Shown here: positions 1 through 38,629 of the stretch, in pieces
How the letters are laid out: the number at the start of each line of letters is the position of its first letter
Position numbering within the stretch: the stretch's first letter is position 1
Origin: Chloroflexota bacterium
Lineage (GTDB): Bacteria > Chloroflexota > Limnocylindria > P2-11E
Direction of reading: 5' to 3'
Assembly (NCBI GenBank): GCA_005887995.1
Contig: VBJD01000032.1
Coordinates: forward strand, 1 to 38,629
DNA: 38,629 bases
Notes under the pieces: model-generated
Databases searched by the model: none
Told to the model about the DNA's origin: nothing
Seen by the model: the letters and a program-made list of their open reading frames with translations, nothing else
Made by a program: the position numbers and the translations under genes

Positions 1-795
1 GAACGTGAAGAGTGGACCGGGCACGAGCTGCGCGGCGCCGTAGCCGGCGACGAAGCGCTGATCGCTCACCACGGTCGCCGGGATCTCCGCCCGCAGCAGC
101 GGGAGCACGACGTGTCCGCCGCCGAAGACGAGCGAGCCCGCGCGGTAGAAAGGATCGGCAAGCGCGAGGCCGCTATCCGGTAGAGCGGCGCGCGCGAGCG
201 GCAATAAAACGAGCAGGCCGACGTAGAGCAGAAGGCAGGCCGTCGCGACGCCCCGACCGATCGGCACGCTAGTACTAACGAGCAGGGGCGCTCCGACGGC
301 AGGCAGAGCGCGCCAACCAACGATCGCGGCGACGGCGATGACGCCGACCTGAACGGCCGGGTGCGGCGCGGCGAGCACAGCCGCGGCAGCGGCAAGCGCG
401 ATGAGCCGGCGAGGCAGATCGGGAGCGAGGGCGCGCGCGAGGCTCCACACGGCACGTGCCACGACGACGAGCGCGACGAGCTCGAGGATCGGGAAGACCC
501 AGCCCGCCTCGAAGGGCAGCCGGTCGAACAGGATCGCAAAGGCGACCAGGAGAACGAACGACGGAAACGTGAATCCCAGCCATGCCGCCACAGCGCCGAG
601 CGGTCCGGCGCGTAGCAATCCGATCGCGATGCCGAGCTCGCTGCTCGCGGGGCCGGGGAGGAACTGGCAGATCGCGACGAGCTCGGCGAACGTGCGTTCG
701 TCGAGCCATCTGCGCCGCTCGACGTACTCGCGCCGGAAGTAGCCGATGTGCGCGGCGGGTCCGCCGAAGGAACTGATACCGAGTTTTGACGCCAC
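1..795 (-). CDS. chrA: Chromate transporter ChrA family, C-terminus cut by window edge
   Basis: Membrane transporter of the CHR family, whose members export chromate with sulfate as competing substrate. The frame is open from 795 to base 1 and runs off the left edge, giving 265 residues of a family usually near 390. The N-terminus reads SSFGGPAAHIGYFRREYV, the CHR signature. It is followed by QFLPGPASSELGIAIG, long hydrophobic helices, and a second-half hallmark FGGGHVVLPLLRAE with PGPLFTF, so both CHR repeats are present at least in part. The start is GTG at 795; an in-frame GTG at 804 is equally possible. It diverges from dapF with about 20 bp between starts. The actual substrate is not shown by sequence. 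Confidence 0.88.
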   Translation of the reverse strand, partial: MASKLGISSFGGPAAHIGYFRREYVERRRWLDERTFAELVAICQFLPGPASSELGIAIGLLRAGPLGAVAAWLGFTFPSFVLLVAFAILFDRLPFEAGWVFPILELVALVVVARAVWSLARALAPDLPRRLIALAAAAAVLAAPHPAVQVGVIAVAAIVGWRALPAVGAPLLVSTSVPIGRGVATACLLLYVGLLVLLPLARAALPDSGLALADPFYRAGSLVFGGGHVVLPLLRAEIPATVVSDQRFVAGYGAAQLVPGPLFTF

Positions 796-815
796 AAGGA
801 GCACCGCGAAGGCGG

Positions 816-1658
816 ATGATTTTGTCGGTGGGGAAGGCGCAGTTCGTGAAGTCACATGGCCTCGGGAATGACTACATCGTCATCGATCCCGCGAACATCC
901 CGTTCACGCTCACGCGGGACGCCGTGCGTCTCATCTGTGATCGGCACTTCGGCGTCGGATCCGACGGCATCCTGCTCGTGCAGCCCGCGCGTGAAGCGGA
1001 CTTCGGCGTGCGCATCTTCAATCCCGACGGCAGTGACGCGGAGAAGAGCGGCAACGGCATCCGGATCTTCGCGAAGTACCTGCGCGAGCACGGGTACGCC
1101 AAGGATGACCGCTTCGCGATCGACACGGAAGGGGGACGCGTCTGCGTCGAGTGCACGAGGCGCGACGGTCGTGTGGCGGAAGTCACCGCCGATATGGGCA
1201 ACGTCAGCTTTGACGACATCGAGACGATCGACGTCGGCGGACGGCCGCTGGCGGTGACGAGCCTCTCCATCGGAAACCCGCACTGCGTGGTCCTGGTCGA
1301 CGACATCACCGCGGCCGACGTCAAACGGCTCGGTCCGAAGATCGAGGAGCATCGCGCATTCCCAGCGAAGACGAACGTCCAATTCGCCGAGGTCCTCTCG
1401 CGCGCGCATGTCGCGATCGAGATCTGGGAGCGCGGCGCCGGCTACACGCTCGCATCGGGAACATCCGCGTGCGCGGTCGCGGCGGCGTGCCACCGTAAGG
1501 GCCTCACCGACCGGCAGGTCACCGTGACGATGCCGGGCGGCGATCTCGAGGTCACCGTCGGCGATGGCTACGCGATGCGTCTGCGCGGACCGGTCGAGGA
1601 AGTGATGAGCGGCGACTTCAGCCCCGACCTCATCCGCGCGATCGCGCGGATCGCCTAG
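816..1658 (+). CDS. dapF: Diaminopimelate epimerase family protein with Ser/Ser active site
   Basis: Canonical DapF interconverts LL- and meso-diaminopimelate for lysine and peptidoglycan synthesis, using two cysteines as acid and base. This 280-residue protein has the family length and landmarks: FVKSHGLGNDYIVID at the N-terminus, NPDGSDAEKSGNGIR near residue 70-83, and IWERGAGYTLASGTSACA near 204-219. Both catalytic positions are serine here (residue 78, codon AGC at 1047-1049; residue 214, codon TCG at 1455-1457). The surrounding GNG and GTS contexts are intact. Either the chemistry is altered, the substrate differs, or a Ser/Ser subfamily exists. The start at ATG 816 has a weak AAGG upstream; TTG 786 would add ten unconserved residues, and GTG 828 is also possible. 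Confidence 0.85.
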   Translation: MILSVGKAQFVKSHGLGNDYIVIDPANIPFTLTRDAVRLICDRHFGVGSDGILLVQPAREADFGVRIFNPDGSDAEKSGNGIRIFAKYLREHGYAKDDRFAIDTEGGRVCVECTRRDGRVAEVTADMGNVSFDDIETIDVGGRPLAVTSLSIGNPHCVVLVDDITAADVKRLGPKIEEHRAFPAKTNVQFAEVLSRAHVAIEIWERGAGYTLASGTSACAVAAACHRKGLTDRQVTVTMPGGDLEVTVGDGYAMRLRGPVEEVMSGDFSPDLIRAIARIA

Positions 1659-1897
1659 ACCTCGTCCTCACTTGGCCAGCGGAATCGGCTAAGCGCCTTG
1701 CGCGTGACTCCGCCCGTCGCGTACCAGAGATGGTCGGCGTCTTCGGCGAGACCCGCGGGGCAGAACGCCCAGCGCCCATCGTCGTGGATGTTGAGCGGTC
1801 CGGACGGATCCGCGGGGTTCACCGTCCGGTGAGACTGGCGCAGGCAGATCCAGTCGATGAGCGACACGCGCTCGATCCGCTCGCCTGCCTTTTCCAC
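1655..1897 (-). CDS. Small uncharacterised protein coupled to GNAT
   Basis: An 80-residue soluble protein that I do not recognise. It is rich in Trp, Asp and Arg, with the segments SLIDWICLRQSHRTVNP and GRWAFCPAGLAEDADHLW. The two Cys are far apart, so a metal site is not obvious. GTG at 1897 is the first start after an in-frame stop and lies four bases after the stop of the upstream GNAT, which suggests translational coupling. Its stop overlaps the dapF stop on the other strand by four bases. Its composition looks protein-like rather than a shadow (balanced hydrophobics, no Arg/Ser runs). Function unknown. Confidence 0.6.
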   Translation of the reverse strand: MEKAGERIERVSLIDWICLRQSHRTVNPADPSGPLNIHDDGRWAFCPAGLAEDADHLWYATGGVTRKALSRFRWPSEDEV

Positions 1898-1901
1898 GGG
1901 C

Positions 1902-2390
1902 TCATTGTCCGCCTAATGCAGGGGTCAGCATCTTCGCCATCGTGACGAGCGGCGTGCCGTGCAGATCGTGCGGCGCTTCGCCCGTCCGGCGAAAGCCCAG
2001 CGACTCGTAGAGGCGGATCGCGTCGAACAGGAACGGCGTGGTGCTGAGGTACATGCGCGTCGCGTGCTTGGCCAGCCCGAACAGGGTGACCTGGCGCATG
2101 AGGTGAAAGGCGACGCGCCGTCCACGAGCGACCGGCGTGACGGCCATGCTGCGCACGTACAGGCCGCCGTCGTGCAGGGCGGCCGAGACGGTCCCGAGGA
2201 TCTCGCCCCGCTCTTCGGCGACCCAGGTCGGCCCTTCGGACAGCCGCGCTCGCAGGGCGTCCGTGTCCGGCGTCGTCGCGGCATAACCGGCGCGCGTGTA
2301 CAGCCGCTCGAACTCGGCGAAGGATTCGCGGAGCACGCGCGCGAGCTCGTCGGCGTCGCGCTCCGTCGCGCGTCGGATCTGCACGCGCAT
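1902..2390 (-). CDS. GNAT family N-acetyltransferase
   Basis: A 162-residue GCN5-related acyltransferase that would transfer an acyl group from acyl-CoA to an unknown amine. The fold is visible in order: RRATERDADELARVL (strand 1/helix 1), TWVAEERGEILGTVSAAL (strands 2-4), the acetyl-CoA loop MAVTPVARGRRVAFHLM, and the C-terminal FDAIRLYESLGFRRTGE. The start was set at ATG 2390 because the longer frame upstream has no homology and overlaps the divergent GNAT. It is followed after four bases by the 80-residue ORF. Substrate not predictable; protein lysine, small amines or antibiotics are all possible. Confidence 0.82.
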   Translation of the reverse strand: MRVQIRRATERDADELARVLRESFAEFERLYTRAGYAATTPDTDALRARLSEGPTWVAEERGEILGTVSAALHDGGLYVRSMAVTPVARGRRVAFHLMRQVTLFGLAKHATRMYLSTTPFLFDAIRLYESLGFRRTGEAPHDLHGTPLVTMAKMLTPALGGQ

Positions 2391-2398
2391 ATGTTCGC

Positions 2399-2404
2399 TA
2401 AAGT
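2399..2404 (+). promoter_or_regulatory. Candidate bidirectional -10 element between the two GNAT genes
   Basis: TAAAGT lies 7 nt before the plus-strand ATG at 2412, and its complement ACTTTA lies 8 nt before the minus-strand ATG at 2390. The plus element fits TANNNT; the minus reading is weaker. The spacing would put transcription starts on the start codons. Inference from sequence only. Confidence 0.4.
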
Positions 2405-2411
2405 CCGCGGC

Positions 2412-2828
2412 ATGGGTCGGTACCACGTCGTGACGAAGCTCGTCGGCGCCGATCGCGACACCGTCTACCGATTCCTCTCTGAGGACGCGTACTGGTCGGA
2501 GGGCATGCCGCGCGATGCGTTCGAGCGCGCCGTCGACAACAGCCTCTCGTTCGTCGCGTACGAGGGCGAGACGCTCGCCGGCTACGCGCGCGTCGTCACC
2601 GACAGGGCGACCTTCGCCTGGCTCTGCGACGTCTTCGTGCTGCCGGCGCATCGGGGTAGAGGCGTGTCGCGGATGCTGATGGACGCGGTGATGGGCGACG
2701 CGGAGCTCACGGGTCTACGCAACTTCCTCCTCGCGACGCGCGACGCGCACGGCCTCTACGCGAAGTACGGATTTGCGCCGCTCGCCGAGCCGCAGCGATG
2801 GATGGCCATCCGCAGACCGTACCGCTGA
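2412..2828 (+). CDS. GNAT family N-acetyltransferase
   Basis: A 138-residue GNAT. It begins MGRYHVVTKLVGADRDTVYR and continues with SLSFVAYEGETLAGYARVV, the CoA-binding segment VFVLPAHRGRGVSRMLMDAV (a clear R-G-R-G-V loop), and the C-terminal HGLYAKYGFAPL typical of the family. It lacks an obvious substrate marker. The start was taken at ATG 2412; an in-frame ATG at 2391 would directly abut the start of the divergent GNAT. No Shine-Dalgarno is visible before either, and a TANNNT element 7 nt upstream of 2412 suggests a leaderless message. The fold is sure; the substrate is unknown. Confidence 0.85.
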   Translation: MGRYHVVTKLVGADRDTVYRFLSEDAYWSEGMPRDAFERAVDNSLSFVAYEGETLAGYARVVTDRATFAWLCDVFVLPAHRGRGVSRMLMDAVMGDAELTGLRNFLLATRDAHGLYAKYGFAPLAEPQRWMAIRRPYR

Positions 2829-2833
2829 ACGGT

Positions 2834-2839
2834 TAGCCT
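2834..2839 (+). promoter_or_regulatory. Candidate -10 element for acyl-CoA dehydrogenase (leaderless)
   Basis: TAGCCT (TANNNT) sits 8 nt upstream of ATG 2848 in the 19 bp between the GNAT stop and the dehydrogenase start. There is no Shine-Dalgarno, so a leaderless transcript is the simplest reading. Confidence 0.35.
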
Positions 2840-2847
2840 CGACGCGC

Positions 2848-4002
2848 ATGGACTTCGACCTCACCCCCGAGCAGGAATCGATCCGCAAACTCGCGCGCGA
2901 CTTCGCCGACCGCGAGATCGCGCCGGGCGCGCGCGAGCGCGATCGCGCCGAGAAATTCCCGGCCGACGTTCTGAGGAAGATGGCGCCGGTCGGATTCCTC
3001 GGCGGACCCATCCCTGAGCAATACGGCGGCATGGGCGTCGACTACATCAGCCACGCGATCATCACCGAGGAGATCGGTCGCGCGGATTCGTCGGTGCGCA
3101 CGACGCTCAGCGTCCAGATCTCGCTCGTCGAGCTCACGATTCTGAAGTGGGGCAGCGAGGAGCAGAAGCGCACGTGGCTCCCCCGCCTCTGCAAAGGCGA
3201 GGTCATCGCGTGCTTCGGGCTCACCGAGCCGGCGGTCGGGAGCGACGCGACACGCCTGCAGGCCACCGCGCAGAACGACGGCGAAGGCTGGGTGCTCAAC
3301 GGACGGAAGACGTGGATCTCCAACGGGTCGGTGGCGAAGCTCGCGCTTGTCTTCGCGAACGCCGACCCGAGCAAGGGCCACAAGGGCATCACCGCGTTCC
3401 TCATCGACCGCGAGAAGAGTCCGTACGGATCGCAAGCGATCCACGGGAAGCTCGGTCTTCGCTCGTCTGACTCGAGCGAGCTCATCCTCGATAACGTGCG
3501 CGTGCCCGACAGCGCACGGCTCGGCGAGATCGGCGAGGGATTCAAGATCGCGATGTCCGCGCTCGACTCGGGCCGCTACTCCGTGGCCTCTGGCGCCGTC
3601 GGCACGGCGCAGGCCGCGATCGACGCATCTGTCGCGTACGCGACCCAGCGCGAGGCGTTCGGCAAGCCGATCGCCGGGCACCAGCTGGTGCAGGAGATGA
3701 TCTCGGACATGGTCGTCGACACCGAGGCCGCGCGGCTTCTCGTGTGGCGCGCGGGCGATCTGAAAAACAAGGGAAAGCCGAACACGCGCGAGACGAGCAT
3801 CGCGAAGCTCTTCGCGACGGAGATGGCGCAGCGCGTCACGGACAACGCGATCCAGATCCACGGCGGGTACGGCTTCAGCGACGAGTTCCCCGTCGAGCGC
3901 TTCTGGCGTGACGCGCGGGTCAACCGCCTCTACGAGGGGACGACCCAGATCCAGAAGCTCATCATCGGCCGGTTCACCACGGGCATCGACGCGATCGGAT
4001 GA
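2848..4002 (+). CDS. Acyl-CoA dehydrogenase
   Basis: FAD enzyme of 384 residues that would oxidise an acyl-CoA to the 2,3-enoyl-CoA and pass electrons to ETF. The N-terminal helical part starts MDFDLTPEQESIRKLARDFA; the central part carries CFGLTEPAVGSDATRLQ and TWISNGSVA (flavin and substrate contacts). The C-terminal part has YATQREAFGKPIAGHQ and IQIHGGYGFSDEFPVER. The catalytic base is Glu363 in YEGT, the position used by short- and medium-chain, glutaryl- and butyryl-CoA dehydrogenases. Length and motifs are complete. The nearest specificity is short-chain or glutaryl-like, but this is not decided by sequence. A small PCP_red-like gene follows after 10 bp. Confidence 0.93.
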   Translation: MDFDLTPEQESIRKLARDFADREIAPGARERDRAEKFPADVLRKMAPVGFLGGPIPEQYGGMGVDYISHAIITEEIGRADSSVRTTLSVQISLVELTILKWGSEEQKRTWLPRLCKGEVIACFGLTEPAVGSDATRLQATAQNDGEGWVLNGRKTWISNGSVAKLALVFANADPSKGHKGITAFLIDREKSPYGSQAIHGKLGLRSSDSSELILDNVRVPDSARLGEIGEGFKIAMSALDSGRYSVASGAVGTAQAAIDASVAYATQREAFGKPIAGHQLVQEMISDMVVDTEAARLLVWRAGDLKNKGKPNTRETSIAKLFATEMAQRVTDNAIQIHGGYGFSDEFPVERFWRDARVNRLYEGTTQIQKLIIGRFTTGIDAIG

Positions 4003-4012
4003 GTCGCTGCTG

Positions 4013-4330
4013 ATGGAGTGGACCGACGAGGCGGGCACGCTGCTCGACGCGCTCGCGCGCATGGTGCCCGAAACGCTGCGCGAGCTCGCGAAACTGTCCG
4101 CGAAGGACGAGGCTGAGTCCGTCGCGTCTGCATCCGGGGCCGAGGAGGTCGACGTCGACGACGTGATGCGCGCCTGGATCCGTACGACGCCGCCCGAGCA
4201 GCGCAACGGGCTCGTCGCCGTCATCGAGAGCCTCGGCCTCGAGCCGGAGCGCTACGCCGAGGACCTCGAGAGCGCCCAGGGCTGGGACGAGCAACAGGAG
4301 TACGAGGAGCCTCCGGACTCCGAGCGCTAG
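4013..4330 (+). CDS. Small PCP_red-like helical domain protein
   Basis: A 105-residue acidic helical protein. Residues 1-60 follow the pattern of the PCP_red domain (first described at the C-terminus of protochlorophyllide reductase BchB/ChlB and also found as stand-alone proteins): a leading Trp, VPETLRELAKLSAKDEAES, a Glu/Ala helix, then VDVDDVMRAW. The second half (PEQRNGLVAVIESLGLEPERYAEDL) is not recognised. No bch/chl genes are visible, so a photosynthetic role is not implied. It begins 10 bp after the acyl-CoA dehydrogenase stop and is probably co-transcribed. Its stop overlaps that of the convergent 38-residue ORF. Family call tentative. Confidence 0.6.
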   Translation: MEWTDEAGTLLDALARMVPETLRELAKLSAKDEAESVASASGAEEVDVDDVMRAWIRTTPPEQRNGLVAVIESLGLEPERYAEDLESAQGWDEQQEYEEPPDSER

Positions 4331-4443
4331 TCGGCGAAGCCCTCTTCGCGCCGGAGGAGCTCCGCTTGTTCGGCGATCCAGGCTGCTTCGCGGATCTCCT
4401 CGAGCTCGGTCGTCTCAGTGGTCTCCTCGGTGTCGATATCCAT
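4327..4443 (-). CDS. 38-residue acidic protein downstream of isocitrate-lyase-family gene
   Basis: A short ORF beginning MDIDTEETTETTELEEIR and ending EGFAD (38 residues). It is strongly acidic and predicted helical. Support for translation: an AGGAG Shine-Dalgarno about 6 nt before the ATG at 4443, which itself overlaps the stop codon of the lyase gene 9 bp away. Its N-terminal half resembles that of the small ORF in front of the lyase (both MD-start, Thr/Glu-rich, then TELEE or the near-identical ELEE stretch and a later EQ). Function unknown; a partner or stability factor of the lyase is conceivable. No domain is recognised. Confidence 0.55.
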   Translation of the reverse strand: MDIDTEETTETTELEEIREAAWIAEQAELLRREEGFAD

Positions 4444-4452
4444 CGCCTTCTC

Positions 4453-5577
4453 CTAGACGGCCTTCTCGCCGAGCTTCTCGTCGAACTGCGTCCCGAGCCG
4501 CGACGCGCCCATCACTGAGCCCATCGTCTGGTGGTAGGGGACGCCGGTGAAGAGGTGGTGGCTGCGTGTCGGGATGTCGTCGCCGACCTGCCACTCCTTC
4601 CGCTGCAGGGCGATGTACGCGTGCTGCTGTTCCTCGCTGAGACCCTGGAGGAGCTTCGCGAAGCCGTAGCCGAACGCGTGCTGCGCCGCGAGGGTGATGA
4701 AGAGGAACTTGTAGCCGAGCTCGCCGAGCTCGCCGAACGTGATCGGGTCGGGATCGTTGAACCACTTGAACGACGACGACCAGTTGAACGCGAACTTCGC
4801 GTCCGGGAAGCGACGGCGCACTTCGTTCGCGAACTGCTCCGTCGGCTTGCGATCGCTCGTCGGGAACTCGCACCACACCATGTCCGGGACGCCGCTGTCG
4901 AGATAGCGCAGCGCGCGGTCGATCGCGAGATCCATCCCACGTAAGCTGTCCGGCGCGTCGACCGCGGACACGGCGTCGGTGCGCGCGATGATGACAAAGT
5001 CCTTGCGCCCCAGGTCGTCGGCGACCGCGCGCATCATGCGCAGCTTGCCGACCATCTCGTCGGCGCTGATGAGCGCCTTGCCGGCGATGTGCCCGCAGCG
5101 CTTCGGCAGGACCTGGTCCTCGATGTGCGCCGCGGCCACACCCGCGTTCACGTAGAGATCGGCGGTCCGCTGGACGTTGAACAGGTTGCCGTAGCCGCCG
5201 TCCATGTCGACGACGACCGGCGGGATCTCGAGGTGCTTGGGCGCGACGCCCTTCTCCGGATCGCCGAGGGCCATCGTGAGCTGGAACTTGCGCAGCGCGG
5301 CGACGGTGCGCCGCGCGCCATCGGCGATCTCCGGTCCGGTGTACAGATCCATGTCGGTCGTGCCGAGGTGGCCGATCGCGAAGCTGTAACCGCTGAAGTA
5401 GACGGCCCCAAAGCCGTAGTACATGCACAGCTCCGCGCCGTGCGGGTCGTAGACGCCGGGCCCGAACACGAACGGCTCCGTGTCGATGAGCCGGCGCAGC
5501 CGCGTCGCGGGGTCCTCCCACCGCGACGCGGGCACCTTGAATCCTTCAGGGAGGAGGGGTGTCTCGACGAGCCTCAT
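4453..5577 (-). CDS. Isocitrate lyase / methylisocitrate lyase family protein
   Basis: A 374-residue enzyme of the ICL/PEP-mutase superfamily, which cleaves isocitrate to glyoxylate and succinate or 2-methylisocitrate to pyruvate and succinate. Visible motifs: FSGYSFAIGHLGTTDMDLYT (residues 61-80), the Mg-binding VVVDMDGGYGN (121-131), HIEDQ, and the catalytic KRCGH at 159-163. The C-terminal FNWSSSFKWFND resembles isocitrate lyases, while KRCGH rather than KKCGH recalls methylisocitrate lyases. The length is between PrpB (about 300) and AceA (about 430). The start ATG 5577 overlaps the stop of a 49-residue ORF (ATGA). The divergent LysR gene is a likely regulator. No malate synthase or prpC/D is in the window, so the substrate stays open. 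Confidence 0.8.
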   Translation of the reverse strand: MRLVETPLLPEGFKVPASRWEDPATRLRRLIDTEPFVFGPGVYDPHGAELCMYYGFGAVYFSGYSFAIGHLGTTDMDLYTGPEIADGARRTVAALRKFQLTMALGDPEKGVAPKHLEIPPVVVDMDGGYGNLFNVQRTADLYVNAGVAAAHIEDQVLPKRCGHIAGKALISADEMVGKLRMMRAVADDLGRKDFVIIARTDAVSAVDAPDSLRGMDLAIDRALRYLDSGVPDMVWCEFPTSDRKPTEQFANEVRRRFPDAKFAFNWSSSFKWFNDPDPITFGELGELGYKFLFITLAAQHAFGYGFAKLLQGLSEEQQHAYIALQRKEWQVGDDIPTRSHHLFTGVPYHQTMGSVMGASRLGTQFDEKLGEKAV

Positions 5578-5723
5578 GACTCGTGCGCCACCTGGCAGCT
5601 CGGGTCGGGGCACTCGCACTCCATCTGCATCTGCAAGATCTTCGTTTGCTCCTTCTGGAGCTCGATGCGCTCTTCTAGCTCTGTCACGTTCTCGGCCTCC
5701 GTGGTCGCTCTCTGCGTATCCAT
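5574..5723 (-). CDS. 49-residue coiled-coil/Cys protein coupled to the lyase gene
   Basis: A short ORF starting MDTQRATTEAENVTELEERI. A heptad-like helix (ELEERIELQKEQTKILQMQM) is followed by a Cys-rich tail CECPDPSCQVAHES, in which three Cys and a His could bind metal or be redox active. Its TGA overlaps the ATG of the lyase, a classic coupling arrangement. ATG 5723 is chosen; an in-frame ATG at 5762 would add 13 residues and run over the first inverted repeat. No Shine-Dalgarno is evident. The N-terminal half resembles the 38-residue protein on the other side of the lyase. No family recognised. Confidence 0.55.
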   Translation of the reverse strand: MDTQRATTEAENVTELEERIELQKEQTKILQMQMECECPDPSCQVAHES

Positions 5724-5735
5724 GGGCGAGCGATG

Positions 5736-5752
5736 TGGCACTCTCTGTGCCA
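5736..5752. repeat. Perfect inverted repeat TGGCAC-N5-GTGCCA
   Basis: Six-base arms at 5736-5741 and 5747-5752 separated by TCTCT, directly upstream of the 49-residue ORF and the lyase. A plausible regulator-binding site or 5' hairpin. Confidence 0.5.
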
Positions 5753-5764
5753 GGGTGCCCATAA

Positions 5765-5779
5765 GACAAATCGTTTGTC
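5765..5779. promoter_or_regulatory. Perfect inverted repeat GACAAA-TCG-TTTGTC in the lysR/lyase intergenic region
   Basis: Six-base arms at 5765-5770 and 5774-5779. It is AT-rich in GC-rich surroundings and placed between divergent genes, where LysR-type regulators normally bind; it lies close to the lysR -10-like element. Likely operator for the adjacent regulator; not proven. Confidence 0.5.
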
Positions 5780-5790
5780 CTGATTAGTGC

Positions 5791-5796
5791 TATAAA
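5791..5796 (+). promoter_or_regulatory. Candidate extended -10 (TGC-TATAAA) for the LysR gene
   Basis: TATAAA preceded by TGC, 11 nt before ATG 5808. It would give a leader of a few bases, in keeping with the absence of a Shine-Dalgarno. Confidence 0.35.
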
Positions 5797-5807
5797 CGAC
5801 GCTGATA

Positions 5808-6710
5808 ATGCCCCAAGACCCGATGCTGTTCGCCCATCTCGAGAGCTTCCTCGAGGTGGCGCGACGTGGGAACGTCAGCCGTGCGGCGGAAGCGCTCTTT
5901 CTCACGCAGCCCGCGATCACCGCGAGGCTTAAGTCCTTGGAGAGCGACCTGGGGGTCGAGCTCTTCGTGCGCACCGGCCGCGGGATGAAGCTGAGCGACG
6001 CCGGCCGCGCCTTCCTCCCCTACGCCGAGCGGACGATAGCGACCGTCGACGAGGGCCGCCAGCTCGTCACGAACCTGCGGCAGGGCAACGTCGGCGCGCT
6101 GCTCATCGCCGCCGCACCCGCGGTGAGCACGTACGTGCTGCCGCGGATACTGCGCGCGTTCCGCGCGACGTATCCGAACGTCCGCCTCGGTGTACGCACG
6201 GGCCACACCGAGGAGGTCCTCGAGATGGTCCTTCGCGCCGAGGCACACATCGGCATCGGTCGGCCGATCCGCCATCCCGACGTCGAGCTCATACCGCTGT
6301 TCGAGGACGAGATGCTCCTCGTCGTCGCGGCGCGCCACCCCTTCGCCTCGCGCGGCAAGGTGTCGATGGCCGAGCTCGCCGAGGAGCGGCTCATCCTCTT
6401 CGACCGCACCTCGAGTTATCACGAGCTCACATCGAGCCTCTTCCGCCAGGCGGGCGTCATTCCCGCATCGACGCTCGAGCTCGACAATGTCGAGGCCGCG
6501 AAGAAGATGGTCCAGCAGGGGCTCGGCGTCGCGCTGCTCCCGCGCATGGCGCTGTCATCCGAGCTGAAGGCGCGCTCGCTCCGTCCGGTGAAGCTCGTCG
6601 GCGCGCCGACAGTGCGTCGCCCGATCGTCGCGCTACGCCGGAAGGATGCGGGCGAACCGATCGGTCCGGTCGCGGGATTCCTCGAGACGCTGCACGAGGT
6701 GCTCGGCTAG
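5808..6710 (+). CDS. LysR-family transcriptional regulator
   Basis: A 300-residue LTTR. The winged-helix DNA-binding domain covers residues 1-65: HLESFLEVARRGNVSRAAEA, LFLTQPAITARLKSLE, LGVELFVRTGRGMKLSDAG. The periplasmic-binding-like effector domain follows from about 90 (LLIAAAPAVSTYVLPRILRAF through GLGVALLPRMAL). It is complete in length and motifs. Its gene diverges from the lyase operon across two inverted repeats, so control of glyoxylate or propionate flux is the natural inference. The effector is unknown. Start at ATG 5808; ATG 5823 (MLFAHLESF) is nearly as good because homology begins there. The stop is 4 bp from the convergent stop at 6715. Confidence 0.92.
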   Translation: MPQDPMLFAHLESFLEVARRGNVSRAAEALFLTQPAITARLKSLESDLGVELFVRTGRGMKLSDAGRAFLPYAERTIATVDEGRQLVTNLRQGNVGALLIAAAPAVSTYVLPRILRAFRATYPNVRLGVRTGHTEEVLEMVLRAEAHIGIGRPIRHPDVELIPLFEDEMLLVVAARHPFASRGKVSMAELAEERLILFDRTSSYHELTSSLFRQAGVIPASTLELDNVEAAKKMVQQGLGVALLPRMALSSELKARSLRPVKLVGAPTVRRPIVALRRKDAGEPIGPVAGFLETLHEVLG

Positions 6711-6714
6711 CGAC

Positions 6715-8868
6715 TCACTTCGCCAGGTCGACGAGCGTGTCGAACCAGGTCGGACGACCGTCGGGGCCGCAGCAGCCGTACATCCCGCCCTCGGCACCAG
6801 TCGCGCTGAACGCATGTGTCTCGTACTTGAACGTCTGTGGCGTCGCATTCGGATCGGGCGTCGTCACGCGCAACGGACCGCCGCGACCGCCCTGTGCCTT
6901 GATCTCTCCGTAGACGATGACGACCCACGTCAGTTCGTCCGGATCGTTCGTGTAGCTGCGGAACCCGCCGCGGGCCTTCTCGTAGTCCTTCCAGCGCACC
7001 AGCTTCGCCTCGACGCGGTCGACGCGCGTCGCCGAGAACGACGGCTTCGAGTACTTCGCGATGACCTCGGCGCGCGTGACCGTCAGCGCGGCGGGCGGCG
7101 CCGGCTTGAAGAAGCGCAGGCTCTGCACGATCGCGTCGACCTCCTGCATGCGCGTGTTCGTCGCCGTGACGGTGACGACCCGATCGACGAAATACGGCGA
7201 TCGCAGGAACCAGATGCGCATTGGCGCGTTCCATGGCGGCGGCTGCGCGCTCACGAAGGTCGTCGTGTACGCGGGCTGCCCCGCGACCTGCGTGTCCGCA
7301 CCGAGATCGTTCTTGCCCATCGGTCCAGCCGGATATGTCGACGCGAACGTCCTCAGGTCTGCTGCGCCATAGTCGTTCTCCATGCGTAAGACGACGCGTG
7401 TCTCGCCCGCCGGCGCGAGATTGCCGGAGCTATCCATTCCCTCAGGGTCGTACGAGAGGAACTCGCTGCCATGCTGCGGCGCATCGCGCCGATACCAGCT
7501 CTTCGGCATCACGGCGCTCCATCCGCCCTCGGGGCGCTCGACTCGGACGTAGCCCGCGGGCACCGCGCTCTGATCCTTCGACTGCGGGATCGGGCTCGGC
7601 GTCGGGTGCGCATCGACGTAGAACGCCCACCACGCGCTCATGTTGAGGATCGAGAGCGACCGGTCGCGCCACCACAGGAAACGTCCGCCGTTCAGCGGAT
7701 ACGCGCCCGCGGGTGAGTCGTTGAGCCCGACCCCCGTGTCGCGATCCTTCGCCAGATCGAGGATGTGCGCGACGTTCTTCGTCTCGTCGAGCCACATCAC
7801 GTAGGGCAGTGACACGGCGATGATCCGGATCTTCTCGCTGCGCATCTTCGCGTTGAGAGTCGCGCGCGCGCCGCTGAGTGCGTCAACGGTGCCGGCGTGC
7901 TCATCCGATGCGCGCGTGAGCAGGGTGTGCGGTCCGACCCACACAGCGAAGGCGTCTCTCGGCATGTCGACGACACCGTCGGTGAGCAGCCGGTCGCACT
8001 CGCACACGCCCGCGCTCGTCGTCACGGTCGCGGAAACGATCGCGGCGCGACGGTCGGGAGACCAGCGCGTGATGCCGCCGATGTACCGCGCTCCGTTGAC
8101 CGGCAGATCCCTCAGGGCGGCGCCGGCAGTTGGAATCCGGTGGATGGTCGCCCCGCGCTCGTCAAAGCGTAAGATCGCGCCGCTCCCGTCCCAGCCGAGA
8201 AGCGACGGCGCGCCGCCTTGATCGTTCGCGACGAGCTGCATGCCACCGCCGTCAGTGCGGATGACGACGAGGCGCATGTCGCCGTCGAATGCCGCAAGGA
8301 GTCTGGCGTCGGGCGATAACGAAGAGCTCACGAGCCACGCCTCGCCGAGCTTCGTCCTCTGACCGGCAAGGTCCACGCGGAAGACATCGTTCATCTTCAT
8401 CTGCGCCTTGCCGGACGCGGTGTTGACGACCGTGTTGCCCCGCGCGATGAACGATTTGCCGTCGGGCATCCACGCCAGGAAGCCCGTGTCCGCGACGGCG
8501 GCGACGACCTCGCTCTTGAGGTTCAGCGCATCGCGATCCGCGATGAGGCGGATGACCGCAAGGCTCTTGTAGTCGGCGGTCTGTCCAACGAGGTAGGTCC
8601 CGTCGGCGTTCGGCACGGGCGCTCCGGCGTTCCGCGCGACATCAGGCGGAAGATCGATGGACTGCATCGGTGGCAGCGGCTGCGGAGCTGGCGATGCGCC
8701 CGCCTGTGCACCGGGCTCTTCCGAGGGCGCCGGCGGTGCGGCCGGCTCGCGGTAGGTGCGGAGGGATTGGCCAAGCCACAGCGCGCCGATGATCACCGCA
8801 CAAGCGAGCGGTAGTGCGAGCGCGAGCCGCAACACCGACGACCGCGCGTCCGAGCGAGGCGCCTCCAT
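6715..8868 (-). CDS. Membrane-anchored beta-propeller-like extracytoplasmic protein
   Basis: A 717-residue protein of unknown function. After a short basic start (MEAPRSDARS), one transmembrane anchor (about residues 13-33, LALALPLACAVIIGALWLG) is followed by a Pro/Ala linker. Residues 70-400 carry repeating blade-like segments with WSPDRR, WMPDGKSF and LSPDARLLAAF, the TolB/WD40-type turn signature. The C-terminal 300 residues include YVRVERPEGGWSAVMPKSW and TRVVLRMENDYG, reminiscent of a PsbP/DUF1795-like fold, then a tail with a CC pair (MYGCCGPDG). It probably lies outside the membrane. The ATG at 8868 was chosen since upstream residues overlap the TPR gene. It forms a pair with that gene, 40 bp upstream. 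No enzymatic residues identified. Confidence 0.7.
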   Translation of the reverse strand: MEAPRSDARSSVLRLALALPLACAVIIGALWLGQSLRTYREPAAPPAPSEEPGAQAGASPAPQPLPPMQSIDLPPDVARNAGAPVPNADGTYLVGQTADYKSLAVIRLIADRDALNLKSEVVAAVADTGFLAWMPDGKSFIARGNTVVNTASGKAQMKMNDVFRVDLAGQRTKLGEAWLVSSSLSPDARLLAAFDGDMRLVVIRTDGGGMQLVANDQGGAPSLLGWDGSGAILRFDERGATIHRIPTAGAALRDLPVNGARYIGGITRWSPDRRAAIVSATVTTSAGVCECDRLLTDGVVDMPRDAFAVWVGPHTLLTRASDEHAGTVDALSGARATLNAKMRSEKIRIIAVSLPYVMWLDETKNVAHILDLAKDRDTGVGLNDSPAGAYPLNGGRFLWWRDRSLSILNMSAWWAFYVDAHPTPSPIPQSKDQSAVPAGYVRVERPEGGWSAVMPKSWYRRDAPQHGSEFLSYDPEGMDSSGNLAPAGETRVVLRMENDYGAADLRTFASTYPAGPMGKNDLGADTQVAGQPAYTTTFVSAQPPPWNAPMRIWFLRSPYFVDRVVTVTATNTRMQEVDAIVQSLRFFKPAPPAALTVTRAEVIAKYSKPSFSATRVDRVEAKLVRWKDYEKARGGFRSYTNDPDELTWVVIVYGEIKAQGGRGGPLRVTTPDPNATPQTFKYETHAFSATGAEGGMYGCCGPDGRPTWFDTLVDLAK

Positions 8869-8908
8869 CAACTCATTTGACGAACGAGGAGGCCGAACGT
8901 TCCGACGG

Positions 8909-9691
8909 TCATTCCGCGGGAAGGTGACTCCGCTCACGGCGCGCGAGCGCCGAGCCGATGGTGTCGGGCGCTGCGTCGATCGCGTGCGTCCAGGTCGCGC
9001 GCGCGTCACTGATCGCACCCATCTCGACGAGCGCGATGCCCCCGAGATAGCCGATGAAAGCGCGATCGTGCGCGGCGAGCTCCGCTCTCCGCGAGGCGGC
9101 ACGGTCGAGCGCGAGCCGCGCGCGCGTCGTCTCGCCACCGCGCGCTGCCGCGATCGCCTCGAGCACGTCCGCCATCGCATCGCCCGCTGGCGTTGTCCGC
9201 AGGTCCCTGTCATGCGCGAGGTCGTCCGCGAGCGCCCGGCCCCTCTCGCGATCGCCGCCGACGGCGGCGAGCTCGCTCCATGCCAGCGCAAGACGAGTCA
9301 TCGGATCGTCCGCCGCCATCGCCGCGACGCGGCGCGCATCGCCGGCGCGGTTGAGCGCGGCGTAGGCGGCGACGAGCTTCGGCGCGACTCGCGGGGCGCC
9401 CAGTTTCTTCATCGCGCGCTCGTACAGCGATGCGGCCGAGAGCGGATCCCCGTTCGCGTACAGCACGTCCGCGGCGACGTCCTGCACCACCGGAAGCTGC
9501 GGATACCTCGCGAGGACCGGCGCCACGAGCGCCCGCGCGCGCTCGACCTCTCCGCGATCGAGCGCCTCCTCGGCATCGATGAGGGTCTCGGTGACGCGCC
9601 CCAGTCGGAGCTGGTATCCAAGGAAGTAGACCAGCAGCGCGAGCGCCGCGACCGCTCCGATGACCGCAAGCAGCACACCGAGGTTGTCCAC
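8909..9691 (-). CDS. Membrane-anchored TPR protein
   Basis: A 260-residue protein with an N-terminal transmembrane helix (residues 5-27, LLAVIGAVAALALLVYFLGY) followed by helical repeats typical of tetratricopeptide proteins: AEEALDRGEVERARALVAPVL, VLYANGDPLSAASLYERAM, AYAALNRAGDARRVAAMA, and GGIALVEMGAISDARATW. The layout recalls the LapB/YciM-like plan of one anchor plus TPRs, but no C-terminal rubredoxin knuckle is seen. The start is GTG 9691. It lies just upstream of the propeller protein and may be its partner in the envelope; this is inference from adjacency. Confidence 0.72.
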   Translation of the reverse strand: MDNLGVLLAVIGAVAALALLVYFLGYQLRLGRVTETLIDAEEALDRGEVERARALVAPVLARYPQLPVVQDVAADVLYANGDPLSAASLYERAMKKLGAPRVAPKLVAAYAALNRAGDARRVAAMAADDPMTRLALAWSELAAVGGDRERGRALADDLAHDRDLRTTPAGDAMADVLEAIAAARGGETTRARLALDRAASRRAELAAHDRAFIGYLGGIALVEMGAISDARATWTHAIDAAPDTIGSALARRERSHLPAE

Positions 9692-9707
9692 TTACGACCG
9701 ACCCGTT

Positions 9708-9720
9708 CCCGCACGGCGGG
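9708..9720. repeat. Small inverted repeat CCCGC-ACG-GCGGG in the TPR gene leader
   Basis: Perfect five-base arms with a three-base loop, 17 bp upstream of the TPR start. It could form a GC hairpin in the 5' leader. Short, so chance occurrence is possible in GC-rich DNA. Confidence 0.3.
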
Positions 9721-9724
9721 CGCG

Positions 9725-9754
9725 GTTATCCACCGTGACAGGGCAGTTATCCAC
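9725..9754. repeat. Direct repeat of GTTATCCAC, 21 bp apart
   Basis: GTTATCCAC occurs at 9725-9733 and 9746-9754. The 21 bp period is two helical turns, so both copies face the same side of DNA. Each matches the DnaA-box core TTATCCAC (8 of 9 of TTATNCACA). They lie in the 86 bp between the acyl-CoA dehydrogenase stop and the TPR gene start. A binding site for a dimeric or tandem regulator, or DnaA, is plausible. Confidence 0.4.
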
Positions 9755-9777
9755 GGTCATCGACGTCCGGCGCGCGG

Positions 9778-10923
9778 CTAGGTGTTCTCCAAGAGTGCAC
9801 CGGCGATGACCATGCGCTGGACCTCTGACGTCCCCTCGTAGATGCGGGTGATCCGCGCATCGCGGTAGGCGCGCTCGACCCACAGCTCCCGCATGTAGCC
9901 CATGCCGCCGTGCACCTGCACAGCGTTGTCGGCGACGCGGCCGAGCATCTCGGTCGCGAAGAGCTTCGCCATCGCCGCGCGCTGCGTGATGCGCTCGCCT
10001 TTGTCGGCGCGCGCCGCCGCGTCGTAGACCATGAGGCGCGCGGCGTGGATCTCCGTCGCCGCGTCCGCGAGCATCCACTGGATCGCCTGATTCGTCGCGA
10101 TCGGCTTGCCGAATTGCACGCGAGACTTCGCATACTGCGCGCTCGCGTCGAGGAGCCGCTGCGCGATGCCGACCGAGTGCGCCGCGAGCCCGAGCCGTCC
10201 CATGTCGAGCGTGCCGAGCGCGATCTTGAAACCCTGTCCCTCGTCGCCGACGCGCTGTGATCCCGGCACGCGCATCGAGTGGAAGTAGAGCTGCGCCGTC
10301 GTCGAGCCGTGGAGGCCCATCTTCTCGTCGTTCTTCCCGATCTCGAGCCCCTTCGTGCCGCGCTCGACGACGAACGCCGTGATGCCCTTGTTGCCCTTGC
10401 TCGGATCGGTATTCGCGAAGATGACGAACACCTCCGCGATCGGTGCATTCGTGATGAACGTCTTCGCGCCGTCGATGACGTACGCATCGCCGTCACGCTT
10501 CGCCTGGGTCTTCAAACTTCCCGCGTCACTGCCGGCGCCCGGCTCGGAGAGCGCGTACGCGCCGACCTTCTTCCCGCTGAAGAGGTCGGGCAGGTAGCGC
10601 TCGCGGACGGCGTCAGGCCCGCCGAGCTCGATCGCGGTACCGCACAACCCGGAAGTCGCGCCGACGACGTTCCAGAACGAGGCGTTCACTCGGCCCGCCT
10701 GCTCGACGGCGACGCAGTAGCCGAGCTTGCCGAATCCCTGACCGCCCCACTTCTCGTCGTGGCCGATGCCGAAGAGGCCAGATTCGCCCATTGCGGCGAT
10801 GAGTGAGCGCGAGATCTCGTCCTTCTCCTCGACCTCCTTCTCGTGCGGCGCGAGGGTCTCGTCGACGAACTTGCGCACCGACGACTGAAGCAGCCGCAGT
10901 TCCTCGGGAAGCTCGAGGTCCAC
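9778..10923 (-). CDS. Acyl-CoA dehydrogenase
   Basis: A 381-residue FAD-dependent acyl-CoA dehydrogenase, a distant paralogue of the one at 2848-4002. Landmarks: MDLELPEELRLLQSSVRKF, AYALSEPGAGSDAGSLKTQA, TFITNAPIAEVFVIF, YAKSRVQFGKPIATNQ, VQVHGGMGYMRELWVER. The catalytic Glu363 lies in IYEGTSEVQR, as in short/medium-chain enzymes. The GTG start at 10923 follows the upstream thioesterase stop without a single base between (TAG then GTG), so translation probably re-initiates there. Co-expression with a thioesterase suggests handling of one acyl-CoA pool. Chain length not determined. Confidence 0.93.
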   Translation of the reverse strand: MDLELPEELRLLQSSVRKFVDETLAPHEKEVEEKDEISRSLIAAMGESGLFGIGHDEKWGGQGFGKLGYCVAVEQAGRVNASFWNVVGATSGLCGTAIELGGPDAVRERYLPDLFSGKKVGAYALSEPGAGSDAGSLKTQAKRDGDAYVIDGAKTFITNAPIAEVFVIFANTDPSKGNKGITAFVVERGTKGLEIGKNDEKMGLHGSTTAQLYFHSMRVPGSQRVGDEGQGFKIALGTLDMGRLGLAAHSVGIAQRLLDASAQYAKSRVQFGKPIATNQAIQWMLADAATEIHAARLMVYDAAARADKGERITQRAAMAKLFATEMLGRVADNAVQVHGGMGYMRELWVERAYRDARITRIYEGTSEVQRMVIAGALLENT

Positions 10924-11346
10924 CTACGCCCCCGCCTTCGCGTGCTCGAGCGTCGCCTTCAGCGCCTCGGGCATCCGCTCCGCGCGCTTGTCCTCGCGAC
11001 CGATGACGACCTGGACCGTGGATGCGTCGGCGCAGTGCAGCCCGTCGGCGCGATCGATCGCGTACTCGAAGGACCACGACGAGTGGCGGATCTCGCCGAC
11101 GCGCACCTTGATATCGAATTCCTCATCGAAACGCAGCGGCGCGCGGTACTTCACGTGTGCCTCACCGATCGTGAAATCGATGCCGCGCGCGATGAAGTCG
11201 CGCTCGTACTGGATGCCGAGCTGCCGCAGGTACGCGACGCGGCCGACCTCGGCGTAGAGCAGATAGTTCGCGTAATACACGACCTGTTGCAGATCCGTTT
11301 CGCCGTACCGCACGCGCTGTCGATACGCGAACGGGTATGCGTCCAC
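10924..11346 (-). CDS. Acyl-CoA thioesterase, YbgC/4HBT hotdog family
   Basis: A 140-residue hotdog-fold thioesterase that hydrolyses acyl-CoA to free acid and CoA. The signature RVRYGETDLQQVVYYANYL near residues 9-27 holds the catalytic Asp and the HotDog helix start (YLLYAEVGR). The later strand region, VKYRAPLRFDEEFDIKVRV and SWSFEYAI, completes the fold. GTG 11346 is chosen because conserved residues begin eight codons later and a TANNNT element lies 7 nt upstream; a longer frame upstream shows no homology. It is the first gene of the pair with the acyl-CoA dehydrogenase. Substrate could be 4-hydroxybenzoyl-, short-chain or phenylacetyl-type acyl-CoA; undecided. Confidence 0.88.
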   Translation of the reverse strand: MDAYPFAYRQRVRYGETDLQQVVYYANYLLYAEVGRVAYLRQLGIQYERDFIARGIDFTIGEAHVKYRAPLRFDEEFDIKVRVGEIRHSSWSFEYAIDRADGLHCADASTVQVVIGREDKRAERMPEALKATLEHAKAGA

Positions 11347-11353
11347 GCTCGGC

Positions 11354-11359
11354 AGGTTA
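11354..11359 (-). promoter_or_regulatory. Candidate -10 TAACCT for thioesterase operon
   Basis: Reading on the minus strand, TAACCT (TANNNT) is exactly 7 nt before GTG 11346. There is no Shine-Dalgarno; this fits leaderless initiation. Confidence 0.35.
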
Positions 11360-11394
11360 CCGGCTTGGCACGGTCCCTGCTCGCTCGCGAAAGC

Positions 11395-11823
11395 ATGGCT
11401 ATACGACACGACGAACACCCCACTGAACGCGTCGAGCGAGTCGAACGGATCGAGCACCTGCATGAGAGGCCCGCGGCCACGGCGGCGCCGACGACATCCA
11501 ACGTCAGCGTCACCGGCGGAGCGACACACACGCCGGTATGGACCGTGACGAGCGTCGTGACGCTGATCTTCACGGTCCTCGAGGTCCTGCTCCTCCTGCG
11601 CTTCATCTTCAAGATCACCGGTGCGAATTCGAACCAGGCGCTCGTGGCGGCGCTCTATCGGATCACCGAGCCGCTCACTCGGCCGTTCCAGGGCATCTTC
11701 CCCGAGCCGGCGGGACCACCGGTGCTCGACATCGCGGCACTCCTTGCGATCGTCTTCCTGTTCCTCATCGGTGCGCTCATCGTCGCGCTTGTGCGCGCGA
11801 TCACCGCGCCGCGCTCCGTCTAA
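11395..11823 (+). CDS. YggT family membrane protein
   Basis: A 142-residue integral membrane protein. After a charged 45-residue cytoplasmic N-terminus rich in E/R (TERVERVERIEHLHERP) come two transmembrane helices: TVTSVVTLIFTVLEVLLLLRFIF and IAALLAIVFLFLIGALIVALV. Between them lies the family motif LYRITEPLTRPFQGIFP. YggT proteins are linked to envelope or osmotic homeostasis and in some bacteria to division-site factors; mechanism unknown. The long N-terminal extension is more than most YggT proteins have. Start at ATG 11395, 48 bp from the divergent thioesterase. Confidence 0.85.
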   Translation: MAIRHDEHPTERVERVERIEHLHERPAATAAPTTSNVSVTGGATHTPVWTVTSVVTLIFTVLEVLLLLRFIFKITGANSNQALVAALYRITEPLTRPFQGIFPEPAGPPVLDIAALLAIVFLFLIGALIVALVRAITAPRSV

Positions 11824-11875
11824 CGACCTCGTAAAGACGGGCTCGTAGGGCACGCCGTCTGCGTCGGGCCACGTT

Positions 11876-12694
11876 GTGGCCCGGCGCCTGGCGCACCTCG
11901 CCGTCCTTCCCTTCATTCTCACCGCGTGCAATCCGTCCACGACAACGGCGTCGGCATCACCTTCGGCGACTGCCGTCGTCACAGCCTCCGCGCGAGCCAG
12001 CGTGGCCGCGACCGCGACCCCGCGCACATCCACAACGCAGATCGAACTCGAGGTGGTCGTTCCCGAGAGCGGCACGAAGGCCGGCATCAACGGCATCGGT
12101 TGGACGGTCGACGTCATCGCCAGGGGCGCTGGCCCCGCCCTCGACAAGGTGAAGCCCGGCATCCGCGGTGGTGGGACGACCGGGCGCCATCCGAATTTCC
12201 CCGGCCTCATCATCCTCTTGAAGTCGACCTCACAGGGTGGCCAGGCAGGGAACCCGAACGTGAACCTCGCCGGCCTCTTCCAGATCATTGGCCTGCCGAA
12301 CACGTTCGGGCCGCTCGCAGGCATCTCGTCGGTGGGCGCGAGCCCAACGGCGACCGCGGCGTCGGTCGGCGCAAGCGGCGCATCTGTCGCGACGCGCTCG
12401 ACGTCGAGCATCGACAGCCAGACCGCGGAGGCGACATGGTTCGTCGACCAGACGCTCTGGGGCACTGACATCGATGTCGAGCTCACCGCGTTCGTCGTCG
12501 ATGGCGACGCGCCGGACACGGTAAGCGACCGGAATGCCCTGAAGATCGTCTCGAACGAGGTCACCGTGCGCTTTCACATCAACGGCGGAGGAATCATGCC
12601 CTTCGGCTCGCTGAAGCCAACTGGCTCGACCGTTCCGTCGGCGAGCCCCTCGGGAAGCGCCCGTCCCTCCGGCTTACCCACCTCGACGCCGTAG
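11876..12694 (+). CDS. Predicted lipoprotein of unknown function
   Basis: A 272-residue secreted protein with a lipoprotein signal: MARRLAHLAVLPFILTAC, with lipidation expected at Cys18. A Ser/Thr/Ala-rich linker follows (residues 20-50). The middle region, VVVPESGTKAGINGIGWTVDVIA, then LIILLKSTSQGGQAG and WFVDQTLWGTDIDVELTAFV, suggests beta-rich structure. The tail is again Pro/Ser/Gly rich. No domain recognised. The GTG start at 11876 gives a normal-length signal. The 3' end overlaps the convergent livM stop by 21 bp. Its location by the Liv transporter may be coincidental. Confidence 0.75.
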   Translation: MARRLAHLAVLPFILTACNPSTTTASASPSATAVVTASARASVAATATPRTSTTQIELEVVVPESGTKAGINGIGWTVDVIARGAGPALDKVKPGIRGGGTTGRHPNFPGLIILLKSTSQGGQAGNPNVNLAGLFQIIGLPNTFGPLAGISSVGASPTATAASVGASGASVATRSTSSIDSQTAEATWFVDQTLWGTDIDVELTAFVVDGDAPDTVSDRNALKIVSNEVTVRFHINGGGIMPFGSLKPTGSTVPSASPSGSARPSGLPTSTP

Positions 12695-13612
12695 CGCGAC
12701 CCACTCGATCGCGCGTCCCGCCTCCGGCAACAGACCACGACGGAATCCGAGGACGATGGCGATGAGGATCGCCCCAGTCACGACACCGGGCGCCTCGGTC
12801 ACGCTCGACAGTGAATCTTCCAGCAGCAGGACGATCGCGGCACCCACCGCACCGCCCCAAAGCGTTCCCATGCCGCCGAGGACGGTCATGAGCACCGCGC
12901 TGCCCGAGGTCGTCCAGTGGAGAAGGTCGAGTGAGGCGAAGCTGTTGCCGATCGCGTACAGCGATCCGGCAAGACCGGCGATGCCGCCCGACAGGACGAA
13001 GGCGATGAGCTTGTAGCGCTGCGTGGGATACCCGAGCGCCTGGGCGCGGGCCTCGTTGTCGCGGATCGACACGAGCACGTGTCCGAACGGCGAGTGGACG
13101 ATCCGGTACGCGACGAAGAGACCGACGAGGACGAGCGGCAGCGCGGCGTAATAGAAGTCCGCGGTGCGTCCGACCGAGAGCCCAGGCAGGATCTTCGGCA
13201 CGCCCTGCACACCGTTCTCGCCACCGGTGAGGCCGCGCCATTCGTTCGCGACGTAGAAGAGCATCTGCGCGAACGCGAGCGTGACCATGGCAAGGTAGAT
13301 ACCGCGTCGTCGGATCGCGAGGTAGCCGATCGGCGCCGCGAGCAGCATCGCGCAGGCGATGCCGCCGAGCGCGGCGAGCGGGAACGGGAGTTCGAAGGTC
13401 TTCGCGAGGAGCGCGGCGGCGTACCCGCCGCCACCCCAGAATGCCGCGTGGCCGAACGACAGCATGCCCCCGTACCCCAAGAGGAGATCGACGGACACGG
13501 CGAAGAGCGCCCAGAGGAGGATGCGCAGCGCGAGCGCCGAGTAGAGGACGCGCGGGAGCGCGAGCGCGACGACGATGCCGAGTGCCAGGAACGCGAGATC
13601 GCGCCTCCTCAC
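12674..13612 (-). CDS. livM: Branched-chain amino-acid-type ABC transporter permease LivM
   Basis: A 312-residue inner-membrane permease, second of two in the HAAT family. About ten hydrophobic helices are present. LivM hallmarks: LLLGYGGMLSFGHAAFWGGGGYAAALL, the cytoplasmic coupling loop VHSPFGHVLVSIRDNEARAQALGYPTQRYKL, and VLMTVLGGMGTLWGGAVGAAI. GTG 13612 overlaps the livH stop as GTGA. It is the last gene of livG-livF-binding protein-livH-livM. Substrates of this family include Leu/Ile/Val, amides, urea and aromatic acids; the permease alone does not decide. Confidence 0.93.
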   Translation of the reverse strand: MRRRDLAFLALGIVVALALPRVLYSALALRILLWALFAVSVDLLLGYGGMLSFGHAAFWGGGGYAAALLAKTFELPFPLAALGGIACAMLLAAPIGYLAIRRRGIYLAMVTLAFAQMLFYVANEWRGLTGGENGVQGVPKILPGLSVGRTADFYYAALPLVLVGLFVAYRIVHSPFGHVLVSIRDNEARAQALGYPTQRYKLIAFVLSGGIAGLAGSLYAIGNSFASLDLLHWTTSGSAVLMTVLGGMGTLWGGAVGAAIVLLLEDSLSSVTEAPGVVTGAILIAIVLGFRRGLLPEAGRAIEWVALRRRGG

Positions 13613-14484
13613 GTGGCTTCGCGTGCGCCGAATAGGCCCGCCGGGCGCACGAGCAGCACGACAGCCATGAGCGCGAAGACGATGACGTTCTCGAGCGCGG
13701 GACTCCACACCGCGCCTAGGGATGCGAGCGCGCCGATGAGGAAACCGGCCGCGACGGCGCCGACGATCGATCCCATCCCGCCGATCACCACGACCGCGAA
13801 GGTGAGGATGATGAGCTCGGATCCCATGAGCGGCGCGACGTTGCGCATCGGCGCCGCGAGGACACCCGCGAGCGCCGCGAGCGCGATGCCGAACGCGAAG
13901 ACCGCGGTGACCCAGCGATCGACGTCGATGCCCAGCGCGCGCGTGAGCTCGCCTCGCTCGGTCGCGGCGCGGACCACCATGCCGAGGCGCGTGCGCTCGA
14001 TCAGGAACCACACCGCGGCACACATGGCGATCGAGAACGCGATGACGAACAGGCGGTAGACCGGATAACCGACGACCCCCAGGGACACCGATGCGGAGAG
14101 CTCCGTGGGCGTGGGATACGGCTGTCCCTGGATGCCGAAGCGCAGCCGCATCGCGTCCTGGATGAATAGCGTGAGTCCGTACGTGAGGAGGAAGCCGTAC
14201 AGCGGATCGAGCCCGTAGACGCGCCTCAGGAGCAAGCGTTCGACGATGACACCGAGCAGCGCGACCCCGAGCGGTGCGAGGAGGAGCGCCGGCCAGAAGC
14301 CGATGCCGACCTGCTGGAGAAGGAGATATGCGGCGAACGCGCCGAGCATGTACACCGCGCCGTGCGCGAAGTTGACGACGCCGAGGACGCCGAAGATGAT
14401 CGCGAGACCGAGCGAGAGCAACGCGTAGAACGCGCCATTCACCAGTCCGTTGAAGAGCTGAACGGAGAGGTAGCCGAGATCCAT
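13609..14484 (-). CDS. livH: Branched-chain amino-acid-type ABC transporter permease LivH
   Basis: A 291-residue inner-membrane permease. Family features: LVNGAFYALLSLGLAIIFGVLGVVNFAHGAVYMLGAF at the N-terminus, LDPLYGFLLTYGLTLFIQDAM, the coupling loop RTRLGMVVRAATERGELTRALGIDVDRW, and VVIGGMGSIVGAVAAGFLIG. It pairs with LivM to form the channel. It is separated from the upstream binding-protein gene by 52 bp that hold a strong hairpin, which may lower permease expression relative to the binding protein. Its stop overlaps the livM start. Confidence 0.94.
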   Translation of the reverse strand: MDLGYLSVQLFNGLVNGAFYALLSLGLAIIFGVLGVVNFAHGAVYMLGAFAAYLLLQQVGIGFWPALLLAPLGVALLGVIVERLLLRRVYGLDPLYGFLLTYGLTLFIQDAMRLRFGIQGQPYPTPTELSASVSLGVVGYPVYRLFVIAFSIAMCAAVWFLIERTRLGMVVRAATERGELTRALGIDVDRWVTAVFAFGIALAALAGVLAAPMRNVAPLMGSELIILTFAVVVIGGMGSIVGAVAAGFLIGALASLGAVWSPALENVIVFALMAVVLLVRPAGLFGAREAT

Positions 14485-14493
14485 CGTCGTCAG

Positions 14494-14531
14494 CGCGGTA
14501 CGGCGCAGCCCGCAGGCCGCGCCGTACCGTG
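14494..14531 (-). terminator. Intercistronic hairpin between binding protein and livH
   Basis: Perfect 10-base arms GGTACGGCGC (14497-14506) and GCGCCGTACC (14519-14528) with a 12-base loop. They extend by a C-G pair, a G-U and another C-G on the outside. No U-tract follows. It lies directly after the binding-protein stop and could act as an mRNA 3'-end stabiliser or partial terminator, the usual way binding proteins are made in excess over permeases. Confidence 0.6.
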
Positions 14532-14536
14532 GGGAC

Positions 14537-15790
<1,254 letters not shown>

Positions 15791-15818
15791 ATCGAACCTC
15801 CCTTTTTCGTCGAACGCC

Positions 15819-16511
15819 TCAGACACCGAGGTGCCGTAGAAGCTCATGCTCGCGCGAAGCGATCTCGGCGTTGCCGAGCGTCTGCACGATTCTTCCGCCC
15901 GCGAGCAGATAGTGGCGGTCCGCGACTGCCATCGCGAAACGCAGATTCTGCTCGACGAGCAGCATCGTCAAGCCGTCGCGCTTCGCCTCGAGCAGCATGT
16001 CGCGGAGCTGCTGCACGAGCACCGGTGCGAGGCCCTCGGTCGGCTCGTCGAGCAAGACGGCCCGCGCGCCCATGCGCAGCGCGCGCGCGATCGCCAAGGC
16101 CTGTTGCTCGCCACCCGACAGCTTCGAGCCAGGGTGCCGACGGCGCTCCTTCAGCACGGGGAACGCCCTGTACACGCGATCGAGCGGCCAGTGAGTCGGA
16201 CCGATCTGCGGCGGGAGCAGCAGATTCTCCTCGACCGTCAGCGTCGCGTAGATACCACGGTCGTCGGGGACATAGCCCAGCCCGGCCCGCGCACGCTCAT
16301 GCGGCGCGAGCCCACCGAGGTCGCGGTCGCGAAGGCGGATCACACCGGTCATCTGGCGGTGCAGGCCCATGACGCAGCGCAGCGTCGTGGTCTTGCCGGC
16401 ACCGTTCCGCCCGACGAGGGTGACGAGCTCGCCCTCATTCAGCGAGAACGACACGTCGTGGAGCGCCTGCGCCTGGCCGTAGCGGGCGGTGAGCCCTTGG
16501 ACCTCAAGCAT
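15819..16511 (-). CDS. livF: ABC transporter ATP-binding protein LivF
   Basis: A 230-residue ATPase. Walker A is GRNGAGKTTTLRC (residues 34-46), the signature KLSGGEQQALAIARAL, Walker B AVLLDEPTEGLAPVLV, and the switch His region MLLVEQN as in LivF, where VEQN replaces the usual VEH/VTHD. Its start overlaps the livG stop by 8 bp. It works as a heterodimer with LivG to power LivH/LivM. Confidence 0.94.
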   Translation of the reverse strand: MLEVQGLTARYGQAQALHDVSFSLNEGELVTLVGRNGAGKTTTLRCVMGLHRQMTGVIRLRDRDLGGLAPHERARAGLGYVPDDRGIYATLTVEENLLLPPQIGPTHWPLDRVYRAFPVLKERRRHPGSKLSGGEQQALAIARALRMGARAVLLDEPTEGLAPVLVQQLRDMLLEAKRDGLTMLLVEQNLRFAMAVADRHYLLAGGRIVQTLGNAEIASREHELLRHLGV

Positions 16512-17250
16512 CGGTCTGCCCCAGATACGCGGTGATGACTGCCGGATCGCGGCGGACGGCCTCGTACGGTCCGTCGGCGATGACGCGGCCCTGCTGCATC
16601 ACGATGACGCGCTCGGCGAGCTCGGCGACGACGCCCATGTTGTGCTCGACGAGCAGGACCGTGCGGCCGGCGCGGACCTGCCGGACGAGCGCGATCGTGC
16701 GTTGTACGTCTTCGAGGCTCATGCCGGACGTCGGCTCGTCGAGCAGGAGCACCTTCGGCTCGAGCGCGAGGGCGAGCGCGAGCTCCAGCGCGCGCTTCTG
16801 GCCGTACGGAAGGCTTCCGGCCGTTCGCGCGGCCACCGCCGCGAGCCCGACCTCCTCGAGGATCGCGCTGGCGCGGTCGCGGTACCGGGCGACCGCACGC
16901 TCGGATTCCCAGAACCGAAGGTTGACGGGGTCAGCCACGTGCAGCGCGAGGACGACGTTTTCCAGGACGGTGCGCCGGTCGAACAGGCTCGTGATCTGGA
17001 ACGAGCGCGCGATGCCCATGCGGCTGATCCGGAACGGGGCAAGCCCGGTGACGTCGGCGCCGAATGCGACGATGCGCCCGGCCGACGGCCGGACGAACCC
17101 GGTCAGCATGTGGAAGAGCGTCGTCTTTCCGGCGCCGTTCGGGCCAACCAGCGCGTGGACCTTGCCATCGTCGAGCGCGATCGAGACGCGGTCGACGGCG
17201 CGAAAGCCCGCGAAGTCCTTCGAGAGCTCGCGCGTCTCGAGCACGCTCAT
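16504..17250 (-). CDS. livG: ABC transporter ATP-binding protein LivG
   Basis: A 248-residue ATPase. Walker A is GPNGAGKTTLFHML; LivG-type insert GIARSFQITSLFDRRTVLENV; signature SLPYGQKRALELALALAL (LPYGQ in place of LSGGQ, usual for LivG); Walker B VLLLDEPTSGMSLED; VEHNM. First gene of the transporter operon. It diverges from bdhA with a 23 bp gap filled by a perfect palindrome. ATG 17250 chosen; no Shine-Dalgarno is present, consistent with a leaderless start. Confidence 0.94.
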   Translation of the reverse strand: MSVLETRELSKDFAGFRAVDRVSIALDDGKVHALVGPNGAGKTTLFHMLTGFVRPSAGRIVAFGADVTGLAPFRISRMGIARSFQITSLFDRRTVLENVVLALHVADPVNLRFWESERAVARYRDRASAILEEVGLAAVAARTAGSLPYGQKRALELALALALEPKVLLLDEPTSGMSLEDVQRTIALVRQVRAGRTVLLVEHNMGVVAELAERVIVMQQGRVIADGPYEAVRRDPAVITAYLGQTDA

Positions 17251-17251
17251 C

Positions 17252-17272
17252 GCGCGGCTATCGTAGCCGCGC
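17252..17272. promoter_or_regulatory. Perfect 9-bp-arm palindrome with symmetric -10 elements between livG and bdhA
   Basis: Arms GCGCGGCTA (17252-17260) and TAGCCGCGC (17264-17272) with a TCG spacer fill the intergenic gap. At its centre, TATCGT (17259-17264) reads forward and TACGAT (17260-17265) reads reverse. Both fit TANNNT and each ends 9 nt before its start codon. A shared bidirectional promoter or an operator for both genes. Confidence 0.55.
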
Positions 17273-17273
17273 C

Positions 17274-18056
17274 GTGAGCTCCATCAGCGTCGACCTCAGC
17301 GGCAAGGCCGCGCTCGTCACCGGTGCGGCGAGCGGTATCGGTCGCGCGATCGCCGAGGATCTCGCGTCGCGCGGCGCGCGTGTCCTGCTCGCCGACATCG
17401 ACGAACCCGCGCTGCGCAGCGTCGCCGCGCCGCTCAGGGATGCGGTCGCGCAGCGCGCCGACATGTCCTCGCGCGACGACTGCCGTGCGCTCGTCGAGCG
17501 CGCACGACGCGCGTGGGGCGGCGTCGACATCCTCGTGAACAACGCCGGCCTGCAGGAGGTCTCGCCGATCGAGGACTTCCCCGAAGACCGCTGGGAGCAT
17601 CTCGTGCGCGTCATGCTGATCGGCGCGTTCCTGCTGACGAAGTACGCGATCCCGGACATGTACCGCAAACGCTGGGGACGCATCGTGAACATCTCGTCGC
17701 TGCATGGGCTCGTCGCGTCGCCATACAAGTCGGCGTACGTCTCCGCGAAGCACGGGCTCATGGGCCTGACGAAGACCGTCGCGCTCGAGGCGGCGGACAA
17801 GGGCGTCACGGTGAACGCGGTGTGCCCGTCGTACGTGCGCACGCCGCTCGTCGAGAAACAGATCGCCGATCAGGCGCGCGTGAACAAGATGAGCGAGGAG
17901 GAGGTGATCGAGAAGATCATGCTCGCCCCTGCCGCGATCAAACGACTACTCGAGCCATCCGAAGTGGCGGCGTACGTCGCGTTCCTCTGCTCCGACGAGG
18001 CGTCGGGCATCACCGGCTCGGCGCAGCTCATCGATATGGGGTGGACCGCGCGTTAG
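17274..18056 (+). CDS. bdhA: 3-hydroxybutyrate dehydrogenase (SDR family)
   Basis: A 260-residue classical short-chain dehydrogenase. NAD-binding TGAASGIGRAIA (16-27), acidic DIDE after strand 2 pointing to NAD(H), NNAG (89-92), catalytic Ser142 in NISSLHG, and Tyr155/Lys159 in SAYVSAKHG. The substrate-lid segment CPSYVRTPLVEKQIADQA matches D-3-hydroxybutyrate dehydrogenases closely (TPLVEKQI). It oxidises (R)-3-hydroxybutyrate to acetoacetate in the cytosol. Start GTG 17274 (MSSISVDLSGK). Its stop overlaps that of the convergent monooxygenase. The neighbouring acyl-CoA synthetase could activate such acids. Confidence 0.88.
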   Translation: MSSISVDLSGKAALVTGAASGIGRAIAEDLASRGARVLLADIDEPALRSVAAPLRDAVAQRADMSSRDDCRALVERARRAWGGVDILVNNAGLQEVSPIEDFPEDRWEHLVRVMLIGAFLLTKYAIPDMYRKRWGRIVNISSLHGLVASPYKSAYVSAKHGLMGLTKTVALEAADKGVTVNAVCPSYVRTPLVEKQIADQARVNKMSEEEVIEKIMLAPAAIKRLLEPSEVAAYVAFLCSDEASGITGSAQLIDMGWTAR

Positions 18057-19081
18057 CGACGCCGCGCGATATCCGCCGCGACCGCGAGCCCGCCCCAGTA
18101 CAGCGACGCGAGCAGTCCCACCCGCAGGACATACAACCCGGGAAGCGGTCCACGCCGGTGCCGGCCGATCGCCACGCCACGGTCGCTCGACGGCGCGTCG
18201 ATCCACGAGTCGTCGACGCGAAAGCCCGTGGCCCAGATGACCGTGCGTGGGCGCAGCTCGCGACCGTCGGCAAAACGCACCGCGTCCCGCGCCGCGTCCA
18301 CGGCGCGCGGCACGGTGCGCAGGAGTCCCTCGCGTTCGGCGCGAGACAGGTCGACCTCGATCCAGCGGCCCGCCGGTGGCTTGATCGGCCACGGCCACCG
18401 GCCCGGCGGCTCCCAGCCGTGGGACAGCGAATTGCGCAGCTGCGCGATGCGCCACCACGTCGGACTTCGCCAGCGTGCCGGCGCGTGGGTCGAACGAGAT
18501 CCGATCGCGAGCGTGACCTCGTGCGTGCGCGCGAGCTCCGCCGCGATCTCGACGCCTGAATTACGCGCGCCGACGACGAGGACGGGGCCGGCCGGCAGCG
18601 ACCCCGCGCGCCCGTAATCGCGGCTGTGCAGCTGGAGCACGCCAGCGTCGAGCCTCGACGCGAACGCCGGGATACGCGGGACCTGATGCGCGCCGGTGGC
18701 GACGACGGCGTAACGCGCACGCACGAGGTCGCGACCGATCTCGGCCGCGAAACCTTGGCCCTCGCGGCGGAGCCGCGTGACGCGGGTACTCATACGCACG
18801 TCGAGACCGCGCTCGCTCGCGTAGCGCTCCTGATAGTCCGCGACCTCCTCCTTGCCCGGGAACGGGTCGGCCCCGTCGGGGAAGCGCAGACCGGGGAGCG
18901 TGTTCATGAAACGCGGGGTGAAGAGCCGCAGGGACGACCAGCGCTCGCGCCACGTGTCGCCGATCCGCGGCTTTGCATCGACGACGAGTGCATGACGGCC
19001 ACGCTCCTTGAGCCGCGCGGCAACGCCGAGGCCAGCGTGGCCCGCGCCGATGATGAGGACGTCGATGTCCGCGGACGCCAC
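18053..19081 (-). CDS. FAD-dependent monooxygenase-like oxidoreductase
   Basis: A 342-residue flavoprotein of the flavin-containing monooxygenase/Trk-type group. The FAD Rossmann motif is VLIIGAGHAGLGVA (8-21), then GDTWRERWSSLRLFTP, typical of CzcO-like and FMO enzymes. A second dinucleotide site, VLVVGARNSGVEIAAEL, is for NADPH. The C-terminal WATGFRVDDSW is the ATG motif. It is shorter than Baeyer-Villiger enzymes (about 500). GTG 19081 is four bases after the acyl-CoA synthetase stop, so it is the last gene of the nine-gene run. The substrate is unknown. Confidence 0.85.
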   Translation of the reverse strand: MASADIDVLIIGAGHAGLGVAARLKERGRHALVVDAKPRIGDTWRERWSSLRLFTPRFMNTLPGLRFPDGADPFPGKEEVADYQERYASERGLDVRMSTRVTRLRREGQGFAAEIGRDLVRARYAVVATGAHQVPRIPAFASRLDAGVLQLHSRDYGRAGSLPAGPVLVVGARNSGVEIAAELARTHEVTLAIGSRSTHAPARWRSPTWWRIAQLRNSLSHGWEPPGRWPWPIKPPAGRWIEVDLSRAEREGLLRTVPRAVDAARDAVRFADGRELRPRTVIWATGFRVDDSWIDAPSSDRGVAIGRHRRGPLPGLYVLRVGLLASLYWGGLAVAADIARRR

Positions 19082-19085
19082 CGAG

Positions 19086-21023
19086 CTAGGGGGCGGCGAG
19101 CGCGCGTATGTCGTCCACGGCGGAGGGGTTCTCGAGCGAGGAGAGGTCGCCGAGGTCCTGCTTGCCCAGATACGCGCCTCGGATGACGCGGCGGAGGATC
19201 TTCGCGTTGCGCGTCTTCGGCAGCTGCGCGACGAAGCGGATCGCCTCGGGCCGCAGCGGCTTGCCGAGGAGCTCCGCGATCTTGTCCTTTATCTCGCCCT
19301 CGAGCGCGGACGAGCCCTCGCGCCCTGGACGGAGCACGCAGAAGACGACGATCCCCTCTCCTTTTATCTCGTGCGGCACGCCCACCGCGGCCGCCTCGCT
19401 CACCGCCGGATGCGCGACCGCGGCCGACTCGACCTCCGCGGGCCCGACGCGTTTGCCCGCGATCTTCAGCGTGTCGTCGCTGCGCCCCTCGATGTACCAG
19501 TAGCCGTCGTCATCGATGCGCGCCCAGTCGCCGTGCTGCCATACGCCACGCCAGCGACCCCAATACGTCGAGAAGTAGCGACCGCTCTCGTCCTTCGGGT
19601 CCTTCCAGAAGCCGCGCGTCATCCCCGGCCACGGCTTGCGAATGACGAGCTCGCCCACGGCGCCGCGCACCGAACGGCCGCTCTCGTCGACGACGTCGGC
19701 GTCCATGCCCGGCACCGGTCCGATGAACGAACCCGGCTGGATCGGCGTCCAGGTCGTGCAGCCCACGATGCCGCCCGAGACCTCGGTGCCGCCTGAGTAG
19801 TTGATGATCGGGCAGCGCGATTCACCGACGTTGCGGAAATACCACCACCACGGATCGGGATTCCACGGCTCGCCCGTCGACCCGAGCACGAAGAGGCTGC
19901 GGCGATCGTGCCTCCGCACCGGCTCCTCGCCGGAGCGCATGAGGCCGCGGATCGCGGTCGGCGAGATACCGAGATGCGTGATCTTGTGGCGTTCGACCAT
20001 CGACCACACGCGCGATGCGTCGGGGAAGTCAGGCGTCCCGTCGTACGCGACGATCGTCGCGCCGAGCATCAGCCCGCCGGCGATGAGCCACGGGCCCATC
20101 ATCCAACCGATGTCGGTCATCCAGAGGATGACGTCGCCGTCCTGCAGATCGAAGCAGTGGGCCATGTCCTGCGCGGCCTTGACCGGGAACCCGCCGTGCA
20201 CGTGCACCGCGCCCTTCGGCTTACCTGTCGTGCCCGACGTGTAGATGACCATGAACGGATCCTCGGCCGAGGTGTCCTCGGGCGCCCACGCCGCCGCGTC
20301 GCGCGCGATGACGTCCGACCATCGCACTTCACGTGGTCGCGGCGTGTACGCGCGCGCCACGCGTTCGGAGACGATGACGTGCTTGATGCTCGGGACGGTC
20401 GCGACCGCGGCGTCGGCGGTCTCCTTCATCGGCACGACCTGGCCGCGGCGGAAAAATCCGTCCGAACAGATGAGCGCGACCGCGTCGCAGTCGCGCAGGC
20501 GTCCGGCGATCGCATCCGCTGCGTAGCCGGAAAAGATCGGGATGTACACGGCGCCGAGATACCCGACCGCGAGGACCGCAACGACGCAGTCGTACGTCAT
20601 CGGCATGAAGATGCCGATGCGGTCGCCCTTCCCGAGACCGAGTCGCGCGAGCCCGCGCGCGAGGGCCTGCACGTCGGCGCGCAGCTGGCCGTACGACACG
20701 CGGCGAACCGTGCCTTCCTCGCCTTCGGCGATGACGGCGATGCGATCCGGGCCGAGACGCGTGCGCAGCGCGGTGTTCACGTAGTTGATGCGTCCGCCGG
20801 TCCACCACGTCGTCCACGGGATGCCGCGCGAGTCGTCGAGCACGCTGTCGTAGCGCTTCGTCCAGACGAGATCGAGGTCGCGATCCGCGGCGCGCCAGAA
20901 ACCGTCGAGGTCGGTCTGCGACCAGCGCAGGAGGCTTGGGTAGTCGGCATATCCGTGCGCCTGCGCGAATGCGCGGAGGCGGCTGCGATTCAGATACGCG
21001 GGGCTCGGCGTCCAGGCTGGCAT
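19086..21023 (-). CDS. AMP-forming acyl-CoA synthetase (acetyl-CoA-synthetase-like)
   Basis: A 645-residue ANL ligase that activates a carboxylic acid with ATP and CoA. Motifs: YTSGTTGKPKGAVHVHGG (261-278), TDIGWMMGPW (303-312), YSGGTEVSGG (409-418), HGDWARIDDDGYWYIEGRSDD (498 on), and the C-terminal lysine motif PKTRNAKILRR with Lys608. In acetyl-CoA synthetase a Trp (WWQTE) closes the acyl pocket; the aligned position here is Gly411, implying a larger acid than acetate. The Gly before the catalytic Lys is Ala. An AcuC-like deacylase is three genes upstream in the same run. The start, ATG 21023, is 33 bp after DUF983. Propionate, butyrate, isobutyrate or acetoacetate are candidates. Confidence 0.9.
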   Translation of the reverse strand: MPAWTPSPAYLNRSRLRAFAQAHGYADYPSLLRWSQTDLDGFWRAADRDLDLVWTKRYDSVLDDSRGIPWTTWWTGGRINYVNTALRTRLGPDRIAVIAEGEEGTVRRVSYGQLRADVQALARGLARLGLGKGDRIGIFMPMTYDCVVAVLAVGYLGAVYIPIFSGYAADAIAGRLRDCDAVALICSDGFFRRGQVVPMKETADAAVATVPSIKHVIVSERVARAYTPRPREVRWSDVIARDAAAWAPEDTSAEDPFMVIYTSGTTGKPKGAVHVHGGFPVKAAQDMAHCFDLQDGDVILWMTDIGWMMGPWLIAGGLMLGATIVAYDGTPDFPDASRVWSMVERHKITHLGISPTAIRGLMRSGEEPVRRHDRRSLFVLGSTGEPWNPDPWWWYFRNVGESRCPIINYSGGTEVSGGIVGCTTWTPIQPGSFIGPVPGMDADVVDESGRSVRGAVGELVIRKPWPGMTRGFWKDPKDESGRYFSTYWGRWRGVWQHGDWARIDDDGYWYIEGRSDDTLKIAGKRVGPAEVESAAVAHPAVSEAAAVGVPHEIKGEGIVVFCVLRPGREGSSALEGEIKDKIAELLGKPLRPEAIRFVAQLPKTRNAKILRRVIRGAYLGKQDLGDLSSLENPSAVDDIRALAAP

Positions 21024-21056
21024 CGGAGAAACGCTAACGCGACGACCTGCGCGCGG

Positions 21057-21410
21057 TCACTTCCCGACGGGAGAGCCGCGATCGGGATCGATGAGCCAGT
21101 CGAGATGCAGCCAGATCGCGCGTGAGTAGCGGAAGATGAACGGCACGAGCACGAGATAGGCCGCGCCGCCGACGACGAGGGCGACGACGGCATCGACTCC
21201 CGCGACGATGAGCGCGACGACGATGAGGCCGAACGTCGGGACGGCGATGGCGTACGAGACGACCATCGCGCCGGCGAAGTAGCCCGGCTCGCGTTCGAAG
21301 ACCAGACCACACACCGGGCACGCATCGTTCATCGAAAGGAATCGCCGCCAGATCTCGCCGCTCAGGCAGCGCGGGCAGCGGAGCGCGAGAAGCGCACCGA
21401 GGCGTCGCAC
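21057..21410 (-). CDS. DUF983 family membrane protein
   Basis: A 117-residue protein with an N-terminal zinc-ribbon-like pair of knuckles (CPRC at 12-15, CPVC at 31-34) and FEREPGYFAGAMVVSYAIAV. Two transmembrane helices follow (VSYAIAVPTFGLIVVALIV; AVVALVVGGAAYLVLVPFIF). The arrangement of Cys pairs and helices is that of DUF983, whose members often sit near heme-copper oxidase genes, though none are here. GTG 21410 follows the upstream stop with no gap (TAG then GTG). Function unknown. Confidence 0.82.
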   Translation of the reverse strand: MRRLGALLALRCPRCLSGEIWRRFLSMNDACPVCGLVFEREPGYFAGAMVVSYAIAVPTFGLIVVALIVAGVDAVVALVVGGAAYLVLVPFIFRYSRAIWLHLDWLIDPDRGSPVGK

Positions 21411-22097
21411 CTAGAAGTACTCGAGCACGACCGCCGCGACGATGATCGCGACCGCGGCGCAAACGATCAGGACGAGCGGTACGAGGTAGAAGACGACGAC
21501 CGCGACGATGAGGATGCGCGTCGCCCTATCGCGGTCGACCGAGTAGTGGACACGGATCGCGCGATGCGCGATGAAGAGCAGCCAGCCGAGGCAGACGAGC
21601 GAGACGACGGACGCGATCTGCGGACCGATGCCCCGGCCGACCCCGAGCACGAATGCCGCGAGGTTCGCCGGCACGACGGTCAGCGCGGTCGCATACGCGA
21701 AGAAAAGCAGCAGCGGCGCGTACGGGGGGCGCCGGCCAGCGAGTCGCGCCGACGCGTGGATCGCCGTCGATCCGAGCAGCCAGTAGAACAGCGGCGAGAG
21801 CGCGGTCGCGACGACGATCGCGTCGAACGATCTCTGGATGAGATACAGGACGACGGCAGTGCGCTGCGGCCCCAGCGAGTCGATCATCACCTGCACGAAG
21901 GGCTCACGCGTGCCGGCGAAGAAGATCTCGTTCGTGTCGACCTCGGCGCCGATACGCGCGGCGACGAGCGTCGACGTGACGCAGGCAAGAGCCATGAGGA
22001 AGAACGCGACGATGACGCTCGGTCGCGCGAGGATCCGCTCGACACCCAGACGCGGCGAGCGAATCAGCACGGCGAGCGGCTCGATGCTCGAGATCAC
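21411..22097 (-). CDS. YIP1-family-like polytopic membrane protein
   Basis: A 228-residue integral membrane protein with five hydrophobic segments, the first after ERILARPSVIVAFFLMALAC. The middle has TALSPLFYWLLGSTAIHASARLAGRRPPY, the last LVPLVLIVCAAVAIIVAAVV. The pattern and a cytosolic N-terminus with a short basic loop fit bacterial YIP1-domain proteins; function unknown. The start was set at GTG 22097, four bases after the deacetylase stop; the longer frame is a shadow of the deacetylase. It is coupled to DUF983. Confidence 0.72.
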   Translation of the reverse strand: MISSIEPLAVLIRSPRLGVERILARPSVIVAFFLMALACVTSTLVAARIGAEVDTNEIFFAGTREPFVQVMIDSLGPQRTAVVLYLIQRSFDAIVVATALSPLFYWLLGSTAIHASARLAGRRPPYAPLLLFFAYATALTVVPANLAAFVLGVGRGIGPQIASVVSLVCLGWLLFIAHRAIRVHYSVDRDRATRILIVAVVVFYLVPLVLIVCAAVAIIVAAVVLEYF

Positions 22098-22101
22098 GCC
22101 C

Positions 22102-23181
22102 TCACCATGCGGCAGCGAGCGCCTCGCTGATCGCCACGTCGACGAGGTCGTCCATCTGCCGCCGGCTCGCGCCGGGCCACACAGGCGGCTCACGATCGTG
22201 CAGCTCCTCAGGCACAGCAGCGCCCAGCATCACGAGGAACTCGAGCGACCACGTGCGCCGGACGGCGTCGAGGTCGTAGCCGCCGCCACCCATCGCCGCC
22301 CACGCATAGGGGCTCTGACTGAACCAGCGGACGATCTGCTCGCGGGCGCGTGTCGAGACCATGAGGTGCGTGAGCGGATCGCTGAAGTGCGGGTCAATCC
22401 CTTGTTGAGTCACGAGGAAGTCGGGGCGGTAACGCGTGACAAGCTCCGGCACGACGGCGTCGAACGCGCGCATGTAGGCCGCGTCGTCGGTGTACGGCGG
22501 CAGCGCCACATTGATGCTGTAGCCCGCGCCGGGGCCGCGCCCACGCTCGGAGGCGAATCCCGTACCGGGGAAGAGCGTTCGGCCAGTCTCATGCAGGCTG
22601 ATCGTGAGGACGCGATCGCTGTCGTAGAAGGCGGCCTGCACCCCGTCACCGTGGTGCGCGTCGATGTCGACGTATGCGACGCGCATACCACGGTCGGCGA
22701 GGACGCCGCACACGATGGCCGGGTCGTTGTAGATGCAGAAGCCCGAGGCCTTGCGGTGCATGGCGTGATGGAGCCCACCGGAATAGTTCACCGCGACGCG
22801 CACACGGCCGGCGAGGGACTCTTCCATCGCGACGAGTGAACCACCTGTCGTGAGGAGCGAGACCTCGTGCATGCCGGAGAACGGCGGTGTGTCGCCGTAC
22901 GGCGCCAGGCCGAACTCCGAGTAGTTGAGCCTCGGGTCCACCGACGCCCGCATCACCGCTTCGACGTACTCCGGCGCGTGGATGCGCTCGATCTCCTCGC
23001 GCGTCGCGGATCGCGGCGCGAGTACCTTGGCGCCGGCGCGATCGAACGCGCCAAGGTCGCGGAGCGTGTCGTACACGCCGATGAGTCGCCGCGGTTTCAG
23101 CGGATGGTCCTCGCGGTAAACGTGCGACGCGATCTTCGGATCCCACACGAACGCCGCGCCGGTCCGCGTCGCGGGGGACAT
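22102..23181 (-). CDS. acuC: Histone-deacetylase-family protein, AcuC-like
   Basis: A 359-residue zinc deacylase of class I HDAC type. The catalytic His pair is at 138-139 (YSGGLHHAMHRKASGFCIYND). Zinc ligands are Asp174 and His176 (YVDIDAHHGDGVQ) and Asp263 (QQGIDPHFSDPLTHL), with the transition-state Tyr302 in GGGGYD. All are present. In Bacillus, AcuC deacetylates acetyl-CoA synthetase and restores its activity. Here the gene is in the same run as an acyl-CoA synthetase, so the same role is inferred. Start ATG 23181 lies 2 bp after the folA stop. An acetylpolyamine amidohydrolase function is an alternative, though the motif spacing favours AcuC. Confidence 0.86.
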   Translation of the reverse strand: MSPATRTGAAFVWDPKIASHVYREDHPLKPRRLIGVYDTLRDLGAFDRAGAKVLAPRSATREEIERIHAPEYVEAVMRASVDPRLNYSEFGLAPYGDTPPFSGMHEVSLLTTGGSLVAMEESLAGRVRVAVNYSGGLHHAMHRKASGFCIYNDPAIVCGVLADRGMRVAYVDIDAHHGDGVQAAFYDSDRVLTISLHETGRTLFPGTGFASERGRGPGAGYSINVALPPYTDDAAYMRAFDAVVPELVTRYRPDFLVTQQGIDPHFSDPLTHLMVSTRAREQIVRWFSQSPYAWAAMGGGGYDLDAVRRTWSLEFLVMLGAAVPEELHDREPPVWPGASRRQMDDLVDVAISEALAAAW

Positions 23182-23183
23182 CG

Positions 23184-23675
23184 CTACGTGCGGACGCGCT
23201 CGAGCGTCACGAAGTTGAACGAATAGGGATGACGGGCGTCCGCGGGATGCTCGACGTTGTCGAGCACGCGCCACTCGGTCGAACCGAAGTCGAAGTACGT
23301 GTCGCCGGCAACGTCGGCGTTCACCTGGGTGAGGTAGATGCGGTCGACCTCGAACATGAACTGCTTGAAGATCTCGGCGCCACCGAAGACGATGATCTCG
23401 GGCGCGTCGCCCGCGAGCGCGAGCGCCTCCTCCTTGGAACGAGCGACCTTCACGCCGTCCGGTCGGAACGTCATGTCCCGGGTCATCACGATGTTGGTGC
23501 GCTTTGGCAATGGGCGGCCGATCGAGTCGTAGGTTCGACGACCCATGATGAGCGGCTTGCCGGTGGTGAGCTCGCGCACGTGCGCCATGTCGTCCGGCAG
23601 ATGCCAGGGCAGGCGTCCGTCCTTGCCGATGACCTTGTTGCGGTCGAACGCCAAGACGAACGCGATACGCCCCGT
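23184..23675 (-). CDS. folA: Dihydrofolate reductase, start codon unusual
   Basis: NADPH-dependent reduction of dihydrofolate, needed after thymidylate synthase. Motifs: IAFVLAFDRNKVIGKDGRLPWHLPDDM at the N-terminus (Trp and Asp of the active site), LIMGRRTYDSIGRPLPKRTNIVMTR, and IIVFGGAEIFKQFM. The C-terminus is complete. Against E. coli DHFR, Met1 should fall within a few codons of 23666-23675, but there is no ATG, GTG or TTG there; the nearest in-frame upstream start is GTG 23813, far inside thyA, giving a 46-residue Ser/Arg-rich extension. I place the start at ACG 23675 provisionally (ATC 23666 is the other candidate). It follows thyA by 4 bp. Confidence 0.85.
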   Translation of the reverse strand, partial: TGRIAFVLAFDRNKVIGKDGRLPWHLPDDMAHVRELTTGKPLIMGRRTYDSIGRPLPKRTNIVMTRDMTFRPDGVKVARSKEEALALAGDAPEIIVFGGAEIFKQFMFEVDRIYLTQVNADVAGDTYFDFGSTEWRVLDNVEHPADARHPYSFNFVTLERVRT

Positions 23676-23679
23676 CGCG

Positions 23680-24561
23680 TTACACCGCCATCTTCGCTTC
23701 GATGGGCGGATGGAACTGGTACTGCTCGAGACGCGCGATCGAGTCGAGCAGCGGGCCGGGCTTCTCGCCAGCGCGCGCTCGATCGACGATCTCGTGGTAA
23801 CGCGCGACGACATCGTCGAGTGTGCGCAAGGAGGGATCGAGCGCGAGACGCGGCGAGGGATAGGGCTCGCGCTCGAGCTGCTGCCGAGCCGCGTCGAAGT
23901 GATCGCGGTACACGTGCGCGTCCGCGAGGACGTGGATGAACTCGTGCGGCACCAGGCCCGTGAACTGCGCGACGAGGTGCAGCAGCAGCGCGTACTCGGC
24001 CATATTGAACGGGACGCCGAGGAAGAGATCGCAGGAGCGCTGGTACATCATCACCGAGAGCCGTCCATCAGCCACGAAGAACTGGAAGAGCGCGTGACAT
24101 GAAGGGAGGCTTGTCTGATCGAGCTCGCCGGGGTTCCACGCGGTCACGACGTGGCGGCGGCTCTCGGGACGATCGCCGAGGTTGCGGATGACGTCGCGAA
24201 GCTGATCGACATGACGCCCGTCGGGCGCGATCCAGTCGCGCCACTGCTGACCGTAGTTGCGCCCGGCATCGCCCTCGAAGCGCGCCTTCGGCAGCCAGTA
24301 CGGCGCGTACGCGTTGCCATCCCAGATGCGCACGCCGAGCGCGTGCAGCTCGTTCACGTCGCTCGAGCCGGCGAGGAACCAGAGAAGCTCGCCGAGCACC
24401 GAGCGGAACGCGAGCCGCTTCGTCGTCACCGCCGGAAAACCCTCAGCCATGTCGAAGCGCATGACCTCGCCGAAGATCGCGCGCGTGCCGACGCCGGTCC
24501 GGTCAGCGCGGTCGACGCCGTTGTCGATTGCCTTGCGCAGGATCGCGAGGTACTGGCGCAC
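23680..24561 (-). CDS. thyA: Thymidylate synthase ThyA
   Basis: A 293-residue enzyme that methylates dUMP to dTMP using methylenetetrahydrofolate. DRTGVGTRAIFGEVMRFDM near the N-terminus (phosphate Arg), FLAGSSDVNEL, RNYGQQWRDW, the catalytic Cys155 in LPSCHALFQFFV, the dUMP-binding YQRSCDLFLGVPFNMAEYA, and ADAHVYRDH. Complete to the C-terminal IEAKMAV. GTG 24561 is four bases after the serine hydrolase stop. Followed directly by folA, the standard pairing that recycles dihydrofolate; with tdk elsewhere in the window, thymidylate supply is doubly covered. Confidence 0.96.
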   Translation of the reverse strand: MRQYLAILRKAIDNGVDRADRTGVGTRAIFGEVMRFDMAEGFPAVTTKRLAFRSVLGELLWFLAGSSDVNELHALGVRIWDGNAYAPYWLPKARFEGDAGRNYGQQWRDWIAPDGRHVDQLRDVIRNLGDRPESRRHVVTAWNPGELDQTSLPSCHALFQFFVADGRLSVMMYQRSCDLFLGVPFNMAEYALLLHLVAQFTGLVPHEFIHVLADAHVYRDHFDAARQQLEREPYPSPRLALDPSLRTLDDVVARYHEIVDRARAGEKPGPLLDSIARLEQYQFHPPIEAKMAV

Positions 24562-24565
24562 GACC

Positions 24566-25960
24566 CTAAGCCTTCGCTCGGCGGTAGACGCGTCCGCCGA
24601 CGCGCATGTAGCGCACGTCGCCGTTGTCGTGCAGGAACTCGCCCCGCGTGTCCTTCATCGGCCCGTCGAGGAGGGTGAACTGGTCCGCCGACGTGAAGGC
24701 CACACGCGATGGCGGCGGGTCCTGCGGCGGCGGGTCGTTCTTCAACTTGTTGTGCGAGTGCGACTTGTAGATGAGCCCGGTGTCGGAGACCTCGAGACGC
24801 GCGTCTGAGAGCTCAGCGGTCCAGTGCCCGGCAAGGCTCGCGTACCGGTCGCGGCCCAGTTCGATGTAGATAGGCTCGGGCTGCTCGATCCCGAGGTAGC
24901 GCTTCTGCCACCACTTCGTGACCTCGGCATGCAGGAGCGCACCGCGCACGGAGTTCGTCTCCACGGCTATCGCGGCGTTGCGCTGCGGCGCGAGCATGAG
25001 CACGCCCTGCTGTCCGATGGCGACGCCGCCGTGGTACTGCAGGCGCACGCCATGGACGTCGCGCAGGAACCACGCGATACCCACCTTGCGATCGAGGTCC
25101 GCGTTCGCTTGCGGGGTGCGCATACGCTCGAGGTTCGCCTTCGACAGCAGACGCGCGCCGTCCGGCGCGGTCCCGTCGCCGAGATGGAAGCGCGCGTAGC
25201 TCATGAGGTCCCGCACCGTCGACACGACACCGCCCACCGGCGTCGTCGCGCGCGGGAAAGCCCATGGGCGTACGACGCGCGGCTGCTCGTCGGTGATCTG
25301 GTGGCCCACGGACACGCGGTGCACGATCGCCTCGCCGGCGTTGAAGACCGAGCGCGTCATTCCAAGGGGCCCCAGCAGCAGCTCGCGCGTCGCCTGCTCG
25401 TACGTCTTGCCGGTGACCACTTCGATGATCCGCCCAAGCACCGTGAACGAGGAGTTCGAGTAGTGCCAGATCTCGCCGAGCGGCGTGATCTGCTCGAGGT
25501 CGACCATCGCGTCGACGTACCGCGCCAGGGCGTCGTCGCCGTTCCCGAAGTCGGCAAAGCAGTCGCCGAGCCATCCGCCGGTATGCGTGACGAGGTGCTT
25601 CACCGTCGCGCGTGACGCTGCGTCGGCGTCCCTCAGCGTGAACGACGGGATATACGTACGCACCGGCGCGTCGAGATCGATCTTGCCCTGCTGGACCAGC
25701 CGCATGATCACCGTCGCGGTGATCGTCTTCGTCACCGACGCGATCTGGAACAGCGTGTCGGCGTCGACCGGCAGCGGGTTCTCGACGCTCGTCACACCCC
25801 AGCCGCCGAGCTCGAGCACCTCGTCGTGCCACATGCCAACGGCGATGCCGGGCACGTGATAGCGCTCCATGCCGTCACGGATGAGGGAGTCGAGCCGGGA
25901 GTCCAACGCGAAGGATGCTATGCCGCTGCTTAGCGCGTCGCTCCCAACACCGCGAAGCAT
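24566..25960 (-). CDS. Beta-lactamase-family serine hydrolase
   Basis: A 464-residue protein of the class C beta-lactamase/esterase fold. The nucleophile motif SxxK is SVTK (Ser75-Lys78) in TLFQIASVTKTITATV. The YxN-type motif is YSN in WHYSNSSFTVLG, and the C-terminal HGG is in QYHGGVAIGQQG. A C-terminal 90-residue beta-domain follows. No signal peptide is visible, so it may be cytosolic or start elsewhere. Candidate peptidase, esterase or penicillin-recognising enzyme. ATG 25960 overlaps the FecR stop by 31 bp; a TTG at 25906 would avoid this. Neither has a Shine-Dalgarno. Confidence 0.86.
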   Translation of the reverse strand: MLRGVGSDALSSGIASFALDSRLDSLIRDGMERYHVPGIAVGMWHDEVLELGGWGVTSVENPLPVDADTLFQIASVTKTITATVIMRLVQQGKIDLDAPVRTYIPSFTLRDADAASRATVKHLVTHTGGWLGDCFADFGNGDDALARYVDAMVDLEQITPLGEIWHYSNSSFTVLGRIIEVVTGKTYEQATRELLLGPLGMTRSVFNAGEAIVHRVSVGHQITDEQPRVVRPWAFPRATTPVGGVVSTVRDLMSYARFHLGDGTAPDGARLLSKANLERMRTPQANADLDRKVGIAWFLRDVHGVRLQYHGGVAIGQQGVLMLAPQRNAAIAVETNSVRGALLHAEVTKWWQKRYLGIEQPEPIYIELGRDRYASLAGHWTAELSDARLEVSDTGLIYKSHSHNKLKNDPPPQDPPPSRVAFTSADQFTLLDGPMKDTRGEFLHDNGDVRYMRVGGRVYRRAKA

Positions 25961-27375
25961 CCATTGCGGAGCGCGACCTGACGGACCGTGAGGTTCACCG
26001 ACCCCGTCACGCTCAGCACCGTCGACTCGATCTGCGAGCGGACCTGATCGAGCACGGCGGCGGGCACCGGACCCGCGGAGAGGTTGCGCACGCGCACCGT
26101 CAGCCGACCGCCCACCTGACCAAGGCTCGCGTCACCGCCTGCCGTGAAGCTGCCGAGCGGCGTCGAGACCTGCGCGCTGAAGTGCAGACCGCCCGGGTCG
26201 ACCGTCACGATCGCACCCTGCACGGGAAGACCGGGGCTCGCCGCGAGCTGACGCGCGACCTCCGAGTTGAGCTCGGCCTGCGTCGCGATGAACGCGACGT
26301 CGGCGCTGTGGTTGGTGTTTCCGAACGCGCTCAACAGATCCGCGCGCTCCTGCAGCGTGCCGCCCGAGAAGATCCGCCCCGTGCCAAAGGCGCCGCAGAC
26401 GCTCGTGACGAGCTCAGCCTGCTCGAACGCGCCGACGGAGAGCGGCGTCCCGGCGCCGTACGCGAACGCGCCGCGCACGAGATCGCCGGCCGCGAAGTTC
26501 CGCGTGAAGGTCTGCGTCGACTCGACAGCCGTGCCGCGCAGCGCTTCGACGCGTAGCGTCGCGTTCGGGAGCGCCCCCGCGGCCGTCGTGAGGAGGGCAT
26601 ACCGCCCGGCGACCGGTTCGCGGATCGTCACGACGTTGCCGTTCACCAGGCAGCCCCGGATCTCCGCGCGATTGCCGAAGGAGCCGCACGTCGCGCCGGT
26701 CGGGCTCATGACCGCGAAGCCGAGGCCTGCCGCGGCGGTGAGCCGTAGGCCCGGACCGGGCGGGGTGGGCGTCGAGGCGTTCGGGGCGGGTTGGTTCTGA
26801 TCGATGGTCACCTGCGTGTTCGCGGTGACGCTCGTCTGTCCGCCGGCGTCGGCGGTCACGAGGACGTTGCCATCGTCGGTCTTGTACGTGACGGTCACGC
26901 CGCCGTCGGGGCGCCGTACGACGATCGTCTCGAACGCGGTGCCGCGTACTGTGGCCGTCGACGTCGGCGTCTTGATCTCGAACTTGGAGTCCGCCGTCTT
27001 CAGCTTCGAGACCGACGCCCAGCTGCGCCCGAGGGTCTGTTCGATCGTGAGCTGGATGCCGCCGGTGTCGAGACGGTTGAGCGTCGTGACCTTCACCATC
27101 GAGCCGGTCTCGACGGTGAGCGTCGAACCGTCGAAGAACGTGAGGACGGCACGTCCGTTCTCGGAGCTCTTCACCACGTCACCCGATGCGAACAGCTCGC
27201 CGTCGAGTGCTGTGGCGAAGTCGCCGGTCCCGCCGCGCTGCGCGGTGATGTCGGTGTTCAGGATCGCGAGCGTCGCCGCGACCGCGGACGAGAGGCTGGC
27301 ACCGCGCGGGTAATACAGGAACGCGGCACCGCCGACGATCACGAGGAGAACGACCAGAAGCGCGAGCTTTTTCAA
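25930..27375 (-). CDS. FecR-domain protein with N-terminal membrane anchor
   Basis: A 481-residue extracytoplasmic protein. Residues 4-22 form an anchor (LALLVVLLVIVGGAAFLYY). Residues 45-190 match the FecR fold: GELFASGDVVKSSENGRAVLTFFDGSTLTV, VSKLKTADSKFEIKTPTSTATVRGTAF, TDDGNVLVTADAGG. A Pro linker follows, then a unique 270-residue C-terminal domain containing GFAVMSPTGATCGSF and QVGGRLTVRVRNL. FecR domains sense ligands or bind glycans; no sigma factor is adjacent, so a stand-alone structural role is likely. The start is TTG 27375 with a weak purine tract; it heads a nine-gene run. Confidence 0.8.
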   Translation of the reverse strand: MKKLALLVVLLVIVGGAAFLYYPRGASLSSAVAATLAILNTDITAQRGGTGDFATALDGELFASGDVVKSSENGRAVLTFFDGSTLTVETGSMVKVTTLNRLDTGGIQLTIEQTLGRSWASVSKLKTADSKFEIKTPTSTATVRGTAFETIVVRRPDGGVTVTYKTDDGNVLVTADAGGQTSVTANTQVTIDQNQPAPNASTPTPPGPGLRLTAAAGLGFAVMSPTGATCGSFGNRAEIRGCLVNGNVVTIREPVAGRYALLTTAAGALPNATLRVEALRGTAVESTQTFTRNFAAGDLVRGAFAYGAGTPLSVGAFEQAELVTSVCGAFGTGRIFSGGTLQERADLLSAFGNTNHSADVAFIATQAELNSEVARQLAASPGLPVQGAIVTVDPGGLHFSAQVSTPLGSFTAGGDASLGQVGGRLTVRVRNLSAGPVPAAVLDQVRSQIESTVLSVTGSVNLTVRQVALRNGCFAVLGATR

Positions 27376-27446
27376 CGTTTCTTTACCAACCCGCCCGCTG
27401 GTCAGGCTAGCAGAGGGGCGCTGTCCGACCGGGTCGCACTACGGTG

Positions 27447-28004
27447 TCAGCCTGCCGCGACGGTCACCGGTTGGGCCTTTTCCCAGTCCGCGCGGAGCAC
27501 CTCGGCGATCCACTTGTCGTGCCAGCCACCCCCGCTGAAGAAGTGTTCCTTCTGTATCCCGACGGTGCGATAGCCGGCCTTCTCGAGCGCGCGGCGACTC
27601 GCGACGTTGTCGACGTAGACCTCCGTCGTGAGTTTGCGGAGGTTCAGCTCGCGGAACGCGTAACGCGTGCGCAGCTGCATCGCCTCCGAGGCGATGCCTT
27701 GACGCCAGTAGGACTTGTCGCCGATGAGGATCCCGGTCACGCCGTGGGCATCGAGCCAGTCGATCTCGTGTATGCCGATCCCGCCCACGGTCGCGCCGGC
27801 CACGTCGATGATCCACATGATGTCGTTCTTCGACTCGCCGACCTTCTTGAAGAAATCGAGCTCCTGATAGAGGGCCGCGGCGCTCCGGCGACCGAGCCAG
27901 CGCGTGACCTCCATGTCGGCGAACCATGGGACGAAGCGCGGTGGATCGCTGTCGTCCGCGGGACGCAGCGTGACACGCTCTCCCACGAGAAGTGGTCCGA
28001 ACAC
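27447..28004 (-). CDS. RimJ/RimL-type GNAT N-acetyltransferase
   Basis: A 185-residue GNAT. It begins VFGPLLVGERVTLRPADDSD, typical of the RimJ/RimL group that acetylates protein N-termini or amino sugars. The CoA-binding turn is LIGDKSYWRQGIASEAMQL; the C-terminal VYVDNVASRRALEKAGYRTVG is a strong family hallmark. GTG 28004 is chosen because the homology starts two residues later; longer frames overlap the divergent nuclease. Substrate unknown. The start is 22 bp from the divergent nuclease start. Confidence 0.85.
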   Translation of the reverse strand: MFGPLLVGERVTLRPADDSDPPRFVPWFADMEVTRWLGRRSAAALYQELDFFKKVGESKNDIMWIIDVAGATVGGIGIHEIDWLDAHGVTGILIGDKSYWRQGIASEAMQLRTRYAFRELNLRKLTTEVYVDNVASRRALEKAGYRTVGIQKEHFFSGGGWHDKWIAEVLRADWEKAQPVTVAAG

Positions 28005-28013
28005 GAGGCACGC

Positions 28014-28019
28014 AGAATA
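28014..28019 (-). promoter_or_regulatory. Candidate bidirectional -10 between GNAT and nuclease
   Basis: On the minus strand TATTCT lies 9 nt before GTG 28004. Its complement AGAATA is 7 nt before ATG 28027. The minus element fits TANNNT; the plus reading is weaker. The only AT-rich stretch in the 22 bp gap. Confidence 0.35.
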
Positions 28020-28026
28020 GCGAAAG

Positions 28027-29541
28027 ATGGAATTGCGATTCCTCGGTGCCGCGACCACTGTGACTGGGTCGCAGTTCCTCCTCACGACGAAGCGGGCAAA
28101 GATCCTCATCGACTGCGGCATGTTCCAGGGCAACCCGAACGAGATCGAACACAACCGCGCACCGCTCGCGTATGACCCGCCGACGATCGACGCAGTCCTG
28201 CTGACGCACGCGCACCTCGACCATTGCGGACTCATCCCGCGCGTCGTGAAGCAGGGCATGCACGCGCCGATCTTCGCGACGGCAGGCACGGTGGAGCTCG
28301 CGGCCGTCGTGCTGCTCGACTCGGGGAAGCTGCAGGAGGAATTCGCGGAGCGCGGCGCGCGGCGAGGTGCGCAGCGAGCCGCACGCGCGGCGTCGGGCGA
28401 TGAGGAGGAGGCCGTCGCCTCTCGCGACAACACGAACGAGGTACGCGATCCGGAGCGCGCGCTTCTCGCGCAGGGCGCGGCCGCGACGACGACGATCGAT
28501 GAGCCGCTGTACACCGCCGCGGAAGCGCAGTCCTCGCTCCGCTTCTTCCACGCGATCGGCTACGGCGCCGAGATCGAGGTCGCCGCCGGAGTGAAGGCGA
28601 CGTTCCTGGACGCGGGACACATCCTCGGGTCGGCGATGATCCGGGTCGTCGCGAATGACGGCGATGGGACGCCGGAGCGGATCATCCTGTTCTCGGGCGA
28701 CATCGGACGCCCAGGCACGCCGATCGTTCGCGATCCCACGGTGCTCACCGACGCCGATTACGTCCTTATGGAGGCGACGTACGGCGGACGCGAGCACGAT
28801 CCCCAGGAGGAGGCCGTGCGGATACTCGCCGAGACGGTGCGCGCCGTCGCGAGCGCGAAGGGCGTTCTCCTGGTGCCGTCGTTCGCGATCGGGCGCACGC
28901 AGGAGGTCGTCTTCGAGCTCGATCGGCTCCTCTCGCAGAAGCAGATCCCGAAGCTGCCGCTCTACCTCGATTCGCCGATGGCGTCGAAAGCGACCGATAT
29001 CTACAAACGCCATCGCGAGTACTTCGACGCGGAGACGCGCGCGCTGCTCGCGCGGGACGACGATCCCCTCGATTACCCGGGCGCGCAGATCACGAACGAT
29101 GCGGAGGACTCGAAGAAGATCAAGGTCGCGCCGCGGCCGTACATGATCGTCGCGTCGAACGGCATGCTCACCGGCGGGCGCGTGCTCCACCACCTGCGCA
29201 ACATCGTCGGCGACCCAGCCGCGACGCTCCTCTTTGTCGGCTACCAAGGGCAGGGCACTCTCGGCGCGCACCTGCAGGCCGGCGCGACGGAGATCCGTCT
29301 CGACGGACAGACCCATGAGGTGCGGTGCCGCGTGATGTCGATCTCGGGCTTCTCGGCGCACGCCGACGAGACCGAGCTCCTCGACTGGGTCGGTAACTTC
29401 CGACGCGGGACGCGCCGGCCGAAGCGGGTCTTCATCGTCCACGGCGACCCTCCCGCCGAGGCCGCGCTCGAGCCGAAGGTCCGGGCGCTCGGCTTCGACA
29501 CACACGTCCCCGCGTGGCGAGAGACAGTGACGCTCGATTAG
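28027..29541 (+). CDS. MBL-fold beta-CASP exonuclease (RNA-directed type)
   Basis: A 504-residue metallo-beta-lactamase with beta-CASP insert, like bacterial YSH1/TTHA0252 RNases. Motif 2 is THAHLDHCG with His61, His63, Asp65 and His66; later zinc ligands FLDAGHILGSA and FSGDIG. The beta-CASP helicase-like part has PSFAIGRTQE (motif A/B), PLYLDSPMASKATDIY, and SNGMLTGGRVLHHL. The C-terminal FSAHADETELLDW and VHGDP complete the fold. Between motifs 2 and 3 is a charged extension (EERGARRGAQRA and onward) of about 60 residues that is longer than in many homologues. It acts on RNA (less likely DNA). ATG 28027; convergent overlap with the TPR regulator at the 3' end. Confidence 0.92.
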   Translation: MELRFLGAATTVTGSQFLLTTKRAKILIDCGMFQGNPNEIEHNRAPLAYDPPTIDAVLLTHAHLDHCGLIPRVVKQGMHAPIFATAGTVELAAVVLLDSGKLQEEFAERGARRGAQRAARAASGDEEEAVASRDNTNEVRDPERALLAQGAAATTTIDEPLYTAAEAQSSLRFFHAIGYGAEIEVAAGVKATFLDAGHILGSAMIRVVANDGDGTPERIILFSGDIGRPGTPIVRDPTVLTDADYVLMEATYGGREHDPQEEAVRILAETVRAVASAKGVLLVPSFAIGRTQEVVFELDRLLSQKQIPKLPLYLDSPMASKATDIYKRHREYFDAETRALLARDDDPLDYPGAQITNDAEDSKKIKVAPRPYMIVASNGMLTGGRVLHHLRNIVGDPAATLLFVGYQGQGTLGAHLQAGATEIRLDGQTHEVRCRVMSISGFSAHADETELLDWVGNFRRGTRRPKRVFIVHGDPPAEAALEPKVRALGFDTHVPAWRETVTLD

Positions 29542-31058
29542 GGCGCGACGAGACCCGGACGCCGGGAGAGCGCCGCCTCGAGCAGCACCTCGTCGCCTCG
29601 CTTCTCGACGACGTCGAGCTTCGCGCGGATCCGAGTGAGGTGCACGCGCAGCGTGTTTGGCGAGACCCCGAGCCGCTGCGCGAGCGAGTCGCGGTCAAGA
29701 CGCTTACCGTCGCGGGAGAGCTGCTCCATCTCGCGCAGGATCCCGATCTCCCGCCAGGTGAGGCCCATCGCGCGCAGACCGAACGTGGCCTCGTCGAGCG
29801 CCGAGGCGCCCGCACCTTCGCCAGCGTCGGCCTTCGCGCGCTGCTGTGCGGCTTCGGCGCGCGCCCGGATCGCACGGCCGAGCGCCTTCGCCTGCGGGTC
29901 ACGCTCCGCGGCGCGTCCGAGCCACGCCGCCACGTCGGGGAGGTAGTACGCGAATCCCTCGCCGCCGCGGGTGCCGATGTCGCGCACGAGCGCGGCCGCG
30001 CGCGATGTGCCGCCGCCGCGGACGATCGACTCTCGCCAGAACGCCGCGTGCACCGCGGCGCCGATCGCCCAGTGGTCCATGCCGCGTGCCTCGAACTCTC
30101 GCGTCGCCAGCTCCAGCATGCGGACGCCCCTCCGCGGATCGCCCTTCTTCGCGGTGACGATCGCGCGCACGAAGTCGCGGAACTGCTCGTCCTCGGGCAG
30201 CCCCTTCCCGGCGCGCGTCAGGATGAGGTCGGCGACCTCAGCCTCGTTGCGCAGCAGCGCGATGTGGCCGTGATCCTCCGCTGCTCCGGTCGCGCTCTGT
30301 TTCGCGAGGCGCTCACCTTCCGTGAGCTCGCCGCGCTCGAGCTTCGCGCGTGCGAGACAGAGCAGCGTGTGCCGCCAGACCGACGATCCGTATTGACGGA
30401 GCTCGGCCTCGGCCTTGGTGAACGCGTCGACGGCGCCGTCGAGTCGTCCGCCGAACCAGTCCACGAACCCGACCGTGTACGTTGCCCACGCGGCCTCGGC
30501 CGGATCCGAGAGGCGCGCGGCGTGTTTGACGGTCTGCTCGGCGGCGGCGCGGGCCCCGATGTAGTCGCCCGCGTGCGACAGCAGGTGCGCCAGCTGCCGC
30601 TGCACGCGCGTCGTCACGAGGTCGCGGCCGCGGCCTTTCGGCGCGACCTGCAGCGCGTCCTCGGACTGGCGCGCGTGCATCAGCGCCTGACTGATGAGAT
30701 TCGACGCGGTGTCGACGATGGAACAGCCGAGGTGCCACTCGGCAAAGATCAGCGGATCGCCCGCGGCCGGCTGCTGCGCCATTGCCCGATACCGCTCGAA
30801 GTCCTCGCGCCGGACAAGGTAATAGGAGAGATGCATGAGGTCGACAGCGACGCGCGCCTGCATGAGCGCGTCCTTCACCAGCGGCAGGACCGCGGTGAGC
30901 TCGGCCCACGCGATGTCGAACGACTCGAGGTACTTGAGACATCGCGCCCGCAGGAGGCGACGCTCGAGCGTCTGTCGTCCAGCGGTCAGCTCCGGCAGGA
31001 GGCGTTCGGCGTCGGCGCGCGAGAGCGGCGCGAGGGCCTGCCCTCGGATGTCCTCCAC
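29538..31058 (-). CDS. TPR-containing transcriptional regulator with C-terminal HTH
   Basis: A 506-residue protein. Residues 1-400 are helical repeats: RARCLKYLESFDIAWAELTAVL, AEWHLGCSIVDTASNLISQAL, LSHAGDYIGARAAAEQTVKHA, VGFVDWFGGRLDGAVDAFTKAEAELR. The last 80 residues hold a helix-turn-helix: LTWREIGILREMEQL, then LAQRLGVSPNTLRVHLTRIRAKL (a LuxR/MarR-like recognition helix). This plan (repeats then HTH) resembles LuxR-type ATP-independent or MalT-derived regulators without the ATPase. It may sense a metabolite or partner through the repeats. GTG 31058 has TAATAC 6 nt upstream. The target is unknown. Confidence 0.8.
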   Translation of the reverse strand: MEDIRGQALAPLSRADAERLLPELTAGRQTLERRLLRARCLKYLESFDIAWAELTAVLPLVKDALMQARVAVDLMHLSYYLVRREDFERYRAMAQQPAAGDPLIFAEWHLGCSIVDTASNLISQALMHARQSEDALQVAPKGRGRDLVTTRVQRQLAHLLSHAGDYIGARAAAEQTVKHAARLSDPAEAAWATYTVGFVDWFGGRLDGAVDAFTKAEAELRQYGSSVWRHTLLCLARAKLERGELTEGERLAKQSATGAAEDHGHIALLRNEAEVADLILTRAGKGLPEDEQFRDFVRAIVTAKKGDPRRGVRMLELATREFEARGMDHWAIGAAVHAAFWRESIVRGGGTSRAAALVRDIGTRGGEGFAYYLPDVAAWLGRAAERDPQAKALGRAIRARAEAAQQRAKADAGEGAGASALDEATFGLRAMGLTWREIGILREMEQLSRDGKRLDRDSLAQRLGVSPNTLRVHLTRIRAKLDVVEKRGDEVLLEAALSRRPGLVAP

Positions 31059-31064
31059 AACTAC

Positions 31065-31070
31065 GTATTA
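31065..31070 (-). promoter_or_regulatory. Candidate -10 TAATAC for the TPR-HTH regulator
   Basis: TAATAC on the minus strand is 6 nt before GTG 31058; no Shine-Dalgarno. AT-rich 49 bp gap with the DinB stop upstream. Confidence 0.3.
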
Positions 31071-31107
31071 CGGCATAGATACGAGTTGCGTTCTGCGCAG
31101 CGCGTGC

Positions 31108-31575
31108 TTAGTTGCTCGGCGGGAATCGCTTCGCGACGTCGGTCACATGCTCGTGCGCGTGCCTCGCTTGATACGCGGCGACGTGCGCGGCGTCGACCTC
31201 GCCCCAGTCGGCGTGCACGCCGGTCCGCGCGCGATTCGCCTTGTCTGTGAGAAGACGGACCATCTCGCCGTGCGCGGCCTGGATCCGCTTGGCGAACTCC
31301 ATCGGATCTCTTTCGTTGTTGCGCCGCTGCGCGTGCACCGCGTCCTGATCGACGCTTGCCAGCGCCGGCTTCTGCTCGCGGACGATCCGCCGCACGCGCT
31401 CCGCGAAGACGTCGGCCATATCCGCGACGTGGCCGAGCACCTCGAGCGCGGTCCACTGATCGAACTTCATGGCTCGCAGCTTGTCGACGGTCGTCGTGCG
31501 GACGATGCGCGAGACGGTCGCCGCATCGTCAGCGAGCGTGAACGCCGTGTCGTCGTCGTATACCAAGCGCTCCAT
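31108..31575 (-). CDS. DinB/maltose-resistance-type four-helix protein
   Basis: A 155-residue DinB_2-like helical-bundle protein. WTALEVLGHVADMADVFAERV gives the first metal His; the C-terminal YQARHAHEHVTDV supplies two or three more, the usual trio for a divalent metal. Members include thiol-dependent transferases and many unknowns. ATG 31575 was chosen because about 45 residues precede the metal His as is usual, although this overlaps the cupredoxin 3' end by 47 bp; a TTG at 31566 or a shorter start are alternatives. Co-transcribed with the cupredoxin. Confidence 0.82.
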   Translation of the reverse strand: MERLVYDDDTAFTLADDAATVSRIVRTTTVDKLRAMKFDQWTALEVLGHVADMADVFAERVRRIVREQKPALASVDQDAVHAQRRNNERDPMEFAKRIQAAHGEMVRLLTDKANRARTGVHADWGEVDAAHVAAYQARHAHEHVTDVAKRFPPSN

Positions 31576-32155
31576 CGAGCCAACGGTAGCGCCGCAGCGA
31601 AGCGAAGACATAGCCCGCGGCGCCCGCAGCAAAGATCAGCGCGATCACGATCGGCATCTCGACGGCCGTCGCCGCGGTCGCGACGGATGGCGTGAGCGCC
31701 TTCGACGCGGCAGCCGCGATCGGCGCGGCAGGGACGTTCGCAACGGGTGGCGTCGTCAGTCCGCCATCGGCGTTCGGATTCAGGGCGACATCGCCGACGA
31801 CGACGATGCCAGCCATGCCCGGATGCACGTAGCACATGTAGGGATAGATGCCGGGCTGGGAGAAGGTCTGTGAGACGTTGGTGCCGGGATTCGTCGGCAT
31901 GCCGGGCACGCTCGCGTTCCAACCCAGGCCGTTGATCGCGTGGGGGAGGTAGTCGCCGTTGAACCATGTGACCTTCGCGCCGACCGGCGCGTGGATGATC
32001 GTCGGTATGAAGCTGCAGTTCGCAACCTTCACCTCGACGCCTTTGCCTTCGGTCGTCCCACTGGGGGGCATACAGCCACCACCCGCGGCCGCGAAACTCA
32101 GCGATCCGAGCGACAAGGCGACGAATGCGACAGCGAAGACGATCGATCGGCGCAT
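31529..32155 (-). CDS. Cupredoxin with C-terminal membrane anchor
   Basis: A 208-residue secreted blue-copper-like protein. A signal peptide (SIVFAVAFVALSLGSLSFAAA) is followed by a plastocyanin/azurin-like domain, VEVKVANCSFIPTIIHAPVGAKVTWFNGD. Copper ligands are visible: His72 in PHAING, Cys108, His111 and Met114 in YPYMCYVHPGM. After a Pro/Ala linker a transmembrane helix (PIVIALIFAAGAAGYVFAS) anchors the C-terminus, with a basic tail (RRRHGVHAR) inside. It would shuttle electrons at the outer face. Strong AGGAGG (32163-32168 complement) precedes ATG 32155. Confidence 0.88.
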   Translation of the reverse strand: MRRSIVFAVAFVALSLGSLSFAAAGGGCMPPSGTTEGKGVEVKVANCSFIPTIIHAPVGAKVTWFNGDYLPHAINGLGWNASVPGMPTNPGTNVSQTFSQPGIYPYMCYVHPGMAGIVVVGDVALNPNADGGLTTPPVANVPAAPIAAAASKALTPSVATAATAVEMPIVIALIFAAGAAGYVFASLRRYRWLDGALGIRRRHGVHAR

Positions 32156-32172
32156 GACACGCCCTCCTGTTC

Positions 32173-32189
32173 GGTCGGCCACGCCGACC
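32173..32189. repeat. 17-bp inverted repeat in the cupredoxin leader
   Basis: GGTCGGC (32173-32179) and GCCGACC (32183-32189) with a CAC centre, a few bases upstream of the Shine-Dalgarno. May be an operator or a hairpin at the 3' side of the amidohydrolase; no U-tract. Confidence 0.4.
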
Positions 32190-32235
32190 CGGCGATCTCG
32201 CTCCTCTTTACAAGCGCGCCGCGCGACGGTTCCCG

Positions 32236-33448
32236 CTACGCGAGCGGCGAGCGAGGGACGAAGCGACCGTTACGCGTCGACGCACGGATCTTCCCGTCGT
32301 ACGCGACCTGCCCGCGCAGCAACACGACGCGCGGCCAGCCCGTGACCTCCCAGCCCTCGTACGGGTCGTAGTCCGACGCCGAGTGCATCTCGGCCGCGCG
32401 GACGGGTCGCGTCCTCGCGGGATCGAGGAGCACGAGGTCCGCGTCCTTCCCTGGGGCGATGTCGCCCTTCGACCCAAGTCCCGCGATGCGCGCCGGCGTC
32501 GTCGCGAGGAGGTCGACGAGACGCTCGATGGTGAGCCGATCCTTGCGCACGCCCTCGGAGTAGAGCATCGGCAGCATCGTCTCGAGGTTCGAGACGCCGG
32601 GCGGGATCTTGTCGAAGGGCAGACCGGGCTCGAGCTTGCGCGCACGCGAGTACGGGACGTGATCGGTACCGACCGTGTCGATCGTGCCGTCGGCGAGCGC
32701 GCGCCACGCCGCATCGACATCGGCCTGCTCGCGCAGCGGTGGCTGTCCGACCCACAGCGCGCCATCCGCGCGATCGAAGCGCTCGCGCGTGAGGTAGAGG
32801 TAGAGCGGCCGCATCTCGCCGAACACACGTGCGCGGCTGCTCGCCTTCGCGCGCCGCACCTCCTCCAGCGCCGCGGCCGATGAGAGATGCACGAGGTACA
32901 TCGGGGCGCCGGTATCGGTGGCGTGGCCGAGCGCGGCGCGGACCGCGGTGACCTCGGCCTCGACCGGCCGGCTCGCCGGGAAATAGCGGACGCTCGTCCG
33001 GCCCGCGAGATGGAGCCTTGAGACCGGCGTAGCCCGCGCGCACGAGCTCCGGCAGCTCAGCGACTGCCCGCGGCGGATCGTTCACGACGATGTGGAAGGC
33101 GTAGTCGGCGCGCGATCCCTCGGCGTCGCGCTGCCATCCCTCGATCGCGCCGAGGGGCGAGCTGCCCTCAGGCACGTGGACCATCGAGAGCACGGTCGTG
33201 ACGCCGCCGGCGAGCGCGGCCGCGGTGCCGTGCTCCCAGTCGTCGATCGGCCGCCACGTCGCCGTCGGTGCGAGATGCGTATGCAGGTCGACGCATCCGG
33301 GCAGCACCAGGAGACCGGTCGCGTCGATCTCGCGGTCTTGCGTCGGAACGCGCCCGATACGCGCGATGCGCTCGCCCTCGACGAGCACGTCGGCGCGCTC
33401 GCTACCGCGCGCCGTGACGACGGTGCCGCCGCGGACCGCTAGGCCCGT
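32236..33448 (-). pseudogene. Dihydropyrimidinase/hydantoinase-family amidohydrolase, one-base frameshift
   Basis: Two overlapping frames make one amidohydrolase of about 400 residues. The N-terminal frame (to about 33017) has RGGTVVTARGSERADVLVEG, LPGCVDLHTHLAP (metal His pair) and ends at RAGYAGLK. The second frame resumes LHLAGRTSVRYFPASRP, then MYLVHLSSAAALEEV, GTDHVPYSRARKLEPG and PGKDADLVLLDP, to a stop at 32236. Removing one G in the AAGG run at 33016-33017 (complement) restores GLKLHLAGRT; the shift lies at the expected carboxylated lysine. A real mutation, a programmed +1 shift or a sequencing error are all possible. Homology also starts before the first GTG at 33388; there is no ATG/GTG/TTG, only ACG at 33448. 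Substrate unclear. Confidence 0.78.
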
Positions 33449-33789
33449 ACCGCCCTACCGGGCTCACGGAGGATGAGCGCAAGGCCGACGAGGAGACCGG
33501 TGAGCATCGCGACGTGGATCCAGAGATCGACGCCGAGCGCGCCGCGCAGCACGACGATGGTGAGTCCGAACAGCGTGCCCGCGAGCGTGATGAGGTAGGT
33601 CGCGAGTGCGGAGCGGATGAGACCGACAAGCCCCGCGACGAGGACGACCCCGAGGAGCGCCTCGGGGATCGTCGCCGCGTCGAGGACGTTGCCGCGAACG
33701 ACGATGCCGCTGTGGAACAGCGAGGCGCCGAAATAGAGCAGCGCGAGGACAGCGGTGAGCCCGCCGAGCGGTCCGGTCATGATCTTCAC
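33439..33789 (-). CDS. Small four-helix membrane protein
   Basis: A 116-residue hydrophobic protein with four predicted transmembrane helices: GLTAVLALLYFGASLFHSGIV, ALLGVVLVAGLVGLIRSAL, LITLAGTLFGLTIVVLRGAL, VDLWIHVAMLTGLLVGLALIL. It resembles several DUF-type small membrane proteins, none with certainty. GTG 33789 overlaps the prfA stop as GTGA; ATG 33780 is an alternative. Co-transcribed with prfA; function unknown. Confidence 0.68.
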   Translation of the reverse strand: MKIMTGPLGGLTAVLALLYFGASLFHSGIVVRGNVLDAATIPEALLGVVLVAGLVGLIRSALATYLITLAGTLFGLTIVVLRGALGVDLWIHVAMLTGLLVGLALILREPGRAVRA

Positions 33790-34889
33790 TTCTGTTCCTC
33801 CTCGAGCCGCGTCAGACGCGCGACTTCATCTTCGGTCACGAGCGCATCAACGAGATCGCCGATGTCTCCATCCATACGCCGCTCGATACCCGAGAGATTT
33901 CCATCCAGCCGCTTGTCGGTGATGCGGTCCTGCGGATAGTTATAGGTGCGAATCTTCTCCGCGCGCTCGCCGCGTCCGATCTGCGCGCGGCGCGCGTCGC
34001 CCTCCTCGGTCGCACGCCGGTCCTCCTCGAGCGCGAGCAGGCGCGCGCGCAGTACGGCCATCGCCTTGGACTTGTTCTTCAGCTGCGAGCGCTCATCTTG
34101 GATCGCCACGACGAGGCCGGTCGGCAGGTGCGTGATGCGCACGGCGGAGTCCGTCGTGTTCACGCCCTGACCGCCCTTCCCGCCGGCGCGGTACACGTCG
34201 ATCTTCAAGTCACGCTCCTCGTCGATCTGAATATCGACTTCCTCCGCTTCCGGCAGCACCGCGACCGTCGCGGTCGAGGTATGGATGCGGCCCTGCGCCT
34301 CGGTCGCCGGCACGCGCTGAACGCGATGCACACCCGATTCGAACTTGAGCTTGCTATACGCGGCGCGCCCCGCGACGCGGAAGATGATCTCCTTGAAGCC
34401 GCCCTTCTCGGACTCGCTCTGCGACAGGATCTCGACCTTCCAGCGGTTCCGCTCGGCGAAGCGCGTGTACATGCGGTACAGATCGTGCGCGAAGAGCGCC
34501 GCCTCCTCCCCACCCTCGCCCCCGCGGATCTCGACGATGACGTTCTTCTCGTCGTTCGGATCGCGCGGCACGAGCAGGGTCCGCAGCTTCCCGACGTTCG
34601 CATCGATCTGGTTCGACGCGGTCGCGAGCTCTTCGCGCGCCAGATCGCGAAGATCGCCGTCGTCGGACTCGATGAGCTCCTGCGCCTCCTTGGCTCGCGC
34701 CTCGGACGCGCGCAGCTCGCGTACGGTCTCGACGATGGGCGTCAGGCTCGCGAGCTCCTGTCCGAGCGCGCGAATACGCTTCGGGTCGCTCGTCACCTCA
34801 GGCGAGGCGAGCGATGTCCCGATCTCGTCGTATCGCACCTCGATCTGTTCGAGACGCCGGCGCAGTCCGGCGGTCAAGAGCTCAGGCAC
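33786..34889 (-). CDS. prfA: Peptide chain release factor 1
   Basis: A 367-residue class I release factor, reading UAA and UAG. The anticodon-like tripeptide PAT (RVPATEAQGRIHTSTATVAVLPE) identifies RF1 rather than RF2 (SPF). The peptidyl-hydrolysis loop is GGKGGQGVNTTDSAVRITH; GGQ is intact. Other family features: EIRGGEGGEEAALFAHDLYRMY. It starts 8 bp inside the 3' end of the DUF1385 gene. Part of the rpmE-tdk-DUF1385-prfA order common in Firmicutes and Chloroflexota; prmC, often next, is absent here. Confidence 0.97.
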   Translation of the reverse strand: MPELLTAGLRRRLEQIEVRYDEIGTSLASPEVTSDPKRIRALGQELASLTPIVETVRELRASEARAKEAQELIESDDGDLRDLAREELATASNQIDANVGKLRTLLVPRDPNDEKNVIVEIRGGEGGEEAALFAHDLYRMYTRFAERNRWKVEILSQSESEKGGFKEIIFRVAGRAAYSKLKFESGVHRVQRVPATEAQGRIHTSTATVAVLPEAEEVDIQIDEERDLKIDVYRAGGKGGQGVNTTDSAVRITHLPTGLVVAIQDERSQLKNKSKAMAVLRARLLALEEDRRATEEGDARRAQIGRGERAEKIRTYNYPQDRITDKRLDGNLSGIERRMDGDIGDLVDALVTEDEVARLTRLEEEQK

Positions 34890-35814
34890 GCTGGCCCCCG
34901 ACCCTCGCGTCAGCGCCAGCGCCGTCGCCGGCGATCGCCTCCTCGAGCGATGCGGCGGCGACCTCGATCATGCCGCGGTCGGGTCGTCGCGTCGTGATGC
35001 GCTGCAGGAGCAGGCCTGGCCAGACGATGACGCGGACAAGCCGGTTCGCCTCGTGGGCCGCGCCGAGCTTCAGGACTTCATAAGAGATCGACGCGACCGG
35101 CACCACGAGCAAAAGGCGCGCGATGAGATCGACGACGAGATTCGTGCGCGGCACGAAGGCGAAGAGGACGATCGTGACGACGACGACGAAAAGGAGGAAT
35201 GCGGTGCCGCAGCGCGGGTGCGCGGTCGGATAGGGCTCGATGCGCTCGGCGGTAAGAGGGTCGCCGTGCTCGAAGGCGTGAATGGCCATGTGCTCCGCGC
35301 CGTGATACGCGAACACGCGGCGGATCTCCGGCATGAGCGAGATCAGCGCGAGATAGCCGAGGAAGAGCAGCAGACGGATCGCGCCTTCCGCCAAGTTCAG
35401 CAGCAGCGACGACGGGACGGCGGAGTGCACGAATTGGGTGATGACGTAGGGGATACCGATGAAGATCGCGAGGGCGCCGAGGAGCCCGAGCCCCATGGCG
35501 ACTCCGTTCGTGGCGCCCGCCGATGCGCGGCTCTCTTCGTCGAGCTGGACTTCCGCGGAACGCATGAGCATGCGCACGCCGTACGAGACGCTCTCCCAGA
35601 GCACGACCAGGCCGCGAACGAACGGCGCGCGCGCGATGCGCGAGCGTTGCAGTAGCGAGTCAAGCGGCTCGCGGTAGCGGTAGATTCCGCCGTCCGGCTT
35701 GCGGCACGCCAGCGCCACCGTCCGTTTCCCTCGGATCATGACCCCTTCTATGACCGCCTGCCCACCGTAAGCCGCCGGCGGCGTCTTACTCCCAGTCTTC
35801 TCTCTCGTTGTCAC
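34882..35814 (-). CDS. DUF1385 family membrane protein
   Basis: A 310-residue integral membrane protein of the YqhQ/DUF1385 type. N-terminal [27 protein letters not shown] is the family opening. Later [16 protein letters not shown] and [16 protein letters not shown] hold conserved His, Glu and Cys that look metal-binding. Four to five transmembrane helices. Its role is unproven; it is regularly beside prfA and rpmE. GTG 35814 overlaps the tdk stop as GTGA; the longer upstream frame is spurious. Confidence 0.9.
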
Positions 35815-36470
35815 TCGAGATCCAGGACTCGCTCGTCGCGGCGAAGCCGCTCCTCGCTCGACTTCAGTTCGGAAGGCGGCGTAGGCATACGCCTCGGGAC
35901 TTCGTGGCAGGAGCGGCAGCGAGCTTCGTAGGCCTCTTTCGCGCCGACGACGATGATCGGCTCGTCGTAAAACGCGGGGATGCCGTCGACGATCCGCTGC
36001 GTGCGCGTCGCCGCTTCGCCGCAGACGACGCAGATCGCCTCCAGCTTCTCGACGCGCTCGGCGAGCGCGAGGAGCGTCGGCACGGGGCCGAACGGCTCGC
36101 CGCGGAAGTCCTGATCCAGGCCCGCGCAGATGACACGTCGTCCGTTCGCGACGAGCGAACGGATGACATGGACGATGCCCGGATCGAAGAACTGGACCTC
36201 GTCGATGCCCACGACGCTCGTGTCGAGTGCAACGAGCGCGGGGATCTCTTCGCTCGTGCGCACCGGCCGCGCGATGAACGAGTCGCCGTCGTGTGAACGC
36301 ACGACCAGGGCGCCGTAACGGTCGTCGATGACCGGTTTGAACACCTGGACGCTGCGGCGCGCGATGACCGCGCGCTTCACGCGGCGGATGAGCTCCTCGC
36401 TCTTCCCGCTGAACATCGGGCCCACGATGACCTCGAGCCCGGGACGGGTCGAAGCCGCGATGGGCCTCAG
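35811..36470 (-). CDS. tdk: Thymidine kinase, type II; likely CTG start
   Basis: Phosphorylates thymidine to dTMP. P-loop [14 protein letters not shown], the conserved GIDEVQFFD (DEXQ), and the zinc site CVVCGEA with CRSCHEV at the C-terminus. The only ATG/GTG/TTG in reach is GTG 36425, which would start at the P-loop glycine and delete the preceding strand LEVIV. In frame upstream, [15 protein letters not shown] is fully homologous, and the frame opens at CTG 36470 directly after the rpmE TAG. I therefore use CTG (219 residues); the alternative GTG gives 204. Neighbours show TAG immediately followed by GTG at two other junctions, so re-initiation is plausible. Confidence 0.85.
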
Positions 36471-36710
36471 CTAACGGCTCTTGGCGGCCTCCGCCGACGC
36501 GGCGGCCGTTTCTGCCTTCGCGTATCGCTTCTTGAAGCGGTCGACGCGACCCTGGATGTCGAGGATGTGCTGCTTTCCGGTGAAGAACGGGTGGCACTTG
36601 GCGCAGACCTCGACGTGTAATTCGGGCTTCGTCGATCCGGTCATGAATGTATTGCCGCAGGCGCACTGCACCTTCGCCTGCATGTACTTGGGGTGGATCT
36701 TTTCTTTCAT
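36471..36710 (-). CDS. rpmE: 50S ribosomal protein L31
   Basis: A 79-residue large-subunit protein. Start [22 protein letters not shown]; zinc-type Cys at 16, 18, 36 and 39 (CAC, CAKC) followed by [24 protein letters not shown], the L31 hallmark. It has the zinc-binding (C+) form. The C-terminus is extended by an Ala/Glu tail. A GAGGCAG before ATG 36710 serves as ribosome binding site. Gap to rpmA is 16 bp. Confidence 0.97.
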
Positions 36711-36726
36711 CGTCTGCCTCTACTAC

Positions 36727-36984
36727 CTAAACCTGCGGGACGACGGAAACCTTCCGTCGGTCATCGCGCGCCGGACCGTACTTCACCTCGCCCGCGACGA
36801 GCGCGAAGAGCGTGTGGTCCTTGCCGACGCCGACGTTCTGACCGGGGAGGACCCTGGTGCCGCGCTGGCGGACGAGCACCGTCCCGGCTTCGACAAGCGA
36901 GCCGGCGTACTCCTTCACGCCGAGACGCTGCCCGGCGGAATCGCGACCGTTGCGGGTCGAGCCCGCGCCTTTCTTGTGTGCCAT
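36727..36984 (-). CDS. rpmA: 50S ribosomal protein L27
   Basis: An 85-residue L27. Begins [24 protein letters not shown], then [10 protein letters not shown]-type region [27 protein letters not shown] and ends VSVVPQV. The N-terminal MAHKKGAGS places the tail near the peptidyl-transferase centre; no cleavable prosequence as in Firmicutes. ATG 36984 overlaps the rplU stop (TAATG). Confidence 0.97.
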
Positions 36985-37301
36985 TAGTGAAGCCCCTCGA
37001 TCTTCAGGATCTTGATGGTCGTCTCGTCCTGGCGGTGACCCCGCGTCTTGCGCTGGCGCGTCTTGTTCTTGTAGCGCAGCACGTCGATCTTCGGACCCTT
37101 TGTGTGTCCGATGATCTCCGCCGTGATCCGCGCGCCCTTGAGTGCCGCCGGGCCCGCCTTGATGGCCTCGTTGTCCGCAACGAAGAGGATGTCCGACAAC
37201 GTCACCTTGTCGCCCGCCTGCCCGGCGAGCTTGGCGACGGTCAGCTGCGTGCCCTCTTCGACGCGGTACTGCTTGCCGCCGCTGCGGACGACTGCGTACA
37301 C
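36984..37301 (-). CDS. rplU: 50S ribosomal protein L21
   Basis: A 105-residue L21. [22 protein letters not shown] opens the protein; [20 protein letters not shown] and [27 protein letters not shown] are standard for the family. Start GTG 37301 with AGGAAG upstream. First gene of the ribosomal operon running through prfA. A hairpin and U-tract lie in its leader. Confidence 0.97.
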
Positions 37302-37320
37302 GGAACGACCTGCTTCCTGA

Positions 37321-37351
37321 CAAAAAGAATCGCCGCACCGCCCGTGCGACG
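37321..37351 (-). terminator. Terminator-like hairpin with U-tract in the rplU leader
   Basis: On the minus strand CGTCGCAC (37351-37344) pairs with GTGCGGCG (37338-37331; one G-U) around a five-base loop. ATT-C-TTTTT-G follows. It lies between a TATACT -10 and the rplU start, so it would be transcribed first in the operon. Attenuator of the L21 operon is the likely role. Confidence 0.55.
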
Positions 37352-37358
37352 TAGCAAC

Positions 37359-37366
37359 AGTATAGA
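37359..37366. promoter_or_regulatory. Candidate overlapping divergent -10 elements between rplU and binding protein
   Basis: Minus strand TATACT (37364-37359) for rplU, near the consensus; plus strand TATAGA (37361-37366), 4 nt before ATG 37371. No good -35 recognised. Confidence 0.4.
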
Positions 37367-37370
37367 GCGG

Positions 37371-38629
37371 ATGGGTAGCCGGCTCCCCTCTTTCGTGATC
37401 GCACTGGTCATCAGCGCGTGCGCCGGTGGCCCGATCACGCCGGTCGCGACGCCGGCAGATGGCGGCACCGCGCTGGTCGCGTGGCAGGAACCGGCGACCC
37501 TCGACCTCCTGTACGCGCCGGGCGTGCAGTCCGCGGCGACGATCGCGCGAGTCGCGGTCGAAGGTCTGCTGAGGGTGGGGCCGGACGGCGCGGAGATTCC
37601 CGCCCTCGCGCGCGAGGTGCCCACGCTCGCCAACGGCGGCATCGCGCTCGCGGGTGGCGGCATGACCGTGCGTTACCGCCTGCGGGAGGGCGTGAGGTGG
37701 TCTGACGGCGCGCCGCTCACGAGCGCGGACGTGCGCTTCACGTGGCAGTCCATCGTCGGCGACCCGAAGGTCTCGAGCCGTGACGGCTACGACCGCATCG
37801 CCGACGTCGAGACGCCCGACGATCTCACGGCGGTCGTCCACTACGCATCGCTGGACGCCGCGTACACGATGCGCTTCGACGTCGTCCTGCCGAGACACCT
37901 GCTCGAGGGCGCGTCCGACGCCGTGCGTGTCGCGTACGGCCGGTCGCCGCTCGGGACGGGGCCGTTCCGCATCACCGAGTTCGCGGCCGGAGATCACGTC
38001 ACGGCGGAGCGGAATCCGCTGGCGCGCGTTCGTCCGCATCTCGATCGCGTGATCTTCCGCTTCACGCCCTCGCTCGACGTCGCCAAGGCACAGCTCAAAG
38101 CGGGCGAAGCCGACATCGCGCCGAGCATCTTCGAGAGCGACGTCCCCGACTTTGCGCACGAGCCACAGGTCGCGATCGCGCAGGCGCCGTCGCCGGTCGT
38201 CGAGACCGTGCATTTCAACCTCGCGCGAATATCGGAGGCAGGCGCCGAAACAGGCCCGCATCCGATCCTGTCCGACCGCGCGGTGCGGCACGCGCTTCTC
38301 CTCGCGACGCCGCGGCAGCGGATCGTCGACACGCTCCTCTTCGGCCGGGCGCGCGCCGGCACGGCGGAGATCCCCATCGGCTGGGCCGCGTACGGGCTCG
38401 TGCAGGACGGGTACGACCCGGTCGCCGCGGCGCGCGAGCTCGACGGCGCGGGCTGGACGGCCGGATCGGACGGGATCCGGGCGAAGGCAGGCACGCGCAT
38501 GAGCCTGAAGCTCGTCGGCACGACGGGGAACGCGCTGCGCGAGCGCATCGAGCAGGTGCTCGTCGATGAATGGAGGGCGATCGGTGTCGAGATCCGCATC
38601 GCGAACGTGCCGTCGTCGGTGCTGACCGC
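37371..38629 (+). CDS. ABC transporter substrate-binding protein, family 5 (peptide/nickel type), clipped
   Basis: At least 419 residues, cut by the right edge. Signal [17 protein letters not shown] gives a lipoprotein with Cys17. The family signature follows: [14 protein letters not shown], then [29 protein letters not shown] (SBP_bac_5 motif), [14 protein letters not shown], and [23 protein letters not shown]. It binds oligopeptides or similar ligands for a DppBCDF-type importer whose genes must lie beyond the window. ATG 37371 is preceded by a -10-like TATAGA only 4 nt away and no Shine-Dalgarno. Confidence 0.93.

Follow-up and report, generated by a model that had tools for sequence, protein, structure and literature searches.

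The choice between oxidizing acetyl units and using them for biomass is made at the glyoxylate shunt, and isocitrate dehydrogenase is the enzyme that competes for isocitrate. The best-known bacterial control of the shunt is AceK, which acts on isocitrate dehydrogenase in enterobacteria; to our knowledge, this control does not cover most bacteria. Among small cysteine- and histidine-containing sites, the CDGSH iron-sulfur motif of the mitoNEET family holds a [2Fe-2S] cluster with the ligand order C-x-C ... C-x3-H and a loop of 8 residues. More generally, a small metal site is typically built from three invariant Cys and a single His spaced over roughly twelve residues, along with an Asp that hardly varies. 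Short cysteine-rich genes have been described in mycobacteria as polycysteine-encoding leaderless short ORFs (Canestrari et al, 2020, doi 10.1111/mmi.14498). The literature searched contained nothing on a microprotein associated with isocitrate lyase (ICL). The Cys microprotein described here gave no family match in Pfam or NCBIfam, and its family is tied to glyoxylate-shunt genes.

The window, that is, the whole stretch of DNA that was analysed, comprises 38,629 nucleotides of a Chloroflexota contig (VBJD01000032.1). On its minus strand lies a gene (4453..5577) for a 374-aa enzyme of the isocitrate lyase family (PF00463, E=4.8e-31). As the preliminary description had seen in the sequence, two small ORFs clasp this gene: the TGA of the upstream one (stop at 5574), which ends in the Cys cluster CECPDPSCQ, overlaps the lyase ATG as ATGA, and the downstream one, which has an AGGAG site, starts 9 nt beyond the stop of the lyase. 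The lyase score of 108.3 bits passes the curated Pfam threshold for ICL (cut-off 26), and isocitrate lyases are its best solved relatives. The catalytic K[KR]CGH motif reads KRCGH and aligns to KKCGH of 3i4e. This motif and an ICL-like C-terminal half are shared with the PF00463 isocitrate lyases, including those of the mycobacterial ICL2-type. In contrast to the isocitrate lyase equivalogs, the enzyme has a compact 374-aa form, and it stays below the NCBIfam equivalog cut-offs for isocitrate and methylisocitrate lyase (PRK15063.1, 151 against 562 bits; TIGR01346, 141 against 276 bits). Since its scores fall below these cut-offs, it is best ranked as a compact, divergent member of the ICL family, with isocitrate as the presumed substrate. 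A malate synthase is encoded on another contig of the same genome (G000:C98), so a glyoxylate shunt is possible in this organism. A divergent LysR-type regulator (5808..6710, plus strand; PF00126, PF03466) flanks the locus, and a LysR neighbour was present at 69 of 80 orthologous lyase loci. Convergent to the lyase operon, a 105-aa protein is encoded at 4013-4330 on the plus strand, with a match to DUF2621 (PF11084, E=5e-8) and a sub-threshold similarity to PCP_red; its gene adjoins an acyl-CoA dehydrogenase gene.

The upstream ORF can be read in two ways. The longer reading, given in the preliminary description, starts at an ATG and yields 49 aa (5574..5723, minus strand), and its first 12 residues have no orthologue support. 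Orthologues from the same genus open with MTE[IL][ED]ER (MTEIEER or MTELDER) shortly 3' of a GGAGG or GGGAG site, and their start aligns to the GTG at 5687 in the window, which has a GGAGG ribosome-binding site (5696..5700, minus strand) 8 nt upstream. Because the same-genus starts align in this way, the window microprotein probably has 37 aa and the sequence MTELEERIELQKEQTKILQMQMECECPDPSCQVAHES (5574..5687, minus strand), and the ATG at 5723 is probably not its start. The earlier characterization of this ORF as starting with MD and rich in Thr and Glu is undermined by the same correction, as these residues are not conserved and perhaps not translated. Its helical character was upheld in part: AlphaFold placed a helix at residues 3-35 of the 49-aa model (mean pLDDT 72), and the N-terminus concerned is not conserved in the family. 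The tail of the model had low confidence, which is compatible with a tail that would become ordered by a metal or a partner. This tail, CECPDPSCQVAH (5583..5618, minus strand), corresponds to the conserved three-Cys/one-His part of the family with the motif CxCP[DE]xCxxDH. The complete C-terminus of the window copy, ECECPDPSCQVAHES, is a diverged version of the longer family motif ECxCP[DE]xCxxDHxN[ED]-stop, in which one residue is inserted and Ala replaces Asp.

Among 80 lyase orthologues taken from one-per-species genomes, a short motif ORF ended near the lyase start at 60 loci (59 by the first search, plus L056), against a background of 0 matches of the motif regex in 1.19 Mb of flanking strand-sequence. 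The curated alignments show no exception at the three Cys and the His and very few at the Asp, and the Pro and Asn of the tail are also strongly conserved. Family members are about 22-65 aa long. Their N-termini vary in length and sequence; what is conserved lies in the C-terminus only, and its distance from the stop codon hardly changes. For the two principal tail types, which cover 61 of the 68 distinct sequences, pN/pS was 0.43 in the last 17-18 codons as compared with 1.2-1.7 in shifted frames, and synonymous exchange was free at conserved Pro, Asp and Glu codons. In family f19 the values were 0.01 for the C-terminal 14 codons and 0.53 for the N-terminal 26. A comparison of the window with its nearest relative gave pN/pS 0.71 over all 37 codons, which taken alone is a weak signal. 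An Rfam search for an RNA element returned chance-level eukaryotic matches only, all below gathering scores. Judged by this comparative evidence, the upstream ORF is a genuine gene family under protein-level selection, and we infer that it is translated as a protein.

High GC content does produce many spurious ORFs in the window, and chance ORFs in GC-rich DNA were considered for both small genes. The probability of this explanation is negligible, as it is already contradicted by the recurrence of the motif over a zero background, by the in-frame selection and by the presence of the motif at several ICL types. Since each of the two ORFs is conserved among relatives, both are more than chance. 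The expectation that small proteins coupled to the lyase, one of them with a Cys cluster, had been overlooked is thus strongly supported by comparative genomics. Conservation with a synonymous bias, named beforehand as the test, was present in both families, with no disruption of the kind that had been feared. The variable N-terminus ahead of a conserved C-terminal core would also suit the leader and core of a ribosomally made, modified peptide precursor. We consider such a precursor very improbable, since no conserved maturation enzyme lies nearby and LysR is the only broadly common neighbour of the microprotein loci besides ICL.

ORFs adjoining the short lyase supplied the motif profile, which was afterwards searched against whole genomes, not only lyase neighbourhoods; matches were assigned to ICL genes by coordinates, using ICL searches of the same genomes. 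Across 151 related genomes this yielded 39 strong matches (E<1e-3), and the motif ORF occurred in 38 of the 40 genomes with a short or long ICL and in 1 of the 111 others. It was present in one copy per genome and nearly always beside ICL. The short lyase, carried by 27 genomes, adjoins 26 of the strong matches, and 12 further ones lie just upstream of a long, ICL2-type lyase of ~770 aa (13 genomes), which has ~30% identity to the short enzyme. The remaining strong match came from an incomplete genome in which no ICL was detected (G010). Near a contig end of that genome lies a 22-aa ORF, MKTHPTTTCTCPDLTCNVDHGN (L196), perhaps a minimal form of the family. Among 400 genomes of the phylum, 47 motif matches were found at E<=0.01, and 211 of the 400 carry an ICL-family gene, so that most Chloroflexota with ICL do not have the motif ORF. 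Several single MAG loci depart from the usual arrangement. In G265 the motif ORF stands at a third ICL type, and in G216 the order is motif ORF, malate synthase, ICL, with a divergent LysR gene. In G342 it is ICL, motif ORF, another gene, LysR; here the ATG of the motif ORF lies 9 nt after the ICL stop and has its own AGGAGG (profile E=0.0025). G300 carries the motif and ICL on different contigs. A diverged motif ORF, APCGCPENCLRDHQLD, was also observed directly 3' of a gene that reads as isocitrate dehydrogenase (L198 in G079, likewise a single MAG locus; profile E=0.0016).

Outside this distribution, the short-lyase orthologues of Thermomicrobium relatives, Acidobacteriota and a deltaproteobacterial MAG (L042, L047, L048, L055, L095 and L098) had the motif ORF neither adjacent nor elsewhere in the genome. 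Searches run with no positive control found no motif ORF in 99 genomes of the phylum of an Acidobacteriales MAG or in 146 of that of a Deltaproteobacteria MAG, nor, again with no positive control, in the ICL neighbourhood of eight plasmids (Actinomycetota, Pseudomonadota and Bacteroidota). Together with the absence from most ICL-bearing Chloroflexota, these results indicate that the family is lineage-restricted and not needed for ICL as such, which is consistent with a regulatory or protective role. Because the ORF accompanies several very different lyase types and once malate synthase, the pattern points to an association with the pathway rather than with one enzyme. The same pattern bears on whether the microprotein could belong to the lyase itself, as a dedicated subunit of its structure or a factor in its assembly, with metal ligands supplied to the enzyme by the tail. 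Tight coupling (ATGA in the window), the single copy per genome and the near-constant position beside ICL all speak for such a subunit. It nevertheless appears distinctly improbable, given that the three ICL types accompanied by the ORF differ greatly in sequence and size, that in G216 the ORF directly precedes malate synthase, and that the orthologous short lyases of Thermomicrobium and Acidobacteriota occur without it genome-wide. Of the roles first proposed, the redox or metal function thus stays plausible in view of the Cys cluster and the conserved Asp-His, and that of a lyase subunit gives way to a link with the pathway.

The layout of expression differs between groups. In the Dormibacteria-like and f19 groups a Shine-Dalgarno site is absent ahead of the motif ORF, and a promoter-like TTGGAC-N17-GATAG(T) lies about 9-10 nt before the ATG; from this spacing, the motif ORFs of both groups are probably leaderless first cistrons. 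At the Dormibacteria-type loci (L062-L092) the element suggests leaderless mRNAs in uncultivated bacteria. In the window's genus, GGAGG or GGGAG sites precede the motif ORF. Between the LysR gene and the microprotein gene, the window contains an inverted repeat, ACAAA-CGA-TTTGT (5766..5778), and a dyad, GGCAC-AGAGA-GTGCC (GGCAC-N5-GTGCC; 5737..5751), each a possible operator. Both recur upstream of the microprotein in relatives from the window's family (f1), where the inverted repeat takes the similar form ACAAACGATTTG.

This layout brings in the main rival explanation, a cis-acting leader peptide of the kind reported in mycobacteria, on whose Cys-rich tail the ribosome would slow when cysteine, or another signal, is limiting, thereby changing ICL expression. 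The usual position as first cistron and the probably leaderless start in two groups fit such a leader and count against a trans-acting product; a conserved part limited to the C-terminus, with little change in its spacing to the stop, agrees with a leader as well. The reported mycobacterial ORFs share with the present family a short Cys-rich ORF that is first in its operon and, in some of our groups, probably leaderless. There are differences too: here Pro, Asp, His and Asn are conserved beside Cys, the downstream gene is ICL, and the ORF can follow ICL with a ribosome site of its own. Sensing of Cys codons needs none of these other residues, and conservation restricted to Cys codons is not what the alignments contain, because Pro, Asp, His and Asn are equally conserved while their synonymous codons change freely. 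Moreover, the distance from the motif-ORF stop to the lyase start ranges from overlap to +233 nt and is often too short to hold a terminator, ICL does not belong to the sulfur genes, and a leader would hardly be expected behind ICL with its own ribosome site (G342) or on a contig without ICL (G300). On balance we regard the leader peptide as unlikely.

The explanation we favour, with modest confidence, is that the ORF encodes a trans-acting, metal- or redox-responsive microprotein that serves as partner or regulator of the glyoxylate shunt in soil Chloroflexota. Because G342 has its own ribosome site behind ICL and G300 has the motif on a contig without ICL, these two loci point away from a purely cis-acting leader and favour action in trans; both arguments come from single MAG loci, and the G342 profile match has E=0.0025. 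In the proposed mechanism, the small protein would be co-produced with the products of glyoxylate-shunt genes, in most cases from a locus that adjoins a LysR-type regulator gene. Its three C-terminal Cys and one His would bind one metal ion, zinc being the simplest guess, and it would then work in trans on isocitrate lyase, possibly also on malate synthase, as a partner or regulator that responds to metal or redox state. From the invariance of the three Cys and the His, the tail is most likely a metal site, and we read the variation of the Cys2-Cys3 loop between 3 and 5 residues, with Cys and His staying fixed, as the behaviour of such a site. Its trans mode of action and its target are also inferred. 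The microprotein shares the ligand order C-x-C ... C-x3-H with CDGSH proteins, but its loop has 3-5 residues in place of 8 and it has no Pfam match. Membership in the CDGSH family was rejected (hhalign probability 0.5%, over 8 columns). The wider proposal, that an undescribed family of metal-binding microproteins in Chloroflexota, found with several ICL types and malate synthase, steers the isocitrate branch point in trans through the shunt enzymes or their regulator, is put forward tentatively, as somewhat short of probable. If true, a conserved Cys/His microprotein tied to very different ICL types would be a new control point of the shunt, possibly sensing metal or redox state, in mostly uncultivated soil bacteria. 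The tail motif also provides a sharp, testable marker for genes that are too short for standard annotation.

The downstream ORF (4327..4443, minus strand) encodes 38 aa with the core AAWIAEQAELLRREEGFAD, and its family has the core WxAEQxxLxxLE[DE]G. In 11 genomes of two genera this core, as W[IL][AT]EQxxLxxLE[DE]G, is encoded directly 3' of ICL, with several members starting in an ATGA overlap with the lyase stop. The pooled core pN/pS was 0.34, and a search of Pfam and NCBIfam gave a chance-level match to Latarcin only (E=0.05). By these measures the downstream ORF is a separate, narrower, lineage-specific small-protein family under protein-level selection; a role of its product as an acidic, translationally coupled small partner is no more than a guess. 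The two small ORFs had been described as mutually similar, and they turned out to be unrelated: BLASTP found nothing at E<=100, and hhalign of the family profiles gave a probability of 0.1%. The TELEE stretch, taken as a sign of kinship, has a shuffle p of 0.034; in relatives the two families do not both retain it, and the resemblance is coincidental. The downstream family also occurs at two further places. At one of them (L248, G006:C5), away from ICL, the WxAEQ small protein adjoins a gene whose reading suggests a VOC/glyoxalase-family protein.

Follow-up and report, generated by a model that had tools for sequence, protein, structure and literature searches.

In a 38,629-nucleotide contig of a Chloroflexota bacterium (the window, by which we mean the whole stretch of DNA analysed), the message for ribosomal protein L21 is predicted to begin with a short hairpin. 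Comparison of upstream regions indicates that this 5′-end hairpin is real and conserved in the family of the bacterium (f1), the start site being predicted. It likewise indicates that the conserved core of the element is the hairpin, mostly accompanied by a UGU triplet, with the U-run as a variable, lineage-specific part. The hairpin is probably a control signal that acts as the message starts. Our best reading, to which we assign a probability of about 0.38, is that the element would act as a promoter-proximal pause or attenuation signal.

The rplU leader in the window

All parts of the leader lie on the minus strand. The rplU gene occupies positions 36984–37301 with a GTG start at 37301 (open reading frame list; PF00829 match of 106.9 bits), and AGGAAG, which reads as Shine-Dalgarno-like, lies at 37313–37318. 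The −10 element of the promoter, TATACT (37359–37364), is also present in relatives and stands without a −35 match; a sigma-70 promoter search gave no match at the window rplU leader, and −35 matches in 25 family leaders reach at most 4 of 6 positions, the −10 being mis-called in some. From spacing alone, transcription is predicted to start at the A at 37352, the seventh base past the −10. Folding and covariation place the hairpin at 37331–37351, beginning at the eighth base, where the arms CGUCGCAC and GUGCGGCG form eight pairs, including one U-G, around the five-nucleotide loop GGGCG. The U-rich tail AUUCUUUUUG (37321–37330) gives the element a terminator-like form. A single-stranded UGU (37320–37322), recognised as conserved from the leader alignment and from UGU counts, lies 8 nt past the stem. 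The initial annotation had described an 8-bp stem and a U-run between the TATACT −10 and the rplU start, and both are indeed found there, at 37321–37351.

A plus-strand gene with its ATG at 37371 is divergent from rplU, with 69 bp between the two (37301–37371). It encodes an SBP_bac_5 solute-binding protein (PF00496, 201 bits), and the rplU −10 ends 6 bp from its ATG. Six rplU promoters of the family (L006, L009, L010 and L012–L014) are without a −35 and carry instead a repeat of the approximate form GACGGCCGTC...GACGGCCGTCC. As judged from its letters, this repeat can form a hairpin ending near the −10, and is perhaps the terminator of the previous gene or a regulator site.

Folding of the window sequence gave mixed results. 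Folded in isolation, the 31-nt piece reaches −14.3 kcal/mol (z −3.78), and only 1 of 200 shuffles did equally well. The whole leader of 61–64 nt (z −0.94 and −0.09) has a minimum-energy fold other than this stem. When 40 nt of coding sequence were added, the mean predicted pair probability of the stem was 0.24 for the window and 0.64 over 25 family leaders, seven of which fell below 0.3 in equilibrium folding. Three terminator-like matches were found in 1.4 kb, against 0.8 (s.d. 1.0) in shuffles, which is weak evidence alone. As the match in the window barely beats chance, the case for the hairpin rests on its relatives. The window fold also suggested that the 5′ arm might alternate between the stem and pairing with the start codon; this switch was rejected, as the mean z over 25 leaders was +0.28, not above shuffles.

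Conservation of the hairpin within the family

A match to rplU was found in 26 of 28 family genomes, and the hairpin in all 26. Complete upstream regions could be read for 25, and every one has ACGTC at the predicted start, on which the aligned leaders were trimmed, and a stem past the −10. The 26th leader (L122, on contig C250 of genome G010) has GCGTC with the same stem intact, but its rplU is without part of the 5′ coding stretch in the assembly. Stem onset is 7–8 nt past the −10 in 20 of the 25 leaders.

The initial annotation had proposed searching rplU upstream regions for covariation, and a conserved, covarying stem was found in the family. In the alignment of 25 leaders the eight pairs of the stem are formed in 99% of cells and four of them are changed on both sides (7 cells); none of 500 shuffles reached this combination of pairing and two-sided changes. 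Further pair types are no more numerous in the family stem than expected, 139 of 500 shuffles reaching the observed number. Control structures slid by 1–3 columns were only 12–60% paired in the same alignment. At the third pair, 20 of 24 distinct rows have U-G and three have U-A, a predominance of U-G that is more readily explained by RNA pairing than by a palindrome in the DNA.

A covariance model built on the family recovered the rplU leader, at 29–58 bits, from each of the 26 family genomes that have the gene. In the other 149 genomes of the class, Limnocylindria, nothing scored above 28 bits under stricter filters; the model misses the sister families because the letters of the stem differ while its plan stays. 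Eight further model hits were considered as extra genomic copies of the motif. Their scores of 22–30 bits just touch the range of the rplU leaders. Read by eye, they were rejected as chance, since open frames run through or near most of them and none has the full tail.

Position of the stem in sister families and the phylum

Leaders were read from 149 of the 160 rplU-bearing genomes of the class. Genomes within a group are related, so that the counts below are not independent events. For counts of stem, tail and UGU, leaders outside the family with fewer than 5 of 6 −35 matches were dropped (the single f2 leader was kept at 4 of 6), leaving 88 of 94 in f4, 19 of 19 in f3, 10 of 10 in f5 and 42 of 60 from elsewhere in the phylum. 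The stem was sought only 3–13 nt from the −10, and the offset for the family was set there by construction.

The letters of the stem change from family to family while its position just past the −10 stays. Most f4 leaders begin with approximately UUCGCGCC-loop-GGCGC, f3 leaders with approximately CCGCGGGCUGA-loop-UCGGCCCG, f5 leaders with CCGCGACUGAC-loop-GUCAG and the f2 leader with CGUGGCG-loop-CGCCACG. By a test that is loose for GC-rich DNA, 111 of 118 sister leaders have a stem with a folding energy of −7 kcal/mol or lower. An unbiased view, compared with stem calling restricted to 3–13 nt, is given by the profile of mean fold energy in 28-nt windows. Around the −10 itself this lies at −2 to −6 kcal/mol in most groups; past the −10 it falls to a local trough of −14.7 in f1, −13.7 in f4, −13.5 in f3 and −9.5 kcal/mol in f5, with a shallower one of −8.2 kcal/mol in other Chloroflexota. 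Further troughs occur in f1 at 36 nt upstream (−13.3, the upstream repeat), in f4 at +45 (−10.8) and in f5 at +36, where the deeper value of −12.5 is reached. A second hairpin, in many f4 leaders of the approximate form GCGGUCG...CGACCGC, lies 40–50 nt past the −10, between the 5′ hairpin and the rplU ribosome-binding site. One f3 genome (G124) has two rplU-like genes, on contigs C28 and C31.

At p ≤ 0.05, the folding of a fixed window past the −10 exceeded that of its shuffles in 53 of 88 f4, 11 of 19 f3, 5 of 10 f5 and 15 of 40 other-phylum leaders, and in the f2 leader. The family gave 20 of 25, with windows anchored on ACGTC and so not independent. Control windows that began 70 nt upstream reached the same level in 6 of 88 (f4), 3 of 19 (f3), 1 of 10 (f5), 0 of 1 (f2), 1 of 25 (family) and 2 of 37 (other phylum). 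Stem onset is 7–8 nt past the −10 in 57 of 82 f4 and all 10 f5 leaders, and 9–10 nt in 12 of 18 f3 leaders; the spacing between −10 and start codon ranges from 52 to 116 nt in f4. As the first distance varies little in the class and the second widely, the element appears to be tied to the start of transcription, not of translation.

Alignment of f4 leaders with MAFFT and RNAalifold yielded no common structure, because loops and registers differ, and covariation was therefore counted on stems called by folding. This procedure leans towards structure; it drew on 66 distinct leaders, with 75 of 94 anchorable. At arm positions 5–9 there were 4, 10, 21, 14 and 16 two-sided changes, against 3, 15, 8, 6 and 8 unpaired cases. 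These data bear on the idea that the stem is a by-product of a constraint on promoter or initially transcribed DNA, such as a palindrome or a GC-rich start, with no role as RNA. Most f4 leaders do share approximately TTCGCGCC at their start, and some rpsT leaders are alike. We nevertheless regard this explanation as very improbable: pairs are preserved by two-sided changes, G-U makes up 4–16% of called stem pairs in groups with more than one leader, U-G is the commonest third pair in the family, and folding in the upstream control windows is close to what chance would give.

A place that is kept while letters change speaks for a 5′-terminal stabiliser. In that case the stem would leave too few free 5′ nucleotides for pyrophosphohydrolase and 5′-end-dependent RNases, and the ribosomal protein message would live longer; we consider this somewhat unlikely. 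If transcription begins at the predicted A, the window stem leaves one free nucleotide, and purified Bacillus subtilis RppH requires at least two unpaired 5′ nucleotides according to the available text of PMC3997798. Outside the class, however, the called stem lies 4–5 nt past the −10 in 14 of 28 leaders, which is upstream of the usual +1, and at least 10 nt past it in 7 of 28, which would leave several nucleotides free.

The tail and the UGU triplet

Where a stem reaches −7 kcal/mol or lower, a terminator-like tail follows it in all 24 family leaders and the f2 leader, in 8 of 82 f4, 3 of 18 f3, none of 10 f5 and 13 of 28 other-phylum leaders. UGU occurs 3–10 nt past the stem in 23 of 24 family leaders (0.8 expected from the rest of the leader), in the f2 leader (0.3), and in 59 of 82 f4 (2.6), 9 of 18 f3 (0.4), 0 of 10 f5 (0.9) and 16 of 28 other-phylum leaders (2.2). 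It was on these counts that we assigned the triplet to the conserved core and the U-run to its variable part. The U-run is thus lineage-specific, and an attenuator would be no more than a local variant of the element. A classical attenuator requires a competing structure; with a start at 37352 the stem begins at the predicted +2 and leaves no space for one on its 5′ side. The suggestion of a lineage-specific, terminator-like attenuator is supported as regards a lineage-specific, conserved stem; as a general function it is not supported, since most sister-family leaders that keep a stem are without the tail.

A triplet at a set distance is left unexplained by a 5′-terminal stabiliser. It would be accounted for, together with the link to rplU, by a ribosomal protein leader in which excess L21 binds the stem and UGU and thereby represses the rplU operon, an explanation that we judge unlikely. 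The presence of the element before rplU in 26 of 26 rplU-bearing family genomes, the stems called by the loose test in sister leaders, and the combination of covariation with a conserved unpaired triplet all agree with it. Single-hairpin leaders of ribosomal protein genes exist, five of them for L31, in the available text of PMC7247131. Against it, the letters of the stem are very different from one family to the next, the element lies at widely differing distances from the start codon, and the E. coli rplU-rpmA operon is described in the accessible part of PMC10931766 as unresponsive to its products.

The leaders were also aligned on UGU. The pause consensus is G−10 Y−1 G+1, and among distinct leaders G was found at −10 in 13 of 14 from the family and in 80% of 51 from f4, Y−1 and G+1 being given by construction. 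In f3 the corresponding count was 0 of 9 (first UG), and outside the class 36% of 14. The NusG pause motif, TTNTTT, is read on the non-template strand at −11 to −6. It is absent at these positions from the family consensus aligned on UGU, which has T at −7 to −3; TTCTTT is contained in the window's own tail and is not in the family consensus.

Leaders of other ribosomal protein genes

To ask how far the element is special to rplU, we used a strict composite consisting of a −10, a perfect stem of at least six pairs 4–11 nt later, and UGU. Among rplU leaders it was found in 22 of 25 from the family, 1 of 1 from f2, 11 of 19 from f3, 41 of 94 from f4, 0 of 10 from f5 and 12 of 60 from elsewhere in the phylum, with shuffles giving 0 to 0.2. 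Among control leaders of the class, taken from the best 30 of 40–45 matching genomes for each gene, it was found in 3 of 30 for rpsT, 3 of 30 for rpmB, 0 of 30 for rpsB and 0 of 29 for rpsO. One rpsO leader was too short, and start codons were picked by rule, some of them doubtful. With UGU left out, the rplU counts became 24 (family), 1 (f2), 13 (f3), 44 (f4), 0 (f5) and 20 (other phylum), and those of the same best-30 controls 7 of 30 (rpsT), 7 of 30 (rpmB), 6 of 30 (rpsB) and 0 of 29 (rpsO), with 0.4, 0.5, 0.2 and 0.2 in the respective shuffles. The fixed-window test gave p ≤ 0.05 in 6 of 24 rpsT and 1 of 17 rpsO leaders.

A genome-contig scan of 80 loci, one of them too short, found the full composite in none of 54 rplU leaders outside Chloroflexota, with a stem lacking UGU in three. 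In the same scan it was present in 12 of 15 family leaders and 2 of 10 from other Chloroflexota, one of these (L459) by a stem overlapping the promoter. A strict TTGAC promoter scan of 562 kb of class DNA returned almost rplU alone (20 of 21 matches) and is therefore unusable as a control.

The f3 leaders that share the rplU-like plan of −10, stem and UGU are three of rpsT (L276, L277 and L284) and three of rpmB (L400, L404 and L409), which tells against a leader bound by L21. Six rpsB leaders of the family (L381, L382, L383, L385, L386 and L389) have a hairpin of their own, approximately ATCGAGC-loop-GCTCGGT followed by ACTTCGCACGC, which from its sequence is a possible S2 leader. That some rpsT, rpmB and rpsB leaders also begin with a hairpin speaks against a device private to L21, and hairpins of unrelated letters at these starts agree with a 5′-terminal stabiliser. 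A start-of-message signal might also be shared: several ribosomal protein messages (rplU throughout, rpmB, rpsT and rpsB in part) would begin with unrelated hairpins at the first transcribed bases, partly with UGU, and a general factor would set the output of ribosomal protein operons jointly, instead of one private leader for each protein. We hold this to be decidedly doubtful. A hairpin at +1 as a general feature of promoters was rejected. In one f4 genome 32 consensus promoters were found, compared with 9 matches to the reversed pattern, and 30 of the 32 were folded, of which only four had such a stem, rplU being among these and the most stable; this rarity at other genes also counts against a stabiliser.

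Possible mode of action

Given the predicted start, no competitor lies 5′ of the stem, and pairing with the start codon is not conserved; the element would then act either on transcription complexes that have only just started or on the RNA's 5′ end. The fixed spacing from stem to UG favours the former, by pausing, or by termination where there is a U-run. A device acting on ribosome binding is disfavoured because it would be tied to the other end of the leader. In the preferred reading, a promoter-proximal pause or attenuation signal, the cis-acting RNA element would consist of the ~35 nt with which the rplU message begins. The nascent hairpin would fold in the exit channel of RNA polymerase, and the pyrimidine-rich stretch ending in U-G would hold the polymerase at about +30 to +36. 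A fraction of complexes would then pause, or would stop (attenuation) if this stretch is a U-run, as it is in the family of the window, and entry into the operon starting with rplU would thereby be set or regulated. Nus factors or L21 itself may serve as a tuning factor.

Several observations weaken this reading. A distance of 6–9 nt from stem to RNA end is terminator spacing. Hairpin-stabilised pauses have about 10–13 nt from the hairpin to the RNA end in the available text of PMC12288461. The distance here is 6–9 nt, shorter than in known hairpin pauses, and the NusG motif is absent, both of which argue against a textbook pause. G−10 is poor in f3 and outside the class, and the stem is G-rich anyway; f5 stems are without UGU; UGUC is longer than the pause consensus requires; and the stem is not always kept in the full leader at equilibrium. 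A generic pause also leaves unexplained why rplU above all should carry it.

The element is short, stands at the start of the message and is kept by shape and not by letters, and is thus easily missed by sequence models. It offers a directly testable case of control within the first 40 nt of transcription.

Comparison with known RNA elements

An Rfam search of the window gave no family match. The Firmicutes L21 leader, RF00559, resembles the element in being a leader RNA before rplU with one main hairpin; it differs in that its consensus has the conserved flanks CUACAACCGC and GGCGAGUCUUAG. Nothing exceeded its gathering score in the window or in 151 genomes of the phylum, and 10 class loci gave no match at E ≤ 5. 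Three sub-threshold matches were found in the phylum, two of them on contigs other than that carrying rplU in the same genome. The element was accordingly rejected as RF00559, and the initial view that its structure is not that of the Firmicutes leader is borne out. Neither Rfam nor the portions of the literature that our search reached contained an L21 leader described for Chloroflexota.

The single-hairpin leaders of PMC7247131 (Eckert and Weinberg 2020), as far as the available text describes them, are similar in that a covarying hairpin precedes a ribosomal protein gene; in the main text so available, bL21, L27 and Chloroflex are absent, L21 was counted 0 times, and rplU occurs only in a reference. 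Intrinsic terminators and attenuators share the GC stem followed by a U-run, which is found in the window and 24 of 24 family stems. The element differs from them in that most sister-family leaders are without the U-run, few having both parts, and in that, with the predicted start, an antiterminator could not fit 5′ of the stem. Another 5′-terminal stabilising stem-loop is that of ompA. Stem-loops of the papA type, in the accessible part of PMC3997798, are alike in having a stem at the very 5′ end (predicted here); the rplU element differs in adding a conserved UGU and in occurring mostly at rplU. A conserved, covarying RNA structure consistently upstream of the gene, as is characteristic of ribosomal protein leaders, was found. 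The rplU hairpin, assigned to no named family, is on this comparative evidence a leader RNA of a ribosomal-protein operon in kind.
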